DNA from: Flavobacterium faecale
GTDB lineage: Bacteria > Bacteroidota > Bacteroidia > Flavobacteriales > Flavobacteriaceae
NCBI RefSeq assembly: GCF_003076455.1
Contig: NZ_CP020918.1
Location: forward strand, 1,984,001-2,048,000
DNA length: 64,000 nt
Direction: 5' to 3'
Positions within the stretch are counted from its first letter, which is position 1. Each line of letters opens with the position of its first letter. Made by a program: the position numbers and the translations under genes. Positions 1 through 64,000 of the stretch are shown here, piece after piece. The notes under the pieces are model-generated. The model was not told the DNA's origin. It was given only the letters and a program-made list of their open reading frames with translations, and made no database searches.

Positions 1-609
1 ACAATAGAAGATGGTTTTATATCCTATGCCGAGTTGGTAGATTCAGAGAACAAGGCTGGCGAATTGACTTTTAGTTCAGTTCAGGCAACCGTTAAGTCTA
101 TTTCGAATGCAAAAGATGCTGCTAAAACCGAAATTGATGTACAAGCAAAATTTATGAAGCAAGCGCCTTTGAACCTTCATTGGAATTTTGATGTAAATAA
201 TAAAAATAATGCATTATGGGTGTCGGGTTCCCTCAAAAATTTACCTGCTTCTATCTTGAATCCGTTTTTAAAACCGAATATGAATGTTGTTTCAGAAGGA
301 AAAATAGATGAAATGTATTTCAAATTTCAAGCCAATAAATCAGTTTCAAATGGCGAAATGAAGATGAAATATGATAACTTTAAATTTAATATTTTGCAAA
401 ATGATAGTTCCAAAGTCAACAAACTGCTGACAGCTATTGGTTCATTATTTTTTAAATCAGATTCTGAAGGCGACTCCAAAGCAGATTTTAGATATGGTAC
501 TATTGAAGCAGAAAGAGATCAGACAAAATCATTTTTTAATTATTTGTGGATTAGTGTCAAAAGCGGTGTCGTAAGTACGCTTACGGGCAATGGTGAGAAA
601 GAGAAATAA
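1..609 (+). CDS. AsmA/DUF748-like protein, C-terminal part
   Basis: The reading frame is open from the first base, so the gene begins upstream and only about 202 C-terminal residues are visible. The visible part alternates hydrophilic beta-strand-like segments and ends in a charged tail (GEKEK). This fits the C-terminal region of the large AsmA/DUF748-type envelope proteins of Bacteroidota, which are anchored by one N-terminal membrane helix and extend into the periplasm. No catalytic motif is visible. The family call rests on general resemblance and is moderate. The next gene starts 27 bp downstream on the same strand and may be cotranscribed. Confidence 0.55.
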   Translation, partial: TIEDGFISYAELVDSENKAGELTFSSVQATVKSISNAKDAAKTEIDVQAKFMKQAPLNLHWNFDVNNKNNALWVSGSLKNLPASILNPFLKPNMNVVSEGKIDEMYFKFQANKSVSNGEMKMKYDNFKFNILQNDSSKVNKLLTAIGSLFFKSDSEGDSKADFRYGTIEAERDQTKSFFNYLWISVKSGVVSTLTGNGEKEK

Positions 610-636
610 TAGTTAACTAAAATAAAATAGAATGAG

Positions 637-1167
637 ATGAACAGGAATACAAATCATAAGCGAGCCATAATAGGAGGTGTTATCTCGCTTGCCATCATGC
701 TACTGGGGAGTTTGGTGCTGGGAAAATTAAGCGGCTACGAGGCCAAAGTCCTTATTCAGAAATCATTATCGGGTGTCAATACCTTATGCAATACCATTGC
801 TCTCGCATCAGCAACTATCTTGGCATTATTACTGACGGTTTTAGGCATTAGTTCCAATTCTAGAGCCAAACTCAAAAGAGATCATTATTTTCATGTACTG
901 GCAATAGCGAAGTGGGATACGGCGGTATTTATAGCTTCAATTGTATCTTTTATGCTCTTGAACTTACCTATAACCGAGACAGATGCAGTGCCAACATACT
1001 GGTACAATTATTTGTATTATACCTCACTAACAATTTCGAGTATCCTAACTTCAGGGTTAATAGTTGTAGTTTTGATGCTTTACAATACCATTGTAAATAT
1101 GATCGAAATTGTGGGTTTAGAAAATCACGATCATCCGCTAGCAGTTGATAAAAAAGAGGAAAAATAG
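637..1167 (+). CDS. hypothetical membrane protein with four TM segments
   Basis: A 176-residue protein I cannot assign to a family. Four hydrophobic stretches are visible, at about residues 10-30, 50-70, 88-108 and 127-152, separated by short charged loops. The C-terminal tail is charged (DKKEEK). The ATG at 637 is the first in-frame start after the upstream stop. It follows the AsmA/DUF748-like gene by 27 bp and precedes a clear terminator hairpin. An inner-membrane protein of unknown role is as far as the sequence goes. Confidence 0.7.
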   Translation: MNRNTNHKRAIIGGVISLAIMLLGSLVLGKLSGYEAKVLIQKSLSGVNTLCNTIALASATILALLLTVLGISSNSRAKLKRDHYFHVLAIAKWDTAVFIASIVSFMLLNLPITETDAVPTYWYNYLYYTSLTISSILTSGLIVVVLMLYNTIVNMIEIVGLENHDHPLAVDKKEEK

Positions 1168-1207
1168 TCCTTGCAATAGCCGTAAACATCATAAATCGAG
1201 CACATAA

Positions 1208-1248
1208 AAATGCCTTTACTTTCATTAAGAAGGTAAAGGCATTTTTTT
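1208..1248 (+). terminator. intrinsic terminator of the 637-1167 gene
   Basis: A 12-bp perfect stem (1208-1219 with 1233-1244) is followed by a run of seven T on the + strand. The convergent gene ends at 1265, and the A-run on the left arm allows some bidirectional use. Confidence 0.75.
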
Positions 1249-1264
1249 AGTGGAGCACAGGTGC

Positions 1265-1636
1265 TTATTCTTTATCGTGATCTTTAATAGCATTTTCCAT
1301 GATGGCGTTGATATCTTCACGGTTAGAAATTTGATTTTCGGGAATGGCAGCAAAAAACTCAGAAAGCTCCAAATCAGCTGTTGGTCCATAGCCCAATAAC
1401 ATTGTTCCTTTTTCGTTTGAGTCCGTTTCGATGACATATAAAATAGATAAATCTTCTGGATTGCTCATACCTTCGTAGCGGTGTTGCGCTACAATGTGCA
1501 AGTTGCTAGGTTGGTATGCTTCACTTGTATCGCTGTTAAAAAGTGTTCCCTCTCTAAAATAGAAATTGCTAGTATATCCTTTTTCTTGATAGATTTCGAT
1601 ATAGTCTTTTTCGTGTTTTGAATATTCGTTGATCAT
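1265..1636 (-). CDS. small conserved hypothetical protein
   Basis: A 123-residue soluble, acidic protein with no signal peptide, no membrane segment and no motif I can name. It resembles short Bacteroidota proteins that databases have sometimes labelled phosphoribosylpyrophosphate synthetase. That label is not supported here: no PRPP-binding loop is visible and the length is less than half of a real Prs. It stands alone between two terminators. The start at 1636 is the only Met at the N-terminus (MINEYSKHE). Confidence 0.65.
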   Translation of the reverse strand: MINEYSKHEKDYIEIYQEKGYTSNFYFREGTLFNSDTSEAYQPSNLHIVAQHRYEGMSNPEDLSILYVIETDSNEKGTMLLGYGPTADLELSEFFAAIPENQISNREDINAIMENAIKDHDKE

Positions 1637-1742
1637 GATTTTAGATTTTTAATGATTAGACTTAGATTTTTCGAAAAATAGAATTACTTCAATAATTTAT
1701 GTATAGCGGTATAATCTCTTTTTCGAAAATAGAAATAGTATA

Positions 1743-1803
1743 AAAAAACAAACTGCTTATAGTTTCAATGAGAAGTAAATTTCATTTTGATATAAGCAGT
1801 TTG
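1743..1803 (-). terminator. terminator of the catalase gene
   Basis: Complementary arms at 1750-1761 and 1791-1802 form a 12-bp stem. On the minus strand they are followed by a U-rich run (the A-rich stretch at 1743-1748). It lies directly beyond the catalase stop codon. Confidence 0.65.
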
Positions 1804-1819
1804 CAGTCGTATGTTAGTA

Positions 1820-3958
1820 TTAGGCTGGAATTTCTTTGACTTTTTCACTTCTATCCCAGTTACGGTGTTGTTTTATTGCGTTGATAAAAGCATCTGGTTT
1901 TTCGTCAATCAATACTGCCGCATCATCTTTGAATTTTGCTAGATATGTTTTATCGATTAATGCATTGTCTTTTCCGTCCACGGCAATTGCTTTACAGTGT
2001 TTTAAGGCTTCGTTAATAAATTTTAAAAACTTAGCTTCACCCATAAGCTCGTTTACAGACTCTTTTCCACCAGGAATATACACAGCATCAAACAAAACAC
2101 TTTCGGTAGTCATTATGGCAGCATCTACTTTGTGCTTCATGCCTGCGTCGCAAGTGACCATTCCTCCATGAGGCGCGACCAAGTTCAAAACGGCACCTTC
2201 TTTTTCTAATGCATCTGCCATTGCTTTATAATTTTTCATCGAAAAACCGTTGGCAACCAAGACCGCAATTTTTCGAGAAACAATACTGTCAAATTTAGTA
2301 TTGGCTTGACTTAAGGTTGGTGCGCTGTCTAGATAGTTTTTCTTTTTTGGTGGTTGTTGCTCCTCTATATTTGCATCGGCTCCAATGGCTTGATTGATAG
2401 GTCGCTCAATGTCTGACGGAATTTCAAGTCCAAGACCTTTTGCTACTTTTTTTGCTAAATCTTCATCGATTTCGGCAATTAACCATAACATGCGCTCTTT
2501 TATGTGATCATGATTACATTTACCCAATTCAAAGGTGTACGCATCTGCTACGTGTTGTTGCTCCCATTTGGCTAAGCTTCTATAAAAAAGGGCTGGTTGC
2601 GAGAAGTGATCGTTAAAGCTAGCGCTTCTTGTTCTTATTTTTTTTGCATCAATGCGTTCTTCATAAGAGTGGAATCCACCTTCGGCCATTTTAGCTAAAT
2701 GTGGGCATCCTCCGCTTAAACTATTAGGGAAATAAGCAGTTTGACCTTTGTTAATTTCGGTTTGCATCATTCCGTCGCGTTGGTTATTGTGTGATTCAAC
2801 AACAGGACGATTGATCGGAATTTGGTTAAAATTTGGTCCACCTAGTCGTGACAACTGCGTGTCGCGGTAGGAGAATAGTCTACCTTGAAGCAAAGGATCA
2901 TTGGTAAAATCAATTCCGGGAACAATATGACCTGGCAAAAATGCAACTTGCTCTGTCTCTGCAAAGAAGTTTTCTGGATTTTTATTCAGTGTCATTTTTC
3001 CGATAATTTTTACCGGAACCATTTCTTCTGGAATTAATTTGGTAGGATCCAATAAGTCGAATTCGAACTTGAACTCGTCTTCTTGCGGAATAATTTGTAC
3101 ACCCAATTCCCATTCTGGAAACTGACCTGCATCAATGGCATCCCATAAATCTCGACGATGAAAGTCGGCATCGGCACCATTTATTTTTACGGCCTCATCC
3201 CATGTAAGAGAGTGAACCCCTAATTTTGGTTTCCAATGGAAACGTACAAAATGAGATTCGTTTTTGTCATTAATTAAACGGAAGGTATGAATACCAAATC
3301 CTTCCATCATTCTAAAACTACGCGGAATCGCACGGTCACTCATCACCCAAATGTGGTTATGGAGCGTTTCTGTGGTGTGCGAAACAAAATCGTAAAATGT
3401 ATCGTGGGCTGATGCAGCTTGCGGAATTTCTTTGTTTGGTTCTGGTTTGACAGAGTGAATCAGGTCGGGGAATTTTATAGCATCTTGGATAAAAAAGATA
3501 GGCATGTTGTTTCCAACCAAATCCCAAGTTCCTTCTTGGGTATAAAATTTCACAGCAAATCCTCGCACATCACGTGCAAGATCTGGTGAACCTTTTGATC
3601 CTGCTACGGTAGAAAATCGAACAAATACTGGAGTTGTTCTCTTCACATCGGTAAAAATTCCAGCTTTACTATATTGTTCTATACTTTCATAAAGTTCAAA
3701 AACGCCATGTGCTGCGCTTCCTCTAGCATGCACAATACGCTCAGGTATGCGCTCGTGGTCAAAACTGGTGATTTTTTCACGCAATAAAAAGTCTTCTAAA
3801 AGGGTAGAGCCTCTTTCTCCAGATTTCAGAGAATTGTTGGTGTCATTAACTTTCAATCCTTGATTGGTGGTCATCACTTTGCCAGTGCTGTCTTTTTCAG
3901 AAGCTTTTAGAGCCTCTGTCTTTGCAGATCCTAGATTTTCTTTTTTATTCGTAGCCAT
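1820..3958 (-). CDS. katE: large-subunit catalase (HPII type) with DJ-1/PfpI-like C-terminal domain
   Basis: Breaks down hydrogen peroxide to water and oxygen with a heme cofactor in the cytoplasm. The 712-residue length fits the large-subunit clade rather than the roughly 480-residue small clade. Visible motifs are the distal His in RIVHARGSAAHG (His77), the Asn in DLVGNNMPIFF and the proximal heme-ligand Tyr in RLFSYRDTQ. From about residue 565 the chain forms a flavodoxin-like DJ-1/PfpI-type domain (KIAVLVANGFSMKNY; VYIPGGKES), typical of KatE and of uncertain function. The first 45 residues are a polar extension. An AraC-type regulator gene lies 83 bp upstream on the same strand and may control it. 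Confidence 0.95.
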   Translation of the reverse strand: MATNKKENLGSAKTEALKASEKDSTGKVMTTNQGLKVNDTNNSLKSGERGSTLLEDFLLREKITSFDHERIPERIVHARGSAAHGVFELYESIEQYSKAGIFTDVKRTTPVFVRFSTVAGSKGSPDLARDVRGFAVKFYTQEGTWDLVGNNMPIFFIQDAIKFPDLIHSVKPEPNKEIPQAASAHDTFYDFVSHTTETLHNHIWVMSDRAIPRSFRMMEGFGIHTFRLINDKNESHFVRFHWKPKLGVHSLTWDEAVKINGADADFHRRDLWDAIDAGQFPEWELGVQIIPQEDEFKFEFDLLDPTKLIPEEMVPVKIIGKMTLNKNPENFFAETEQVAFLPGHIVPGIDFTNDPLLQGRLFSYRDTQLSRLGGPNFNQIPINRPVVESHNNQRDGMMQTEINKGQTAYFPNSLSGGCPHLAKMAEGGFHSYEERIDAKKIRTRSASFNDHFSQPALFYRSLAKWEQQHVADAYTFELGKCNHDHIKERMLWLIAEIDEDLAKKVAKGLGLEIPSDIERPINQAIGADANIEEQQPPKKKNYLDSAPTLSQANTKFDSIVSRKIAVLVANGFSMKNYKAMADALEKEGAVLNLVAPHGGMVTCDAGMKHKVDAAIMTTESVLFDAVYIPGGKESVNELMGEAKFLKFINEALKHCKAIAVDGKDNALIDKTYLAKFKDDAAVLIDEKPDAFINAIKQHRNWDRSEKVKEIPA

Positions 3959-4041
3959 GTTACAAGTTTTTATGAGTTGATAAAGTTGCTGTTTGCGTAT
4001 GCTTTACTAGTATTCGGTTTAATTGCGAATAGTTAACTGTT

Positions 4042-5049
4042 TTAGAGTGACAATGCCGATCTATTTTGATAGTATTTTGGGCAGCAATTGTACTTTTCTT
4101 TAAATATTTTCGAAAAATAACTTCTGCTAGTGAGTCCTATTGTGTAGACAATTTCAGAAATATTTAATTCTGAAGTTCGAATTAAATTTTCGGCAATTTC
4201 GACCCTCGCATTACGTACAAAGTCAGTTACCGTTCTATTATGTAAAATTTTGAAACCTTCTTGAAGTTTCAAAGGTGATAAACCTGATCTTTTGCTCAAA
4301 TATTTAATGCTATAAGGCATAGCAGGATGCTTTATAATGGAATCAGATAATTCTTTGACCATCTTCATTTCGTATTGATTCAGTTGAAATGCAGCTGTAT
4401 CATTGGTCATTGTGTCCAATCTATGTTGTTCAATTTCTAAAGCTAAAATCAAATAAATAGTACTGTTGGTCAATAAATTTCGAACCAAAGCATCTTCGCT
4501 AATAGCTTTTAAGGATTGTATTTTGTCGAAAATTCGAAGATTAAGCGAACCTACGTACGAGAAAGCTTGACTGTTTGTCGAGTCTAGAAAAGTATTTTTT
4601 AATTGGGAACGAAGTTCATGATCTGACACAGATAATGCGTCTACAATTACAATCGAAAATTTAATGTGCTCGTTGGCAGAAAAGCGTAGTGCATTTTTAT
4701 TTTGATCGGTATTTGAAAATATGATCGTCTGGAAAGCCTCAATTTCTTTAGTGTCTTCCCCAGTTCCAGTGCTTTGCTTTATCGTTCCTTGTGAGCAATA
4801 TCCAAAATATACAGAGTTTGATTGGTCAATTTTGTATAGAATAGATAGGTCTTCATGAAAAACGAGATCATATTCCATATATAAAATAGCATTTTCAACC
4901 GGAATCCCAGAGATGCGTCCTTTTGCTATTTCATTGTCAATCTGAAGCTGAAATTCATTTGACTTTACTTCCAATTGTCCTCCTAACTGACGTTGTAAAT
5001 CAGTAAATAATTCATTTATATCGTTCGAAATTATGGATAAAGTCTTCAT
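4042..5049 (-). CDS. AraC-family transcriptional regulator
   Basis: A 335-residue protein. The last 95 residues form the double helix-turn-helix of the AraC family (SIKYLSKRSGLSPLKLQEGF, then SEIVYTIGLTSRSYFSKIFK with the usual final KYY). The N-terminal 230 residues are a poorly conserved sensor domain with no recognisable ligand motif. It lies upstream of the catalase gene on the same strand, so peroxide or redox control of katE is a reasonable inference, but the sequence does not prove it. Confidence 0.88.
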   Translation of the reverse strand: MKTLSIISNDINELFTDLQRQLGGQLEVKSNEFQLQIDNEIAKGRISGIPVENAILYMEYDLVFHEDLSILYKIDQSNSVYFGYCSQGTIKQSTGTGEDTKEIEAFQTIIFSNTDQNKNALRFSANEHIKFSIVIVDALSVSDHELRSQLKNTFLDSTNSQAFSYVGSLNLRIFDKIQSLKAISEDALVRNLLTNSTIYLILALEIEQHRLDTMTNDTAAFQLNQYEMKMVKELSDSIIKHPAMPYSIKYLSKRSGLSPLKLQEGFKILHNRTVTDFVRNARVEIAENLIRTSELNISEIVYTIGLTSRSYFSKIFKEKYNCCPKYYQNRSALSL

Positions 5050-5283
5050 GTCTTGAATTTAAAATGGTCAGTGAGCGCTAGTTTTGAATTTTGATGTTAC
5101 AAAGTTGCGCAGGATTGCCTTGAAAACTGTTACATAATTTTGATATTGGGTTATAGAATTTTAAGGATATAATGAGAATTGACTAAAAAAAGGAATATAC
5201 TTGATGGCCTATAACCATTCAATTGCCTGATAAACTTTTAATTCGAAAAGAAAAAAAGTAGTTAAAAAGTATTTTTAGTAATC
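5050..5283. other. intergenic region upstream of the IS element
   Basis: A 234-bp AT-rich stretch between the divergently oriented AraC gene and the insertion sequence. It should contain the AraC promoter. I see no gene or strong hairpin. The last five bases (5279-5283, TAATC) are one copy of the IS target duplication. Confidence 0.5.
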
Positions 5284-5365
5284 CCTTAAATCCGCAAGCT
5301 TTATTAACAGGAAGAATAAAAAGCCAATAAAAACAATGCTTTAAAGGCATTTTTCTTCCCTGAAA

Positions 5366-5385
5366 TTTCACTAAATTTAGTGAAA
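5366..5385. promoter_or_regulatory. 20-bp perfect palindrome before the transposase start
   Basis: TTTCACTAAATTTAGTGAAA is a perfect inverted repeat ending 11 bases before the GTG start of the transposase. It could be an operator or an mRNA hairpin limiting transposase translation. This role is inference. Confidence 0.5.
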
Positions 5386-5396
5386 CTCGTAGCAAG

Positions 5397-6671
5397 GTGA
5401 AAATTACAACATCCTTAGAAAACATCAACTCATTTGGCGGATTAAATTTTATATCTTCCGAATTCGATCAATTAGAATTACCTAAACTAATCACATCCTC
5501 TTTAGGAAGCCGTTCACTATTAACCACTTACCAATATCACGATATTATTAAAAATATTTGGATGATTTTGTTCTCTGGAGGTGATTGTGCCGAGGATATT
5601 CAAACAAATTTAAAATCAGAACTTTCCAATGTTTTGAATATGAAAATTTGTTCGGCAGACACCATTTTGCGTCTCCAAAAAGAACTTAGTTTGGTCAAAG
5701 AAATTCATTTGAGTAAAAATAACGTTGAAAATCAGTTTAGTAATCATCCCTTTTTAAATAAATTAAACCTATCCATTCTATTGTTAACCAATCAGTTAGA
5801 AAAAGGAAAAAGTTATGACTTAGATTTTGATAATCAATTTATTGCTTGTGAAAAATATGACGCGAAGAAAGGCTATAAAAAACTACGAGGTTATTTTCCA
5901 GGTATTGCAACTATTGGAAAAAACATTGTTTATTTAGAAAATAGAAATGGCAATTGTAATGTAAAATTCAAGCAAGAAGAAACGCTTTCTAATGTTTACA
6001 AAATGCTGCAATCTAACAATATTAGTGTAAAAAGAAGCCGAATGGATTGTGGTTCTTTTACCAAGGCTGTTATTGATGTTGTGCAAGAAAACAGCGAATT
6101 GTTTTATATTCGTGCGCAACGCTGTTCTGAACTCAATGAGACTATTAAAGCTGTTAAGAAATGGAAAAAAGTAACCATCGGCTTTAAAGAATTTGAAGTA
6201 GCTAGTGTCAACTACATACCTTTCAACGGAAATAAAACTTATAGATATGTAGTAAGTAGAGAGGCTAATAAGAATAGTCAAATAGATGTTTTTCAAGGAG
6301 ATAACTTCATTTATAGAGCAATAATAATCAATGACAATGAAATGAGCGACCAAGAAGTGGTTTGCTTTTACAATCAAAGAGGTGGTTCTGAAAAAATATT
6401 TGATGAAATGAATAATGATTTTGGTTGGGGGAATTTGCCTTTTTCATTCTTAGAGGAAAACACCGTTTATATGCTTATTACAGCAATGTGTCGAAATTTT
6501 TATTTGTATTTTATAGAAAAAATAGCTCATAAAATCCCTTTCATAGAAAAGAATTTCCGTCTAAAAAAATTCATCTTCCGATTTGTGGTTGTTCCTTTTA
6601 AATGGATTAAAAAAGGTGGTCAAAAAACATTAAAACTCTTCACTGACAAACCCTATCAGTTACTGATTTAA
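5397..6671 (+). CDS. IS1380-family transposase
   Basis: A 424-residue DDE transposase carried by the surrounding insertion sequence, which catalyses its cut-and-paste movement. Visible family features are an N-terminal region with the GGLNF motif, a central catalytic stretch (LDFDNQFIACEKYDAKKGY), and the YNQRGGSEKIFDEMNNDFGW motif near residue 325-345, which holds the last acidic catalytic residue. A basic C-terminal tail follows. The frame is complete. The GTG at 5397 is the start that keeps the full N-terminus. Its neighbours are the terminal inverted repeats, and no accessory gene is present. Confidence 0.93.
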   Translation: MKITTSLENINSFGGLNFISSEFDQLELPKLITSSLGSRSLLTTYQYHDIIKNIWMILFSGGDCAEDIQTNLKSELSNVLNMKICSADTILRLQKELSLVKEIHLSKNNVENQFSNHPFLNKLNLSILLLTNQLEKGKSYDLDFDNQFIACEKYDAKKGYKKLRGYFPGIATIGKNIVYLENRNGNCNVKFKQEETLSNVYKMLQSNNISVKRSRMDCGSFTKAVIDVVQENSELFYIRAQRCSELNETIKAVKKWKKVTIGFKEFEVASVNYIPFNGNKTYRYVVSREANKNSQIDVFQGDNFIYRAIIINDNEMSDQEVVCFYNQRGGSEKIFDEMNNDFGWGNLPFSFLEENTVYMLITAMCRNFYLYFIEKIAHKIPFIEKNFRLKKFIFRFVVVPFKWIKKGGQKTLKLFTDKPYQLLI

Positions 6672-6954
6672 CTGTTTTTATTTTGAATATTTATACTAAA
6701 TTGGGATAATTACGTTTGATTGCTAAAATTTAAGCACTATATATCAATATATTATGTTTTATTTGAAATAAATTAACTTATACCCATAGCGTTCTTCAAA
6801 GTAAAAAATGAATTTACGTAGATTGCCATAAAATGGATTATGGTAAAACCTGATAAACATTTTTTTAGGTAGTTATTAAACCGAAAATTATAAATAATGC
6901 ATAAACAAAATCCGCAAAACTAATTTGTTTTAGGCTTGCGGATTTAAGGTAATC

Positions 6955-7140
6955 AAAAAAATGGTTATTTGTTTAGAAACCAACGCTGCTTCGGAAGGAA
7001 TTTATGTGAAATCGAATTCTTTTTTTTCGAAAGTGAAAGCAGAAATCTCGTTAGAATAAAATAAAATTATACGCAGAACATCAAAATCAGTTACCTAATA
7101 GCAAGAATAGAATGGAAGATATAGGAATTAAAAAAAAGTA
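6955..7140. other. AT-rich gap after the IS, with a possible 32-codon ORF
   Basis: No recognisable gene. A short frame at 6961-7059 (starting MVICLETNAASEG, ending at TAA) begins just after the right target duplication. It resembles nothing I know and may be chance or a remnant of sequence interrupted by the IS. Confidence 0.25.
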
Positions 7141-7148
7141 AAGCACAA

Positions 7149-7470
7149 TAAAAAAAAACCTTAAATGAGTGATGTTTAAGGGTTTCTTTCCGTAGCGAGT
7201 TCGCCGTGGCGAATGAACTCATGAACAATTTCATTGATTTGTTAGGTTTGAAATAACAGAATACTGCAGTTTTGTCAAACTTTATCGCAAAAAAAAACCT
7301 TAAACAATTGTTGTTTAAGGGTTTAATTTTGTAGCGAGTTCGCCGCGGCGAATGATCTCTTAAACAATTTCAGTGATTTATGAGGTTTGAAATAACAGAA
7401 TACTGCAGTTTTATCAAACTTTATTCCAATAAAAAACCCTTAAACAATTGATGCTTAAGGGTTTGTTCTT
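7149..7470 (-). repeat. tandem ~140-bp repeats derived from the tRNA-Met tail and terminator
   Basis: Three phased copies of a unit are present, with GTAGCGAG at 7192, 7331 and 7471 (spacing 139 and 140 bp). The third copy is the real tRNA-Met 3' end. Each unit has a terminator-like hairpin with the core CCTTAAACAA/TTGTTTAAGG (perfect in copy two at 7298-7320), then GTAGCGAG and a short tRNA-like stretch. In copies one and two the T-arm is replaced by a small inverted repeat (TTCGCCGCGGCGAA at 7339-7352 in copy two). The linker with AATAACAGAATACTGCAG is also repeated. The units do not encode a full tRNA. Confidence 0.8.
7434..7464 (-). terminator. tRNA-Met terminator
   Basis: Directly beyond the tRNA on the minus strand, an AAACCCTTAAGC hairpin with a GGGTTT closing arm is followed by a U-run. 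It is the third copy of the hairpin found in the tandem repeat. Confidence 0.65.
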
Positions 7471-7471
7471 G

Positions 7472-7545
7472 TAGCGAGAACGAGATTTGAACTCGTGACC
7501 TCAGGGTTATGAATCCTGCGCTCTAACCGACTGAGCTACCTCGCC
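7472..7545 (-). tRNA. tRNA-Met (anticodon CAT)
   Basis: A 74-nt cloverleaf can be drawn on the minus strand. The acceptor arms are GGCGAGG and TCTCGCT with discriminator A, the D-arm is GCTC/GAGC, the anticodon loop is TTCATAA, and the T-arm is ACGAG TTCAAAT CTCGT. There is no encoded CCA. The first acceptor pair is G-U and the anticodon stem has one A-C mismatch. CAT can mean elongator Met or, if modified, Ile(CAU). The elongator form is more likely from the overall sequence. Confidence 0.93.
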
Positions 7546-7579
7546 AAATGCAACGATCGGTTGTTGTTCGTTGCGGGTG

Positions 7580-7614
7580 CAAATATAAAACTTTTATTAA
7601 AGCACGCAAGCAAA
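7580..7614 (-). promoter_or_regulatory. putative promoter of tRNA-Met
   Basis: On the minus strand TTTG (7614-7611) is followed after 23 nt by TATATTTG (7587-7580). This matches the Bacteroidota TTTG/TAnnTTTG promoter pattern and lies about 35 bp before the tRNA. Confidence 0.5.
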
Positions 7615-7695
7615 AATCAAAGAAAAAAAAATATTTTTAAAAACGTTTTTTTATCGGGCATATAATGTATATATTCGAAAAAAAATTACTACCTC

Positions 7696-8088
7696 ATGGA
7701 TCAGAAAATACGTTACGAAATAGAGTTTCCTATCACATCATCTCCACAGTTGTTGTACCAATATATTTCGACTCCGTCTGGTTTGTCTGAATGGTTTGCA
7801 GACAATGTAAATTCTAGAGGAGAGTTTTTTACCTTCATCTGGGATGATTCACAAGAGAAAGCAAGGCTTGCCTCTAAGAAATCAGGTGAAAAAGTAAAAT
7901 TCAAATGGGTCGATGACAATAACAAGGATACAGATTTGTTTTTTGAAATCCATATTCTTGTCGATGAGTTGACAAAAGATGTATCACTTATGGTGGTGGA
8001 TTTTGCTGATGCTGATGAAGTAGACGAAGCAAAGTTGTTGTGGGAGAATCAAATCTCAGATTTAAAACATCTACTAGGTTCTGTCTAG
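7696..8088 (+). CDS. START-like / SRPBCC-fold protein
   Basis: A 130-residue soluble protein with the helix-grip pattern of SRPBCC/AHSA1-like proteins. The early segment resembles LLYQYISTPSGLSEWFADNV, then come beta strands with a WDDS turn and a long C-terminal helix ending in LWENQISDLKHLL. In Bacteroidota such proteins are annotated as START-like domain proteins. A ligand is not known and no catalytic residue is expected. It lies 55 bp before the class IV aminotransferase gene on the same strand, possibly one transcript. Confidence 0.8.
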   Translation: MDQKIRYEIEFPITSSPQLLYQYISTPSGLSEWFADNVNSRGEFFTFIWDDSQEKARLASKKSGEKVKFKWVDDNNKDTDLFFEIHILVDELTKDVSLMVVDFADADEVDEAKLLWENQISDLKHLLGSV

Positions 8089-8143
8089 TATAATACTATA
8101 TTAAAACTTATATTTGCCTTGAACAAAATTCAGGGCTTTTTTT

Positions 8144-8980
8144 ATGATTAATTTTAATGGAACGATACTGGCTGATGAGGCCAATATACTAACAACCAAC
8201 CGTGGTTTTTTGTATGGTGATGCGGTTTTTGAAACTGTAAAAGTAGTAAGAGGATCTATTCTTTTTTTAGAAGATCATTATTTTAGATTGATGGCTTCTA
8301 TGCGCGTCGTGCGTATGGAGATTCCGATGAACTTTACAATGGAGTATTTTGAGGAGCAATTACTAATGGTAGCAACTGCCGACGGTTGCTCAGCATCTGC
8401 TAGGGTACGCATAACGGTTTGTAGAAACGATGGTGGGTACTATTTGCCAACCACAAACGAAGTATCTTTCCTTATACACGCTAGCGCACTCGATCAGCAG
8501 TTGTATTCACTACCTACGGCGGACTATGAAGTAGATCTATTCAAAGATTTCTATATCACCAAGCAATTGTTGTCTTCGATAAAAACGACGAACAGGATGC
8601 TCAATACGACCGCAAGTATATATGCCCATGAAAACGGACTTGATAACTGCCTATTGTTAAATGATAGTAAGAATGTGGTGGAAGCAATTCAGGGAAATAT
8701 TTTTATGCGAATAGGAAATAAACTGATTACGCCACCAGTTGCAGAGGGTTGTTTGAATGGTGTTATGCGCAAGCAGATAATTGCCATTGCAAAAAAAACA
8801 GCTATAATCGAGTTTGTAGAAGAGGTAATATCTCCCTTTGATCTTCAAAAAGCAGATGAGTTGTTTATAACCAATGTAATCAAGGGGATTCAGCCAATAA
8901 CCAAATACAGAAAGAAAAATTTCAATACGGAGACGGCGGAACTTTTAATCGAAAAGTTAAACGATCAAATAAATTCGTAA
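8144..8980 (+). CDS. class IV PLP-dependent aminotransferase
   Basis: A 278-residue fold-type IV aminotransferase of the family that includes branched-chain aminotransferase, D-alanine aminotransferase and aminodeoxychorismate lyase. It acts in the cytoplasm with pyridoxal phosphate. The N-terminus has the typical RGFLYGDAVFET, the probable PLP Lys is in SIKTTNRMLN (about residue 147), and the segment VVEAIQGNIF is the cofactor-binding loop. The length is nearer to PabC or Dat than to IlvE (about 300-350). Substrate choice cannot be made from the sequence. Confidence 0.85.
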   Translation: MINFNGTILADEANILTTNRGFLYGDAVFETVKVVRGSILFLEDHYFRLMASMRVVRMEIPMNFTMEYFEEQLLMVATADGCSASARVRITVCRNDGGYYLPTTNEVSFLIHASALDQQLYSLPTADYEVDLFKDFYITKQLLSSIKTTNRMLNTTASIYAHENGLDNCLLLNDSKNVVEAIQGNIFMRIGNKLITPPVAEGCLNGVMRKQIIAIAKKTAIIEFVEEVISPFDLQKADELFITNVIKGIQPITKYRKKNFNTETAELLIEKLNDQINS

Positions 8981-9000
8981 TTAATTTACATAGAATAGTA

Positions 9001-9045
9001 AAAAAGAGGAGGCGCAGTAAAAACTGTAGTTCTCCTTTTTTTTAT
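9001..9045 (+). terminator. probable terminator after the aminotransferase gene
   Basis: AAAAAGAGGAG and TCTCCTTTTTTTT form an imperfect stem followed by a T-run, just beyond the aminotransferase stop and before the convergent yqgE-like gene. Confidence 0.55.
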
Positions 9046-9062
9046 GTTCTAGATTTATGGTA

Positions 9063-9623
9063 TTAGTTTAAATACGGATTCTCTGGAGCATTGGACCAAA
9101 TGAGGTAATCACCGCCAAGCTCTTTAATTTGGTCTTTCCAGAAATGAGTAGGGGACTTACCAATAATTTTGTTTTTGTAAATGTTGGTCGTTACTATCCA
9201 AGAGTTAGCATGCATCTCTGTTTCCAATTGATTGTCTCTCCATCCTGAATACCCCAAGAAAAAACGAATATTATTTTTGTTAATAATACCCTCGTTAATT
9301 AATTCTTTGGCAGATTCAAAGTCACCACCCCAATATATTCCGTTTGAAATTTCTACACTATTAGGTATTAATTCCGGAACATTGTGGATAAAATATAAAT
9401 TGTCTTGCTCAACAGGACCACCATTATAGATTCTAAATTTAGAATCAATTTCGGGTACAAGGTCGTGTATGGTATACTTTAAAGGTTTATTGATGATAAA
9501 TCCTACTGATCCTTCTTTGTCATGATCTGCTAATAAAATCACAGATCTGTTGAATGATACATCTCCAATTATAGAAGGCTCAGATATAAGTAGTTGTCCT
9601 TTTATTAATTTTTCTGAAGTCAT
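9063..9623 (-). CDS. YqgE/AlgH family protein (UPF0301)
   Basis: A 186-residue protein with the family N-terminus KGQLLISEPSIIGDVSFNRS, the segment GSVGFIINKPL and the GGPVEQDNLYFIH motif. AlgH was first linked to alginate regulation in Pseudomonas, but the biochemical role of the family is unknown. It is cytoplasmic, with no signal peptide. The HU gene lies downstream on the same strand, but with a terminator-bearing 120-bp gap between them the two probably have separate transcripts. Confidence 0.92.
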   Translation of the reverse strand: MTSEKLIKGQLLISEPSIIGDVSFNRSVILLADHDKEGSVGFIINKPLKYTIHDLVPEIDSKFRIYNGGPVEQDNLYFIHNVPELIPNSVEISNGIYWGGDFESAKELINEGIINKNNIRFFLGYSGWRDNQLETEMHANSWIVTTNIYKNKIIGKSPTHFWKDQIKELGGDYLIWSNAPENPYLN

Positions 9624-9692
9624 AATGCTGTAATTTTTTATTAAATTTAAGAAAAAAAATAAAAAAAAACCAAATTTAGCAATAAAATTAAA

Positions 9693-9723
9693 TAAAAAAA
9701 CCCTCCGATAGGAAGGTTTTGTT
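9693..9723 (-). terminator. terminator between HU and yqgE-like genes
   Basis: AAAACCCTCC and GGAAGGTTTT with a GATA loop form a stem flanked by A and T runs, so it could work in both directions. It lies just beyond the HU stop. Confidence 0.6.
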
Positions 9724-9744
9724 TCTATAAAGCAAAACTGTTAA

Positions 9745-10017
9745 TTAGTTTACTGCTCCTTCTAGTTCTGCTCCAGCTTTGAATTTCACAACATTTTTAG
9801 CAGCAATTTGGATAGTTTTTCCTGTTTGAGGATTTCTACCATCTCTTGCAGCTCTTGCAGATACAGACCATGATCCAAAACCTACTAGAGATACTTTACC
9901 TCCTTTTTTTAACGTATCACCTACGTTACCTAAAAATGATTCTAAAGCTAATTTTGCAGCTGCTTTAGTGATTCCTGCGTCTGCAGCGATAGCATCGATT
10001 AATTCTGACTTGTTCAT
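9745..10017 (-). CDS. HU family DNA-binding protein
   Basis: A 90-residue nucleoid protein that binds and bends DNA as a dimer. The N-terminal helices (MNKSELIDAIAADAGITKAA) and the beta-arm signature (GFGSWSVSARAARDGRNPQTG with PQTG at the arm) are complete, and the length is the family standard. The family Pro at the arm tip that intercalates into DNA is seen in NPQTG. It is a single gene with its own terminator. Confidence 0.96.
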   Translation of the reverse strand: MNKSELIDAIAADAGITKAAAKLALESFLGNVGDTLKKGGKVSLVGFGSWSVSARAARDGRNPQTGKTIQIAAKNVVKFKAGAELEGAVN

Positions 10018-10192
10018 AATGTAAAGTTATTAATGTTGGTTAAAGATTTCTTACTATACAAATTTAGCAGGAAATCCCTAGCATGCAAGCGTTTTCAATT
10101 ATTTCGACCTGATTTGTTGATAACTTAGTTTTTTTGTTGATAAATAAGGCTCGTTTTATTGGGATTCACGTAACGTCCAATGTTTTTGGGGG

Positions 10193-11140
10193 TTAAAAAG
10201 CTTTTGCCTCGCTCGTAAAACTTATTCCGTTCAATAATTCGGCAGTTTTCATTCTTTTCTTGCCAGGAAACTGAAGACTTATGATTTCAATAAATCCGTC
10301 CTCTACTGCAACCTTCATTTCTTTCTTGGTGCATAAGATTGTTCCTACAGCATTTTCATGCTCTTCTGTAACAATTTTAGATTCGTAGATTTTTACATTC
10401 CACTCTTCATTTTTGTCTGCTATCGTAGTCCATGCGGCAGGGTATGGGCTCAATCCGCGTATGTGATCGTGTATGGCGGTTGCCTTTTTTGTCCAGTCAA
10501 TTTTGCAATTGTCCTTGTTTAATTTATAAGCCGTTTTAATTTCGGCAGTTTCGGTTTGAATCGTCGTTTGTACATCGCCTTTTTCAATGATGGCCAAAGT
10601 TTCTACCACAGTTGTGCTACCTAGGTGCATTAAGCGATCGTGCAAGTCGCCTGCAGACTCATTAGGATCAATTGCTGTTTCATGGTTCAAAATCATCGCA
10701 CCGGTATCAATTTTATCATCGATAAAAAAGGTGGTTACGCCTGTTTTTGCTTCACCATTAATTATAGCCCAGTTAATAGGAGCGGCACCACGGTAATTTG
10801 GTAGGAGAGAAGCATGCAGGTTGAAGGTTCCTAGTGATGGCATTTCCCAAACCACTTTCGGTAACATTCTAAACGCTACAACTATTTGCAAATTGGCATT
10901 CAATGCTTTTAATTCGGCAAGAAAGTCTTCATCTTTTAAATTAGTAGGTTGCAATAGCGGTAAATTATTGGCAAGTGCATAGTCTTTTACGGCTGAATAT
11001 TTTATTTTTTGTCCGCGACCAGCTGGCTTGTCGGCAGCTGTGATCACGCCTACCACGGTATAGTTGTTCTGAATAATAGTATCAAGGATTCCTACTGCAA
11101 ATTCGGGAGTTCCCATGAAAACAATTCGTAATTTTTCCAT
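10193..11140 (-). CDS. fmt: methionyl-tRNA formyltransferase
   Basis: Formylates the initiator methionyl-tRNA using 10-formyl-tetrahydrofolate. The 315-residue length is normal. The N-terminal catalytic domain shows FMGTPEFAVG and the folate-site signature SLLPNYRGAAPINWAI, with the catalytic Asn/His/Asp set spread around FNLHASLLP and DDKIDTG. The C-terminal tRNA-binding OB-fold follows from about residue 205. The start ATG overlaps the recQ stop by one base (TAATG), indicating translational coupling in the ATPase-recQ-fmt operon. Confidence 0.97.
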   Translation of the reverse strand: MEKLRIVFMGTPEFAVGILDTIIQNNYTVVGVITAADKPAGRGQKIKYSAVKDYALANNLPLLQPTNLKDEDFLAELKALNANLQIVVAFRMLPKVVWEMPSLGTFNLHASLLPNYRGAAPINWAIINGEAKTGVTTFFIDDKIDTGAMILNHETAIDPNESAGDLHDRLMHLGSTTVVETLAIIEKGDVQTTIQTETAEIKTAYKLNKDNCKIDWTKKATAIHDHIRGLSPYPAAWTTIADKNEEWNVKIYESKIVTEEHENAVGTILCTKKEMKVAVEDGFIEIISLQFPGKKRMKTAELLNGISFTSEAKAF

Positions 11141-13035
11141 TATAATTTTAAGGTATAGGTATTGTTGGGTTGTATACTGATAGTTTCGTTGGCAAGTAAT
11201 TCTTGCAGTGCAAAGATAAGCGCGTCTGGGCTTGTATTTATTTTATTTTGTATTTCTCTTGAATTCAACGGTTCTCCTTTTAATAGCAGCATAATTTGTT
11301 GCTGTAGTACCTTTAGGTCTTTACCTTTCGGTTTTAGAGTAATGCAATAGGAGCAAATACCGCAATTTTCGGACTCCTTTTCTCCAAAATACGATAAGAT
11401 CAATTTGCTTTTACATGTTGACTCTTCCTTTATATAATGCAATACAGAGGCTAATTGTTCTTTTTTTAGTGTATTTTGCTTCTCAAGATACTTTGCGACA
11501 CGGCTAATAGTGCGTTCATCTTCTCGAATTTCATTAAAAGTGATTGCGGCATCATTATTTTTCGAATGAAAATCAATGACTTGTTTCTCGTGTAATTTTT
11601 CGAGCACAGCATAGACTTGTTTTTCTGTTCGTTGGGATTTTTTAGCAATTAAGGAACAGTTGAAAGCGGTCTCTATTTCGTAAACCCCAGGATAGGTGCG
11701 TACGATTGCTAAAATAATCTCTTCGTCGTTGGGATTTAAACTAAGGTAACGCAGCACTTCTTTGGATGAAATAATAAACTGTAAACTTATTTTTTGCGAA
11801 GATTCTTGTGCTAATGTTAAGATGCCTTGTTGGTCTAGAAACTGAATAGCATTGAAGGTGCGAAGAACGGGAAAATTATATTTGACACAAAAGTGATTGA
11901 GGTTGAAGCTGAATTTTTCATCAATTCCTTCGCCATAAGCAATTTGAAAATAGGTATTCAGTTTTCGGTAAATAAGATTTAGATACGCTTTGTCGGGCAG
12001 GTTTTTTATAAACTGATTTTCAGCATTTATCGCATCTGATGGACTGGTAAGTAAAACAGCAAATGCTTTTTCTTCATTTCGTCCAGCTCTTCCAGCTTCT
12101 TGGTAATAATTTTCCATGTTTTCAGGCAACTGGATATGGATTACGGTTTTTACATTCGCCTTGTCAATTCCCATTCCAAATGCATTTGTGGCCACAATTA
12201 CTTGTGCTTTTTCTTCCATCCACAAGGCCATGTTTTTGTCTTTTTCTTTCGATTTAAGTCCTCCGTGGTAGTAAGTCGCCTTAAAACCTAAGGATTGTAA
12301 TTGCGAGGAGATTTCTAAACAAGATTTTCTATTTCGAACATAAATAATAGAAGGTTGTGGATTTTTCTTTAAAATTTGTTGAATTTTAAAAAGTTTATCC
12401 TCAGCCTCAAATACCATGTAGGCAATATTTTTTCGAGCAAAAGACTGTTGAAAGAGAACTGGGTTTTCAAGTCCTAGTTCGGAAATGATATCCTCTTTTA
12501 CACGTGAGGTAGCAGAGGCCGTTAAAGCCAAAAAGGGTACTGTTGGAAAGTGATCCTTTAAATCGGATATTTTTAAATAAGCAGGTCGAAAGTCATGACC
12601 CCATTGAGAAACGCAATGAGCTTCGTCGATGGCGATCAAATTGATGTCTAGTGTTTTAATGCGTTCCAAAATCCAGTCCGATTGAAGCCGTTCTGGAGAT
12701 AGGTATAAAAATTTATAATTTCCGTATTGGCAATTATCCAATAAATTGATTAGTTCTTCAGAGTGGATACCGCCTGTAAGTGCAATGGCCTTGATGTTGC
12801 GGCTTTGCAAATTGGCAACCTGATCCTTCATCAAAGCAACTAATGGTGAAACGACAAGACAAATCCCTTTCGATAATAACGCTGGTACTTGAAAGCAAAT
12901 GGATTTTCCTCCACCCGTAGGCAACAGGGCAAAGGTATCCTTGCCACTCAAAACAGAATCAATAATATCGTTTTGGAGCGGTCTGAAACTATCGTGTTTC
13001 CAGTATTTTTTGAGGATTTCTAAGGCTTCAGACAT
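11140..13035 (-). CDS. recQ: RecQ-family ATP-dependent DNA helicase
   Basis: Unwinds DNA 3' to 5' in recombination and repair. Motifs in order: Q-motif region FRPLQNDIIDSVL, Walker A ALLPTGGGKSICFQ, DEAH box LIAIDEAHCVSQWGHDFRP, motif III TASATSRV, and motifs V-VI ATNAFGMGIDKANVK and QEAGRAGRNEEKA. The four zinc-binding Cys are at CKSKLILSYFGE and CGICSYC. There is no clear HRDC domain at the 631-residue C-terminus, as in the shorter RecQ forms common in Bacteroidota. It starts 14 bp after the ATPase gene and overlaps fmt by one base. Confidence 0.95.
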   Translation of the reverse strand: MSEALEILKKYWKHDSFRPLQNDIIDSVLSGKDTFALLPTGGGKSICFQVPALLSKGICLVVSPLVALMKDQVANLQSRNIKAIALTGGIHSEELINLLDNCQYGNYKFLYLSPERLQSDWILERIKTLDINLIAIDEAHCVSQWGHDFRPAYLKISDLKDHFPTVPFLALTASATSRVKEDIISELGLENPVLFQQSFARKNIAYMVFEAEDKLFKIQQILKKNPQPSIIYVRNRKSCLEISSQLQSLGFKATYYHGGLKSKEKDKNMALWMEEKAQVIVATNAFGMGIDKANVKTVIHIQLPENMENYYQEAGRAGRNEEKAFAVLLTSPSDAINAENQFIKNLPDKAYLNLIYRKLNTYFQIAYGEGIDEKFSFNLNHFCVKYNFPVLRTFNAIQFLDQQGILTLAQESSQKISLQFIISSKEVLRYLSLNPNDEEIILAIVRTYPGVYEIETAFNCSLIAKKSQRTEKQVYAVLEKLHEKQVIDFHSKNNDAAITFNEIREDERTISRVAKYLEKQNTLKKEQLASVLHYIKEESTCKSKLILSYFGEKESENCGICSYCITLKPKGKDLKVLQQQIMLLLKGEPLNSREIQNKINTSPDALIFALQELLANETISIQPNNTYTLKL

Positions 13036-13049
13036 GCTATTTGCTTTTA

Positions 13050-13595
13050 CTACAGTATATCTTCAAGTGCGTTTAATATAAAATCGACACGGTTTTCTAC
13101 GCTGTCTTGTGGCACCTCGATTGGGTCATAGCCAAAACTTCTATAGGCATCTACAATACATTGATGTACCTTTTCTGCCTCAGTATAGGTCTCGTATCGA
13201 GCGTCATCAATTTTATAAATTTCTTCCCAAGGAGAAAGCATAAAGATTTTGGTGTACTTGCATTCTTCGCAAGCAGTTGTAAAATTCTCAGGATAATCTT
13301 GGTTGATAAAATGCATGTAAGCCAATATATCAGGCACACCACGATCAATAAACACATTTGAATGAGGTTCTTGTAATGCTCCTTCATATTGTTTTTGACG
13401 GCCTTCTAGCAAGAGTCTGCTAAAAAGTAATGGGTCTGCTAAAAATAGCTGATCGATGCCGTTTTTCTTAGCTTCGAGTGTTATTTCTCTCGAAATTTCG
13501 GGATAACAACAAAAGCCCTTATCTATCAATTGATTAAGAATTGATGATTTTCCTGTTCCAGGTCCTCCTATGAGTACGATTATGTTTTTTTGCAC
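13050..13595 (-). CDS. AAA-type P-loop ATPase/kinase-like protein
   Basis: A 181-residue single-domain NTPase with the P-loop IGGPGTGKSSI at the N-terminus and a Walker B-like VFIDRGVPDI at about residue 103. It has the layout of the AAA_28/NadR-kinase-like family of small ATPases. Substrate unknown. It is the first gene of a three-gene operon with recQ and fmt, which may suggest nucleotide or DNA metabolism, though this is weak evidence. The start MQKNIIVLIGG fits the family. Confidence 0.82.
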   Translation of the reverse strand: MQKNIIVLIGGPGTGKSSILNQLIDKGFCCYPEISREITLEAKKNGIDQLFLADPLLFSRLLLEGRQKQYEGALQEPHSNVFIDRGVPDILAYMHFINQDYPENFTTACEECKYTKIFMLSPWEEIYKIDDARYETYTEAEKVHQCIVDAYRSFGYDPIEVPQDSVENRVDFILNALEDIL

Positions 13596-13718
13596 AGTTT
13601 TGAAATAAGGTTCAAAATTAATGAAACTATTTGGTATTTTAAAAAAAATGAGCCCTCATATTATGTTAGTTTTGACAAAAAATCAGAAGGTATAGTTATT
13701 ATTTTCCATTTGAAAACG

Positions 13719-13726
13719 TATATTTG
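13719..13726 (+). promoter_or_regulatory. putative -7 element for the DUF493 gene
   Basis: TATATTTG matches the TAnnTTTG consensus, 19 bp before the ATG at 13746. No well-placed -33 TTG is visible. Confidence 0.4.
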
Positions 13727-13745
13727 CTTATATTTTATACAAAGG

Positions 13746-14030
13746 ATGGATAAGAAGTCAGAAGAATTCTATGAAAGATTAAAAGCGGAGTTGGAGAGAA
13801 GTTCTTCATGGCCCGCATTATATTTATACAAATTTATAGTTCCTACAACGGTAGAAAAAGTGCAGCAAGTAGAAAATGCTTTTGACTGCATGGGAGCCGT
13901 TATCAAAACTACACAATCAAAAACAGGAAGGTTTACTAGTGTTTCTGTAGATGTTCAAATGAAAAATCCTCAAGAAGTTATTGAGAAATACATTGAACTG
14001 TCTGCAATTGAAGGTATTGTGTCTTTATAG
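13746..14030 (+). CDS. DUF493 family protein (YbeD-like)
   Basis: A 94-residue protein when started at the ATG at 13746. The open frame extends upstream to 13590, but that part overlaps the divergent ATPase gene and the promoter-like region and does not look like the family. The visible fold is a ferredoxin-like ACT-type domain (ALYLYKFIVPTTVEKVQQVE ... GRFTSVSVDVQMKNPQEVIE). The molecular role of DUF493 is unknown. The DUF4290 gene follows 91 bp later. Confidence 0.85.
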   Translation: MDKKSEEFYERLKAELERSSSWPALYLYKFIVPTTVEKVQQVENAFDCMGAVIKTTQSKTGRFTSVSVDVQMKNPQEVIEKYIELSAIEGIVSL

Positions 14031-14121
14031 AACAGCCTAAGAATAGTGGTTTGCTTACTGCCAAAAAAAAGCTATTTGTACCCATAAAAGCGAGCGCTTT
14101 GATTCAAAATTTAATTCACTT

Positions 14122-14838
14122 ATGAATTCAAAATACCAAAAAGAAAATGCAAATGATGTTGTACACCACTTGGAGTACAATGCCGAAAGAACGCATTTAA
14201 TTATACCAGAGTACGGTCGTCATTTACAAAAACTGATCGATCAAGCTACGGCGATAGAGAGCGCAGAAGAACGCAACAAAGCGGCAAAGTATATCATTCA
14301 AGTAATGGGAACTTTAAATCCGCATTTGCGTGATGTGCTTGACTTTCAGCACAAATTATGGGACCAATTGTTTATTATGTCTGATTTTAAATTGGATGTA
14401 GAATCACCTTATCCTATTCCGTCAAGAGAGGTTTTGCAGTTGCGTCCAGATATTTTGGAATATCCTCAAAATTATCCAAAATACAGGTATTATGGTAACA
14501 ATATCAAGTACATGATTGATGTTGCTAATAAATGGGAAGAAGGAGATATGAAAAGTGCTTTGGTGAAAGTTATTGCCAACCACATGAAAAAATCATATTT
14601 GAGTTGGAACAAAGATACTGTGAAGGATGATGTGATTTTTGAACATCTATATGAGTTATCTGGCGGAACATTGAATTTGATTCAAAGTGATGAAGAGTTG
14701 TTGAACACAACCGATTTGCTACGCACGAACAAAAGAGTGTCAAATAAAATTAATACAAGTACGCAACCTAAGATTCAAACCAATAAAAAGAATCAAAACA
14801 GCAAACGACCGTATACCAAAAACAACAACCAAAAATAG
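14122..14838 (+). CDS. DUF4290 domain-containing protein
   Basis: A 238-residue soluble protein of a family restricted to Bacteroidota. The N-terminal signature is LEYNAERTHLIIPEYGRHLQ. The last 45 residues are basic and Asn/Lys-rich (a run of KKNQNSKRPYTKNNNQK), typical of a disordered nucleic-acid- or membrane-binding tail. Function unknown. It lies 71 bp before murA in the same direction, an arrangement suggesting a link to envelope growth, though that is only contextual. Confidence 0.85.
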   Translation: MNSKYQKENANDVVHHLEYNAERTHLIIPEYGRHLQKLIDQATAIESAEERNKAAKYIIQVMGTLNPHLRDVLDFQHKLWDQLFIMSDFKLDVESPYPIPSREVLQLRPDILEYPQNYPKYRYYGNNIKYMIDVANKWEEGDMKSALVKVIANHMKKSYLSWNKDTVKDDVIFEHLYELSGGTLNLIQSDEELLNTTDLLRTNKRVSNKINTSTQPKIQTNKKNQNSKRPYTKNNNQK

Positions 14839-14909
14839 CATCATTTGCTAGGTTACTGTTTTAAAAAAGAACTAAAAACAAACAAACAATAAATTTAACT
14901 CATACCACA

Positions 14910-16223
14910 ATGGGAGTATTCAAAATTGAAGGAGGCATTCGTCTTAAAGGTGACATTACGCCACAAGGAGCAAAAAATGAAGCATTACAAATACTGTGTG
15001 CCGTATTATTAACTCCAGAAAAAGTAACGATAAACAACATTCCTGATATTATTGATATCAATAAATTGATCAAGCTTCTTGGTAATTTGGGTGTGAAAAT
15101 TCAAAAAAATGGCCCGGGATCTTATGATTTTCAGGCTGATGAGGTAAATGTTGACTACTTGGAGACAGAAGCTTTCAAAAAAGAAGGTGGAGCTTTGAGA
15201 GGTTCGATCATGATTGTAGGTCCGCTTTTGGCACGTTTTGGAAAAGGGTACATCCCAAAACCAGGAGGAGACAAAATTGGTAGACGTAGACTAGATACAC
15301 ACTTTGAAGGTTTTATCAATTTGGGTGCTAAGTTTCGTTACAACAGAGAAGATCACTTTTATGGTGTAGAAGCTACTGAAGGATTGGTTGGTACTGATAT
15401 GTTACTTGATGAAGCGTCGGTAACAGGTACTGCAAATATTGTAATGGCTGCTGTTCTTGCTAAAGGAAAAACTACTGTATACAATGCAGCTTGCGAGCCT
15501 TACTTGCAACAATTGTGTAAGATGTTGAACTCAATGGGAGCTAACATTACTGGAGTTGGATCAAATTTATTAACGATCGAAGGAGTGAAAAGCTTGAGCG
15601 GATGTACGCACAGAATTTTACCTGATATGATCGAAATTGGTTCTTGGATTGGACTTGCTGCCATGACAAGAAGCGAAATAACCATCAAAAATGTAAGTTG
15701 GGATAACCTAGGATTGATTCCGAATACTTTCAGAAAATTAGGAATTACATTAGAACGTAGAGGTGATGATATTTATATTCCTGCTCACGAAGATGGGTAC
15801 GAAGTAAAAACAGATATCGACGGTTCTATCCTTACTATTGCAGATGCGCCATGGCCTGGATTTACTCCTGATTTGTTGAGTATTATATTGGTAGTAGCAA
15901 CGCAAGCAAAAGGAGATGTATTGATTCACCAAAAGATGTTTGAAAGCCGTTTGTTCTTCGTGGATAAATTGATTGATATGGGTGCCAAAATTATGTTGTG
16001 TGATCCGCATAGAGCAGTAGTAATGGGACACGATTTTAAATCGACTCTAAAAGCTACTACGATGTCTTCACCAGATATTAGAGCAGGTATCTCCTTATTG
16101 ATCGCTGCGCTTTCTGCAAAAGGAACTAGTACAATTCAAAATATTGAACAAATTGACCGTGGATATGAAAATATCGATTCGAGGTTAAGAGCTATTGGAG
16201 CAAATATTATCAGAGAAGAATAA
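14910..16223 (+). CDS. murA: UDP-N-acetylglucosamine 1-carboxyvinyltransferase (MurA, Asp-type)
   Basis: Transfers enolpyruvate from PEP to UDP-GlcNAc, the first committed step of peptidoglycan synthesis, in the cytoplasm. The length of 437 is normal for the family. The substrate Lys22-Asn23 pair is in GAKNEAL, and the active-site loop reads KPGGDKIGRRRLD. In E. coli MurA this loop carries the catalytic Cys115, the target of fosfomycin. Here the matching residue (Asp121) is Asp, as in the naturally fosfomycin-resistant MurA of mycobacteria and chlamydiae. The later PDIRAG and ENIDSRLRAIGA segments are conserved. Confidence 0.96.
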   Translation: MGVFKIEGGIRLKGDITPQGAKNEALQILCAVLLTPEKVTINNIPDIIDINKLIKLLGNLGVKIQKNGPGSYDFQADEVNVDYLETEAFKKEGGALRGSIMIVGPLLARFGKGYIPKPGGDKIGRRRLDTHFEGFINLGAKFRYNREDHFYGVEATEGLVGTDMLLDEASVTGTANIVMAAVLAKGKTTVYNAACEPYLQQLCKMLNSMGANITGVGSNLLTIEGVKSLSGCTHRILPDMIEIGSWIGLAAMTRSEITIKNVSWDNLGLIPNTFRKLGITLERRGDDIYIPAHEDGYEVKTDIDGSILTIADAPWPGFTPDLLSIILVVATQAKGDVLIHQKMFESRLFFVDKLIDMGAKIMLCDPHRAVVMGHDFKSTLKATTMSSPDIRAGISLLIAALSAKGTSTIQNIEQIDRGYENIDSRLRAIGANIIREE

Positions 16224-16243
16224 AAATTTATAACCACTATATT

Positions 16244-16298
16244 ATCGTTTAAATAATCTTTTTGAAATTCATGAAGGTTATTTAAACGATTTTTTTTT
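16244..16298 (+). terminator. murA terminator
   Basis: Arms ATCGTTTAAATAA (16244-16256) and TTATTTAAACGAT (16278-16290) form a 13-bp perfect stem followed by eight T. The next gene starts just after the T-run. Confidence 0.8.
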
Positions 16299-16306
16299 GA
16301 TCAAAA

Positions 16307-17173
16307 ATGTCAAATCAATCACAAGCCATACAAGCCACTTACTTCAGTATCATTGGGAATACCATTTTGGCCATTCTCAAAGGAGTAGCAGGTATATTTG
16401 GTAATTCTTACGCCTTGATTGCCGATGCAATTGAATCTACCACAGATATATTTGCCTCTTTTTTGGTTTTGTTTGGTATAAAGTATGCCAGCAGACCAGC
16501 TGATGAAAATCATCCGTACGGGCACGGTAGGGCAGAACCTCTAGTGACTTTTTTGGTCGTAGGTTTTTTGATTGCCTCTGCATTTTTAATTGCGTATGAG
16601 AGTCTTCGTAATATCAATACACCACATGCATTGCCAAAACCATGGACATTAATCGTTTTAGCGGTGATTATTATCTGGAAAGAATATTCATTTCGGGTAG
16701 TGATGAAAAAAGCGATTCAAACCAATAGTTCGTCATTAAAAGCAGATGCTTGGCACCATCGCAGTGATGCGATAACTTCTGTAGCGGCCTTTTTAGGAAT
16801 TACAATTGCGTTAGTTTTAGGAAAAGGATACGAAGCAGCTGATGATTGGGCGGCACTTTTTGCCTCTGTTTTTATATTATACAATAGTTATCTAATTTTT
16901 AGACCGGCTTTGGGCGAAATAATGGATGAGCATTTTTATGACGACTTAGTCCTAGAAATTAGAGAGATCTCTACTCAAGTTACGGGCATCTTGGGAACCG
17001 AAAAATGTCATATCCGAAAAGCGGGAATGGTGTATCATGTTGATCTACATGCACGTGTGGATTCTGAAATAACCGTTAGAGAAGGACATGATTTAGCACA
17101 CCAGTTAAAAGATCGATTGAAACTTGACATTCCGAAACTAGGAAATATCTTGATTCATATTGAACCGGATTAA
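16307..17173 (+). CDS. cation diffusion facilitator (CDF) metal transporter
   Basis: A 288-residue inner-membrane antiporter that exports divalent metals (zinc, cobalt, cadmium or iron) in exchange for protons. Six hydrophobic segments occupy residues 8-205. The metal-site motifs are ADAIESTTD in TM2 and DAWHHRSDAIT in TM5, both in the normal form, and a GYGHGR-like loop (HPYGHGRAE) lies between. A cytoplasmic ferredoxin-like domain with several His follows from about residue 210. Metal specificity cannot be read with certainty. It is separated from murA by a terminator. Confidence 0.93.
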   Translation: MSNQSQAIQATYFSIIGNTILAILKGVAGIFGNSYALIADAIESTTDIFASFLVLFGIKYASRPADENHPYGHGRAEPLVTFLVVGFLIASAFLIAYESLRNINTPHALPKPWTLIVLAVIIIWKEYSFRVVMKKAIQTNSSSLKADAWHHRSDAITSVAAFLGITIALVLGKGYEAADDWAALFASVFILYNSYLIFRPALGEIMDEHFYDDLVLEIREISTQVTGILGTEKCHIRKAGMVYHVDLHARVDSEITVREGHDLAHQLKDRLKLDIPKLGNILIHIEPD

Positions 17174-17179
17174 CTATAC

Positions 17180-18748
17180 CTATTTATCAGTACCGATGTC
17201 ATTTAAAATCCATTCCAATTCCGGATCTTTACTTTGAATCACATCATCAAGAGTCGGTTTTATGGCTTGGTCGGGATAGATGCCGTGACCGTTTATAGGT
17301 GTTTGGTAAAAGGGTTTGATATCCATAATTCCAATTCTGAATTTCAAATCCGAGTGAGGCAGCTTGTACACAGGCATAAAACCTGCGACAGTGCCGTTGT
17401 AACCACCACCGGTTTCTTCACCAACAAAGAATGCTCGTTTTGATCCCTTCAAATTAGCAGACAAAACACTTGATGCCGAAAAACTTCCTCCATTGATTAG
17501 TACATAAATTTTTCCTTTGAAAGCGTTTTTGTTTAGTTTGTGGGTATAGGTTTCAGTGGCGTAATAATTTAAGTTGTTACTATCTTTATGTACCGTGAGC
17601 AGAAGGTAGGAATATGCAAGGGGTGCAAACGCAGCTTTCATTATTTTTAGCGGTAGCGAACCACCATTCCAATAGGCTCCTTTGAATAAGCTTGCTTTTG
17701 AAACCACTTCTGATTTTTGAAGAAAAACGAAACTGGAATCGGCCAAATAAGCATAAAGGTGAGCCACTTCTGCAAGTCGTCCTCCGCCATTGTTTCTTAA
17801 ATCGATAATTAAATTTTTGGTTTCCCGTTTTTGTAGTGTTTCAAAGGTATGTTTGTAAAACCGTTTGTAATTTCCGTTTGAAAAACCTCTAATTTTCAGC
17901 AGAGCGACACTGCTATCTTTTGTTATGAAGTCTAGATTTCGATTGTAGTTTTGACTTTCCTTATTGTACCCATTATTTCTCTTCTTGCGTTTGAGCTCTT
18001 TTTTTTCGGTATCGGTCAGTTTTTTGATTTTGCTAACGGCACTAATTTTTGCACTATCTTTTACTGGTTTAGGTGGCTTTAACCTATGGATTGTGATGTT
18101 GTGTAGACTATCTTTAAATTTAAATTGATAGCGCAAACTATCTTGAATTCCGTTTTCGATCGTAAAATAAGTAGACAATCGCCTTGCCACCACATTATGT
18201 TTGAAAGTCGTGTTGTTCCCGTCTGAGCTATAAAAAGTGTTGTAGGCTTTAATCAATGCGGCAGGATTTTCACCATTTATACTCACAACTTCTGCGCCTT
18301 TGGGTATGGCTTTGTTTTTTGATTTATTTTGGAGGACATATATCTTGTTATCAATGGCAGTAAAGTCAAATTGAGAAAACGGACCTACTCCTTTTTTTAT
18401 GAATTCTTTATTTTCTTTTTTTGAATAGGCCACCATTGGTGCATATACAAGGGTATGTCCTTGCTTGATAGAGGCTACAATAGGACTTAGTTTTTTATAA
18501 AAATCAAGCGGTTTCAAAGGGGATTTCACCGATTTTTTTAAACTATCAAATTTGTTATCTAAAGATTTTTTATTGATATAGAAATATAAATCAGGATGTA
18601 ATTGCTGCAATTTTTTATAAGTAAAATCAATGTCAGATTGCATTTTGCTTACAGTGATATCCGTTTGAAGGTGTTTATTATGATTTTTGACAGTAGCGCA
18701 CTGAGAGAACAGAAAAATGCTAAGTGCGGATAAAAATAGTTTTCTCAT
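17180..18748 (-). CDS. S41-family (tail-specific) peptidase, lipoprotein
   Basis: A 522-residue protein with a lipobox signal peptide (LFSQC, Cys at 17), so it is probably a lipoprotein of the envelope. The protease core has LIIDLRNNGGG, the catalytic Ser in GGSFSASS and the Lys region in EETGGGYNG, all S41 features. A PDZ-like segment precedes the core (AEVVSINGENP). A Lys-rich insert lies between residues 230 and 265. Substrate unknown. The last 7 bp separate it from the convergent CDF gene. Confidence 0.88.
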   Translation of the reverse strand: MRKLFLSALSIFLFSQCATVKNHNKHLQTDITVSKMQSDIDFTYKKLQQLHPDLYFYINKKSLDNKFDSLKKSVKSPLKPLDFYKKLSPIVASIKQGHTLVYAPMVAYSKKENKEFIKKGVGPFSQFDFTAIDNKIYVLQNKSKNKAIPKGAEVVSINGENPAALIKAYNTFYSSDGNNTTFKHNVVARRLSTYFTIENGIQDSLRYQFKFKDSLHNITIHRLKPPKPVKDSAKISAVSKIKKLTDTEKKELKRKKRNNGYNKESQNYNRNLDFITKDSSVALLKIRGFSNGNYKRFYKHTFETLQKRETKNLIIDLRNNGGGRLAEVAHLYAYLADSSFVFLQKSEVVSKASLFKGAYWNGGSLPLKIMKAAFAPLAYSYLLLTVHKDSNNLNYYATETYTHKLNKNAFKGKIYVLINGGSFSASSVLSANLKGSKRAFFVGEETGGGYNGTVAGFMPVYKLPHSDLKFRIGIMDIKPFYQTPINGHGIYPDQAIKPTLDDVIQSKDPELEWILNDIGTDK

Positions 18749-18896
18749 GGTCTAATTGTCATTATTTCTTTTACCTAAGTGGTGCAGCAACGTTGATTTA
18801 TATTGAAATTCTAAGATAGCTTTTTATCGAAAAAACAGCGTGTTTTATACACAATTTTAAGTTTATTATAAAAAAATATTCTCGAAATACGGTTTT

Positions 18897-19030
18897 GCCC
18901 CTGATGGGAGTGGTAGCCCCGAACGAAGAAAGGTTATTTTTTACGGGAAGTACAGAGCGACCAAAGGAAGCTCCTGTACTGACCTAGTAAAAAAAACCTT
19001 TTGAGAGAGGGCTAAAACGGACAGCAGGAT
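18897..19030 (+). ncRNA. structured intergenic element (Flavo-1-like candidate)
   Basis: Nested complementary arms give a long folded structure: CCCTGAT and an end ACAGCAGGAT; TAGCCCC with a GAGGGCTA arm; AAGGTTATTTTTTAC with GTAAAAAAAACCTTT; and AGTACAGAGC with GCTCCTGTACT at the tip. The flanking words recall a recurring flavobacterial intergenic motif, possibly the Rfam Flavo-1 family. The element at about 38530-38640 on the other strand shares this layout. Orientation is uncertain because the fold is almost symmetrical. Confidence 0.5.
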
Positions 19031-19035
19031 TAGGC

Positions 19036-19078
19036 ACAAAAAAAACGAGCTTGAAAATGTTTCCGAACTCGTTTTGTG
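19036..19078 (-). terminator. aroQ terminator
   Basis: AAAACGAG(C)TT and (G)AACTCGTTTT form a stem flanked by A-rich sequence, giving a U-run on the minus strand right after aroQ. Confidence 0.7.
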
Positions 19079-19093
19079 TTTATTTTATTGTGT

Positions 19094-19507
19094 TTACAAA
19101 AAGGACTGTACAGCTAAATCATAACTTTTTAATCCAAAACCAAGGACTACACCTTTGGCATTTCCGGAGATGTAAGACTGATGTCTGAAGCTTTCTCTAG
19201 AAAAGGTATTAGATATATGTACTTCAATTACCGGTGTAGTGATTGCTTTGATGGCATCACCAATTCCGATAGAGGTGTGTGTGTATGCTCCGGCATTCAG
19301 GATTATACCATCGTATGAAAATCCGTATTCTTGAATTTTGTCAATCAGTTCCCCTTCAATATTACTTTGGTAGTAGGCGAATTCTATAGTTGGATATTTG
19401 GTTTTTAGATCCGTAAAATAGTCTTCAAAAGTTAGACTTCCATAAACTTCTGGTTCACGTTTTCCTAATAGGTTTAAATTAGGTCCGTTGATGATGCAAA
19501 TTTTCAT
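19094..19507 (-). CDS. aroQ: 3-dehydroquinate dehydratase, type II
   Basis: Converts 3-dehydroquinate to 3-dehydroshikimate in the shikimate pathway for aromatic amino acids. The 137-residue length is typical of the dodecameric type II enzyme. Conserved elements are the N-terminal GPNLNLLGKREPEVYG with the catalytic Tyr, the NAGAYTHTS motif, and VHISNTFSRESFRHQS with the catalytic His and Arg. It has its own terminator and stands alone among outer-membrane genes. Confidence 0.97.
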   Translation of the reverse strand: MKICIINGPNLNLLGKREPEVYGSLTFEDYFTDLKTKYPTIEFAYYQSNIEGELIDKIQEYGFSYDGIILNAGAYTHTSIGIGDAIKAITTPVIEVHISNTFSRESFRHQSYISGNAKGVVLGFGLKSYDLAVQSFL

Positions 19508-19532
19508 GTGTAATGTTTTTGTAAAAATAAAA

Positions 19533-19562
19533 AAACCGTTCCAATTACAGAACGGTTTTGAA
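19533..19562 (-). terminator. terminator of the 19580-20146 gene
   Basis: AAAACCGTTC and GAACGGTTTT with a short loop, flanked by an A-run (U-run on the minus strand). Confidence 0.7.
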
Positions 19563-19579
19563 TATTTTGTTTGCAGGTT

Positions 19580-20146
19580 TTAGAAAAGGATTCCGGCAGA
19601 AATTTGAAAAGTTGAATTTTTAGTTTGAGCGTCTTTGCTAGCTTCAGTTAGTCCGACACCATATCTCGCTTGTAAAAACAAATTGTTGGTAACTTGTAAG
19701 CCTAGACCAACAACACCAGCAAATTCGAAGGTTTCTGATTTTTTGTAATCAAATTTATTTCTTTCACTTAGTAAGAATGAGGCCTGAGGTCCTGCCTCTA
19801 AAGATAAGCTTTTGTTCAAGAATATTTTGGCAACTACAGGTATGGATACGTAACCCAGTTCGTTTTTGAATTCTTGAGTAGCATTTTTATAGGTTGCACC
19901 TTGTGTTGAATATAATAACTCTGGTTGGATAGCAAAGTTTTCAAATAATTTAATTTCTGCTACCAATCCAGCATGGTAACTTGTGATTGCATCTGTCGAA
20001 TTATAATTTTCAGAATTTAAAGTAATTGCGGTTCCATTTTGATTGGCATAATTGATTCCCCCTTTAACACCAAAGCGTATCGATTGCGCTTGTGAAATTG
20101 TAGTCATTCCTAGTAAAATTGCAGCGAATAAAATTGTCTTTTTCAT
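19580..20146 (-). CDS. PorT-like outer-membrane beta-barrel protein
   Basis: A 188-residue exported protein. I take the start at 20146 (MKKTILFAAILLGM), because it gives a clean signal peptide cleaved after ISQAQ. A longer frame to 20176 would add ten residues in front of the signal. The mature part consists of alternating beta-strand segments (FGVKGGINYANQNG; AGLVAEIKLFENFAIQPELLY) ending in an aromatic-terminated strand (FQISAGILF), as in the PorT/outer-membrane protein beta-barrel family. Function within the outer membrane is unknown. Confidence 0.85.
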   Translation of the reverse strand: MKKTILFAAILLGMTTISQAQSIRFGVKGGINYANQNGTAITLNSENYNSTDAITSYHAGLVAEIKLFENFAIQPELLYSTQGATYKNATQEFKNELGYVSIPVVAKIFLNKSLSLEAGPQASFLLSERNKFDYKKSETFEFAGVVGLGLQVTNNLFLQARYGVGLTEASKDAQTKNSTFQISAGILF

Positions 20147-20529
20147 GTTTTTTAATTTGAAGATTATGTGTTGCAATGTATAACTGTTTAATGCTTGATA
20201 TGTTGTATCATTTTCTAAATATGTTTCAAAATACCAATGTTGAGGTACTAGGTCGTGTATATATAAAGTGTATTACACTATTTTAAAAATATCTTTATAG
20301 TAAGAATAATAGGTTTAAATAACCAATCGTAAACTTTTGTAAATATTCTTGAAAATTGTGTAACATTCCATATTGACCTCATTTCTATTTTTGTAGAGCA
20401 AATATTTGTAAATCATTATATAAATATTAGCACGAATAATACCGTTAAATCAGAGGTATCGGAATCCGTTTTAAAGTTTGGTTTTATTATCTAAAAAAAT
20501 AAAGCCTTACCATTTACTAACAATTAAAA
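20147..20529. promoter_or_regulatory. divergent promoter region between two outer-membrane protein genes
   Basis: A 383-bp gap between divergent genes. A TATTTTTG (20386-20393, + strand) matches the TAnnTTTG -7 consensus and could serve the 20530 gene with a leader of about 130 nt. No riboswitch-like structure or ORF is apparent. Confidence 0.4.
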
Positions 20530-22866
20530 ATGAACAACATGAAAAAGATTTTTACTATTTGTGCGCTGGCTTACCTTGGAGTCAACGCAACTGCCCAGAT
20601 GAAAGATGTGACAGTTACATTACAGCCAACGGCTAGTTACAATTGGTTTGACAAAAACACTGCTATTGAAGATGGTGCTATGTATGGAGCAAGATTAGGT
20701 TTTGGTTTTGGAGAGTCCATTGAGCTAAGAGGTGTTTATGAAAAATCTACTGATTTGAAAAACACTGTTAGTAATTTTAATGTCTTTAGTGATGATTTTA
20801 TCAACAACTTTAACTCTCGCTCAGTTGATGTAGAACGTTTTGGAGGAGAATTCAAAGCAAATATTCCAACTCGTGGAACTTTTGTACCCTACTTCACTTT
20901 GGGTGCAGGTGTACAAAAATTGACAGTTGATAATAATGCTCAAAACGCACCACAAACAAAATTTAAAACAGAGCAAACTTACCTTAATGTAGGTTTAGGA
21001 ACTCAAATTAAACTAGGAACCAGATTGTTTTTGAACTTAGAAGCAAAAAACACTGTTTTCAATTTAAATCCGAACTCAATATTATATCAAGATGGGCCTA
21101 ATCAAAACGAATTTAATGGACTGTTAGGTAGTGATAATAATTCTAGAATGTCAAACTGGTCTGCTCTTGCGGGTCTGCAGTTGTACTTAGGTGGACGCGC
21201 TCCTGAAGAGTTAAGTCCGTTGGACAGAGCGTACCGTAATAAATACTCAGGAGGACTGGGAGGATTTAAATTAATTTTCGAACCGGGTGGAGCTTACGTT
21301 AATTTTGATAACGATACCAATTTAAGAGATACTTATTTATTAGGAGGTAAAGTAGGATTTGATTTGAACCAATATGTTGGTATTAGAGGATACTACTACA
21401 GAGCAACCAAAGACGAACAATTATCATTTGATTTTGATGATTTGGCAATGTACGGTGGAGATTTTATAGCTAAACTAAATGTTTCTCGTGGGCTTGTGCC
21501 TTACATTACTTTGGGTGGTGGATATTTGAATGTTAACCAAAACAGTTATGTGGGTAAAGACGGCTTAACAGCTGCATCATCTGGTTACTTTGCAAAAGGT
21601 GGAGCTGGATTGACGATTCCTGTTGGAAGAAATGTAGAATTATTTGGGGATGCGAGTTTCATGTATACATCTAATCGTGACAACGATGATTTGCAAAATA
21701 CAGTTTCTCCAGATGAGTTGAGACAACACGTAATGTATACCGCAGGACTTCGTTTCCAAATTGGAAAAAGAGCAGATGATACAGATGAAATTTTAAGAAA
21801 CGAAATTGATCAAAAGGTAAAAGCTAATACTAAAGTTTACGAAGATAGAATCAAAGATCTTGAAGATGACTTGGCTAAAGCATACAAAGAAAACGATAGT
21901 AAAAAAGCGGTAGAAATTATTGAAGAGAAAAAAGAGCTTGAAAGATCTATCGAAGTGGAGCAACGTAAAGATAGTAGAGATGATTTCAATCAAAATAAAA
22001 AGAAAGAATCTAGATCTAGTTCTGACGAAGATAGAAAACCAAAAGAATCTAGAGTTGAAATGACTCCGAAAGAATTGGAGAGCATGATTGACAAAGTAAT
22101 TCAAGGTGTTGATGAAGATTCTCGTAAGACTCAAAGTACAGATCAACGTATGGATCGTTTAGAGAAATTATTGTTAGAAATCAACACGGGTACATACAGA
22201 GAGAATTTGTCTCCTGCGGTACAAGATGATGCTTCTCAAAAAATTATCGATAAATTGAATGAGTTAAATCAAAAAATCGATAGTAACTCAGATAAAATCA
22301 ACAATCTTGGAAGTGTACAAAACCAAGGTCAAGATAAAACAGTTGTAATAACTTCTGGTCAACAATCATCAATGTTGCCACAAACGATTCAACAATCACC
22401 TGCTACTGTTCAAACAAATGATCAAGGTACTGCAACAGTACCAGTAAACAACACTAAACAAGGTGTAGTAACTGGATTGGTGGTAAACGAAGGAATGTCA
22501 TTGTTCACTGGTGCGGTTATTGCAGACGATGTATCAATGATTGTAGGTATTAGAGGAAACTATAATTTCACTAATTCAAACTTCAGATTCATGCCAGACT
22601 TATATATTGCTCCTGGAAAAGACACAGGATTTGGAATCAATGCCAATGTTGCAATACCATTTGCAGTAAACAAAGGAGCAATTGGTGAGCCTTATGTAGG
22701 TGTAGGATTAGGATACAATGATGCAGTAGGAAAAAGTACTTTTAGCCCTAACGTAGTTTTGGGAACAACTTTTAATGTGCTTGGAGGTAAATTATATGCA
22801 GATTATACTGCACACAACTTTATCACAATTCACCAAATATCTATTGGGTATAAACTAAATTTTTAA
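20530..22866 (+). CDS. outer-membrane protein with two beta-barrel regions and a central coiled coil
   Basis: A 778-residue protein with a signal peptide ending at ATAQ (start at 20530 or the second Met at 20539). Two similar beta-barrel-like segments follow (about 20-235 and 236-420), the pattern VPYFTLGAGVQKL and VPYITLGGGYLNV recurring. A charged helical region (about 425-600, Lys/Glu-rich, likely coiled coil) leads to a final 150-residue beta domain ending in HQISIGYKLNF. I cannot name the family. It is followed 4 bp later by an OmpA-family gene, so the pair probably works together at the cell surface and peptidoglycan. Confidence 0.75.
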   Translation: MNNMKKIFTICALAYLGVNATAQMKDVTVTLQPTASYNWFDKNTAIEDGAMYGARLGFGFGESIELRGVYEKSTDLKNTVSNFNVFSDDFINNFNSRSVDVERFGGEFKANIPTRGTFVPYFTLGAGVQKLTVDNNAQNAPQTKFKTEQTYLNVGLGTQIKLGTRLFLNLEAKNTVFNLNPNSILYQDGPNQNEFNGLLGSDNNSRMSNWSALAGLQLYLGGRAPEELSPLDRAYRNKYSGGLGGFKLIFEPGGAYVNFDNDTNLRDTYLLGGKVGFDLNQYVGIRGYYYRATKDEQLSFDFDDLAMYGGDFIAKLNVSRGLVPYITLGGGYLNVNQNSYVGKDGLTAASSGYFAKGGAGLTIPVGRNVELFGDASFMYTSNRDNDDLQNTVSPDELRQHVMYTAGLRFQIGKRADDTDEILRNEIDQKVKANTKVYEDRIKDLEDDLAKAYKENDSKKAVEIIEEKKELERSIEVEQRKDSRDDFNQNKKKESRSSSDEDRKPKESRVEMTPKELESMIDKVIQGVDEDSRKTQSTDQRMDRLEKLLLEINTGTYRENLSPAVQDDASQKIIDKLNELNQKIDSNSDKINNLGSVQNQGQDKTVVITSGQQSSMLPQTIQQSPATVQTNDQGTATVPVNNTKQGVVTGLVVNEGMSLFTGAVIADDVSMIVGIRGNYNFTNSNFRFMPDLYIAPGKDTGFGINANVAIPFAVNKGAIGEPYVGVGLGYNDAVGKSTFSPNVVLGTTFNVLGGKLYADYTAHNFITIHQISIGYKLNF

Positions 22867-22870
22867 TAAT

Positions 22871-23875
22871 ATGATGAACTCAAGCATAGTAATAAAAATG
22901 AAGAAAGTGGTACCATGCATCTGCATTTTATTTTCAGCTAGTCTTTTCGCGCAAAGCGAAGAGACTACTGAAAAAAGTACCATCGTTATGACCAAAACAG
23001 AACTGAACTCTTTTTTGAGTAAAGTTGCTGAGGCTAGAAGATCACAATTACAAGAGCGAGATAGTAGAAATGTAAAGCAAGATTTAGCAAATTTAAGACT
23101 TCAATATCAGCAAGCTAATCCATACACTAGTTACTCAAATGCTCCTTCGTCGATCTCAAATGAACAGCTACTTAGGGAATTGAATTATTTAAATCAAAGA
23201 ATCGATAACCTAAGTAATATTGGTAGTTCTTTGCCAAATTCGGGCAGAAATAGTTCTACTATAATTTTGCCAAGTGAATCAAGCAGCAGACCTGTGTACA
23301 CGCAAAGTCCAGTGGTAAGTAAAACAGTTACGCCAAGTAACAATTTGCAAATTCAGCAGTTGAGTGCTAAGATAGATTCACTTAGAAATGCTAAAAAGAT
23401 GACTGCAAGTGTAAGCGGGAATACAGTAGCAAAAGACAGTTTGAACGCTATGAGAAACCAGTTGGCAAATGTCAAAAAACAAATGGACGATTTGCAAGCT
23501 AGAATTAAAAACTCTGAGAAGAAAGCTCCTCAGGCTACCGTAGCAAAAAAGGAGAATACGTTTATGAGACAACAGGTATATTTTGCAAATAATTCAGATG
23601 TTTTAGCAGATGAATATTACAGATATATACAGGATTTGACTCAAATTTTAATTGAATATCCAGAGGCCAATATCGTTCTAGAAGGTTGGGCAAGTTCAAC
23701 TGGAAATGCTAGTTACAACAAACAGTTATCTATGCGTAGAGCAGATGCGGTGAAAACGGCATTTGTAAACAATAGAATTGATAGTTCTAGAATTTTAACC
23801 TCTTTCAAAGGGGAAGATAAAAGTTCATCAGAGCAACATGCCAGACGTGTTGATATGTTTGTGACGGTTAAGTAA
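22871..23875 (+). CDS. OmpA-family peptidoglycan-binding protein
   Basis: A 334-residue envelope protein. The signal peptide begins most naturally at the Met at 22898 (MKKVVPCICILFSASLFAQ), although the frame opens at 22871. A central coiled-coil, Ser/Asn-rich region precedes the C-terminal OmpA domain (about 235-334), which shows YFANNSDVLADEYYRY, LEGWASSTG with the peptidoglycan-binding Asp/Arg pattern, and ARRVDMFVTVK. It anchors the outer membrane to the wall. It lies 4 bp after the large beta-barrel gene and probably shares its transcript. Confidence 0.88.
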   Translation: MMNSSIVIKMKKVVPCICILFSASLFAQSEETTEKSTIVMTKTELNSFLSKVAEARRSQLQERDSRNVKQDLANLRLQYQQANPYTSYSNAPSSISNEQLLRELNYLNQRIDNLSNIGSSLPNSGRNSSTIILPSESSSRPVYTQSPVVSKTVTPSNNLQIQQLSAKIDSLRNAKKMTASVSGNTVAKDSLNAMRNQLANVKKQMDDLQARIKNSEKKAPQATVAKKENTFMRQQVYFANNSDVLADEYYRYIQDLTQILIEYPEANIVLEGWASSTGNASYNKQLSMRRADAVKTAFVNNRIDSSRILTSFKGEDKSSSEQHARRVDMFVTVK

Positions 23876-24034
23876 AATCGTGTTTTAGTGATTGGAAAAT
23901 TTTAGATTAAACTAATCCTATTAATTAAAACATATTTAAATAGTCCTTAAGCATTAAAAATAAAGTAACTGAAATTTCGTTACAATCGATTATTTAAATC
24001 CATATTTATCAAGTACAGATCATGCTGTACATCT

Positions 24035-24075
24035 AAAATCTCAGGTCAGTAATTGATCTGGGATTTTTATTTTAT
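24035..24075 (+). terminator. terminator of the OmpA-family gene
   Basis: AAATCTCAGGTCA and TGATCTGGGATTT pair over 13 positions (two G-U), followed by a T-rich stretch. Confidence 0.65.
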
Positions 24076-24433
24076 AAAGAAAGGATAGATTTCGTACCTG
24101 TCAAAAATAGAAGTAATATAATATTTTTAAGTTATTGAAAATAAGTCAGATACCAGGTTTTATTATCGAGAGTAAGAGTATTGTGTTTATTAGTTTGGCG
24201 GATGAACCTTTTAAAATGAGAAGTAAATGAAACCGTTTAGAAATCAAATTCAGTTCTCCTTGTAGATTAGGAATTACTTTTTAATTTCTTTTTGTTATAA
24301 AATTGTTAACGGAAATTCTTAGTGTTTGGGGAAAATATTGAGTTATAGCTTTTTATATTTACGAAGTATTTTTCCTAAAGTTAAATAAGTGTTTAATTTT
24401 ATCTAGGAGGGTATTTTCTTGAGTAAATAGTTA

Positions 24434-24441
24434 TAATTTTG
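24434..24441 (+). promoter_or_regulatory. putative -7 element
   Basis: TAATTTTG matches TAnnTTTG 21 bp before the ATG at 24463. Confidence 0.4.
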
Positions 24442-24462
24442 CTTTAAAAAAAAATAATAATC

Positions 24463-25089
24463 ATGAAAAAAGTAATTTTATCAGCCATTGCATTACTGGC
24501 AATTTCATTCGCAAACGCACAAGATTCAAGTGCTAAAGAGTATGGTTTCTCAGAAGGAAATGTACTTGTTGAAGGGAATTTAGGTTTCAATTCGTCTACT
24601 AACAATAATACGGATGTGAAAACTAATTCTTTTAACTTTACACCAAAAGTTGGTTATTTTCTAACAGACAAATTTGCTGTTGGTGCACAAATAGGTGTAG
24701 GAACGAATAAAACAGAAACAGCTGGAGTTGATACTTCAAAAAGTACAAATTTGTCAGCAGGTGTTTTTGGTCGTTACTACTTCTTAGATCTAGGACAAAG
24801 ATTCAAAACGTATGCTGATGCTAATGTAGCTTATGGACATTCAAAAGATGGTATTGGAGCTGCAGAATTAAAAGCAAACGGTGTTTCTGCTGGTCTTGGT
24901 TTAGGGATCAACTATTTTGTGACTAAGCGTGTAGTTTTGAATTTTGCTTTAAGAAATATCTTAAGCTACAGCACTGCTAAAGTTGATGCTCCTGGAGCAA
25001 AAAGTGTTTCAAACTTCGGTTTTGATTTAAACGGAAATATTGCAAATCCATTTGCAACAGGTAGTTTTGGAGTTGGATATATTTTCTAA
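24463..25089 (+). CDS. outer-membrane beta-barrel protein
   Basis: A 208-residue exported protein with a clear signal peptide (MKKVILSAIALLAISFANAQ). The mature chain shows eight or more short amphipathic strands (TPKVGYFLTDKFAVGAQIGV; LSAGVFGRYYF) and ends in SFGVGYIF, a C-terminal aromatic as required by the BAM machinery. This fits the small OmpW/OmpX-like beta-barrel class. Function unknown. It is followed by a strong terminator. Confidence 0.87.
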   Translation: MKKVILSAIALLAISFANAQDSSAKEYGFSEGNVLVEGNLGFNSSTNNNTDVKTNSFNFTPKVGYFLTDKFAVGAQIGVGTNKTETAGVDTSKSTNLSAGVFGRYYFLDLGQRFKTYADANVAYGHSKDGIGAAELKANGVSAGLGLGINYFVTKRVVLNFALRNILSYSTAKVDAPGAKSVSNFGFDLNGNIANPFATGSFGVGYIF

Positions 25090-25112
25090 TACTATACTTC
25101 CTGATACTTGTA

Positions 25113-25139
25113 AACCTCTCCATTGGAGAGGTTTTTTTA
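25113..25139 (+). terminator. strong terminator
   Basis: AACCTCTCC and GGAGAGGTT with loop ATT, followed by seven T. Confidence 0.85.
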
Positions 25140-25166
25140 TGTCTTAAAAAATCGTTTATTTGTAGT

Positions 25167-26063
25167 ATGAACTGGACTTCCTATATCAAAAATTATCAAT
25201 CTTATCTCAAAATTGAGCGAGGCTTGTCAAAAAACACCATCGCAAATTATTCTTTTGATATTGAGCGCTTGTGTTTGTTTTTGGAAGAAAATAATATAGT
25301 CGTATCTCCAGTAAAGATTACAGACACTACCTTGCAAGAATTTGTGTACCATGTATCTTCTCAGGTAAATGCGCGTTCGCAAGCTAGAATTATTTCAGGT
25401 TTAAAAAGCTTTTTTAGTTACTTGATTTTTGAAGATTACCGCACAGACAATCCTTTGGAGCTCATTGAAAGTCCGAAAACAGGCAGAAAGTTGCCTGATA
25501 CTTTATCATTGCTAGAAATTGATGCTTTGATTGCTGCAGTGGATTTAAGTACGAATGAAGGAGAGCGCAATCGCGCAATGCTAGAGGTATTGTATGGTTG
25601 TGGGTTGCGAGTATCCGAATTGGTTGCACTCAAAATATCTGATTTGTTTTTTGATGAAGGCTTTATTAAAGTCACCGGGAAAGGAAATAAACAGCGCTTT
25701 GTTCCTGTTGGAGAGGTGTCAAAAAAATACATTCAGTTGTACAGGGAAACCATTCGATCACATAGTACCATTAAAAAAGGATTTGAAGATACTTTATTCC
25801 TTAACAGGAGAGGAGCACAGCTGACTAGAGCGATGATCTTTACCATCATAAAAAATCTAGCAGTAACGATTGGCTTGAACAAAAAAATTAGTCCACACAC
25901 CTTCAGACATTCTTTTGCAACACATTTACTAGAAAATGGTGCTGATCTCCGTTCGATTCAGTTAATGCTAGGCCATGAGTCCATCACAACCACAGAAGTG
26001 TATTTGCATTTAGATCGAAAATTCTTAGCAGAGGTAATGAATACGTATCATCCTAGGAAGTAA
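25167..26063 (+). CDS. xerD: tyrosine recombinase XerD
   Basis: Site-specific recombinase that resolves chromosome dimers at dif with XerC and FtsK. The 298-residue length and closeness to housekeeping genes fit XerD rather than a phage integrase. The N-terminal SAM-like domain carries RGLSKNTIANYSFDIERL. The catalytic set is seen as Arg in GLRVSELVALK, Lys in GKGNKQRFVP, His/Arg in SPHTFRHSFATHL, His in LGHESITTT and Tyr in EVYLHL. The gap to the convergent rny gene is full of repeats. Confidence 0.94.
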   Translation: MNWTSYIKNYQSYLKIERGLSKNTIANYSFDIERLCLFLEENNIVVSPVKITDTTLQEFVYHVSSQVNARSQARIISGLKSFFSYLIFEDYRTDNPLELIESPKTGRKLPDTLSLLEIDALIAAVDLSTNEGERNRAMLEVLYGCGLRVSELVALKISDLFFDEGFIKVTGKGNKQRFVPVGEVSKKYIQLYRETIRSHSTIKKGFEDTLFLNRRGAQLTRAMIFTIIKNLAVTIGLNKKISPHTFRHSFATHLLENGADLRSIQLMLGHESITTTEVYLHLDRKFLAEVMNTYHPRK

Positions 26064-26069
26064 TTTTTA

Positions 26070-26262
26070 GTCTCGGTTTTTAGTTTTTAGTGGCAGTATT
26101 CAGTGGCAGTATTCAGTCTCGGTTTTCAGTCTCAGTGTACAGTCGCAGTGTACAGTCTCAGTGTACAGTTTTCAGTCTCGGTTTCCAGTCTTAGTAATTG
26201 GTCTTAGTAATTAGTCTCAGTATTCAATCTCAGTATTTTAATTATAGTTTCAGTTCTGTATT
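26070..26262. repeat. degenerate short repeats (CAGTCTCAGTGTA-like)
   Basis: About a dozen irregular copies of a 10-14 bp theme (CAGTCTCAGTGTACAGT, CAGTGGCAGTATT, AGTCTCGGTTTT). They cover the gap after xerD. Similar low-complexity CTG-AGT repeats occur between genes in Flavobacterium. No coding potential. Confidence 0.75.
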
Positions 26263-26306
26263 TACAGATAATAGGATACTGTTTTTTTTTGTAGATACAA
26301 AAAAAA

Positions 26307-26345
26307 AGTTGCGGCATGATTTACGTAGTAAATCATGCCGCAACT
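26307..26345 (-). terminator. rny terminator (18-bp perfect stem)
   Basis: AGTTGCGGCATGATTTAC (26307-26324) is perfectly complementary to 26328-26345 with a 3-nt loop, followed on the minus strand by seven U. It is separated from the rny stop by the heptamer array. Confidence 0.88.
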
Positions 26346-26501
26346 GTAAACTGTAAACTGTAAACTGTAAACTGTAAACTGTAAACTGTAAACTGTAAAC
26401 TGTAAACTGTAAACTGTAAACTGTAAACTGTAAACTGTAAACTGTAAACTGTAAACTGTAAACTGTAAACTGTAAACTGTAAACTGTAAACTGTAAACTG
26501 T
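26344..26501 (-). repeat. 22-copy perfect heptamer minisatellite (CTGTAAA)
   Basis: CTGTAAA is repeated 22 times without a mismatch from 26344 to 26497, with a partial CTGT up to 26501. It touches the rny stop codon, so on the rny mRNA it forms a 3' untranslated region of TTTACAG units before the terminator. A 7-bp period of this perfection suggests slippage and length variation between strains. Confidence 0.95.
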
Positions 26502-28063
26502 TATTTAGCGATATTTACCGCTCTAGTTTCTCTAATTACTGTTACTTTAACTTGACCTGGATAAGTCATTTCAGTTTGAATTTTTTGTGATATTTCAAAA
26601 GATAAAGTTGATGCATTATCATCTGATACTTTTTCACTTTCTACAATAACACGAAGTTCTCTACCGGCTTGAATAGCGTAGGCATTTTTAACTCCATGAA
26701 ATCCGTAAGCTACTTCTTCAAGATCTTTCAAACGTTGAATGTATGAGTCTAATACTTGTCTTCTCGCACCTGGTCTCGCACCTGATATAGCATCACATAC
26801 TTGGATGATTGGAGAAAGTAAAGACTTCATTTCTATTTCGTCGTGGTGAGCTCCAATTGCGTTGCAAACCTCTTCTTTTTCACCATATTTCTCAGCCCAT
26901 TGCATACCCAATAGTGCGTGAGGTAAATCACTTTCTGCGTCTGGCACTTTACCAATATCGTGAAGTAAACCAGCTCTTTTAGCAAGTTTCACATTCAATC
27001 CTAATTCGGCAGCCATGATTCCGCAAAGTTTAGATACTTCACGAGAGTGTTGCAATAAGTTTTGACCATAAGAAGAACGGTATTTCATTCTACCCACTAC
27101 TTTGATTAATTCTGGGTGTAAACCGTGAATACCTAAGTCGATAACCGTACGTTTTCCTACTTCAATAATTTCGTCATCAATTTGTTTCGTTGTTTTAGCA
27201 ACTACTTCTTCAATACGAGCTGGATGAATACGTCCGTCTGTTACTAATTTGTGCAAAGCCAAACGAGCAATTTCTCTACGTACTGGGTCAAAACAAGAAA
27301 GGATGATTGCTTCTGGTGTATCATCAACAATGATTTCTACTCCTGTAGCCGCCTCAAGTGCACGAATGTTACGACCTTCACGACCAATGATTCTACCTTT
27401 TACATCATCAGACTCAATGTTAAATACAGATACACAGTTTTCTACTGCTTCTTCTGTACCAACTCTTTGGATCGTGTTGATGATAATTTTTTTAGCTTCT
27501 TGCTGAGCAGTTAATTTAGCCTCTTCAATAGTATCTTGAATATGAGACATAGCTTTTGATTTGGCTTCAGATTTTAATCCTTCAACCAATTGGTTTTTAG
27601 CTTCTTCTGCAGACAATCCAGAGATTACCTCTAATTGTTGTAATTGGCTTTTGTGTAGTTTTTCAACTTCAGTTTGTTTCTTTTCTAATATTTCAATTTT
27701 CGAAGATAATTCAGTTGTTTTACTTTCAAAATCATCATTAACCTTTTTAGCTTTCGATAATTCATTCGAAATTTGAGATTCTTTGTCTCTAATTCTTTTC
27801 TCTACTTCGGCTACTTTTTTGTCTCTAGACAAAATTACTTGTTCGTGTTCTGATTTTAATTCGATAAATTTCTCTTTTGCTTGTAGAATTTTATCCTTTT
27901 TTATGTTTTCAGCCTCCAAATTGGCGTCTTTCAATATCGAAGCCGCTTCTTTTTTAGCGTTTTTGATAAGGTTTGAAATATTACTTTTTTCTATTAATTT
28001 GGCAATGCTAAAACCTATTGCAATACCTATAATCCCTGAGATGACGATTGTTACTATGTCCAT
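26501..28063 (-). CDS. rny: ribonuclease Y
   Basis: Membrane-anchored endoribonuclease that starts mRNA decay. The 520-residue chain shows an N-terminal TM helix (residues 4-24), a long Lys/Glu-rich coiled coil (30-180), a KH domain with [19 protein letters not shown], and an HD domain with the metal-binding pair in LLHDIGKVP. All parts are in the normal order. The stop codon is directly followed by a 22-copy heptamer array and then a strong terminator. The 6S-like RNA gene and zapA lie upstream on the same strand. Confidence 0.96.
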
Positions 28064-28090
28064 GTTTGTTTAAAATTTATATATAAAAAA

Positions 28091-28246
28091 GCCTACATTA
28101 ATTGCTTGAATAAACTCGAATATGACAAGTTTTGAGCTAACTCACTGTTCAAGTTTTCCTGACGAATCGGGACGTACTCTAGTAGCGATGACTTGCTCAT
28201 TCTAATTTGTTAGTGTTGAGTTTACCAATTGTGAACTAATGTAGGC
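28091..28246 (-). ncRNA. ssrS: 6S RNA (ssrS), flavobacterial type, probable
   Basis: The 156-nt segment has matching ends: GCCTACATTA at 28091-28100 pairs with TAATGTAGGC at 28237-28246 over 10 bp, and on the minus strand it is followed by a U-run (28085-28090). A 6S RNA is a long, mostly paired molecule that binds RNA polymerase. The position just downstream of zapA is the classic place for ssrS in many bacteria. I did not fold the whole molecule, and the central bubble is not proven. Confidence 0.65.
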
Positions 28247-28275
28247 AGTATCTTAGTTTATGTAAAGAACGTCTT

Positions 28276-28566
28276 TTAATCGAGATATTCGTCTAGCAAT
28301 GCATTGATTTTATTCAATCTATCCATTGTTTCGTCTCCGTTGATAGTGTTATCTATCTGTTTTTGTTCTACTTGTGAGGCAAATTGTAAGGCACACATGG
28401 CCAAAACATCTTGCTTATCACGAACAGCATAATTTTCTTCAAATTGCTTAATCATCGTATCAATCTTCTTTGAAGCACTTCTAAGTCCTTCTTCCTGAGC
28501 AAAATCTACCGTTAGTGGGTACACACGGTCTGCAATTGATATTTTTATTTTAAGCTTTTCGTCCAT
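28276..28566 (-). CDS. zapA: cell division protein ZapA
   Basis: A 96-residue protein that binds and crosslinks FtsZ filaments. I start it at 28566 (MDEKLKIKISIADRVYPL). The open frame extends to 28599, but that part overlaps the preceding gene's end and does not match the family. The N-terminal beta-rich head and the C-terminal coiled coil (DKQDVLAMCALQFASQVEQ) are as expected. It is followed by the putative 6S RNA and preceded 8 bp upstream by a ZapB-like coiled-coil gene. Confidence 0.9.
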   Translation of the reverse strand: MDEKLKIKISIADRVYPLTVDFAQEEGLRSASKKIDTMIKQFEENYAVRDKQDVLAMCALQFASQVEQKQIDNTINGDETMDRLNKINALLDEYLD

Positions 28567-28574
28567 ATTTATAA

Positions 28575-28865
28575 TTAGTCTGCAAGCTGCGCTATGCAAT
28601 AATCAATTTCACGAATTAATGAATTTATTTTAAGCTTTGTATCTCTTTTGTTTTCGTCGCTGCCGAGCAATGCGCTAGCCATCTTAAGTGTTTCATATTG
28701 CGCTTTTAACGCTTCAATCTCAAGGTTTTGAGCTTGTATGATTTGTGCAGATTTTGTCAATTCGATATGTAAATCTTGAGTATTTTTTTCTAAATTTTGT
28801 ATTTTTAGAATCAGTTTTCCAACTTTATTTTCAAGAGTATCAATTATTGCTGCAATTACACTCAT
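28575..28865 (-). CDS. small coiled-coil protein, ZapB-like, upstream of zapA
   Basis: A 96-residue protein predicted almost entirely helical, with heptad spacing of hydrophobic residues (LENKVGKLILKIQNLEKN; IEALKAQYETLKMASALL). No domain can be named. It ends 8 bp before the zapA start, so the two are probably cotranslated. A ZapB-like partner of ZapA is a guess from position and shape. Sequence similarity to ZapB is not evident by eye. Confidence 0.65.
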   Translation of the reverse strand: MSVIAAIIDTLENKVGKLILKIQNLEKNTQDLHIELTKSAQIIQAQNLEIEALKAQYETLKMASALLGSDENKRDTKLKINSLIREIDYCIAQLAD

Positions 28866-29044
28866 TCGATTTCCTAATTCATTACTTAATATTACAAATT
28901 TAGTATTAGTTTTTATTATTACAATATTTTAAAGGTTTTTTTATTATAAAAAAGACAATTTGTTGTAATGTAATTGGTTACGATTTCTCTTTTTTTTATT
29001 TAGCATTCCGAATTACTTTTTTTATCTTAGCAAAAATGTAAAGA

Positions 29045-30742
29045 ATGAGATTTTATAAATTATTACTGTTGTTTTCCACCGTTTTAGTAGCTCAAACCGA
29101 GTATCCAAAAGATTATTTTGGAGTACCTGTTGATATTCCTATTTTACTCTCGGGTAATTTTGCAGAGCTGAGACCCAATCACTTTCATGCTGGTTTTGAT
29201 ATAAAAACTAAGGGAAGAGAAGGAATCGAAGTGCACTCTGTTGCGGATGGATTTGTGTCTAGAATCAAGATTTCTCCTTATGGAAACGGTAGTGCATTGT
29301 ACATAGATCATCCAAATGGATTTACATCTGTCTATTGTCATTTGCAACAAGCACAGGGACCAATTGCTGATTTTATTCGAAAAGCACAATACAAGGAAAA
29401 TTCATTTGAAGTAGAATTGTTTTTAAAACCAACAGACCTTCCTGTAAAGAAAGGCGAGCTTATTGCACTCACAGGTAACACGGGATCTTCACAAGGACCA
29501 CATTTACATTTCGAATTTAGAGATACCAAAACAGAAAAAATTATTAATCCGTTGCATTTTGGTTACGATTCGTTTTTGAAAGATACTCGTAAACCTACCG
29601 TAGCGGCTTTGTACGTATATCCGTTGGATGATAAAACGACGGTTAATAATTCGAAAAGACCTATTCTACTCAATTTAGCCTTGCAAAAGGATGGTACTTA
29701 TCTAGCTAACAAAGTAAGTGCCAACGGGAAAATAGGATTTGGTGTTACTGCCGAGGATTATGATGCTGCATCATATAGTAAAAACGGAATTTACAAAATA
29801 CAGTCCCATTTGAATGGTAAAGCCACATTTGGTTTTCAGATGGACACATACTCTTTTGATGAGATGCGCTACATTAATGCTCTTATTGATTATCCAAAAT
29901 ATAGAAAAACTGGGCAAAGGGTTCAAAAGTTATTTATGGAAACGCCTTTCCCTTTGAGTATCATCACTACCGATGCCGATAATGGCGTGGTGACGGTGAA
30001 ACCAAATTTGTCAAGTGTATATCAAATCGATGTTGCTGATTATTTTGGCAATACAACTACGATTACTGTTCCTATTAGTTATGATATGATGAGTACTATT
30101 ATCGAAAAAGAAGTAGTAGAGTCTAATTATTTTGTAAAAGTAAACCGCGAAAATATTTTCAGTAAGGATAATTGGACGGTTACTTTTCCGGCTGGGACTT
30201 TTTATGATAATTTTGATATGAATTTTAATGTTCGTGGAGAAAGTTTGTATTTGCATGACGAAATGACGCCGGTACACTCTAGTTTTACCATTAGTGTTGA
30301 AAATGAAAAATACGGTGCAGACGATAGTGGAAAAGTGTATATCGCTGATGTAGATTCTAGGGGGAGATACGGTTATAATTACACCACCAAAAAAGGAAAT
30401 GTTTTCACCACCAAGGTGAAATCTCTAGGGAGGTATACGTTGGCAAAAGATACTTCAAACCCAACCATTTCTATCGGGAGATCAATTGAAGGCAAATGGA
30501 TTAGTAGTCAAAAATCAATTGACCTTACCATCGGTGATAGCGGTTCGGGAATCAAATCATACAACGGCTATCTCAATGGAGTTTGGGCTTTGTTTGAGTA
30601 CGATTATAAAACTCGAAAAATCACCCATAACTTTAGTGAAGGGATTGTCGCTGAGGGTGCCAATGAATTAAAAGTCGTGGTCGTAGATAATGTTGGTAAT
30701 TCGACTACCTTTGAAACGCGCTTTTTTAGAAGTCAAAAATAA
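29045..30742 (+). CDS. M23-family peptidoglycan metalloendopeptidase
   Basis: A 565-residue exported protein with an N-terminal signal (LLLFSTVLVAQ). The LytM/M23 catalytic core shows HFHAGFDIKTKGREG (zinc His and Asp) and SSQGPHLHFEFRDT (second zinc site, HLH). The core lies at residues 40-165. The long C-terminal region (170-565) is beta-rich and of unknown function, as in the larger Bacteroidota M23 proteins. It hydrolyses peptide crosslinks in the wall. The TonB receptor gene follows 12 bp later. Confidence 0.92.
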   Translation: MRFYKLLLLFSTVLVAQTEYPKDYFGVPVDIPILLSGNFAELRPNHFHAGFDIKTKGREGIEVHSVADGFVSRIKISPYGNGSALYIDHPNGFTSVYCHLQQAQGPIADFIRKAQYKENSFEVELFLKPTDLPVKKGELIALTGNTGSSQGPHLHFEFRDTKTEKIINPLHFGYDSFLKDTRKPTVAALYVYPLDDKTTVNNSKRPILLNLALQKDGTYLANKVSANGKIGFGVTAEDYDAASYSKNGIYKIQSHLNGKATFGFQMDTYSFDEMRYINALIDYPKYRKTGQRVQKLFMETPFPLSIITTDADNGVVTVKPNLSSVYQIDVADYFGNTTTITVPISYDMMSTIIEKEVVESNYFVKVNRENIFSKDNWTVTFPAGTFYDNFDMNFNVRGESLYLHDEMTPVHSSFTISVENEKYGADDSGKVYIADVDSRGRYGYNYTTKKGNVFTTKVKSLGRYTLAKDTSNPTISIGRSIEGKWISSQKSIDLTIGDSGSGIKSYNGYLNGVWALFEYDYKTRKITHNFSEGIVAEGANELKVVVVDNVGNSTTFETRFFRSQK

Positions 30743-30754
30743 AATAGAACCAGT

Positions 30755-33223
30755 TTGAGCACTAATAAAATATTTTTTGTTGTTATCGCCTTTGCGATGA
30801 GTCTTTGTACCTATGCTCAGTCGGCAATAGTAAAAGGTTTTGTTTTGAATAAAAATAACCAAGCTGTGAGTAATGTTAATATTACTTGCATGGGCGTGAA
30901 AACGAATTCAAAAGCAGATGGGTTTTATTCGATAAAAATACCTGCCAACCAAAAAGTTCTTTTGGCTTTTACACATGTTTCCTTCAAAAAAACGGTGGTG
31001 TCGGTTCAATTAAGTACTAATGAAGTGTACGAGTTCAATGTTGTCATAAGTGATCAACAAGAACAAATGGGCGAAATTATTGTCACCAACACCAATCGTC
31101 GTCAAGTGCAGGGTGTAGTTTCAATCGAACCCGGATTGATCAAAAAGATGGCCGGAGCAAATGCCGGAATCGAAAATATTTTGAAAACATTACCTGGCGT
31201 TAATTCGAATAATGAGTTGAGTACGCAATATGCGGTCCGCGGTGGTAATTATGATGAAAACCTTGTTTATGTGAATGAAATTGAGGTATATCGACCATTT
31301 TTGATTCGTTCGGGCCAACAAGAGGGTTTGAGTTTTACAAATACCGATTTAGTACAAAATGTAGATTTTTCTGCAGGTGGGTTTCAGGCTAAATTTGGTG
31401 ATAAATTATCATCGGTTTTGGATATTACGTATCGAAAACCAACAAAGCTTGCCGGTACGTTTGAAGCCAGTTTTTTGGGAGGTAGTGCGTCTTTGGATGT
31501 TATTTCGAAAAATAAAAAGTGGACAGCAGTTTCTGGTGTACGCTACCGAAATAATAGTTTGTTGGTAAACAGTCAAGATACGCAAACCAATTACAAACCT
31601 ACATTTGTCGATGTGCAAACCAACGTAAATTTTAATGCTTCAGACAAGTGGAATTTCAATTTCTTAGGAAATATTTCGCAAAACAATTATAACTACCAAC
31701 CGCTTTCAAGACAAACTAGGTTTGGTACGATTGATCAACCAATGGTGCTAACCGTTTTTTATGAAGGACAAGAAAAAGACAGGTACGCAACTTATTTTGG
31801 TGCTTTTAAAACTACCTACAAAGCATCAGAGAATTTCACGATAAAGTTTATTAGCTCGCTTTTTCATACTACTGAGGAAGAACATTTTGATATTTTGGCA
31901 CAATACCGTTTGGGTGAAGTAGATGCGACTGTGGGAGGCGAAACGTATGATAATGTAAGTTTTACAAGAGGAATTGGTGCGCAACTGCATCATGCTCGAA
32001 ATAATTTGGATGCCTTAATAAGCAATACCGAAATAAAAGGATTTCATGATTGGAGAAAAAATTTAGTGGAATGGGGAGCAAAGTACACTCGAGAATCCAT
32101 TAGAGATCGAGTAGTTGAGTGGGAAGTTATTGACTCTGCTGGTTTTGCATTAAATCCGCCAGATCGATTTTTACCAGTCAATGATCAACCGTATAGCTCG
32201 TACACCGGGCCATTGGTACCGTATAATTCTATTAGAGCCACTAATTTTAATACAATCAATCGCTTCTCTGGTTATGTGCAGTGGAGCCGAAAAGATAAGT
32301 TGGGTAGCTCAGATGTATGGTACAATGCAGGTATGCGCATGCAAAACTGGGCCGTAAGTGGCACCAATGCAAACGGAACCTCGCAAACGGTTTTCAGTCC
32401 AAGAGGGCAATTTGCAATAAAACCGAATTGGGAAAAAGATATGGTGTTTCGTGCATCAGGAGGAGTATATTATCAGCCACCGTTTTATAGAGAGTTGCGT
32501 GATGCTAGCGGGCAAGTGCAAGCCAATGTGAAGGCACAAAAATCAATTCATATGGTTTTGGGAAATGACTACAGTTTTAAAATGTGGGACCGTCCTTTTA
32601 AATTGGTGTCTGAGTTGTATTATAAATCGTTGACCAATGTCAATACTTATACCGTTGACAATGTTCGCATACGTTATGATGCGTCTAACGATGCCGTTGC
32701 TTATGCGCAAGGTCTGGATTTGCGAATTAATGGTGAGTTTGTGCCGGGAACAGAATCATGGGTTAGTTTTGGTTATTTAAAAACGGAAGAAAACAGTGCT
32801 GGAAAAGGATATATTGCTAGACCAACAGATCAACGTTTAAAGTTTGCTTTGTTGTTTCAGGATTATATGCCAAATATTCCATCAGTGAAGTTGTATTTAA
32901 ATTTGGTGTACAATACAGGTTTACCAGGTGGGTCGCCTGCTTATGCAGACCCTTATATTTATCAAAACCGTTTGAATGATTATCGAAGAGCCGATGTTGG
33001 TTTTTTTAAATCGTTTATTGACGATAGTAAGCCGAGACCCAAAAGCGGTATGTTCAAAGATTTTAAAGAATTGGCTGTAGGTTTCGAAATCTTTAATCTG
33101 TTCAATAATCAAAATGCGATTACGAATACGTGGGTGCGCGATGTGTACACGAAGTCTGAATATGGAATTCCGAATTTCATGACGACACGTGTTTTCAATA
33201 TTAAATTGACGGCCAAATTATAA
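30755..33223 (+). CDS. TonB-dependent receptor with carboxypeptidase-like regulatory domain
   Basis: An 822-residue outer-membrane transporter. It appears to start with TTG at 30755 (no ATG fits), giving the signal peptide FFVVIAFAMSLCTYAQ. An N-terminal carboxypeptidase-regulatory-like domain (about 25-110) precedes the plug (about 115-230, with RGGNYDENLVYVNEIEVYRP). The barrel runs from residue 235 and ends in FNIKLTAKL. Substrate unknown. There is no SusD partner. It sits 12 bp behind the M23 peptidase gene, which may be coincidence or a shared operon. Confidence 0.9.
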   Translation: MSTNKIFFVVIAFAMSLCTYAQSAIVKGFVLNKNNQAVSNVNITCMGVKTNSKADGFYSIKIPANQKVLLAFTHVSFKKTVVSVQLSTNEVYEFNVVISDQQEQMGEIIVTNTNRRQVQGVVSIEPGLIKKMAGANAGIENILKTLPGVNSNNELSTQYAVRGGNYDENLVYVNEIEVYRPFLIRSGQQEGLSFTNTDLVQNVDFSAGGFQAKFGDKLSSVLDITYRKPTKLAGTFEASFLGGSASLDVISKNKKWTAVSGVRYRNNSLLVNSQDTQTNYKPTFVDVQTNVNFNASDKWNFNFLGNISQNNYNYQPLSRQTRFGTIDQPMVLTVFYEGQEKDRYATYFGAFKTTYKASENFTIKFISSLFHTTEEEHFDILAQYRLGEVDATVGGETYDNVSFTRGIGAQLHHARNNLDALISNTEIKGFHDWRKNLVEWGAKYTRESIRDRVVEWEVIDSAGFALNPPDRFLPVNDQPYSSYTGPLVPYNSIRATNFNTINRFSGYVQWSRKDKLGSSDVWYNAGMRMQNWAVSGTNANGTSQTVFSPRGQFAIKPNWEKDMVFRASGGVYYQPPFYRELRDASGQVQANVKAQKSIHMVLGNDYSFKMWDRPFKLVSELYYKSLTNVNTYTVDNVRIRYDASNDAVAYAQGLDLRINGEFVPGTESWVSFGYLKTEENSAGKGYIARPTDQRLKFALLFQDYMPNIPSVKLYLNLVYNTGLPGGSPAYADPYIYQNRLNDYRRADVGFFKSFIDDSKPRPKSGMFKDFKELAVGFEIFNLFNNQNAITNTWVRDVYTKSEYGIPNFMTTRVFNIKLTAKL

Positions 33224-33321
33224 AGTAAAAGAAGTTCCTTTTTTTATAAATAAGGAATAATAATCAGAAAATCATTTTTTAAATTGTTTACATTTGAGAT
33301 GATTAATTAAGGTACCAAATT

Positions 33322-34047
33322 ATGAAGTATATAAATAGTGTTGTTTTAGCCATTTTAGCTGTAGTTGCCGTTAGTTGCAAGGAAGAGGTTGAAAAACCCA
33401 AAGTAACTTATGACAGCAGTTCGAAAAGTAAACCATATACCAAAGCAGATTCAACCCAAGTTGCAATAGCAGATTTGCCAATTCAACTTGAAGGGACCGA
33501 ATATTTGATTCATCCCGTGGGTGACTTGCGTATTTATGAAAAAGGAACTAAATCTCGTTATGGATCATCAAGTGTGATTGATTTGAGTTTTACGATATCA
33601 AATTATGGTGATAATGAAATTACGGGATATTTACAAAACTTGAAATTCCAAAGGGTGAGTTCAGATTCTATTCGTCCCTTGACTGATAAGCCTGTTTTGA
33701 TTCAGACAGCTTCCTATTTAAAAGGAATTGCAGACAAGACTAAGAATAGAGTTATGGTGTATACCTTGTTTGATATGGACTCCAATAGAGACGGAAAACT
33801 GGATACTAGCGATATTAAAAGTTTGTACTTGAGCAGTGTGAGTGGTGCTAACTTCACAAAAATTTCAGTAGACTTACAAGAATTAATTGATTGGAGTTTG
33901 ATTGAATCTCAAAACCGTTTGTACTTTAGAACAGTTGAAGACACTAATAAAAATGGACAATTCGATAAAAATGATGTTGTTCATTATAATTATATTGACT
34001 TATCCAGAGCTGATTGGGAAGTAAAAAGTTATGAGCCAGTTAATTAA
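33322..34047 (+). CDS. lipoprotein with two EF-hand-like calcium loops
   Basis: A 241-residue protein with a lipobox (VAVSC, Cys at 19). In its C-terminal half two EF-hand-like loops appear: DSNRDGKLDTSD and DTNKNGQFDKND, with acidic and Asn residues at the calcium-coordinating positions. The order (loop, strand, loop) recalls dockerin-type or EF-hand repeats in exported proteins. The fold and partner are unknown. It stands alone after the TonB receptor gene. Confidence 0.7.
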   Translation: MKYINSVVLAILAVVAVSCKEEVEKPKVTYDSSSKSKPYTKADSTQVAIADLPIQLEGTEYLIHPVGDLRIYEKGTKSRYGSSSVIDLSFTISNYGDNEITGYLQNLKFQRVSSDSIRPLTDKPVLIQTASYLKGIADKTKNRVMVYTLFDMDSNRDGKLDTSDIKSLYLSSVSGANFTKISVDLQELIDWSLIESQNRLYFRTVEDTNKNGQFDKNDVVHYNYIDLSRADWEVKSYEPVN

Positions 34048-34077
34048 TAATTCCTAGATTGTTTTTGGTATATTGTC

Positions 34078-34779
34078 CTAAATCAAAATATCACTTTCTA
34101 AATCTGATTTTTCAATAGTAAAATCAAATCCCAATTCTTTTACCAACTGTATAACTAGGTTTTTATACCAATTTTCAGATTTTGGGTGAATGTAGATTTT
34201 GTCGATCAAGACATTAATATCCACATTAATTTTCAAGCCATCGTTCAATTTCAGGTTGTGTCCGGTCACATCTGTAAGAATGCGAACTTCTCTTTCATAT
34301 TGAAAGCTTTTTCTTTTAAAGAGAAAAGGGAAAAACATATCATCAAACGGAATATATTCTTTTTTATAGTCGATGTAATTTACTTCGCCAATGTGTTGGG
34401 TGAAGTTTTTTTCGGGTAGCAAGCATTCTTGTAATCGACCTATCGTCGATTGAATGGCTAGACCTTCACTATTTTGAGTAAAAATTTGCCACATTGCAAA
34501 CGATTCGTATTCGTTAATATGCCAACTACTTATAGCTACCTTTTCTCGATGTGATTTATAGTATTTTAGAAAATTTGGGTTATCGATTGATAATCTTTTA
34601 ATTTCATCATACGTTGGTTCGCTAAAGGTCCCTTCATATTGATCTTCAAATTTATCTGATCGTGACATGAATAAGTTTTTAGAAAGTAATAATTCTAAAA
34701 ATTTGGACAGATCCAAGTACTTCCAAACGATTGTGTCGTTGTCAGACGGAAGCTTAATGTTGGGATTGTGTATGTACAT
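34078..34779 (-). CDS. DUF2971 domain protein
   Basis: A 233-residue soluble protein. The family signature is seen at the N-terminus (WKYLDLSKFLELLLSKNLFM, then SRSDKFEDQYEGTF) and in the middle (SSWHINEYESFAMWQIFTQ). DUF2971 proteins are scattered accessory genes, sometimes found near defence loci, with unknown function. Here it stands alone, convergent with the lipoprotein gene. Confidence 0.88.
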   Translation of the reverse strand: MYIHNPNIKLPSDNDTIVWKYLDLSKFLELLLSKNLFMSRSDKFEDQYEGTFSEPTYDEIKRLSIDNPNFLKYYKSHREKVAISSWHINEYESFAMWQIFTQNSEGLAIQSTIGRLQECLLPEKNFTQHIGEVNYIDYKKEYIPFDDMFFPFLFKRKSFQYEREVRILTDVTGHNLKLNDGLKINVDINVLIDKIYIHPKSENWYKNLVIQLVKELGFDFTIEKSDLESDILI

Positions 34780-34856
34780 CTTCTTAAGAGATAATAGTGT
34801 TAGAGTCCGATTGGTGATGCTAGTAATTTAATCTAGGGTCACTTTAATAGCCATAA

Positions 34857-34897
34857 AATAAAAAGACTCAAAGCTTAGATTAAGGCCTTTGAGTCTT
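34857..34897 (-). terminator. terminator of the ABC exporter operon
   Basis: AAGACTCAAAG (34863-34873) pairs with CTTTGAGTCTT (34887-34897), followed on the minus strand by a U-rich run. It ends the transcript that includes the ABC exporter. Confidence 0.7.
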
Positions 34898-34938
34898 GAT
34901 GATAAATAGCATAATCTATGCAAATGTAGTCAAGTATA

Positions 34939-36771
34939 TTAGGACTCGAAGGATTGCATAGTTACCAATTTGTTATATGTACCATTTAAGGCTATAAGTT
35001 GTTCATGGCTACCTTGTTCCACGATTTTTCCTTTTTGCATGACAATAATTACGTCTGCTTTTTGAATCGTAGAGAGACGGTGTGCAATTACTATCGAAGT
35101 TCTATTCTGCATCATATTTTCAAGTGCAACTTGTACAAATTTTTCGCTTTCGGTATCCAAAGCAGAGGTTGCTTCGTCCAAAATCATAATCGGCGGATTT
35201 TTCAATACAGCACGAGCGATTGATAAACGTTGTTTTTGTCCACCTGAAAGTTTGTTTCCACTATCACCAATATTAGTGTGAATACCTTGCGGCAGTTCAT
35301 TTACAAATTCTAAAGCATTTGCAATTTTAAGTGCGGCAGTAATTTCTTCATCAGATGCATCTAGTTTTCCGAGTGCGATATTTGCTTTAATGGTGTCGTT
35401 AAATAAGATACTATCTTGCGTTACAAGTCCCATCAAGCCACGTAATGACTGTAAATTCATGTCTTTGATGTTGATTCCGTCAATGGTGATGGTTCCATCA
35501 TTTACGTCATAAAAACGAGTCAATAAGTTAGCAATCGTACTTTTTCCACTTCCAGATTGTCCAACAAGGGCAACTGTTTGTCCTTTTTTGACTGACAGTG
35601 AGAAATCTTTTAAAACGGCTTCATCTTCGTACTTGAAATTAATGTTTTGAATACTAATTTCAGATTCGAATGTTGTTTTGATCGTTGCATTCTCTTTCGA
35701 TACAATTTCGTTTTCTACTTCTAGAACCTCAAAAACTCTTTCGGCAGCGGCCAGTCCATTTTTCACAGCATAAGATGCTTTTGAGATGGCTTTTGCAGGC
35801 GTTAAGATGTTGAATGCTAAAGTTAGGTAAACGATAAAAGCTGATCCGTCCAAGGTTTTATCTATCAAAACCAAGTTTCCTCCGTAGAATAATAAAATCG
35901 CAATCGTAGTTACTCCCAGAAACTCACTTAGCGGTGTAGCCAGATTGTTTTTGGTACCAATACTGTTCGAAAGATTTAATAATCGCATCACAGAACCGTC
36001 AAATCTATTTTTGAAATTAGGCTCAGAGTTGTAACTTTTAATGACCTTTAGTCCACCAAGAGTTTCGTCTAGAATCGAAATCAAAAAACCACTTTCTTGC
36101 TGTGCTTCCAACGATTGTGCACGCAAGTTTTTGGCAACTTTTGAAATGATATACCCAGAAATCGGCATGAAAACCAACACAAACAAGGTTAGTTTTGTAC
36201 TAATAATAAACATCGTAACCAAGGTAAATAGGATAGTCAAAGGTTCTTTGACTACCAATTCTAGAATCGAGAAAAATGAATTTTGTACCTCATTCACATC
36301 ACCTAACATACGAGCCATGATGTCCCCTTTTCTTTTTTCAGAGTAATAAGAGATCGGTAAATCGATGATTTTGTCATACATCGATTTTTTCAAATCTTTC
36401 AAAACTCCATTTTTCAGGTGCATGATGTGGTACGAAGCCAAATAATTAAATAAATTTTTGAGTAAAAATGTAGTAATTACCATTAAAACAACAAAAAGCA
36501 AGGCAACTTGAATGCTGCTGCCTTGCGTTAATGTTGATATTTGGTAATAAAGGTAATCAGTCCCAAACTGTTTTATGTTCCCTATGCCAGTGTATATTGG
36601 TTTGCTAAGTATTGTTTTGGTTTTGCCAAACAACACATCTAAAACCGGTAGCAATGTTAGCATCGAAATTGTTGCAAACAAGGCATAAAGAATATTATAA
36701 GTAACATTCCAAATGATGTTGTGCTTATAAGGTTTTAAGTAGGGGAATAATTTTGTTAAGCTTTTATCCAT
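34939..36771 (-). CDS. ABC exporter, MsbA-like (fused permease-ATPase)
   Basis: A 610-residue half-transporter. The N-terminal half has six membrane segments (to about 330). The ATPase half shows Walker A GQSGSGKSTIA, the signature LSGGQKQRLSIARA, Walker B IMILDEATSALD and the H-loop HRLSTIQKAD. Typical substrates of this class are lipid A, lipids or drugs. The ATG at 36771 shares one base with the end of the phosphosugar mutase gene, so the two are translationally coupled. Confidence 0.92.
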   Translation of the reverse strand: MDKSLTKLFPYLKPYKHNIIWNVTYNILYALFATISMLTLLPVLDVLFGKTKTILSKPIYTGIGNIKQFGTDYLYYQISTLTQGSSIQVALLFVVLMVITTFLLKNLFNYLASYHIMHLKNGVLKDLKKSMYDKIIDLPISYYSEKRKGDIMARMLGDVNEVQNSFFSILELVVKEPLTILFTLVTMFIISTKLTLFVLVFMPISGYIISKVAKNLRAQSLEAQQESGFLISILDETLGGLKVIKSYNSEPNFKNRFDGSVMRLLNLSNSIGTKNNLATPLSEFLGVTTIAILLFYGGNLVLIDKTLDGSAFIVYLTLAFNILTPAKAISKASYAVKNGLAAAERVFEVLEVENEIVSKENATIKTTFESEISIQNINFKYEDEAVLKDFSLSVKKGQTVALVGQSGSGKSTIANLLTRFYDVNDGTITIDGINIKDMNLQSLRGLMGLVTQDSILFNDTIKANIALGKLDASDEEITAALKIANALEFVNELPQGIHTNIGDSGNKLSGGQKQRLSIARAVLKNPPIMILDEATSALDTESEKFVQVALENMMQNRTSIVIAHRLSTIQKADVIIVMQKGKIVEQGSHEQLIALNGTYNKLVTMQSFES

Positions 36772-38498
36772 TAGTTCAATTGCATTCCTGTAATAATATT
36801 TTGTATTTTTTCGTTCAAATAAGCGTCAGTTTCAGCAAATTTTTCAACAGATTCTAGTTCAGTATTTACGCTGATATAGAATTTTATTTTTGGTTCTGTT
36901 CCACTAGGTCTTGCACAAATTTTTGATCCGTCTTCAGTGTAGTAAATTAATACGTCTGCTTTTGGCATTGTAAGTGTTTCTACTTCGCCAGTCAAAAGGT
37001 TTTTGGCTGTAGAAGCTTTATAATCTTCTACCATTACCACGCGTTGTCCACTTATTTCTTTGATTGGATTCTCGCGAAGGTCAACCATCATTTGAGTGAT
37101 TTCGGCCAAACCATCCATTCCTTTTTTGGTAAGCGAAATCAAATGCTCTTTATAAAAACCAAAATCAACATAATGCTGAATCAATTCATTGTATGCAGAG
37201 CTTCCTTTAGCTTTTGCTTGCGCGGCAACTTCACAAATTAATAGGGTAGAAGCAACAGCATCTTTGTCACGTACGGCATCACCTACCATGAAACCAAAGC
37301 TCTCTTCTCCACCACCAATAAACTGTGATTCAGGAAAATCTTTCACCATTTTGGCAATCCATTTAAAACCAGTCAAACCGCTTTTGTATTCCACATCATA
37401 AGCCGTAGCCAATTCCATAACCATTGGAGTAGATACAATTGTAGAAGCAATAAATTGTTTTCCGTTTAATTTACCAGCAAGTTTCCATTTTTCTAACAAG
37501 AAAGCCGTCATCAAAATCATAGTTTGATTTCCGTTCAATAATGTCATTTGACCATCATTATTACGTACAGCAACACCTAAACGGTCACAATCAGGGTCAG
37601 TACCAATCACGATATCTGCATTGATTTTGTTAGCCAATTCGGTTGCCATTTTCAAGGCTTCAGGCTCCTCAGGATTTGGTGATTTTACCGTTGGGAAATC
37701 TCCGTTTGGCTCTGCTTGTTCTTCAACAATATTTACATTTTTGTAACCTGCTTGCGCTAAGGTTTGTGGTGTAACTGTTATTGATGTTCCGTGCAAAGAC
37801 GTAAAAACAATGTTCAAATCATCTTTTGCAGCAGCTGGAGTATCAAAACTAGCATTTGCTATAGTAGAGTCAATAAAAGCTTTGTCAACCTCTTCACCTA
37901 TATAATGAATCAAACTTTCGTTTGCTTCAAACTTGATTTGATTGTATTTTAAATTCTCAATAACGTTGATAATTGCACCATCTTCTGGTGGAACAATTTG
38001 TCCACCATCTTGCCAGTATACTTTATATCCGTTGTATTCTGGAGGGTTGTGCGATGCTGTTAAAACAATACCACAATGGCAATTTAAGTGTTTTACTGCA
38101 AACGATAATTCTGGAGTTGGTCGCAAGGAAGAAAATAAGTAGACTTCAATTCCGTTTGCCGAAAATACATCAGCAACCACTTTTGCCAAAGTATCACTAT
38201 TATGACGACAGTCATAAGCAATAACCGCTTTCAAAGGTTGATTAGGGAAAAAGGTACGCAAGTAATCAGATAATCCTTGTGTACTTTTTCCTAAAGTGTA
38301 TTTGTTGATTCTATTATCGCCAGCACCCATGGTACCACGCATTCCACCAGTTCCAAATTCTAAACTTTTGTAGAAACTCTCTTCCAATTCTTTTGGAGAG
38401 TTGGCAATCAAAGCCTGAACTTCTTCTTGTGTTTTTGTATCAAAAACAGGGCTCAACCACTCATTGGCAGCGTCCAAAATGTTTTGTTTAATTTCCAT
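36771..38498 (-). CDS. phospho-sugar mutase (phosphoglucomutase/phosphomannomutase)
   Basis: A 575-residue alpha-D-phosphohexomutase that moves phosphate between C1 and C6 of a hexose. The phosphoserine loop is TASHNPPEYNGYKVY, the metal-binding loop GTDPDCDRLG, the sugar-binding loop GGEESFGFM and the phosphate-binding loop RPSGTEPKIKFYIS, in the normal order. The length exceeds the 450 of bacterial PMM/PGM and fits the large Bacteroidota type. It supplies sugar precursors and is coupled to the ABC exporter gene by a one-base overlap. Confidence 0.94.
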   Translation of the reverse strand: MEIKQNILDAANEWLSPVFDTKTQEEVQALIANSPKELEESFYKSLEFGTGGMRGTMGAGDNRINKYTLGKSTQGLSDYLRTFFPNQPLKAVIAYDCRHNSDTLAKVVADVFSANGIEVYLFSSLRPTPELSFAVKHLNCHCGIVLTASHNPPEYNGYKVYWQDGGQIVPPEDGAIINVIENLKYNQIKFEANESLIHYIGEEVDKAFIDSTIANASFDTPAAAKDDLNIVFTSLHGTSITVTPQTLAQAGYKNVNIVEEQAEPNGDFPTVKSPNPEEPEALKMATELANKINADIVIGTDPDCDRLGVAVRNNDGQMTLLNGNQTMILMTAFLLEKWKLAGKLNGKQFIASTIVSTPMVMELATAYDVEYKSGLTGFKWIAKMVKDFPESQFIGGGEESFGFMVGDAVRDKDAVASTLLICEVAAQAKAKGSSAYNELIQHYVDFGFYKEHLISLTKKGMDGLAEITQMMVDLRENPIKEISGQRVVMVEDYKASTAKNLLTGEVETLTMPKADVLIYYTEDGSKICARPSGTEPKIKFYISVNTELESVEKFAETDAYLNEKIQNIITGMQLN

Positions 38499-38645
38499 TT
38501 GTGTTGTTTTTTGTTATTAGTTTATTTTTTAGGAGCTTCATCCTGCTCCCGACACTTCGGGACGTTTCAATCTTTTTTGGGAAAAATTAATGCCCCCAAA
38601 AGGATGTCTCCCGACACTTCGGGACTATCAGGGCTAGGACATTCT
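38499..38645 (-). ncRNA. structured element between mutase and glycosyltransferase genes
   Basis: On the minus strand it begins TAGCCCTGATAG and ends GCAGGATGAAGC, with internal arms ATCCTTTTGGGG and CCCAAAAAAGAT. This layout is shared with the element at 18897-19030. Two identical 16-bp inverted repeats (TCCCGACACTTCGGGA) lie at 38547-38562 and 38609-38624 inside it. Confidence 0.5.
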
Positions 38646-39602
38646 TTATAAATTAACCATTGTTGCTACCTTATATCTTTCTTCATTATTTTTAGTTCTC
38701 AAAATGATTTCTCCCAAGAAACCAGCCAAAAACAATTGTGTGCCCAAAATCATGGTGGTCAAAGCAATATAAAACCAGGGATTATTAGTAACAAGGCTAT
38801 ATCTCATGTCATTATATACATGGTACAGTTTTGAAACACCAATATAACCTGCGGCAAAAAATCCAATGATAAACATTATAGAACCCATGGCTCCAAATAA
38901 GTGCATTGGTCGTTTTCCAAATTTAGATAAAAACCAAATAGTAATCAAGTCTAAGAAGCCATTTACAAAACGCTCCATACCAAATTTGGTTTCACCGTAT
39001 TTTCTTGCTTGATGAATTACAACTTTTTCACCTATTTTTCCAAAGCCAGCATTTTTTGCTAATACCGGAATGTAACGGTGCATTTCGCCTGAAACCTCTA
39101 CATTTTTGACTACGATATTTTTATACGCTTTCAATCCGCAGTTAAAGTCATTCAGCTGTACGCCAGAAGTTTTTCTAGCCGCCCAATTGAAAAGCTTCGA
39201 AGGAATGTTTTTTGCTACTACAGAGTCGTATCGCTTTTTTTTCCAACCCGAAACCAAATCATAATTTTGTTGGGTAATCATTTCATATAAACCAGGAATC
39301 TCGTCTGGGCTATCTTGTAAATCAGCATCCATAGTGATAATCACATCACCTTTTGCTTGTGCGAAACCTGCGTGTAAGGCCTGCGATTTACCAAAATTTT
39401 TCATGAAACGAATCCCTTTGATGTTTGGATTCACCTGTGAGAATCCTTCGATAATAGACCAAGAACTGTCGGTACTACCATCATCAAGGAAGATTACCTC
39501 GTAGGTGTATTGATTGGCCTGTATCACTTTTATGATCCAGTGGTATAATTCTTTTAGAGATTCTTCTTCGTTTAAAAGAGGAATTAGTATCGATAAATTC
39601 AT
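38646..39602 (-). CDS. family 2 glycosyltransferase with C-terminal membrane segments
   Basis: A 318-residue GtrB/DPM1-like enzyme. The GT-A domain shows DDGSTDSSW and DADLQDSPDEIP (metal-binding DxD). Two hydrophobic segments near residues 238-258 and 275-300 place it in the inner membrane. It probably transfers a sugar to a polyprenyl phosphate carrier. Its start shares one base with the DUF4199 gene. The glycan produced is unknown. Confidence 0.92.
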   Translation of the reverse strand: MNLSILIPLLNEEESLKELYHWIIKVIQANQYTYEVIFLDDGSTDSSWSIIEGFSQVNPNIKGIRFMKNFGKSQALHAGFAQAKGDVIITMDADLQDSPDEIPGLYEMITQQNYDLVSGWKKKRYDSVVAKNIPSKLFNWAARKTSGVQLNDFNCGLKAYKNIVVKNVEVSGEMHRYIPVLAKNAGFGKIGEKVVIHQARKYGETKFGMERFVNGFLDLITIWFLSKFGKRPMHLFGAMGSIMFIIGFFAAGYIGVSKLYHVYNDMRYSLVTNNPWFYIALTTMILGTQLFLAGFLGEIILRTKNNEERYKVATMVNL

Positions 39603-40138
39603 TAGTTAACTTGTGAGGTAGTTTTTGATTTGAAAAAAGCAGCCATGATTAATCCGAGTATTCCACAAAAGAAAAGGCTTACTACAGCTCCTTTTAATTG
39701 TTCGATAATAGAAAAAGGATCTGTTTTTCTTAAATTAGAAATCATTTCATTCAGGGACGAAGCAGGAACTCCAAATTTTTGAGACGTGCTTTTTAAATAT
39801 TTTACAGTTAAGTCTAGTAATGTTTCTTTAATCGAAGGATCAATAATATTGAACAAAACCATTTTGTACCCAACAGAAATTAATAAACCTACTAATGCAG
39901 TTATGAAATAAGCGGTAAAAGCTTCTTTGAAAGGTAGGTTATCATTTAATTCAGATTTTGTTTTAACCAACATTACGGCTGGAACAATAATAAAAATAGA
40001 GAAACTCAACAAAGTAGTCCACCAAGCTATGAATAGTTCTAAATCGACCACATACATTATAGTAGTGATTAACGCTAAAATGATTCCTGTAATAATACCG
40101 TAAGTAACACCGTTTTTTTTAATTGTTTCTTGAACCAT
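39602..40138 (-). CDS. DUF4199 family membrane protein
   Basis: A 178-residue protein with four hydrophobic segments (about 13-32, 36-58, 73-95 and 145-167), the layout of the DUF4199 family found in Bacteroidota. It is translated just before the glycosyltransferase (one-base overlap), so it may be an accessory membrane subunit. Function unknown. A TATATTTG (40171-40164, minus strand) upstream resembles a -7 promoter element. Confidence 0.85.
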   Translation of the reverse strand: MVQETIKKNGVTYGIITGIILALITTIMYVVDLELFIAWWTTLLSFSIFIIVPAVMLVKTKSELNDNLPFKEAFTAYFITALVGLLISVGYKMVLFNIIDPSIKETLLDLTVKYLKSTSQKFGVPASSLNEMISNLRKTDPFSIIEQLKGAVVSLFFCGILGLIMAAFFKSKTTSQVN

Positions 40139-40163
40139 TTGAACGTAAATTTTATTTAGACTG

Positions 40164-40171
40164 CAAATATA
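40164..40171 (-). promoter_or_regulatory. putative -7 element for the DUF4199-glycosyltransferase operon
   Basis: TATATTTG on the minus strand, 25 bp before the ATG at 40138, fits TAnnTTTG. Confidence 0.4.
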
Positions 40172-40240
40172 ACAAATCCCTGATTTATGACGGAGGAAAA
40201 TTCTATTTTTGCACCGTATTAAAAATTAAACGAATAAAGA

Positions 40241-40270
40241 TTTGATTATTGAAAAATAATTGTACTTTTG
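40241..40270 (+). promoter_or_regulatory. putative rpmE2 promoter
   Basis: TTTG (40241-40244), an 18-bp spacer and TACTTTTG (40263-40270) fit the Bacteroidota sigma consensus well. A second TATTTTTG lies at 40204-40211. The leader to the ATG would be about 110 nt. Confidence 0.55.
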
Positions 40271-40382
40271 CATCCTCAAATAAACAGAGTAAAATAAAAA
40301 GTTATGGCTTGTTTATACCTTTTCTGTAAAAAAGAAAAGCCGCAAAGCAAATTATAACCAAAACAAATAAAAAAATTACAAG

Positions 40383-40634
40383 ATGAAAAAAGGTGTACAC
40401 CCAGAAAATTACAGATTAGTTGCTTTTAAAGACATGTCAAACGAAGACGTTTTTATCACTAAATCTACAGCTGATACTAGAGAAACAATTATTCACGAAG
40501 GTGTTGAATATCCAGTAGTAAAATTGGAGATTTCTAGAACTTCTCACCCTTTTTACACAGGTAAAAACAAACTTATCGATACTGCTGGACGTATTGATAA
40601 ATTTAAAACTAAATACGCTAAACATATTAAATAA
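40383..40634 (+). CDS. rpmE2: 50S ribosomal protein L31 type B
   Basis: An 83-residue ribosomal protein of the type B (C-minus) form: the zinc-binding CxxC of type A is absent. The start [19 protein letters not shown] and the end [20 protein letters not shown] are characteristic. The type B form commonly replaces L31 under zinc limitation in bacteria with both forms. It has a strong terminator. Confidence 0.95.
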
Positions 40635-40659
40635 TTTTAATTTGTTTTCAAAATACAGG

Positions 40660-40686
40660 AAGCCTCGCAATTGCGAGGCTTTTTTT
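40660..40686 (+). terminator. rpmE2 terminator
   Basis: AAGCCTCGCAA is perfectly repeated in inverse (22-bp palindrome), followed by a T-run. Confidence 0.85.
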
Positions 40687-40742
40687 TGGTCAAATATTTT
40701 GGTAATGCTTGCGCTAGAGAAAAATACCAATAAAAAACTTTG

Positions 40743-40750
40743 TAACTTTG
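40743..40750 (+). promoter_or_regulatory. putative -7 element for the GlmU-like gene
   Basis: TAACTTTG fits TAnnTTTG 29 bp before the ATG at 40780. Confidence 0.4.
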
Positions 40751-40779
40751 AAGCATCATAACCTTGAAAATTTATAAAA

Positions 40780-41955
40780 ATGAACTATATCCTTTTTGAC
40801 GGTCCATCTCGAAATGCATTATTGCCTTTTACATACACCCGTCCCGTAGCAGATATTTTGATCGGAATTGTAACCATTCGTCAAAAATGGGAAATGTATT
40901 TGGGATCAACTACGACTACATTGACTGAAGAATATTTGTCTGATAAATATCCAATGGTAGAATTGGAAGAAAATGTGATGATCAACGCCTCGTTTTTGCC
41001 CAATGTAGAATTGGTAGAGTTGATCTTGGATTTAGGAAAAAACCAAGCAATTTTTAAAGGAGAAGATGTAGTTGCCTTTTATTCTGGAGAAAATCAGGAA
41101 GAGATTGATTTTGATGATTACGAAATTATCGAATTCGAATATGATACTATTACTGTAAATAATCCTTGGGATATATTTTCGAAAAACGATGCCGCTATTC
41201 GTGCCGATTTCGAACTATTGACAGAAGATAGAAAATCACAACCGATTCCGAAAAGTGTTAATGTAATCGCGCCTGAGAATGTTTTTATTGAAGAAGGAGC
41301 AAAACTAGAATTTGTAACATTAAATGCTGCTACAGGACCAATATACATCGGTAAAGATGCTGAAATCATGGAAGGATCGGTGATTCGTGGCCCTTTTGCT
41401 TTGTGTGAAGGCGCTGTGGTCAAACTAGCCACCAAAATATATGGCGCTACTACGGTTGGTATGCACTCTCGAGTAGGTGGTGAGGTAAACAACTCGGTTA
41501 TTTCGGCTTATTCGAACAAAGGACATGACGGATTTTTAGGAAATTCTGTTTTGGGTGAATGGTGCAATATTGGTGCAGATAGTAACAATTCGAACCTGAA
41601 AAATAATTACGAAGAAGTGAAATTATGGAGCTATGAAACGGAAGGTTTTGCTAAAACTGGCTTGCAATTTTGTGGTTTGATGATGGGCGATCATAGTAAA
41701 TGCGGTATCAACACCATGTTTAATACCGGTACGGTCGTTGGTGTGAGCGCTAATATTTTTGGAAGCGGTTTTCCTCGCAACTTTGTACCAAGTTTTTCAT
41801 GGGGTGGGGCGTCAGGCTTTAGTACCTACATAACCAAAAAAGCATTTCAAACAGCAAAAATTGTAATGAGCCGTCGTAATATAGAATTTGATTCGCAAGA
41901 AGAAGCTATACTGGAGCATGTTTTTGAAGAAACTAAAAAGTGGAGGAAGGAATAA
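40780..41955 (+). CDS. GlmU-like sugar nucleotidyltransferase
   Basis: A 391-residue protein. The N-terminal 180 residues resemble a shortened nucleotidyltransferase (MNYILFDGPSRNALLPFTYT), and from about residue 190 a left-handed beta helix of hexapeptide repeats follows (ITPVYIGKDAEIMEG-like pattern, GPIYIGKDAEIMEGSVIRG). This is the GlmU family 2 type seen in Bacteroidota, distinct from true bifunctional GlmU because the canonical GTRM loop is missing. It may transfer nucleotides or acyl groups to a sugar. Substrate unknown. Confidence 0.85.
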   Translation: MNYILFDGPSRNALLPFTYTRPVADILIGIVTIRQKWEMYLGSTTTTLTEEYLSDKYPMVELEENVMINASFLPNVELVELILDLGKNQAIFKGEDVVAFYSGENQEEIDFDDYEIIEFEYDTITVNNPWDIFSKNDAAIRADFELLTEDRKSQPIPKSVNVIAPENVFIEEGAKLEFVTLNAATGPIYIGKDAEIMEGSVIRGPFALCEGAVVKLATKIYGATTVGMHSRVGGEVNNSVISAYSNKGHDGFLGNSVLGEWCNIGADSNNSNLKNNYEEVKLWSYETEGFAKTGLQFCGLMMGDHSKCGINTMFNTGTVVGVSANIFGSGFPRNFVPSFSWGGASGFSTYITKKAFQTAKIVMSRRNIEFDSQEEAILEHVFEETKKWRKE

Positions 41956-41975
41956 TTTCGACATTTATTATAATT

Positions 41976-42023
41976 GAAAGCCACTAACGTAAAGAAGTAC
42001 ATCTTTAAGTTAGTGGCTTTTTC
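41976..42023 (+). terminator. terminator after the GlmU-like gene
   Basis: GAAAGCCACTAAC (41976-41988) and GTTAGTGGCTTTTT form a 13-bp stem plus T-run. Confidence 0.8.
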
Positions 42024-42289
42024 TATTTCGAAAATCTAAAACAAAACGATACTATTACTATTTTATAGCATATATAGGAGTGTATTTTGAGTATAATGTT
42101 ATGTTTTTGCTTTTAAACTGTATATAATGTTGTTTTATGATAGAAAAGTAGATTATAATGAAATTATGTTTTTTGCAGTGTAAATTCGTATAATTCCTTT
42201 ATTTTGACTTTTAGGTAGATTTATTTTGAAAAATTGTTTGAAAAATCAATGTTTTGTTGTTTTTTTGATGGTAAATTAAAAAATACCTT
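42024..42289. other. AT-rich intergenic region upstream of the symporter
   Basis: No gene or clear RNA structure. It must hold the promoter of the alanine symporter gene, but no convincing -33/-7 pair was found. Confidence 0.4.
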
Positions 42290-43762
42290 ATGGAAGAAAT
42301 TGTCGGTTTATTGAATGATATTATTTGGAGCAACGCTTTGATTTTTTTATGCTTGGCCTCTGGGCTTTATTTTTCTGTTCGTACTCGATTTGTACAAGTG
42401 CGAAAAATCAAAGAAATGGTTCGGTTATTATTTGATGGAGAAAGTACAGATTCTGGAGTATCTTCCTTTCAAGCTTTGGCAATGTCGCTTGCAGGTAGAG
42501 TAGGTACGGGTAACATTGCAGGTGTAGCTACGGCGATCGCCTTTGGTGGTCCTGGCGCCTTATTTTGGATGTGGGTTGTTGCTTTTTTAGGAGCTAGCAC
42601 CGCATATGTAGAGGCGACTTTGGCACAAATTTATAAAGAGAAACACTTAGGAGAATTTCGTGGAGGTCCTGCTTATTATATCGAAAGAGGATTAGGGGTG
42701 AAATGGTTTGCTATTGTTTTTGCAGTAGTATCTGTTATATCGGCAGGATTATTTTTGCCGGGTGTTCAAGCGAACTCTATTGTAGTCGGAATCGAAAACT
42801 CGTTTCAAATTGAAACCTGGATGACAGGATTGTTGGTAGTGGCTATTTTTGCAATTATTGTTTTTGGTGGTGTGAAGCGTATAGCAAAATTTACCGAATA
42901 TGTAGTGCCGTTTATGGCTATTGGGTACATCATCTTAGCATTGATTATTTTAATCGTAGATTTTCATCAAATACCAGAATTGTTTGCTTTGGTTTTTAAA
43001 AGTGCTTTTAACATGGAGGCAGGATTTGGAGCTGTATTTGGTTTAGCTATTCAATATGGAGTTAAAAGAGGAGTTTATTCAAACGAAGCTGGTCAAGGTA
43101 CTGCTCCACACATTGCAGCTGCTGCGGCTATTTCGCATCCAGCAAAGCAAGGTTTAGTACAAGCTTTTTCAGTTTATATTGATACTTTGTTTGTTTGTAC
43201 GGCAACAGGATTTATGTTGTTGATCACAGGTAAGTACAATGTGCAAAATCCAAATTTTGGTGCTGCTGGTGCTCCTGAGTTTTTGGTGGAAGGATTACCA
43301 AACGTAGCTGTAGGCCCTGCTTTTACACAAAGTGCAATGGATACAGTTTTTCCTGGATTTGGTGGGTATTTTGTAGCGATTGCGTTGTTCTTTTTCGCTT
43401 TTACAACCATCTTAGCCTATTACTATATTGCAGATTCAAATGTTTCTTATTTGACTAGAAAGTTTGAATCACCTATCTATTCATATGCATTAAAAGTGGT
43501 GATGATGGGTGTAATCATGTACGGAGCAGTTAGTCAAGCTTCATTGGCTTGGGGACTTGGAGATATTGGAGTAGGATTGATGGCGTGGTTCAACATTATC
43601 GCAATCTTATTATTACAAAAACCTGCTCTGAAAGCATTAAAAGATTATGAAAAACAATTGGCAGAAGGTAAAGACCCTGCTTTTGATCCTGATGATATTG
43701 GGGTATCAAATGCTCATATTTGGCATACGATCAACAAAAAAGAAGGAGAGAAAACTGTATAA
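42290..43762 (+). CDS. alanine/glycine:cation symporter
   Basis: A 490-residue inner-membrane transporter of the AGCS family that takes up alanine or glycine with sodium or protons. About 10-11 hydrophobic segments are visible. The family signatures are FQALAMSLAGRVGTGNIAG and GGPGALFWMWVVAFLGAST, then YSNEAGQGTAPHIAAAAAIS in the middle. The C-terminus is cytoplasmic and charged. It is monocistronic with its own terminator. Confidence 0.95.
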   Translation: MEEIVGLLNDIIWSNALIFLCLASGLYFSVRTRFVQVRKIKEMVRLLFDGESTDSGVSSFQALAMSLAGRVGTGNIAGVATAIAFGGPGALFWMWVVAFLGASTAYVEATLAQIYKEKHLGEFRGGPAYYIERGLGVKWFAIVFAVVSVISAGLFLPGVQANSIVVGIENSFQIETWMTGLLVVAIFAIIVFGGVKRIAKFTEYVVPFMAIGYIILALIILIVDFHQIPELFALVFKSAFNMEAGFGAVFGLAIQYGVKRGVYSNEAGQGTAPHIAAAAAISHPAKQGLVQAFSVYIDTLFVCTATGFMLLITGKYNVQNPNFGAAGAPEFLVEGLPNVAVGPAFTQSAMDTVFPGFGGYFVAIALFFFAFTTILAYYYIADSNVSYLTRKFESPIYSYALKVVMMGVIMYGAVSQASLAWGLGDIGVGLMAWFNIIAILLLQKPALKALKDYEKQLAEGKDPAFDPDDIGVSNAHIWHTINKKEGEKTV

Positions 43763-43792
43763 TTACAAACCTCTTCACGCTGTTTAATTTAC

Positions 43793-43838
43793 AACAGGAA
43801 TTGTCTCGAAATATCGGGATAATTCCTGTTTTTGTTTT
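43793..43838 (+). terminator. terminator of the symporter gene
   Basis: AACAGGAATT (43793-43802) and AATTCCTGTT (43821-43830) form the outer stem, and GTCTCGA/TCGGGAT extend it, followed by a T-rich run. Confidence 0.8.
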
Positions 43839-43932
43839 ATGACCCAAAAGAGTGAAGGTATTAGGCAGAATTTGTGATACCATTCAAGAAAATATTTCTG
43901 ATTATTCAAATGGTCATGCTGCTTAATTGAGC

Positions 43933-43940
43933 TATATTTG
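43933..43940 (+). promoter_or_regulatory. putative -7 element for the ABC-F gene
   Basis: TATATTTG fits the TAnnTTTG consensus 62 bp before the ATG at 44003. Confidence 0.45.
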
Positions 43941-44002
43941 CACTTTTAAATTTAGAAGATTAAACATTTTAATTTCTAACTCAAAACTTATAACTTCTTA
44001 GA

Positions 44003-45637
44003 ATGATTACAATAAACGATATTTCAGTAAACTTTGGCGGAACAACGCTCTTCAGCGATGTTTCTTTTGCCATTAATGAAAATGATAAAATTGCCCTAAT
44101 GGGTAAAAATGGTGCTGGAAAATCGACACTATTGAAAATTATTGCAGGACAAAGCAAACCGTCTACCGGAAGTGTTTCTACCCCAAAAGAAGCTGTAGTG
44201 GCCTATTTACCACAGCATTTGTTAACTACAGATGGTGCAACGGTAATGGAAGAAGCTTCTAAAGCGTTTGGTGAAATTCTAGGTATGAAAGCTGAGATTG
44301 ACGAAATTAATGAGCAATTGACCATTCGTACTGATTATGAAAGCGATGGCTACATGAAATTGATCGAAAGAGTTTCTGACTTAAGCGAAAAATTTTATGC
44401 AATTGAAGAAGTAAACTATGAAGCAGAAGTTGAGAAAATATTAACTGGTTTAGGTTTCGAAAGAGAAGATTTTAAACGTCAAACTTCTGAGTTTTCAGGA
44501 GGATGGAGAATGCGTATCGAGTTAGCCAAAATTCTTTTGCAAAAACCAGATTTGATCTTGCTAGATGAGCCAACCAACCACATGGATATCGAAAGTATTC
44601 AATGGTTGGAAGAGTTTTTGATTAGCGAAGCTAAGGCTGTAGTGGTGATTTCGCACGATAGAGCTTTTGTTGATAATATCACCAATCGTACGATTGAGGT
44701 TACTATGGGACGTATTTATGATTACAAAGCAAAGTACTCTCATTATCTTGAATTACGAAAAGACAGACGTGTGCACCAACAAAAAGCATACGATGAGCAA
44801 CAAAGAATGATTGCTGATAATAGAACATTTATTGACCGTTTTAAAGGAACATTCTCAAAAACTGATGCCGTACAATCACGCGTAAAAATGCTAGAGAAAT
44901 TGGTTATTGTTCAAGTTGATGAGGTGGATAATTCGGCATTAAAGTTGAAGTTTCCACCAGCAGCACGTTCAGGACAGTACCCTGTAATTGTGAAAGAGTT
45001 GGACAAGGCATACGGAGAGCATGTAGTTTTTAAAAATGCCAATATTGTAATCGAAAGAGGAGAAAAGGTAGCCTTTGTTGGTAAAAATGGTGAAGGAAAA
45101 TCGACTATGATCAAAGCAATTATGAAAGAATTGCAAATTGATAGCGGTGTGCTAGAAATTGGTCACAATGCTCAAATTGGATATTTTGCCCAAAATCAAG
45201 CGTCCTTATTAAATGAAAATGCTACCATTTTTGAAACGATAGATGATATCGCTGTTGGAGATGTGCGTACACAGATTAAGAATATTCTAGGTGCTTTCAT
45301 GTTCCAAGGAGATGATATTACCAAAAAGGTAAAAGTACTTTCGGGTGGAGAGAAAACTCGTTTGGCAATGATCAAATTATTGCTAGAGCCGGTAAATTTA
45401 TTAATTCTAGATGAGCCTTCGAATCACTTAGACATGAAAACCAAAGACATTATCAAAGATGCACTACGTGACTTTGACGGAACCTTGATTTTGGTTTCGC
45501 ACGATAGAGATTTCTTAGACGGATTGGCTACTAAGGTATTCGAATTTAAAAATAAAAGAGTTATCGAACACTTCGAAGATATTACTGGTTTCTTGGCCAA
45601 CAAGAAAATGGAAAGTATGAGCGAAATCGAAAAATAA
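44003..45637 (+). CDS. ABC-F family ATPase (EttA/YbiT-like)
   Basis: A 544-residue soluble protein with two ABC domains and no membrane part, so it acts on the ribosome rather than as a transporter. Walker A motifs are GKNGAGKSTLL and GKNGEGKSTMI, the signatures FSGGWRMRIELA and LSGGEKTRLAM, and the linker (P-site tRNA interaction motif) lies at about 240-320. It resembles the YbiT/Uup/EttA group that helps stalled or paused ribosomes. Antibiotic resistance ABC-F proteins share this layout, but there is no sign of that here. Confidence 0.93.
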   Translation: MITINDISVNFGGTTLFSDVSFAINENDKIALMGKNGAGKSTLLKIIAGQSKPSTGSVSTPKEAVVAYLPQHLLTTDGATVMEEASKAFGEILGMKAEIDEINEQLTIRTDYESDGYMKLIERVSDLSEKFYAIEEVNYEAEVEKILTGLGFEREDFKRQTSEFSGGWRMRIELAKILLQKPDLILLDEPTNHMDIESIQWLEEFLISEAKAVVVISHDRAFVDNITNRTIEVTMGRIYDYKAKYSHYLELRKDRRVHQQKAYDEQQRMIADNRTFIDRFKGTFSKTDAVQSRVKMLEKLVIVQVDEVDNSALKLKFPPAARSGQYPVIVKELDKAYGEHVVFKNANIVIERGEKVAFVGKNGEGKSTMIKAIMKELQIDSGVLEIGHNAQIGYFAQNQASLLNENATIFETIDDIAVGDVRTQIKNILGAFMFQGDDITKKVKVLSGGEKTRLAMIKLLLEPVNLLILDEPSNHLDMKTKDIIKDALRDFDGTLILVSHDRDFLDGLATKVFEFKNKRVIEHFEDITGFLANKKMESMSEIEK

Positions 45638-45785
45638 ATAGAATGTTTTAGTTAAGATAACATTAGCAATGCTAGTGTAAATTTTAGGTTAATTGAATAT
45701 AAATTAAAGTTGTTCTTAAGTTTGATTTAAGTTCATTTTAAGGCGAAGTTGATTTTTAGTTAATGTGGTTTTGGGGTTCTCAAAA

Positions 45786-45793
45786 TACATTTG
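45786..45793 (+). promoter_or_regulatory. putative -7 element for the Oar-like receptor
   Basis: TACATTTG fits TAnnTTTG 23 bp before the start at 45817, supporting that start over the upstream Met at 45763. Confidence 0.45.
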
Positions 45794-45816
45794 TAAAAAT
45801 TAAACCTCTCAAAAAA

Positions 45817-48800
45817 ATGAAAAAAATCAAACTTTTAGAACTGCTATTTTTTCTTTTCTCAATAGCTGTTGCCAATGCTCAGATGACCACTTCGAGAGTG
45901 GCAGGAAAAGTATTTTTAGGAAATACACCTTTGGCAGATGCCAATGTTGTGTTACTGTTCACGCCAAGAAATTCTACTTTCAAAGGAACTACAGACCGCT
46001 TCGGAAGATATAGTTTTGAAAATATGCCAGTAGGTGGTCCATACAAAATCACGATTACGAGTACAGGTCTTAAAACCTTTGTCAACGCTTCTATTCAATT
46101 GTCACTTGGTGATAATGATATTCCTAATATCACTTTAATCGAAGAAGGGCAACAATTGTCTGAGATTGTGGTTAAAAGTTCAAAAAAAGTAACCAAATCT
46201 GGAGGCGCTTCTTTCAACGAACGTCAGATAAATAATCTACCAACTATAAGCCGAGGTATACAAGATATAACTAAATTGACACCTCAAAGTGCAAACAATT
46301 CTTTTGCAGGAACCAATTTTAGATACAATAACGTTACCATTGACGGATCAATTAATAATGATGCTGTTGGGTTTAGTCCTTCGCTTGGAGGAGCAACAGG
46401 TACATCAGGAATGCCAGGTAGTAGTACGAGATCCAATTCTATTAGTTTGGATGCCATACAAGACATACAAGTTTTTATCGCACCTTATGATGTAAAATTA
46501 GGTAACTTTCTTGGTGGTAGCATCAATGCCGTAACCCGCAGCGGTAGTAATGAGGTAACAGGATCAGTATATTCATTTGCTCGCAATGCCTCAATCACAG
46601 GTCGCAACTATGCAGGAGACAAAGCAAAAATGCCAAGCTCATTTGAAGATTATCAGACAGGATTTAGAGTTGGTTTTCCGATAATCAAAGACAAACTGTT
46701 TTACTTTACAAATGCAGAAGTAGCAGAACGAAAAGATCCCTTGTTTTACAATGCAGGCACTCAAGGTGCATTAATTGATGCCGCAACGGCCAAGACAATT
46801 TCAGATTTTGTTCAATCAAAGTATAACTTCAACCCAGGAAGCAGTGCCGATTATTCTATTTTTTCAAAAAGTAAAAAGTTTTTTAACAAAGTAGATTGGA
46901 AAATTAATAATAAGCACACAATGTCGCTTCGAAACAATGCAGTCATTTCAAGTGCTTCAAATCTAGAACGTGATGCCGCAAATTTTAGATTTTCAAGTAT
47001 TGATTTCATTCAAAAAAGTACCTCTATCAATACTGTATTAGAATTTAAAAGTCGTTTTAATGAGCGTTTGTCAAACAATTTTATAGCAAGTTATTCTACG
47101 GTGAGAGATCAACGTAACCCAACATCGAGCAATGTTCTTTTTCCACAAGTCGAAATTGGTATCAATGGAGGAACTGTATTGCTAGGTAATGATAGAGAAG
47201 CTACAGTTTTTAATATGAAACAAAACACTACCGAAATCACAGATAATTTAACGTATAGAGCAGGAAACCATAATTTTACTTTGGGTACTCATAATGAGTT
47301 TTATGATATTAGCTACGGTTTTGTAAATGCATTAAATGGTAGAATTTCATATAAAACACTTGCCGACTTTTTAAATGCAACTCCAAGTAGGGTGAGAGGA
47401 ACTTTCCCTGTTGATGGGTCTAGTCGCGATGAAATATTCAATAATCCGTATGCAAAATTCAAAGTAAATTTATACAGTGCTTATTTTCAAGACGAAATCA
47501 AAATTGGGTCAAAGTTAAAAGTAACACCAGGTATCCGTGCTGATTATACTGATGTTCCAAATAAACCACTTTTGAGTTCTTTGACTCAAAATGCAGCTGT
47601 TGATCCATTGGCAGGAACAACGTATTCTAATACACCTGTAAATCAAATTAATAGTTCGTTTTTTAAAGCCGTTTTGTTTTCACCTAGAGTAGGTTTTAAT
47701 TATGATGTTAAGGGAGATAATTCTTTGGTGATCCGTGGAGGTTCAGGTGTGTTTACCGGTAGAATTCCGTTTGCGTGGTTAGGTTATGCCTTTTATAATG
47801 ACGGTGTAGGCTACAATAGTTACGATGCCAACAACCTTACTGCAGCACAAGTCGCTACAAATGGTGATCCATTGGCAGCAAATGGATTAGCCAAATACCA
47901 AACACCAAATAGAAAACAAGTAGATTTAATTGATAATAATTTTAAAATGCCACAAGTAGTACGTTCTTCTTTGGCAGTAGATTACCGAATCGCTGGATAT
48001 AAATTTAGTTTAGAAGGTATTTATACCAAGGTGATCCGTGATTTACAATTTCAACAAGTGAATTTGCAAGACAAGGTGAGTTATTATAGTTATGATGTAA
48101 ATAAACAACAACCGATATATTCAGGTGCTAGAATAGATAATAATTTTTCAAATGCTTATTTATTGTCCAATACGAATCAAGGGCACCGCTACAGTTTAAC
48201 AGGTCAAGTATCAAAAAGTTACGATTTCGGGTTCAATTTTATGGCTGCCTACACCTACGGACAGTCCAAGGATATTACCAACGGAATCAGAAATTCGATG
48301 GAAAGTAATTACCAGATGAACCAATCTTTGACTCCAAATAATCCGCAGTTGGCCTATTCAAATTTTGATATTCGTCATAGAATCGTAAGTAATTTAGGCT
48401 ATCAGCTGCAAGTTGGGAAATCAAATACAGTTGCTTGTAACATGTACTTTAATGCTCAGTCTGGAGCACCATTTTCATGGGGATTTGTAAACTCAACTTT
48501 AGCAGGGACAGGACAAGCGGCGGGTCTAGCTTATATTCCTACCGAAGCAGCAGCTATTAACTTTTTTGCCGATAAGAAAAATGGTGCAATCGTTACTGAA
48601 ACAGCGGCATCACAAGCAGCCAATTTTAACAACTTTGTAAGTAATGATTCGTATTTGTCTAGCAGACGAGGTACGTTTACAGAGAGAAATGGCGCTAGAA
48701 CACCTTGGAATATTCAAGCCGATTTGAAAGTACAAGATGATATCAAAGTAAAAATTAACGAAACGACCTATCATACTATTCAAGTTTCATTAAGTATTGT

Positions 48801-49029
48801 GAACTTTAGTAATATGCTGAATCATAATTGGGGTAGAAATTATTTTGTACCTAACACATTCAACAGTACTTCGAGTGTTGGTTTGACCAAAGTAGGATCT
48901 GTAGCGGCAGGAAATGCTAACGCAGGCGATCCATTGTTCAATTTTACAACGCCAACTTCTAAGCCCTATAGCGTTGATCAATTTGCTTCTCGCTTTCAAG
49001 GGCAGCTAGGGTTGCGATATTCTTTTTAA
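45817..49029 (+). CDS. Oar-like TonB-dependent outer-membrane receptor
   Basis: A 1070-residue protein when started at 45817 (MKKIKLLELLFFLFSIAVAN), which gives a clean signal peptide. The open frame extends to 45763. An N-terminal carboxypeptidase-regulatory-like domain (about 30-110) is followed by a plug with GGSINAVTRSGSNEV and SPSLGGATGTS, then a large barrel ending in QLGLRYSF. The plug and the VPYDVKLG-like segment (FIAPYDVKLGNFLGG) match Oar-type receptors of Bacteroidota and myxobacteria. Substrate unknown. A bidirectional terminator follows. Confidence 0.9.
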   Translation: MKKIKLLELLFFLFSIAVANAQMTTSRVAGKVFLGNTPLADANVVLLFTPRNSTFKGTTDRFGRYSFENMPVGGPYKITITSTGLKTFVNASIQLSLGDNDIPNITLIEEGQQLSEIVVKSSKKVTKSGGASFNERQINNLPTISRGIQDITKLTPQSANNSFAGTNFRYNNVTIDGSINNDAVGFSPSLGGATGTSGMPGSSTRSNSISLDAIQDIQVFIAPYDVKLGNFLGGSINAVTRSGSNEVTGSVYSFARNASITGRNYAGDKAKMPSSFEDYQTGFRVGFPIIKDKLFYFTNAEVAERKDPLFYNAGTQGALIDAATAKTISDFVQSKYNFNPGSSADYSIFSKSKKFFNKVDWKINNKHTMSLRNNAVISSASNLERDAANFRFSSIDFIQKSTSINTVLEFKSRFNERLSNNFIASYSTVRDQRNPTSSNVLFPQVEIGINGGTVLLGNDREATVFNMKQNTTEITDNLTYRAGNHNFTLGTHNEFYDISYGFVNALNGRISYKTLADFLNATPSRVRGTFPVDGSSRDEIFNNPYAKFKVNLYSAYFQDEIKIGSKLKVTPGIRADYTDVPNKPLLSSLTQNAAVDPLAGTTYSNTPVNQINSSFFKAVLFSPRVGFNYDVKGDNSLVIRGGSGVFTGRIPFAWLGYAFYNDGVGYNSYDANNLTAAQVATNGDPLAANGLAKYQTPNRKQVDLIDNNFKMPQVVRSSLAVDYRIAGYKFSLEGIYTKVIRDLQFQQVNLQDKVSYYSYDVNKQQPIYSGARIDNNFSNAYLLSNTNQGHRYSLTGQVSKSYDFGFNFMAAYTYGQSKDITNGIRNSMESNYQMNQSLTPNNPQLAYSNFDIRHRIVSNLGYQLQVGKSNTVACNMYFNAQSGAPFSWGFVNSTLAGTGQAAGLAYIPTEAAAINFFADKKNGAIVTETAASQAANFNNFVSNDSYLSSRRGTFTERNGARTPWNIQADLKVQDDIKVKINETTYHTIQVSLSIVNFSNMLNHNWGRNYFVPNTFNSTSSVGLTKVGSVAAGNANAGDPLFNFTTPTSKPYSVDQFASRFQGQLGLRYSF

Positions 49030-49052
49030 TTTTTTTGTTTTTTGTTTGATAG

Positions 49053-49092
49053 AATAGCCCGAAGAGTTCCCACTCTTTAGGCTATTTGTTTT
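49053..49092 (+). terminator. bidirectional terminator
   Basis: AATAGCC and GGCTATT flank AAGAGT/ACTCTT in a stem with A/T runs on both sides. It lies between the receptor gene and the convergent small acetyltransferase gene. Confidence 0.7.
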
Positions 49093-49394
49093 TATAGTCT
49101 AATGCCAGGAGGTAAAAGTTCCTTATACACAGGATTCTTTTTGAAAAAAGTGACGATCTCTGGTAAAATAGGCACAACCTTAAGTTTTCGTTCTACAGCA
49201 ATTGCCAAAATATCTTTCAAGAATTGGTCAATTACGGTTTTGTTGTTATAGTCTTCGGGCTTGTGAATTTTTGTCAAAAATATTTTTCTCTCCTGTAATG
49301 AGTATTCTACGATTAATAGACCTTCTTCGACTGTAGTTTCAAATTGTCTAGCAAAGGCATTGTCTTTTATTTCTAGTGTGCTTAAATTTTCCAT
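49092..49394 (-). CDS. small GNAT (YjdJ/Gcn5-related) acetyltransferase
   Basis: A 100-residue single-domain protein of the short Gcn5-related N-acetyltransferase type (PF14542-like). The pattern EEGLLIVEYSLQERKIFLTK is followed by FLKDILAIAVERKLKVVPIL and FFKKNPVYKELL. The core acetyl-CoA loop is much reduced compared with full GNATs, as is usual in this group, and the substrate is unknown. Its coding part ends next to the bidirectional terminator. Confidence 0.8.
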   Translation of the reverse strand: MENLSTLEIKDNAFARQFETTVEEGLLIVEYSLQERKIFLTKIHKPEDYNNKTVIDQFLKDILAIAVERKLKVVPILPEIVTFFKKNPVYKELLPPGIRL

Positions 49395-49739
49395 TGTAAT
49401 TGTATAAAATCTATTTTAAGAGTGGACGTAACTTCGGTTCATTTTGTAGTTAAGTCTCCGAATGTAAATGCTGCGTTTTGCGTTTTGTATAGAAAAGGTT
49501 TGTTTTTTTAAATCGAAAGTTGATTCTATACAAAGTTAGTCATTTGGTAGTCAGTCTACAATGATTGTATTTTATTTAACAATGTGGTTTTTATTCGAAT
49601 AAGAAGGTTTCTAATTCGAAAAATAAATGTTGTACAGTAGAAAGATAAAGTAATCATAATTCCACTTTAAATAGGTGCAATTACGAGATAAAAAGGTATT
49701 TTTATAATTCGAAAAATAATAGATCTTGTTTCTTTTCTT
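49395..49739. other. intergenic region with AT-rich TTCGAAAA motifs
   Basis: No gene. It holds divergent promoters for the acetyltransferase gene and the hydrolase gene. Two copies of ATTCGAAAAATAA occur (49613 and 49699 regions), a word that recurs in this genome near gene starts. Confidence 0.45.
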
Positions 49740-50396
49740 ATGACAAAAATTCCCGTTTATTTCATGCCAGGATTGGCAGCTAGTACAATGATTTTTGAAC
49801 GCATAGCACTTCCAGAAGTATTTGAAGTCGTTTTATTGGAGTGGGAAATTCCGTTAGAAAAAGAATCTTTGCCTGATTATGCGTTGCGAATAACACAAAA
49901 AATAAAGCATCCAAATCCAGTTTTGATTGGGGTTTCGTTTGGTGGTATCTTGGTGCAGGAAATGGCCTTGCATATTGCAGTCAGAAAAGTAATCATCATT
50001 TCGAGTGTCAAAAGCAATCTTGAATTCCCGACTCGTTTCAAATTTGCTAAAACTACCAAGGCCTATAAACTTATTCCGATGAACCTGATTTTAAGTATCG
50101 AAAACTTAGCTCGCTTTTCATTTGGAGAAAAAATAAACCAACGAATAAAATTATACGAAAAGTTTTTGTCTGTTCGAGACATAGGCTATCTACAATGGGC
50201 AGTAGAACAAGTAATTTTGTGGAACAGAACCAAACCCGCTGACGGAATCATACACATTCACGGTGATGCAGATGATGTTTTTCCAATCAAAAACATCAAA
50301 GACTGCATTCGAATCAAAGGTGCAACACACATCTTAATTTTAAGCAAATATAAATGGCTGAACGAAAATTTGCCTAAGTTGATTATGAAAGATTAA
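49740..50396 (+). CDS. alpha/beta hydrolase
   Basis: A 218-residue cytoplasmic hydrolase. The nucleophile elbow is GVSFGGI (Ser at about 65), the acid is in HGDADDVFP and the His in GATHILIL, giving a complete catalytic triad. The lid region is short. The substrate cannot be told. It is convergent with the FtsZ-domain cassette. Confidence 0.85.
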   Translation: MTKIPVYFMPGLAASTMIFERIALPEVFEVVLLEWEIPLEKESLPDYALRITQKIKHPNPVLIGVSFGGILVQEMALHIAVRKVIIISSVKSNLEFPTRFKFAKTTKAYKLIPMNLILSIENLARFSFGEKINQRIKLYEKFLSVRDIGYLQWAVEQVILWNRTKPADGIIHIHGDADDVFPIKNIKDCIRIKGATHILILSKYKWLNENLPKLIMKD

Positions 50397-50413
50397 AACT
50401 ATAATTGATGTCA

Positions 50414-51130
50414 TTACAATCCATTCGTAACACCCAAGAGGACTCCAATTTTGATCCTTTTTTCTAATGAATCATCTTGCAGTGTACTATGGCAAAGACT
50501 TGCGCCCCTAGTAATTTTACTAAGCGAATATTTTATAATATCATTTACTTCAAAATTTGTGAATGTGTGCATGCCATTGGAGATACACAATATAGCGTTT
50601 CCAAAATTCGTATTGTAACTTTTCAATGAATAAGGAAAATTAAAGATAGGAGTAATGGCATCCATTGCGGTATCGTGATTTGATACAAAATTTGTTCTCA
50701 GTAGGGCAATAGTACAATTTTTGAATAATGTTTTAAAATTTTCAAAATCAAAACTAGTATTGCGATACTGTGCAATAGAATCATCATGGTATAAGATTTC
50801 ATTGAAACCAATATCTGAAAACGTAGCTTCAGTGCTCATTAGAATGAGTGACTCGAATTGACTTTTACTATTTTCTATTTCAGCAAGAAACAATGCTTCA
50901 GGATTTATGAGGTCAAAATGTTCGGGAACAACCAAACATCCTAAATTCAAACTTTCCTGATTATTGAAAATCCGAATTAAAAATACTTTATCCGTAGCAT
51001 GCTCAATAATAAGGTGCGAGTCTATGGCATCAGCAGGGATCAAATTGCTATCGATTAATGTACGTTGCTCCCATTTTTCTTGCACTTTTTTAAAAGCTTC
51101 TAATCTTGTTTGATCCATTCTATTTTGCAT
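50414..51130 (-). CDS. FtsZ C-terminal-subdomain protein 2 (no GTPase domain)
   Basis: A 238-residue protein. Residues about 127-235 resemble the end of FtsZ: a T7-like loop FDFENFKTLF (FtsZ has VDFADVKT), then a segment matching the C-terminal subdomain with TNFEVNDIIKYSLSKITRGA and a final RIKIGVLLGVTNGL, the place of FtsZ RVTVIATG. The GGGTGTG GTP-binding motif is absent, and the N-terminal 120 residues are unrelated and unknown. In the T7-like loop the second Asp needed for GTP hydrolysis in FtsZ is Asn131. It is the last gene of the LRR-FtsZC1-FtsZC2 cassette, 35 bp after FtsZC1. No signal peptide or TM segment. Confidence 0.75.
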   Translation of the reverse strand: MQNRMDQTRLEAFKKVQEKWEQRTLIDSNLIPADAIDSHLIIEHATDKVFLIRIFNNQESLNLGCLVVPEHFDLINPEALFLAEIENSKSQFESLILMSTEATFSDIGFNEILYHDDSIAQYRNTSFDFENFKTLFKNCTIALLRTNFVSNHDTAMDAITPIFNFPYSLKSYNTNFGNAILCISNGMHTFTNFEVNDIIKYSLSKITRGASLCHSTLQDDSLEKRIKIGVLLGVTNGL

Positions 51131-51165
51131 GTTTTTATAATTTAAATTGACTGTTAAGTGCTTTT

Positions 51166-51627
51166 CTATCGAATTTTCAAGTTTGCTGCTGTCATCACTG
51201 TAATTGCAATAGCATCACCGAGATTATCGTCTTCGCTTAGCATCATTACAATATGGGCATCTAATCCCGACTTTTCTTGAATATAGTCGTTGATAACTCC
51301 AACTTCATCAATGCTTATTTTGGTGGAATAGGAAGATATAAATAAAAAAATATTCTTACTGAGATTCACTAAAAGTGGTAAAAGTGCCAATTCAATTGCT
51401 TTTGTAGCTCTATCATTTCCTGAAGCAATGGCGAAACCAATAAAAACAGTTTTTAGAGTTTGCCTGTTGTCATTTGAAGCAAGTTTTTCTTTGTTGTTTG
51501 CGAATCTTGTCTGTACGAGAGATTTGTGCATTTTAAAAAAATCTTCTTCGAAATTACATTCGGGATTGATTTCTAGAGTCATTGTAACGGAAAAATAATT
51601 GCTGGTCTGCTGGTAGTTTTTGTTCAT
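51166..51627 (-). CDS. FtsZ C-terminal-subdomain protein 1 (no GTPase domain)
   Basis: A 153-residue protein. Residues 60-150 follow the C-terminal subdomain of Bacteroidota FtsZ closely: FIGFAIASGNDRATKAIELAL matches the FtsZ GxASGxxRAxxAI helix, ISIDEVGVINDYIQEKSG matches ITIDEIGEINDHIQ, and DDNLGDAIAITVM matches the final LGxAIAVTI strand. The tubulin GTP-binding domain is entirely missing, and the first 58 residues are short and not recognisable. It lies between the LRR gene (111 bp upstream) and FtsZC2. It likely binds FtsZ or a partner rather than forming filaments alone. Inferred role: a regulator or capper of FtsZ. Confidence 0.8.
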   Translation of the reverse strand: MNKNYQQTSNYFSVTMTLEINPECNFEEDFFKMHKSLVQTRFANNKEKLASNDNRQTLKTVFIGFAIASGNDRATKAIELALLPLLVNLSKNIFLFISSYSTKISIDEVGVINDYIQEKSGLDAHIVMMLSEDDNLGDAIAITVMTAANLKIR

Positions 51628-51738
51628 CTTGTTATTTTAAATGACAAAGAACGTTAGGTAGTACGCCAAACTGTGACGGGCTAATTTTTATATTTTTAGA
51701 AGAAGGATTTCTACATTACAATTTTGCTCATTTTGATT

Positions 51739-52731
51739 TTAAATAAAATTCTCTAAAGAATTAGGCCAGTTACTTATTTGGAATTTCAGTTTTTGGTTTA
51801 TTTGCGGATTATCTATTTTAATGCTCTGAATTTTGTCACAAATGATTATCAAATTCGCTAATTTTTTATTTATTTTTATTTTGTTGGTTTGAGTGAGATA
51901 GAGATCACATAGAAGTAAATGCTCATTAAGAACAAGCTTTTGGACAGGAGTTTCGGAGATACGTAATTCTTGTAAACCATCATTCAAGTTTAGTGTTGCT
52001 ATTGAAGTCTCTCTTAATTCTAATGACTTTAGATTTTCGTTGAAATTGATGTGATCTAAATCTTGCATCGAAAAACAAGCGGATTCAATATTTTTGCTTA
52101 GCACAATTGATTGTATCCCATTAGGTAAACATATTTCCTCTAAGTAGAATTGACCCTCATTACCATTGGATCCATCATACAGAAAAAGTCTCTTCGACTG
52201 TTGCTCTTTAAACTTGGAAAGGGCATTACTATCTTCAAAAATATGATTCTTGGTTCTAGATAAATATATTTCGTTTAACTGGTTGTGAAACGTAATCTGA
52301 TTAGTTAGTTTTGGGTTTTGAGATTGTACCTCACAAAGAGTATTGTGCTCTTGTATTAATTTTTCGATCTCATTAAAATCGAGAACATGTAGCCGTGAGC
52401 TTTGAATAATTTTCCATTCAGTGGCTGAGAATTGCTCTTGCTTTGCGGTGCTATTCAAGTCTAATGTCAAAGTATAACTTTTAGGACAATAACCCATTCT
52501 GGCCAGTTCTAAATCGTTTAATTTTTCATCATCTTCAAAGGTGAAATCTTTAATTCCTAGATTTAGTTTTTCTAGATTATTGATTATTTTGGATTTGAAA
52601 AACACACGGATTTCTAATTGATTTGTGTTTATTGATTTATAAAAGAGAACATTACATCCAAAGTAAATTTCTTTATCTGATTGCTGAATCTCATAACTTT
52701 TGTTGTTAGAGAACTTAAAGACGGTTTCCAT
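51739..52731 (-). CDS. leucine-rich-repeat-like protein, first gene of the FtsZ-domain cassette
   Basis: A 330-residue soluble protein without signal peptide. The N-terminal 140 residues have no recognisable domain. From about residue 195 a set of irregular leucine-rich-repeat-like units occurs (LKSLELRETSIATLNLNDG; LQELRISETPVQKLVLNEH), each about 20-22 residues. LRR arrays bind proteins. It is 111 bp upstream of the first FtsZ-domain gene on the same strand and probably shares its transcript. Function unknown. Confidence 0.65.
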   Translation of the reverse strand: METVFKFSNNKSYEIQQSDKEIYFGCNVLFYKSINTNQLEIRVFFKSKIINNLEKLNLGIKDFTFEDDEKLNDLELARMGYCPKSYTLTLDLNSTAKQEQFSATEWKIIQSSRLHVLDFNEIEKLIQEHNTLCEVQSQNPKLTNQITFHNQLNEIYLSRTKNHIFEDSNALSKFKEQQSKRLFLYDGSNGNEGQFYLEEICLPNGIQSIVLSKNIESACFSMQDLDHINFNENLKSLELRETSIATLNLNDGLQELRISETPVQKLVLNEHLLLCDLYLTQTNKIKINKKLANLIIICDKIQSIKIDNPQINQKLKFQISNWPNSLENFI

Positions 52732-52805
52732 ATTTTAATTTTCATCAAAAATAACTGCGGATCATGACAAAGGACGTCGTTCTAAATAAATGATTTTAAT
52801 TCATT

Positions 52806-53432
52806 TTAAAGTTCCAAAATAATTGGAGCATTTACCAACTGATAATTGAGGTTTACCGAAGAAGCATTGACAAAAATAGTTTTGTCTTTTTCAACCATTC
52901 CATAGCCTTCGTGTATGTGACCAAAAACGTGTAGTTTTGGTTTGATTTGATCTACTTTTTTTAATAACATTTCGCAACCTGCATTATAATTGGAATTGGT
53001 TCGGTCTAAAATGCCAAAAGGTGGTCCATGAGTGATTAGTATGTCGGTGTCTTCTGGAATTAGTTTCCAATGCTTATTAATTTCTGCTCCTTTTTGGCGA
53101 TTGAAAGCCCAATCTAAAAAAGTGGGCTGAACGGGTGATCCCCATATTTTCAGCCCCTCAATTTCTACTCCTGAATCATTCAGATAATGAATCTTTTTCG
53201 GGATTATTTTGTCGATATACGTTTTGTCCTGTTTTTCAAAAAACCAATCGTGGTTTCCCGCTATGAAAATTTTATGTTTGTACGGCTGCTCTCCAAACCA
53301 TTTTAAAAATGCTAAAACCTCTCCCTCCGTACCATGACCGCACAAATCACCTGCGTGAATAAGCATATCGCCCCCTTGCAAATGTAATTGGTTGTGAAGG
53401 AAATGGGTATCGGAGATTAGGGTTATGTTCAT
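52806..53432 (-). CDS. metallophosphoesterase
   Basis: A 208-residue cytoplasmic calcineurin-like phosphoesterase. The metal-binding motifs are all present: DTHFLHNQL, HAGDLCGHG, GNHDWFFEK, LITHGPPFG and FGHIHEGYG. The substrate is unknown. Members of this group act on phosphodiesters, sometimes cyclic nucleotides. It lies 74 bp before the LRR gene on the same strand, so it might belong to the same transcript, but its standard form suggests an independent role. Confidence 0.9.
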   Translation of the reverse strand: MNITLISDTHFLHNQLHLQGGDMLIHAGDLCGHGTEGEVLAFLKWFGEQPYKHKIFIAGNHDWFFEKQDKTYIDKIIPKKIHYLNDSGVEIEGLKIWGSPVQPTFLDWAFNRQKGAEINKHWKLIPEDTDILITHGPPFGILDRTNSNYNAGCEMLLKKVDQIKPKLHVFGHIHEGYGMVEKDKTIFVNASSVNLNYQLVNAPIILEL

Positions 53433-53538
53433 TTGTTAGGTTGTGTAACTTATCTATTTGTAATTTTGGTTACTTGGTCTTCTCTACTCGGTTTTTGCTG
53501 CCAAGCTAATTTGCAATAACCACCGGGGGATTTGTTAG

Positions 53539-55335
53539 CTAATTTTCATCTGTTACATAATTGTCAATTAAAATATCAATTTCTGTTTTGTGTTTATTTA
53601 TTTGTTCAGTTTCCCATTTGTCATTCTCATAGCTTTCAAACATTATTAGTCGTTTCAAGCTTGAATTATCTGGTTTTGGATGTATAAAGCGTTTCTTTTT
53701 ATCGCTTGGGTTTTCTTTGTTGCCTGCGGAATTTTGTGAAGCAGAAATTAAACACAAATTTCCAATGCCGTTCAATTCATCTAAAGGAATACTTGCTGAA
53801 CTTGGATTACTTTGTGCTGCAAGATGTTCTTTAGAATTGAGTTGTTTGAATTTAAAATTATTGAATTCATTTTTAAACTTGTCAATTTTACTTTTTAATG
53901 ATTTCAAATTTTCGTTTACTTCTTCAGTCTTATAAAGTTTCCAGAGCAAAAAATCAATAAAATAAAGATTGAAAATACTAACTGTTGGATATGATAAGTT
54001 GAACCTATTAAATTTAATTTTGACAATGTCCCAAACTTTCTCTGTGTATTTACAAACTTCAAAATCCGTATTTTTCAAAATTTCTTGCAACCAATTATTG
54101 TATGTGTTTGTTGAATCTGAATAATACAGCATTACTTGAAGTTTTGTCAATTCTTCATCAGTTTCAAAAGTTTTAATTGTTGTTTCAAAATCGGTGTTTA
54201 ACTTTCTTATCCCCCAATTTTGTTTGCTTTCATCAGCGTCTGCTAAGTCTTGTTTTATTATAAATTTGTCAAACAAACTTCTATATTTCAATAAATCAAA
54301 AATAAACTCTTTCGGGTCAGGTTTGAAGTCGCTAAATTGCTCTAAAAGTTTTTTATCGTCAAGTGAGACTTTATCGTTTTTAATTTTCAAGACTTGTAAT
54401 AGATAATTGGGAAAATCAATAACGGATTTGTATTTGTCTTTGATGAATTTTTCTTCTTTTGGAAAGTCGGTTGGAATGTTATATTCTGTAATAATTTTTA
54501 ATAAGGATAATTCTTCGCTTTTATCCCCATTTTCATTTATACAAATTTCTTCAAAGTTTTTTCCGATAAGTTCGCTTTCGTTAGTAAAAAGTTTAACTCT
54601 GCTTTGCTTGTCAATATTTAAAAACACGTAATTGTTCATATCGGCACAAGCGTCCCAAATTTTAGCAAACTTTTCTTGTTCTATTCTTTCAATTTGTTTG
54701 TTATCGTCTATTATTTTTCCCAATAAAAGTGCTTTTACGATTTCGTGTTTTTCTAACTGCTCACCACGATTATTCATTATTTCAAAATAATGGTTCAAAT
54801 CAGTGTCTTCTGGAACTTCCACACGAAATAGATAAACATTATTGTAGAAATTGCTTGCAAATCCTTCAATCTCTTTTATGCTTCTTAATTCTTCTTGAAT
54901 TATCTCAATGGCATCTTTGAAACTTCCTGTACCCGAAATGTTTAATTCGCCAATTTGCGTTTGAAAGTTGTCTGCTTTGTATAAATTTTCAATGTAATTC
55001 TGTACTTTCTTGCGAGAATCAAACTTAAGATTTGGAACTGAAACAGTATTTGGAATATTTTTCGCCCAATTTTTCAAAACAAGATTTATCAGTATAATGG
55101 TTGTGTGGCGTTGTTGTCCGTCAATCAATTCAAAATTGCCATCTTCTCGTTTGAAGCAAACTAAAGAGCCAAGATAATATGATTTTTTTTCACTGTTTCC
55201 CTTTGGAAAAAACTCATCAATATCCTTGATTAACTGTGAAATTTCAGCTTTCCCCCAAGCGTAATTTCTTTGGTAGCGAGGAATGATATAATTGTCATTT
55301 GCTAAAATCTCTTTTATGTTTTTTGCGCTATTCAT
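53539..55335 (-). CDS. DUF262-DUF1524 protein (GmrSD/SspE-type nuclease)
   Basis: A 598-residue protein. The N-terminal DUF262 domain shows YIIPRYQRNYAWGKAE and the ELIDGQQRHTTI motif (DGQQR, a nucleotide-binding/hydrolysis site). A helical middle follows. Near residue 500-560 the DUF1524 HNH-like motif appears as SKEHLAAQ ... GIGNLCLIS ... NSAGNKENPSDKK, the nuclease half of GmrSD and SspE. It therefore looks like a single-chain modification-dependent or phosphorothioation-linked restriction enzyme. Its ATG overlaps by 8 nt the stop of a 118-codon ORF. Together with the second DUF262 gene and a WYL regulator it forms a probable defence module. Confidence 0.9.
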   Translation of the reverse strand: MNSAKNIKEILANDNYIIPRYQRNYAWGKAEISQLIKDIDEFFPKGNSEKKSYYLGSLVCFKREDGNFELIDGQQRHTTIILINLVLKNWAKNIPNTVSVPNLKFDSRKKVQNYIENLYKADNFQTQIGELNISGTGSFKDAIEIIQEELRSIKEIEGFASNFYNNVYLFRVEVPEDTDLNHYFEIMNNRGEQLEKHEIVKALLLGKIIDDNKQIERIEQEKFAKIWDACADMNNYVFLNIDKQSRVKLFTNESELIGKNFEEICINENGDKSEELSLLKIITEYNIPTDFPKEEKFIKDKYKSVIDFPNYLLQVLKIKNDKVSLDDKKLLEQFSDFKPDPKEFIFDLLKYRSLFDKFIIKQDLADADESKQNWGIRKLNTDFETTIKTFETDEELTKLQVMLYYSDSTNTYNNWLQEILKNTDFEVCKYTEKVWDIVKIKFNRFNLSYPTVSIFNLYFIDFLLWKLYKTEEVNENLKSLKSKIDKFKNEFNNFKFKQLNSKEHLAAQSNPSSASIPLDELNGIGNLCLISASQNSAGNKENPSDKKKRFIHPKPDNSSLKRLIMFESYENDKWETEQINKHKTEIDILIDNYVTDEN

Positions 55336-55684
55336 GATATTGTTTTTTTTCTTCGTTTATCTTTTTAATCCACCCTGATATATCATCAACAATAGTTATT
55401 ACGTCTTCCTTTGTCGATATTATTATTTCTTTCCAACCAAGCCAAGAATTGTCTGATTTGGGCAATTTAAGTTTATCAACAAATTCTTTAAATTTATTAA
55501 TTTTCTCACCTGATAGAGCATAGTGGTCTTTCCCACCAAAGCCATACCAATAAGGATTATTTTTATCTCCAATATAAATATGAAGTTCATTACCGAAATA
55601 TTGAAACGGTATTAAATAATAGTTTGGATATTTACTTTTTTCTTCAAATTTTAAATTTTTCGCAATAATTTGCTCTTTTAGTTC
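55328..55684 (-). CDS. 118-codon ORF in frame with the DUF262 gene behind its TAA stop
   Basis: Directly after the TAA of the preceding DUF262 gene the same frame stays open for 118 codons and ends in TAG, overlapping the next ATG (ATGAATAG) by 8 nt. The translation looks like a real protein (IPFQYFGNELHIYIGDKNNP; LSGEKINKFKEFVDKL; SWLGWKEIIISTKED). No ATG, GTG or TTG lies near its beginning, only ATT codons after an AAGAG. It could be made by readthrough of TAA, from a non-standard start, or be the tail of a once longer DUF262 protein now cut by a nonsense mutation. I cannot tell which. The function is unknown. Confidence 0.6.
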   Translation of the reverse strand, partial: ELKEQIIAKNLKFEEKSKYPNYYLIPFQYFGNELHIYIGDKNNPYWYGFGGKDHYALSGEKINKFKEFVDKLKLPKSDNSWLGWKEIIISTKEDVITIVDDISGWIKKINEEKKQYHE

Positions 55685-57052
55685 TTATTCAAACTCGAAC
55701 CCTCTAAGAAAATCTGCAATTTTGTCAATTCCTTTTACCCTGTCATTTTCAATTTGGTATGTTTTATACTGATAATTTTTGAAATTATCAGGACTGATAG
55801 AATCATTAATTTTGCTAAAAAGTTGTCGTGCGGAACTATTCATAATTGTTTCTACGGCAATTCGTTTTTTATTGCAGCGAATTTCATAGGCAAGTTTGTA
55901 GAATGCTTTGTAGAAATTTTCAAAATCATCAATATAACCAAATTTATCAATGAAGGTCATTAGAATATTTTCATAAATATTCCTCACTTTTTCATCTCCA
56001 CTGCGCCCCCAACCATTATAACCGTAGCAATAAGCTTTGTAAAACGTAACAAATTCGGGTACTTCTGCCTTTATAGCATCTTTTATATTCAAATCAAATA
56101 ATTTTTCCCGTTGGTGAATGTAAAAATCAACGTATTCAAAAAAACGTTTACCGTTAATTATTGGCATTGTGATTTGAAATGGAAAAGCTTGTGCAACTTG
56201 TAAGTTTTGCAAAAATTTATCGTTTTGAGCATTATCTACAAAGCCGTCCAGCATTCGAATTGCATTTTCGTATGGATATTTTTGTTTTTGCTGCAACGAA
56301 ATACCTTTAAATTCTTCAATTTCATCTTTGGTGAAATCGTATTTCCATTCATTTTTACTCCATTTACGAATTTTGAAAAGATGATTTCCAAGTATAGGTT
56401 TTAAAGTTCCATTATCAACAGATGTTTCCCAACAGTCAACGCATTTTGTTCTGTCTTCTTCGCTATCAAAATCCATTTCTCGTAAATGAAATGCTTTTAG
56501 TAAGTCATAAGGTTCAAGGGCTTTACCTCTTGCATTTTGTGAATCAAAAAGCTGAAATGCTTCGTCTTGACGAAAAACTTTAAAAAGTACAAACTCGCAT
56601 TTATCCAAGATTTTTGTTTTGAAATCTGATTTTTTGTTTTCATTATTTCTAAATTTTGTGCATATCCATTGATTTATAATGCGATAATTATACACAATAT
56701 TGTTTTTTGAAATATTGTGTTTAAATTTTTCATTTAGCAACAAACCATCAAAATTAGTTTCTAACACCTTTAAAATTAGTGATATAGTTGTGAGCCGCTG
56801 TTGGCCGTCAACAATATAATTGGTTGTATTCTCGCTATTAATTGCATTCTCGCTGTGTAAAATGATATTTCCAATTCTGTAATCCTTGTTTTTGATAATA
56901 ACATACTCAAAAATATCTTCTAAAAGCTGAATTATGTTTTTTTCAGTCCATTTATAAGGACGTTGATAAATGGGAATGATGAGTTTTTCTTTTACTAATT
57001 TATTCAGTTTAATTAGATTTTGTGTTGGTTCTCTTGTGTATTCTATTTCCAT
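55685..57052 (-). CDS. DUF262 protein, partner of the GmrSD-like nuclease
   Basis: A 455-residue protein. The DUF262 signature is seen as IIPIYQRPYKWTEKNIIQLL and VDGQQRLTTISLIL, with a further ARGKALEPYDLLKAF segment usual in the family. No DUF1524 nuclease motif is present, so this is the sensor or ATPase-like half. It ends with FLRGFEFE and TAA, then runs on in the same frame for 118 codons. Its promoter must lie in the 182-bp gap after the WYL regulator, where a pair of similar AT-rich words may be operator sites. Confidence 0.88.
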   Translation of the reverse strand: MEIEYTREPTQNLIKLNKLVKEKLIIPIYQRPYKWTEKNIIQLLEDIFEYVIIKNKDYRIGNIILHSENAINSENTTNYIVDGQQRLTTISLILKVLETNFDGLLLNEKFKHNISKNNIVYNYRIINQWICTKFRNNENKKSDFKTKILDKCEFVLFKVFRQDEAFQLFDSQNARGKALEPYDLLKAFHLREMDFDSEEDRTKCVDCWETSVDNGTLKPILGNHLFKIRKWSKNEWKYDFTKDEIEEFKGISLQQKQKYPYENAIRMLDGFVDNAQNDKFLQNLQVAQAFPFQITMPIINGKRFFEYVDFYIHQREKLFDLNIKDAIKAEVPEFVTFYKAYCYGYNGWGRSGDEKVRNIYENILMTFIDKFGYIDDFENFYKAFYKLAYEIRCNKKRIAVETIMNSSARQLFSKINDSISPDNFKNYQYKTYQIENDRVKGIDKIADFLRGFEFE

Positions 57053-57234
57053 ATAATATCTTTTTTTTCTTTAAATGTACTTATTTTCGCTCTAAATACA
57101 CTCATTATTTCCCGCTATTCCGCTCAAGAAACATTGTTGCAAAAGGCCTAGCATAGCTTAACGAATTGTGATATTTTAATTCTATCTCAAATTTTTAGTA
57201 CAAGTTAGTTAAACAGTAATATAAATCTTATAGT

Positions 57235-58134
57235 TTATTGATATAATTTTGTCATTTCTGCAATCTTGTTTTTTACTTTTATTTGTAAAGAGATAGGTGT
57301 GACAACTTTTACTTCTGCACCCAGTTTTAGAATCTCCATAATAATGTCATGGGTAGGATGTATAAAAATTTCTAACAAAACACTTTGTTCATTTTCTTCC
57401 AAAATATGTTGGGAGTCGTGCAATGGAAAACTTTTTGCGTAGTTCCCTTGTACTTTTGTAAATTCTAACACAATTTTTGTGGCAGGTTCATACGTTTCAA
57501 CTCCAAAAGCGTCTTTAAATTCTTTTTCAACATTATAAGGAATGGGTTTGAACGTGGTATCTGTAATAGTTAAATTTGAAATTCGATCCATTCCAAAAGT
57601 TTTAATTACGTCATCTTTTTTGTCAAGAGCAACCAAATACCATCGCTGTTGCGATTCTTTGAGAGCAATAGGCTTTACGATGCGCTGGGTTGTGAAGTCT
57701 TCCCAATGCTTCTGGTGGTTAAATTTTAAAATGAAATTGTTTTGGATGGCGTGGATGATGCCGTGAATATGCTCTGTTCCTAACGATTTTCGTTTTTCTA
57801 AGAATACGCTTGGTGATAATTTGTCACCTTCTTGCAAAGCATGATGAATAGAAAACGCATCAATCATACGCGTTACCGATTGGTCTTCGATTTCGTCTTC
57901 GTCAATAAAATAGGTTTTGTCTTTTCGATCGTATTGAATTACAATTCCGAAAAGTGCTTCTATGTCTTTTTTGTCCCGCTCAAAAGTTCTAATGGCGTAC
58001 TCAAAATCAGTATCAACTTCGTCTTTTTGGAGTTTGTCAATCACATATTTTTGTAAACTGGCAAAGCTCGAAGGACGACTCCTTAAACGGTCTACAACAT
58101 ACAAATACCTTTTGAAATAGATTAATTTTGACAT
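57235..58134 (-). CDS. WYL-domain transcriptional regulator
   Basis: A 299-residue protein. The N-terminal 65 residues resemble a winged helix-turn-helix (LRSRPSSFASLQKYVIDKLQ), the central WYL domain contains QQRWYLVALD at about 167-176, and a C-terminal WCX-like extension follows. WYL regulators often control phage-defence islands such as BREX and CBASS. It is the first gene of the minus-strand group with the two DUF262 genes, so it may repress that module. The start at 58134 (MSKLIYFKRYLYVVDR) is the only fitting Met. Confidence 0.87.
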   Translation of the reverse strand: MSKLIYFKRYLYVVDRLRSRPSSFASLQKYVIDKLQKDEVDTDFEYAIRTFERDKKDIEALFGIVIQYDRKDKTYFIDEDEIEDQSVTRMIDAFSIHHALQEGDKLSPSVFLEKRKSLGTEHIHGIIHAIQNNFILKFNHQKHWEDFTTQRIVKPIALKESQQRWYLVALDKKDDVIKTFGMDRISNLTITDTTFKPIPYNVEKEFKDAFGVETYEPATKIVLEFTKVQGNYAKSFPLHDSQHILEENEQSVLLEIFIHPTHDIIMEILKLGAEVKVVTPISLQIKVKNKIAEMTKLYQ

Positions 58135-58212
58135 CTTAGTGGGATTAATTTTGTCAAAGATAAATCTTTAGTCTGCCATAGGATGACAGTGGAATAAAAA
58201 TTAAATACTATT

Positions 58213-58770
58213 TTACTTCCATTTAATTCCGCAACCAATACTCGGTTTTTGGTTGGGGTTCATAGTTCGGTTGTACAAAACGCTGTCTATCGCACCGCGC
58301 AGGTCAGATCCACTTACCGGAATTCCGTTTCCAGGTCGGCTGTCGTCCAATTGTCCGCGATATACTAATTTGTCTTGTTGGTCAAACAAATAAAAATCGG
58401 GAGTACAAGCAGCTTGATAGGCTTTGGCAACTTCTTGGGTTGCATCGTACAGGTATGGGAATTCAAAATTATTTTCAAAAGCATATTCGGTCATTAGTGC
58501 AGGACTATCTTGCGGAAAATGGATCACATCATTGCTAGAGATCGCCACTATGCCTAGACCTTGCACCCTATAATCATTAGCAATCATTATAATTTCGTCA
58601 ATGACATGGTGTACAAAAGGGCAGTGGTTGCAAATGAACATAACTAGAGTTCCTTTTTCACCTTTAACACCGCTGAAATTGAAATGGTTGGTTTCGGTAG
58701 TTCTATCATTTAAGTAAAAATCAGGAGCTTTGGTTCCTAGTGCAAGCATGTTAGATTCTGTTCGAGCCAT
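58213..58770 (-). CDS. thioredoxin-like (redoxin) protein
   Basis: A 185-residue cytoplasmic protein of the thioredoxin superfamily. The AhpC/TSA-like core has LVMFICNHCPFVHHVIDE, with the CNHC pair in place of the CGPC of thioredoxin, and a cis-Pro region at the C-terminal half (AACTPDFYLFD). It is often called a thioredoxin family or redoxin domain protein. Substrate unknown. No signal peptide is present. Confidence 0.88.
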   Translation of the reverse strand: MARTESNMLALGTKAPDFYLNDRTTETNHFNFSGVKGEKGTLVMFICNHCPFVHHVIDEIIMIANDYRVQGLGIVAISSNDVIHFPQDSPALMTEYAFENNFEFPYLYDATQEVAKAYQAACTPDFYLFDQQDKLVYRGQLDDSRPGNGIPVSGSDLRGAIDSVLYNRTMNPNQKPSIGCGIKWK

Positions 58771-58857
58771 AATGATATGTTTTTAGATTTTAAAGTTATA
58801 AAAAAAGCCTTGCTTTATGGGACTAAAAAAGTAATTTTAAATTTAAAAGTAGAAAAG

Positions 58858-59191
58858 ATGATAAATTGGCAAGATTTCGAAAAAGTAGACATGCCTGTGG
58901 GAACCATTATTAGGTGTAAATGATTTTCCCGAAGCTAGAAACCCCGCCTTTCAACTGCAAATAGATTTTGGAATTGAAATCGGCATTCTAAAATCATCTG
59001 CGCAAATTACCAAGCGGTATACAAATGAAGAGTTAATGGGGCGCCAAATTGTTGCCGTCATTAACTTTCCCAAAAAGCAAATAGGGAAGTTCATGAGCGA
59101 ATGTCTAGTACTTGGCGCTGTGGGTACAAATGGCGATGTGATTCTTTTGGCTCCAGATTTTAAAATCGAAAACGGATTACGAATTGGGTAA
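58858..59191 (+). pseudogene. csaA: csaA-like tRNA-binding protein, frameshifted
   Basis: Starting at ATG 58858 the frame reads INWQDFEKVDMPVGTIIRCK and stops. One base later the other frame gives VNDFPEARNPAFQLQIDFG and continues to GLRIG and TAA at 59189-59191, the complete CsaA fold of about 110 residues. A single extra base (a T at about 58916) in the sequence between ATT ATT AGG and GTA AAT GAT explains the break. CsaA is a small tRNA-binding, chaperone-like protein. It is either a recent pseudogene or a sequencing error. Its last 15 bases overlap the convergent hydrolase gene. Confidence 0.8.
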
Positions 59192-59740
59192 TTGCAAGCT
59201 TTCGATAAAAGACTTTAAATATTCTTGCCCTTCTTCCCAAAGGCCGAGGTTTGATGCACCATTGATATGTCCTTTTTCTCCGATAGATACAAAGGTGCTA
59301 CCCCAATGATTGGCAAGAGCCTCAGCACGCTCTGGTGCGATGTACGGGTCATCTGTACTCGTGATTAGCAAGGTAGGAAAAGCTAAGGGTTGAACGGGTA
59401 GTGGAGCAAAATTCCAAACCACTTCTGGCGTATGCGTTGCCGAATCTACATCTGCGGGGGCAACCAACAAAGCACCAATAATATTTTTACAATCGTATTT
59501 ACAAGCCCATAGTGCAATTAACACTGCACCCAAACTGTGTCCTACCAAAACGGTGGGTTCTTGCACGTTTTGAATGCTATGGTTTAGTTTATCCAGCCAT
59601 TGGTCAAGCAATGGACTATCCCAACTTTCTTGGACGAGCATTTGTGAATTGGAATATTTTTGGTGCCAAAGGTGTTGCCAATGTGTTTCGCCTGAGCCGC
59701 CAAGTCCCGGTACGATTAAAAGATGAGGTGTAGTTGTCAT
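59177..59740 (-). CDS. RBBP9/YdeN-family alpha/beta hydrolase
   Basis: A 187-residue serine hydrolase. The family N-terminus is VPGLGGSGETHWQHLWHQKY, the nucleophile elbow GHSLGAVL (Ser at about 68), the acid in STDDPYIAPERAE and the His in EKGHINGASNLG. All triad residues are present. The substrate is unknown. It overlaps the end of the csaA-like pseudogene by 15 bp. Confidence 0.9.
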   Translation of the reverse strand: MTTTPHLLIVPGLGGSGETHWQHLWHQKYSNSQMLVQESWDSPLLDQWLDKLNHSIQNVQEPTVLVGHSLGAVLIALWACKYDCKNIIGALLVAPADVDSATHTPEVVWNFAPLPVQPLAFPTLLITSTDDPYIAPERAEALANHWGSTFVSIGEKGHINGASNLGLWEEGQEYLKSFIESLQLPNS

Positions 59741-59921
59741 TAATGCTGCTTTTCGAAAATATTTGAAACAAAAATAAGCAATAGTTTTTGGAGCATTGTC
59801 CTATTCGAAAATAAAAACCATTGCGAATTACCCTTTTTATATGGAACTATTATTTTAAATTTACAGATTGATGCTAATGCATTGCCTTACTTTCGGGAGA
59901 AGCCGATTTAAATTTTACCTC

Positions 59922-61838
59922 ATGAAGAATACTATTGCGGAACGTATTTATGATTTTCTAAAAGATTATCCCCCTTTTAATTTGATTTCGAAAGCTACTT
60001 TAATGGAGGTGGCTAGGAATGTAGAAATTCAGTATTTTGAGAAAGATGCTATCATTTTTCATCAAGATGATGTTCCACATGAGCATTTTTATATCATCAA
60101 TCAAGGATCGGTACGGCTGTATCGCTTTGTAGCCAATGAAAAGCAAAATCTAGATATTTGTGATGAAGGTGACTTGTTTGGATTACGTCCGTTAATCATG
60201 AATGAAAGCTATTTGATGGGTGCAGCGGCCAACGAAGAGGTTATTTTGTATGGTATTCCGTTGCGATTGTTTCACGATATTATTACAGATTATCCCAAGG
60301 TAAGTCAGTTTCTTATTGCAAGTTTTGCTACCAATACCCGCGATCCTTATTCGGCGGAGCACAAAGGTAAATTGTTTGCCAATGTGGCTTCTATTCGAAA
60401 ATCATACAACAGTTTTGCAGAGGCACAATCGGCAAAATATAGCAAGAATCCAGTAACCTGTTCATCAGAAATCACAATTCAAGTAGCTTGTTTGTTTATG
60501 GCAGAGGCCAAAGTAAACTCGATTATTGTTGCTGAAAACAATATTCCGATGGGAATTATAACAGACAAAGATATTTTAACCAAGGTGGGAACGGGAGCAT
60601 TTTCGATTCTAGAAAAAGTAAGTACAATTATGACCTCGCCCGTGATTACTTTTCCTGAAAAAATAACCGTAGCCGAAGCACAAATTGCAATTTTGAAACA
60701 CAAAGTATCTCATATTTGTATCACCAAAGACGGTAGTCCGCAAACTGAAATTGTAGGTGTATTGGCAGATCATGATTTAAATATTGTACAAGGAAACAAT
60801 CCGACCTTCTTGATGCGCGAAATAAAATATGCCAAAGATGTTGAGACTTTGCGCCACATACGCGTGCAAGCATCTGAGCTCACGAGCGCTTATTTGGAAC
60901 AAGAAATTCCGATTTATTTTATCACCAAAGTAATCTCAGAAATCAATACCGCAATTACCAAAAGAATTATTAAGTTGAGTATTGCCGAATTGGGTGAGCA
61001 GCCACCCGTTGCCTACACGTGGCTAGCAATGGGTAGTCAGGGGAGGAGGGAGCAATTGCTAATTACGGATCAAGATAACGCATTGGTTTTTGAGAATGTT
61101 CCCGAAGATCAATACCCAAAAGTAAAGGAGTATTTCTTGAATCTATCAACCAAAGTAACCGAAAAACTGAATACGGTTGGCTTTGAGTATTGTCCTGCCA
61201 ATATTATGGCGAGCAACCCTAAGTGGTGTATTTCTTTGAAAGAATGGAAAAAACAGTTCAAGGATTGGATTAATCACCCCACCTTAGACAAGATTTTGTT
61301 GAGTATAATTTTCTTTGATTTCGAATACATTGATGGCGATCAGGAGTTGTACCACCAAATGTCTGACAGTGTTTTTAGATACATTGCAGACAAAGAAATC
61401 TTTTTGAGATTTTTGACGAAAGCAACTTTGAATAACGCTGCACCTCTTGGCTTTTTTAAACAATTTTTGGTGGAGCAAGATGGTGAACACAAGGATCAAT
61501 TTGATATTAAGAGTAGGGCCATTCGACCTTTGGTTGATGCCGCTCGTATTTTCTCCTTACATCATAACCTGAAAATTAATAGCACCATTGCACGCTATGA
61601 AAAGTTGATGGAAATTGAACCTCAAAACAGTGATTTTTTCGAATCTTGTGCCAATGCCTTTAAGATTTTGCTACAGTTTAGAACCCTGCAAGGTTTGGCG
61701 AATAACGATAGCGGAAAATTTGTAGATATAAATAGCCTGAGTAAAGCCGATCGTTTGAAACTGAAAAGTTGTTTTAAACCTATAAAAAATATTCAGGAAT
61801 CGTTGAACAACCGTTTTAATTCGGGACTAATTTCGTAA
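59922..61838 (+). CDS. cNMP-binding / CBS / DUF294 nucleotidyltransferase-like signalling protein
   Basis: A 638-residue protein when started at 59922 (MKNTIAERIYDFLKDYPPFN). The open frame begins at 59868 but the extra 18 residues do not resemble the family. Order of domains: cyclic nucleotide-binding domain (about 20-140), two CBS motifs (150-290), DUF294 nucleotidyltransferase-like core with MGSQGRREQLLITDQDNALV, then the DUF294 C-terminal domain. It senses cyclic nucleotides or adenylates and probably modifies a partner. The DnaQ-like exonuclease gene follows 2 bp later, a pair seen in many bacteria near acetate-use genes. Confidence 0.9.
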   Translation: MKNTIAERIYDFLKDYPPFNLISKATLMEVARNVEIQYFEKDAIIFHQDDVPHEHFYIINQGSVRLYRFVANEKQNLDICDEGDLFGLRPLIMNESYLMGAAANEEVILYGIPLRLFHDIITDYPKVSQFLIASFATNTRDPYSAEHKGKLFANVASIRKSYNSFAEAQSAKYSKNPVTCSSEITIQVACLFMAEAKVNSIIVAENNIPMGIITDKDILTKVGTGAFSILEKVSTIMTSPVITFPEKITVAEAQIAILKHKVSHICITKDGSPQTEIVGVLADHDLNIVQGNNPTFLMREIKYAKDVETLRHIRVQASELTSAYLEQEIPIYFITKVISEINTAITKRIIKLSIAELGEQPPVAYTWLAMGSQGRREQLLITDQDNALVFENVPEDQYPKVKEYFLNLSTKVTEKLNTVGFEYCPANIMASNPKWCISLKEWKKQFKDWINHPTLDKILLSIIFFDFEYIDGDQELYHQMSDSVFRYIADKEIFLRFLTKATLNNAAPLGFFKQFLVEQDGEHKDQFDIKSRAIRPLVDAARIFSLHHNLKINSTIARYEKLMEIEPQNSDFFESCANAFKILLQFRTLQGLANNDSGKFVDINSLSKADRLKLKSCFKPIKNIQESLNNRFNSGLIS

Positions 61839-61840
61839 AT

Positions 61841-62503
61841 ATGTTTTCAATTTTTAAACGAAAGAAATATCCAGAATTCTGGAAGAAGCACATCGAAAAA
61901 GTGAAAAATGCTCCAAAACAAATGAATTTTGAAGACATTCGGTTTGTGGTATTAGACACGGAAACTACGGGATTTGATTATGACAAAGATCGCATTCTTT
62001 GCATTGGTGCAGTTGCTGTTAAAAACAGTAAAATTCAAGTTGCAGATTCCTTTGAGGTGTATGTAAAACAAGATGTTTTTAATAAAGATACGGTCAAAAT
62101 TCACGGTATTCGAAGAGATGGAACAGAGGTAAAAGTTAGTGAAGAAGAGGCGCTCTTACAGTTTTTGGACTATCTCGATGATTCGATAATTGTGGCACAT
62201 CACACCAAATTTGATATGACCATGATCATGAAGGCATTGCGTAGGATAGGAGGAGGTACGGTCCGATCCAAACAACTCGATACCAATTTTATACATAAAA
62301 AAATTGCAGCCGTAGACAGTTACCAAAAAATGTATTCATTGGATGAGTTATGCGAAATCTATAATGTTAAAAAACACGATCGTCACACCGCTTTGGGTGA
62401 TGCCTTGATTACCGCTTATTTATTTTTGAAACTGACCTACAAGTACAAGAAAAACAATGTTTTGGATCTAGACGATTTAATTAAAACAAATTACAAGTTA
62501 TAA
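61841..62503 (+). CDS. DnaQ-like 3'-5' exonuclease
   Basis: A 220-residue protein of the DEDDh exonuclease family, related to the epsilon subunit of DNA polymerase III. The motifs are VLDTETTGFDYDKD (ExoI), HHTKFDMTMIMKAL (ExoII) and HDRHTALGDALITA (ExoIII, His and Asp). It follows the DUF294 gene by 2 bp and is probably cotranslated. It is more likely a nuclease working with that signalling protein than the true replicative subunit. Confidence 0.9.
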   Translation: MFSIFKRKKYPEFWKKHIEKVKNAPKQMNFEDIRFVVLDTETTGFDYDKDRILCIGAVAVKNSKIQVADSFEVYVKQDVFNKDTVKIHGIRRDGTEVKVSEEEALLQFLDYLDDSIIVAHHTKFDMTMIMKALRRIGGGTVRSKQLDTNFIHKKIAAVDSYQKMYSLDELCEIYNVKKHDRHTALGDALITAYLFLKLTYKYKKNNVLDLDDLIKTNYKL

Positions 62504-62510
62504 TTTCATC

Positions 62511-64000
62511 CTACTTGTTTTTTGTACTACTTCGCTTGAACCATTTGTAAATTTCGAGCCATAAAACAGCCAGTCCACTGGTGGCAATACACACCAAAAC
62601 AGCATTAAAATTTAAAGGAACTACCTTGAAAAAATCGGCTACTAGTGGAACATAAATGATAATGGCTAGCAACAACAAGGTGAGGCTGTTCATGAAGACC
62701 ATCATATTATTTTTGTTTTTTAGCGAAGTGAAAACAGAATAATAAAAGGAGCGATTAACCAAGGATAACATGATGTTTGAGAGTACTAATGTGGTGAAAA
62801 CCATCGTTCGTGTACTGTTCTCAGATCCTCCGGTACGAATGCTAAATTGATAAATAAATAGCACTCCGGCAGTGATGGCAAGTCCTTGAATGATGCTCAA
62901 TCCCATTTCTTTTAGCGATAAAAAAGTACTACCTAATTGCCTAGGTGGTTGCGACATGCTGTTTTTTTCGGCAGGTTCATTCTCGTATACGATAGAGCAC
63001 ATGGGACCCATAATTATTTCGAGAAAAATCACATGTACGGGAGTGAAAATATCTGGGTAAATCCAACCGAGAAATAAGGGCAGCGATACAGTAAGGATAA
63101 TAGGAATATGAATCGAAACAATGTACTGTACTGCTTTTTTAATGTTGGTATAAATGCGTCGTCCTGCTGCTACTGCCACGACCATTTTTGATAAATCATC
63201 GTCTACTAGTATAATATCTGCAGCACTTTTTGCAATTTCGGTTCCTTTTTTACCCATTGCAATTCCGATATGTGCGGCCTTCAAAGCAGGGCCATCATTT
63301 ACTCCGTCACCAATCATGGCTACCAACTGTTCGTCTTTTTTTAGAGCATTGATAACGGCCAACTTCGCTTCAGGAAACATACGAGTAAACAAAACGTTGT
63401 GATGAATCGAATGAATGAGCTGCTTTTCATCCAGTTTCATAATAGCTTCACCTTCCATAAATTGATCCGTATTTGTGATTCCGGCGCTTTTGGCAATACT
63501 TTGCGTTGTAGGACTGTTGTCTCCGGTAATTACTTTTACTTGTATCCCAGCCTCATAAAATTGTTCAAAAACCTGCTGAATATTAGCCTTTGGCGGGTCA
63601 TAAAAAACTACTAATCCTAAGAATTCAAAGGGTAAGTCTTGTTGGTCATCAGGAAAGGTATCCAACTGAAAATTAGATTTTGCGACACCCAACACACGAT
63701 AGCCTTGTGAGGCAAGTTTTGTAATAGTATTTTGAATAGTAGCACGTTCAGGTTCGGTAAGAGCAGAGACTTTTAAAATCGTTTCGGCTCCCCCTTTGGC
63801 AGCAATGATGCGCTTGCCTTGTGCATCAGCAAAGACATGCGTCATCATAGGCGGCTTGCCCTCGAGCGGGTACTCATGTACGAAGGCGTAGGCACGGCGT
63901 TGATCTATTTTTGTAGTTTGTTCGTAAACCGAATGTAAAGTGATTTCCATAGGGTCAAAAGGAACTGGTTCACTCGCCCACATAGCGATATCAATTACTT
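62511..64000 (-). CDS. cation-transporting P-type ATPase, C-terminal part
   Basis: The frame is open through position 64000, so the N-terminal half lies outside the window. About 496 residues are visible. The nucleotide-binding region shows ASEPVPFDPMEITL and AKGGAETIL (the usual KGAPE, here altered), then TGDNSPTTQSIAKSAG and the hinge MIGDGVNDGPALKAAHIGIAM. Several membrane helices follow. These are features of calcium- or other cation-type P2 ATPases. The phosphorylated DKTGT is not visible because it lies upstream. The ion cannot be assigned. Confidence 0.9.
   Translation of the reverse strand, partial: VIDIAMWASEPVPFDPMEITLHSVYEQTTKIDQRRAYAFVHEYPLEGKPPMMTHVFADAQGKRIIAAKGGAETILKVSALTEPERATIQNTITKLASQGYRVLGVAKSNFQLDTFPDDQQDLPFEFLGLVVFYDPPKANIQQVFEQFYEAGIQVKVITGDNSPTTQSIAKSAGITNTDQFMEGEAIMKLDEKQLIHSIHHNVLFTRMFPEAKLAVINALKKDEQLVAMIGDGVNDGPALKAAHIGIAMGKKGTEIAKSAADIILVDDDLSKMVVAVAAGRRIYTNIKKAVQYIVSIHIPIILTVSLPLFLGWIYPDIFTPVHVIFLEIIMGPMCSIVYENEPAEKNSMSQPPRQLGSTFLSLKEMGLSIIQGLAITAGVLFIYQFSIRTGGSENSTRTMVFTTLVLSNIMLSLVNRSFYYSVFTSLKNKNNMMVFMNSLTLLLLAIIIYVPLVADFFKVVPLNFNAVLVCIATSGLAVLWLEIYKWFKRSSTKNK

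What the first reader, a model, noticed from the sequence alone, without database searches (positions are those of the whole stretch)
51166..51627. Stand-alone FtsZ C-terminal subdomain encoded by a small gene
This 153-residue protein consists mostly of a close copy of the Bacteroidota FtsZ C-terminal subdomain (residues 60-150: GFAIASGNDRATKAI, ISIDEVGVINDYIQ, LGDAIAITV). There is no GTP-binding domain. FtsZ filaments grow head-to-tail through the GTP face and the C-terminal subdomain/T7 face, so such a fragment could cap, recruit or poison FtsZ. This is established for the fold; the role here is inference. I know of no described system with a lone FtsZ C-terminal domain next to a second one.
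Basis: partly seen in the sequence, partly recalled or inferred. Interest (0 to 1): 0.9.

Follow-up and report, generated by a model that had tools for sequence, protein, structure and literature searches.

The report
FtsZ-derived genes in flavobacterial defence islands
A small Flavobacterium gene encodes just one half of the cell-division protein FtsZ; it belongs to a family of FtsZ-derived genes, some fused to part of the replication starter DnaA, that sit in what look like anti-virus gene islands, which suggests that bacteria may have turned pieces of their own division machinery into immune parts.

Summary
Window 51166-51627, on the minus strand, is an intact 153-codon gene whose residues 62-146 are an FtsZ C-terminal domain (Pfam just under its cut-off; profile comparison 99.7%; the 50 Foldseek PDB hits shown are all FtsZ). 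The next gene (50414-51130:-, 238 aa) is a more eroded FtsZ copy without the GTP-binding part. The genome keeps a normal 652-aa ftsZ elsewhere. The pair is conserved, 32-37 bp apart, in three genomes at the same site. In 12 of 398 genomes of the genus, plus one from another draw, I found FtsZ-derived genes: C-domain alone, C-domain behind an unknown domain, tail-less FtsZ, or a DnaA ATPase domain fused to FtsZ. In all 12 loci long enough to judge they lie downstream of, and co-directional with, a WYL regulator; 10 of 13 loci hold DUF262/GmrSD genes. The GTP-binding T4 loop is missing or altered in every copy but one; the C-domain is nearly always kept. I favour a one-faced FtsZ mimic acting as a division brake; bait for phage division inhibitors is nearly as likely. 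No function was tested, and window versus its nearest relative the gene evolves almost neutrally. My searches found no description of such a system.

The parts
51166..51627 (-). 153-aa stand-alone FtsZ C-terminal domain (the finding); residues 1-58 of uncertain structure
50414..51130 (-). 238-aa eroded FtsZ copy without the GTP-binding loops, 35 bp downstream
   Evidence: model is poor (mean pLDDT 55)
51739..52731 (-). 330-aa protein, leucine-repeat-like by weak similarity to an LRR protein of L046; no Pfam match
52806..53432 (-). 208-aa metallophosphoesterase, PADLOC phage-defence candidate PDC-S10
53539..55335 (-). 598-aa DUF262/GmrSD-type protein (GmrSD_N and GmrSD_C)
55685..57052 (-). 455-aa GmrSD_N + DUF7834 protein
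57235..58134 (-). 299-aa WYL-domain regulator (WYL + WCX) that heads the island

Best explanation
Shown: this is one branch of a family of genes derived from an ftsZ of this genus and kept in islands headed by a WYL-domain gene, among DUF262/GmrSD and PADLOC candidate defence genes. The GTP-binding T4 loop is missing or altered in every copy but one, the long C-terminal tail is missing in all, and the C-terminal domain is kept in all but one ORF. Inferred: they are one-faced FtsZ mimics. When the WYL regulator releases the island (phage or DNA damage), the mimic joins a host FtsZ subunit through its C-domain face but cannot take on the next subunit or be tethered by a tail, so it ends filaments and halts division, as SulA does with a different fold. 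In the DnaA-FtsZ fusions the same logic would also halt replication initiation, since the DnaA part lacks the DNA-binding domain. In this window the 153-aa C-domain and the 238-aa eroded FtsZ would act together.
For: FtsZ fold. T4 loop missing or altered in all island rows except L052; tail absent in all; the first T7 Asp kept in the copies that have a T7 motif, except L050. One clade (100/99) for 16 of 18 island C-domains within FtsZ of the genus, so one recruitment fits. Two-gene order kept in three genomes, gaps 35, 37 and 32 bp, while the genes between WYL and the pair were exchanged. Constraint: dN/dS 0.43 (0.26-0.71) 7A vs F. ovatum, 0.17 for the 128-aa pair, 0.19 for L047/L048, 0.29-0.30 for the 238-aa gene. 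WYL gene upstream and co-directional in 12 of 12 loci. The DnaA-FtsZ fusion recurs in ten clusters, with the ATPase domain but without the PF08299 and PF11638 matches of complete DnaA. WYL regulators are reported beside about half-surveyed defence systems (PMC9122601, passages).
Against: The 153-aa protein has no T7 motif. Its dN/dS window vs 7A is 0.85 (0.41-2.39), not distinguishable from neutral. The 7A locus also holds the opposite half, a GTPase-domain-only ORF of 235 aa. L052 keeps an intact T4 loop. No expression, binding or phage data. WYL control is by position only; promoter scan uninformative.
Confidence: 0.4

Rival explanations
1. Bait or decoy: the mimic presents the FtsZ C-domain surface that phage-encoded division inhibitors bind. 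It soaks them up, or the mimic-inhibitor complex switches on the neighbouring defence genes.
For: Defence-island setting. Inhibitors act on the part that is kept: MciZ on H10 and strand 9 (PMC8456036, passages); T7 Gp0.4 is predicted on the C-terminal region with the synergy loop, and its complex with FtsZ activates CapRel-Ebc (PMC13423816; abstract, section 8, passages). dN/dS is higher than for WYL and the flanks, as expected in an arms race.
Against: Synergy-loop inhibitors would not find their site on the 153-aa protein. Does not by itself explain the DnaA part. Faster evolution can also be relaxed constraint. No flavobacterial phage inhibitor of FtsZ is known to me.
Confidence: 0.3
2. Structural or regulatory part of the DUF262/PDC systems: the FtsZ fold was re-used as an assembly domain and no longer meets FtsZ.
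For: The C-domain is combined with unrelated parts (an unknown ~160-aa domain, the DnaA ATPase domain) and often follows a DUF262 gene on the same strand.
Against: The same pair occurs with PDC-S26 instead of DUF262 genes in L125, and another FtsZ-derived gene does so in L054, so no fixed partner. FtsZ-like residues such as H10 are kept in most copies.
Confidence: 0.15
3. Decaying relic: an ftsZ copy carried by islands that is crumbling into fragments without function.
For: Stepwise loss of parts; G200 copy split into two ORFs; G263 fragment with four stops; window vs 7A dN/dS 0.85.
Against: Same 153-codon length in three genomes at 58-81% identity; dN/dS below 1 in the other comparisons made, 0.17-0.55 and up to 0.44; in a simple neutral simulation 1.2% of 1000 runs stay stop-free at 0.3 and 0.1% at 0.5 changes per site (substitutions only, no indels).
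Confidence: 0.15

Closest known systems
FtsZ (PF00091 + PF12327)
   Same: C-terminal domain fold and much of its sequence, including helix H10
   Different: No GTPase domain in the 153-aa protein, no T7 loop, no linker and tail; a normal ftsZ exists elsewhere in the genome
Proteinaceous FtsZ inhibitors (SulA, MciZ, MinC, phage Kil and Gp0.4)
   Same: Proposed outcome: block of FtsZ polymerisation or division
   Different: Those are unrelated folds or peptides that bind FtsZ; this one is a piece of FtsZ itself, and inhibition is not shown
CapRel-Ebc sensing of the Gp0.4-FtsZ complex (PMC13423816)
   Same: FtsZ C-region as part of what an immune system detects (the bait reading)
   Different: CapRel-Ebc uses the host FtsZ and is a fused toxin-antitoxin; no CapRel-like gene was recognised in the island genes I looked at
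WYL (BrxR/CapW)-regulated defence islands with GmrSD enzymes
   Same: WYL gene heading an island with DUF262/GmrSD genes and exchangeable cargo
   Different: Recurrent FtsZ- and DnaA-derived members; I know of none in the described islands, and the four searches listed none

Membership tests
FtsZ (functional cell-division GTPase) | GTPase domain with T1 and T4 (GGGTGTG) loops | tested here: not met
   Absent from the 153-aa protein; the 238-aa protein has IPADAID at the aligned T4 place
FtsZ (functional cell-division GTPase) | T7 loop NxDxxD | tested here: not met
   No motif in the 153-aa protein; FDFEN in the 238-aa protein, first Asp kept and second not
FtsZ (functional cell-division GTPase) | C-terminal domain fold (FtsZ_C) | tested here: met
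   HMM 24.8 bits (cut-off 27), profile comparison 99.7%, Foldseek
FtsZ (functional cell-division GTPase) | Linker and C-terminal tail | tested here: not met
   Protein ends after the FtsZ_C domain; host FtsZ has 652 aa
Proteinaceous FtsZ inhibitor (functional class) | Binds FtsZ and blocks polymerisation | not testable with these tools
   No complex prediction or experiment available
WYL-regulated defence island | WYL-domain gene together with known or candidate defence genes | tested here: met
   WYL PF13280, GmrSD_N/GmrSD_C, PADLOC PDC-S10
WYL-regulated defence island | WYL protein controls the island genes | not testable with these tools
   Position and direction only; promoter scan near the shuffled expectation
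Phage gene | Relatives in phage or viral genomes | tested here: not met
   Viral contigs: 246 pattern matches, none encoding a relative; phages: 2 of 50,697 records with weak partial matches of 30-33% identity, no annotation; the one opened is an unverified faecal scaffold

The most novel reading that the evidence does not exclude
Flavobacteria have built an immune module from mimics of their own cell-cycle proteins: one-faced FtsZ pieces, in some strains joined to the DnaA ATPase domain, which either arrest division and replication on command of a WYL regulator or act as bait that detects phage takeover of the cell cycle.
Probability: 0.45. Interest if true: 0.92.

Novelty: categorically new. 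Interest (0 to 1): 0.78.

Why it matters
If true, cell-division and replication-initiation proteins have themselves been recruited as immune parts, and nature offers a graded set of split FtsZ domains with which to ask which FtsZ faces matter for polymerisation and for phage inhibitors. It gives a genetic handle on whether bacteria guard, mimic or shut down the divisome during phage attack, a question opened by the recent CapRel-FtsZ report (PMC13423816; abstract, one section and passages seen). The island is of a known kind; the FtsZ- and DnaA-derived members are what I find no precedent for.

Tried and rejected
Chance ORF or frameshifted copy of the host ftsZ: rejected (intact host ftsZ; full-length orthologues).

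Phage origin: no relative among 246 pattern-matching stretches of viral contigs; two weak matches in the phage collection (I opened one of the two records).

Spread beyond the genus: not cleanly tested. The order-wide search (393 genomes) used alignment A5, which was badly made: it includes P0025, whose first part is DnaA-like, and its 255-position model runs over gap columns, so second matches are common and I did not count from it. The genome-contig scan gave 24 loci; only L055 is a near relative by identity; the others look like ordinary ftsZ genes, and I did not check each.

N-terminal domain of the 318-324 aa proteins as eroded FtsZ: no support (hhalign probability 0.1%). It has relatives in 21 of 299 genomes of the genus at E <= 0.01, three of them the fusions themselves and several with stops inside.

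A rule that the second catalytic Asp is always lost: rejected; 7 of 10 fusion clusters and L049 keep both.

The AlphaFold model of the 238-aa protein (mean pLDDT 55) was made from an alignment that included real FtsZ rows, so its FtsZ hits lean on that; the better evidence is.

Promoter and terminator scans were near the shuffled expectation (43 vs 35.9, sd 6.1; 3 vs 3.5).

Full report
What is there. On the minus strand, 51166-51627 encodes 153 aa. Residues 62-146 match Pfam FtsZ_C at 24.8 bits, just under the curated 27. The nine-member family compared with FtsZ gives 99.7% probability, E 3.7e-26. The AlphaFold2 model is usable only for residues about 60-150 (block means 73-85; overall 63.4), and the 50 PDB hits shown, of 108 at E <= 0.001, are all FtsZ entries. 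The gene 35 bp downstream (50414-51130:-, 238 aa) is an eroded FtsZ: its profile columns 58-232 align to FtsZ after the GTP-binding loops, 95.0%, E 3.6e-8; Pfam finds nothing in it. Its model is poor (mean pLDDT 55) and was built with FtsZ rows, so its FtsZ hits are weak support. The genome (4.62 Mb, one contig) has a normal 652-aa ftsZ elsewhere.

Relatives. The protein search gives 9 hits to the 153-aa protein, one being the window's own; named ones are Flavobacterium sp. 7A (81% identity), F. ovatum (58%) and Flavobacterium sp. 7E (55%). The 238-aa protein has 4 hits, one its own. In 398 genomes of the genus (Flavobacterium, as inferred from the named relatives) 12 have a second match besides ordinary FtsZ at E <= 1e-6 (a lower bound, since at most 9 candidates per genome were scored). 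Flavobacterium sp. 7A (G384, L055, L096) came from other searches. The 13 fall into: lone C-domain plus eroded FtsZ (G000, G384, G744; G744 is F. ovatum by its contig of 4,249,485 bases, as for P0005); C-domain behind an unknown ~160-aa domain (G139, G146, G150); lone 128-aa C-domain (G222, G674); lone 105-aa C-domain with a separate 269-aa DnaA ATPase-domain protein 1.5 kb on (G221); tail-less FtsZ with its GTPase part (G260, G080); DnaA ATPase domain fused to FtsZ, 554 aa (G007), and the same split into two ORFs (G200). G263 has only a decayed fragment with four stops. The fusion recurs: ten database clusters of 553-573 aa, 84-92% identical to the query, all with Pfam matches to the DnaA ATPase, tubulin and FtsZ_C domains; two carry the source name 'cell division GTPase FtsZ/DNA replication protein DnaC' and one 'DnaA ATPase domain-containing protein'. 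None lists the PF08299 or PF11638 matches that nearly all the complete DnaA hits carry. Where ordinary DnaA reads QRLLSRF the three fusions aligned read PQLLSRF, while the separate DnaA-like protein of L053 keeps QRLLSRF; that this is the arginine finger is recalled.

Setting. In the 12 loci long enough to judge (L053 is a 4.9-kb contig), the FtsZ-derived gene lies downstream of, and on the strand of, a WYL-domain gene. DUF262/GmrSD genes are in 10 of 13 loci (window, L055, L046-L052, L132), PDC-S26-type genes in two others (L125, L054), a DnaQ-like exonuclease in eight (L046, L047, L049-L052, L054, L132; not in the window, L055, L125, L048) and a PDC-S10-type metallophosphoesterase in window, L055, L046 and L132, with shorter look-alikes in L051 and L053. 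Most of these labels come from similarity to seeds or from reading the sequences; only some were checked with Pfam or PADLOC. A WYL protein at least 58% identical to that of L046 is in 12 of 12 positive genomes searched (G221 was not searched) and in 1 of 21 other genomes of the genus (Fisher p 3.7e-8). At E <= 1e-20 with no identity limit the controls are 5 of 21. The controls were handles between G004 and G032, ten skipped, not a random draw, and shared ancestry is not corrected for. The window, 7A and F. ovatum share the flanks, the WYL gene and the pair, but the genes between differ: here two DUF262 genes, in 7A two other DUF262 genes (both with the phosphoesterase and the 330-aa gene), in F. 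ovatum PDC-S26-type genes. In 7A a 235-aa ORF between WYL and DUF262 is an FtsZ GTPase domain alone, with T4 altered to GGETATL. The unknown domain of the 318-324 aa proteins also occurs alone: of six such loci fetched, five have a WYL gene nearby (L126, L127, L129-L131; not L128).

Selection. Window vs 7A the 153-aa gene has 9 synonymous and 30 non-synonymous differences (dN/dS 0.85, bootstrap 0.41-2.39): not distinguishable from neutral. Other comparisons: 7A vs F. ovatum 0.43 (0.26-0.71), window vs F. ovatum 0.55 (0.34-0.97), 238-aa gene 0.29-0.30, 128-aa pair 0.17 (0.07-0.39), L047/L048 0.19, fusion vs L049 second ORF 0.34; L046/L048 0.37, L052/L054 0.44. Neighbours: phosphoesterase 0.13, 330-aa gene 0.21, WYL 0.07-0.08, flanking genes 0.02-0.10. 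So the family is constrained, but less than its neighbours, and the window gene's own recent constraint is unproven. Synonymous divergence window vs F. ovatum is lower for the 153-aa gene (0.48) and WYL (0.53) than for the 238-aa gene (1.19) and flanks (1.8-2.4, near saturation), which suggests exchange of some island genes.

Anatomy. Relative to host FtsZ the T4 loop is missing or altered in every island row except L052, including 10 of 10 fusion clusters, and the tail is missing in all (the ordinary FtsZ rows there were chosen for GGGTGTG, so they are no independent control). Helix H10 is recognisable wherever there is a C-domain but much changed in the 238/242-aa copies and L054. In copies with a T7 motif the first Asp is kept except in L050; the second is N, S, I or L in L050, L051, L132, L052, L054, both 238/242-aa copies and 3 of 10 fusion clusters, and is kept in L049 and 7 of 10 (L051 and L132 read by eye, since they are shifted in the alignment). 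The 153-aa and the N-domain-fused proteins have no T7 motif. A tree of 51 C-domains (94 columns, few for so many rows) puts 16 of 18 island rows in one clade (100/99) among FtsZ of the genus; the two 238/242-aa rows sit on a very long branch elsewhere and cannot be placed. This fits one recruitment followed by loss of the GTPase side.

Interpretation. Two mechanisms fit. As a brake, a mimic with a live C-domain face and a dead GTP face would end filaments; the DnaA fusion, an ATPase module without DNA binding, also looks like a dominant-negative. As a bait, the face that is kept is where inhibitors act: MciZ on H10 and strand 9 (PMC8456036, passages), MinC on H10 (PMC3618327, start of abstract in a listing), T7 Gp0.4 on the C-terminal region with the synergy loop, its complex with FtsZ activating CapRel-Ebc (PMC13423816; abstract, section 8, passages). 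I lean to the brake because it accounts for the DnaA fusion, but only slightly; the missing T7 loop of the window protein counts against both in their simplest form. Everything about function is inference.

Literature. Searches for FtsZ with DnaA, fusion protein, defense island and Flavobacterium, FtsZ with anti-phage and decoy, FtsZ paralogues with Bacteroidetes and defense and FtsZ with GmrSD, DUF262, DnaA and WYL listed no description of such genes. Passages only were seen of PMC9871819, PMC9122601, PMC7641849 and PMC5512222. The library holds open-licence papers only, so this is not proof of absence.

Noticed in passing
L050 8653-10317 (G007); database clusters P0015-P0024: DnaA ATPase domain fused to an FtsZ with an altered T4 loop, 553-573 aa, ten clusters; a striking chimera of replication initiation and division proteins.
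   Followed up: partly
L055 2499-3206 (Flavobacterium sp. 7A): A 235-aa ORF that is only the FtsZ GTPase domain (Tubulin E 1.6e-23) with an altered T4 loop, in the same island as the lone C-domain and the eroded FtsZ.
   Followed up: partly
L046 9107-9595, L126 9837-10256, L127 9787-10206 and others: An unknown ~130-165 aa domain fused to FtsZ_C in three genomes and found alone in others, five of six fetched loci having a WYL gene nearby; no Pfam match for the one tested.
   Followed up: partly
L053 2034-2843 (G221): A stand-alone 269-aa DnaA ATPase-domain protein near a lone 105-aa FtsZ_C protein.
   Followed up: partly
L049 9921-11633 (G200): The DnaA-FtsZ gene is split into two ORFs of 134 and 396 aa, and a second, short WYL-like ORF (8829-9491) lies beside it.
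   Followed up: no
G540:C324:14536-14820 (L079): A very strong FtsZ_C match (128 bits) in a 205-aa open frame besides another ftsZ in a 350-contig genome of the same order; may be contamination or a contig edge.
   Followed up: no
L046 13547-14110, L050 13230-13793, L052 10867-11430, L054 6020-6589, L125 10270-10845, L129 6576-7157, L132 11647-12213: A recurrent ~187-193 aa protein of unknown family in these islands; no Pfam match for the L046 copy.
   Followed up: no
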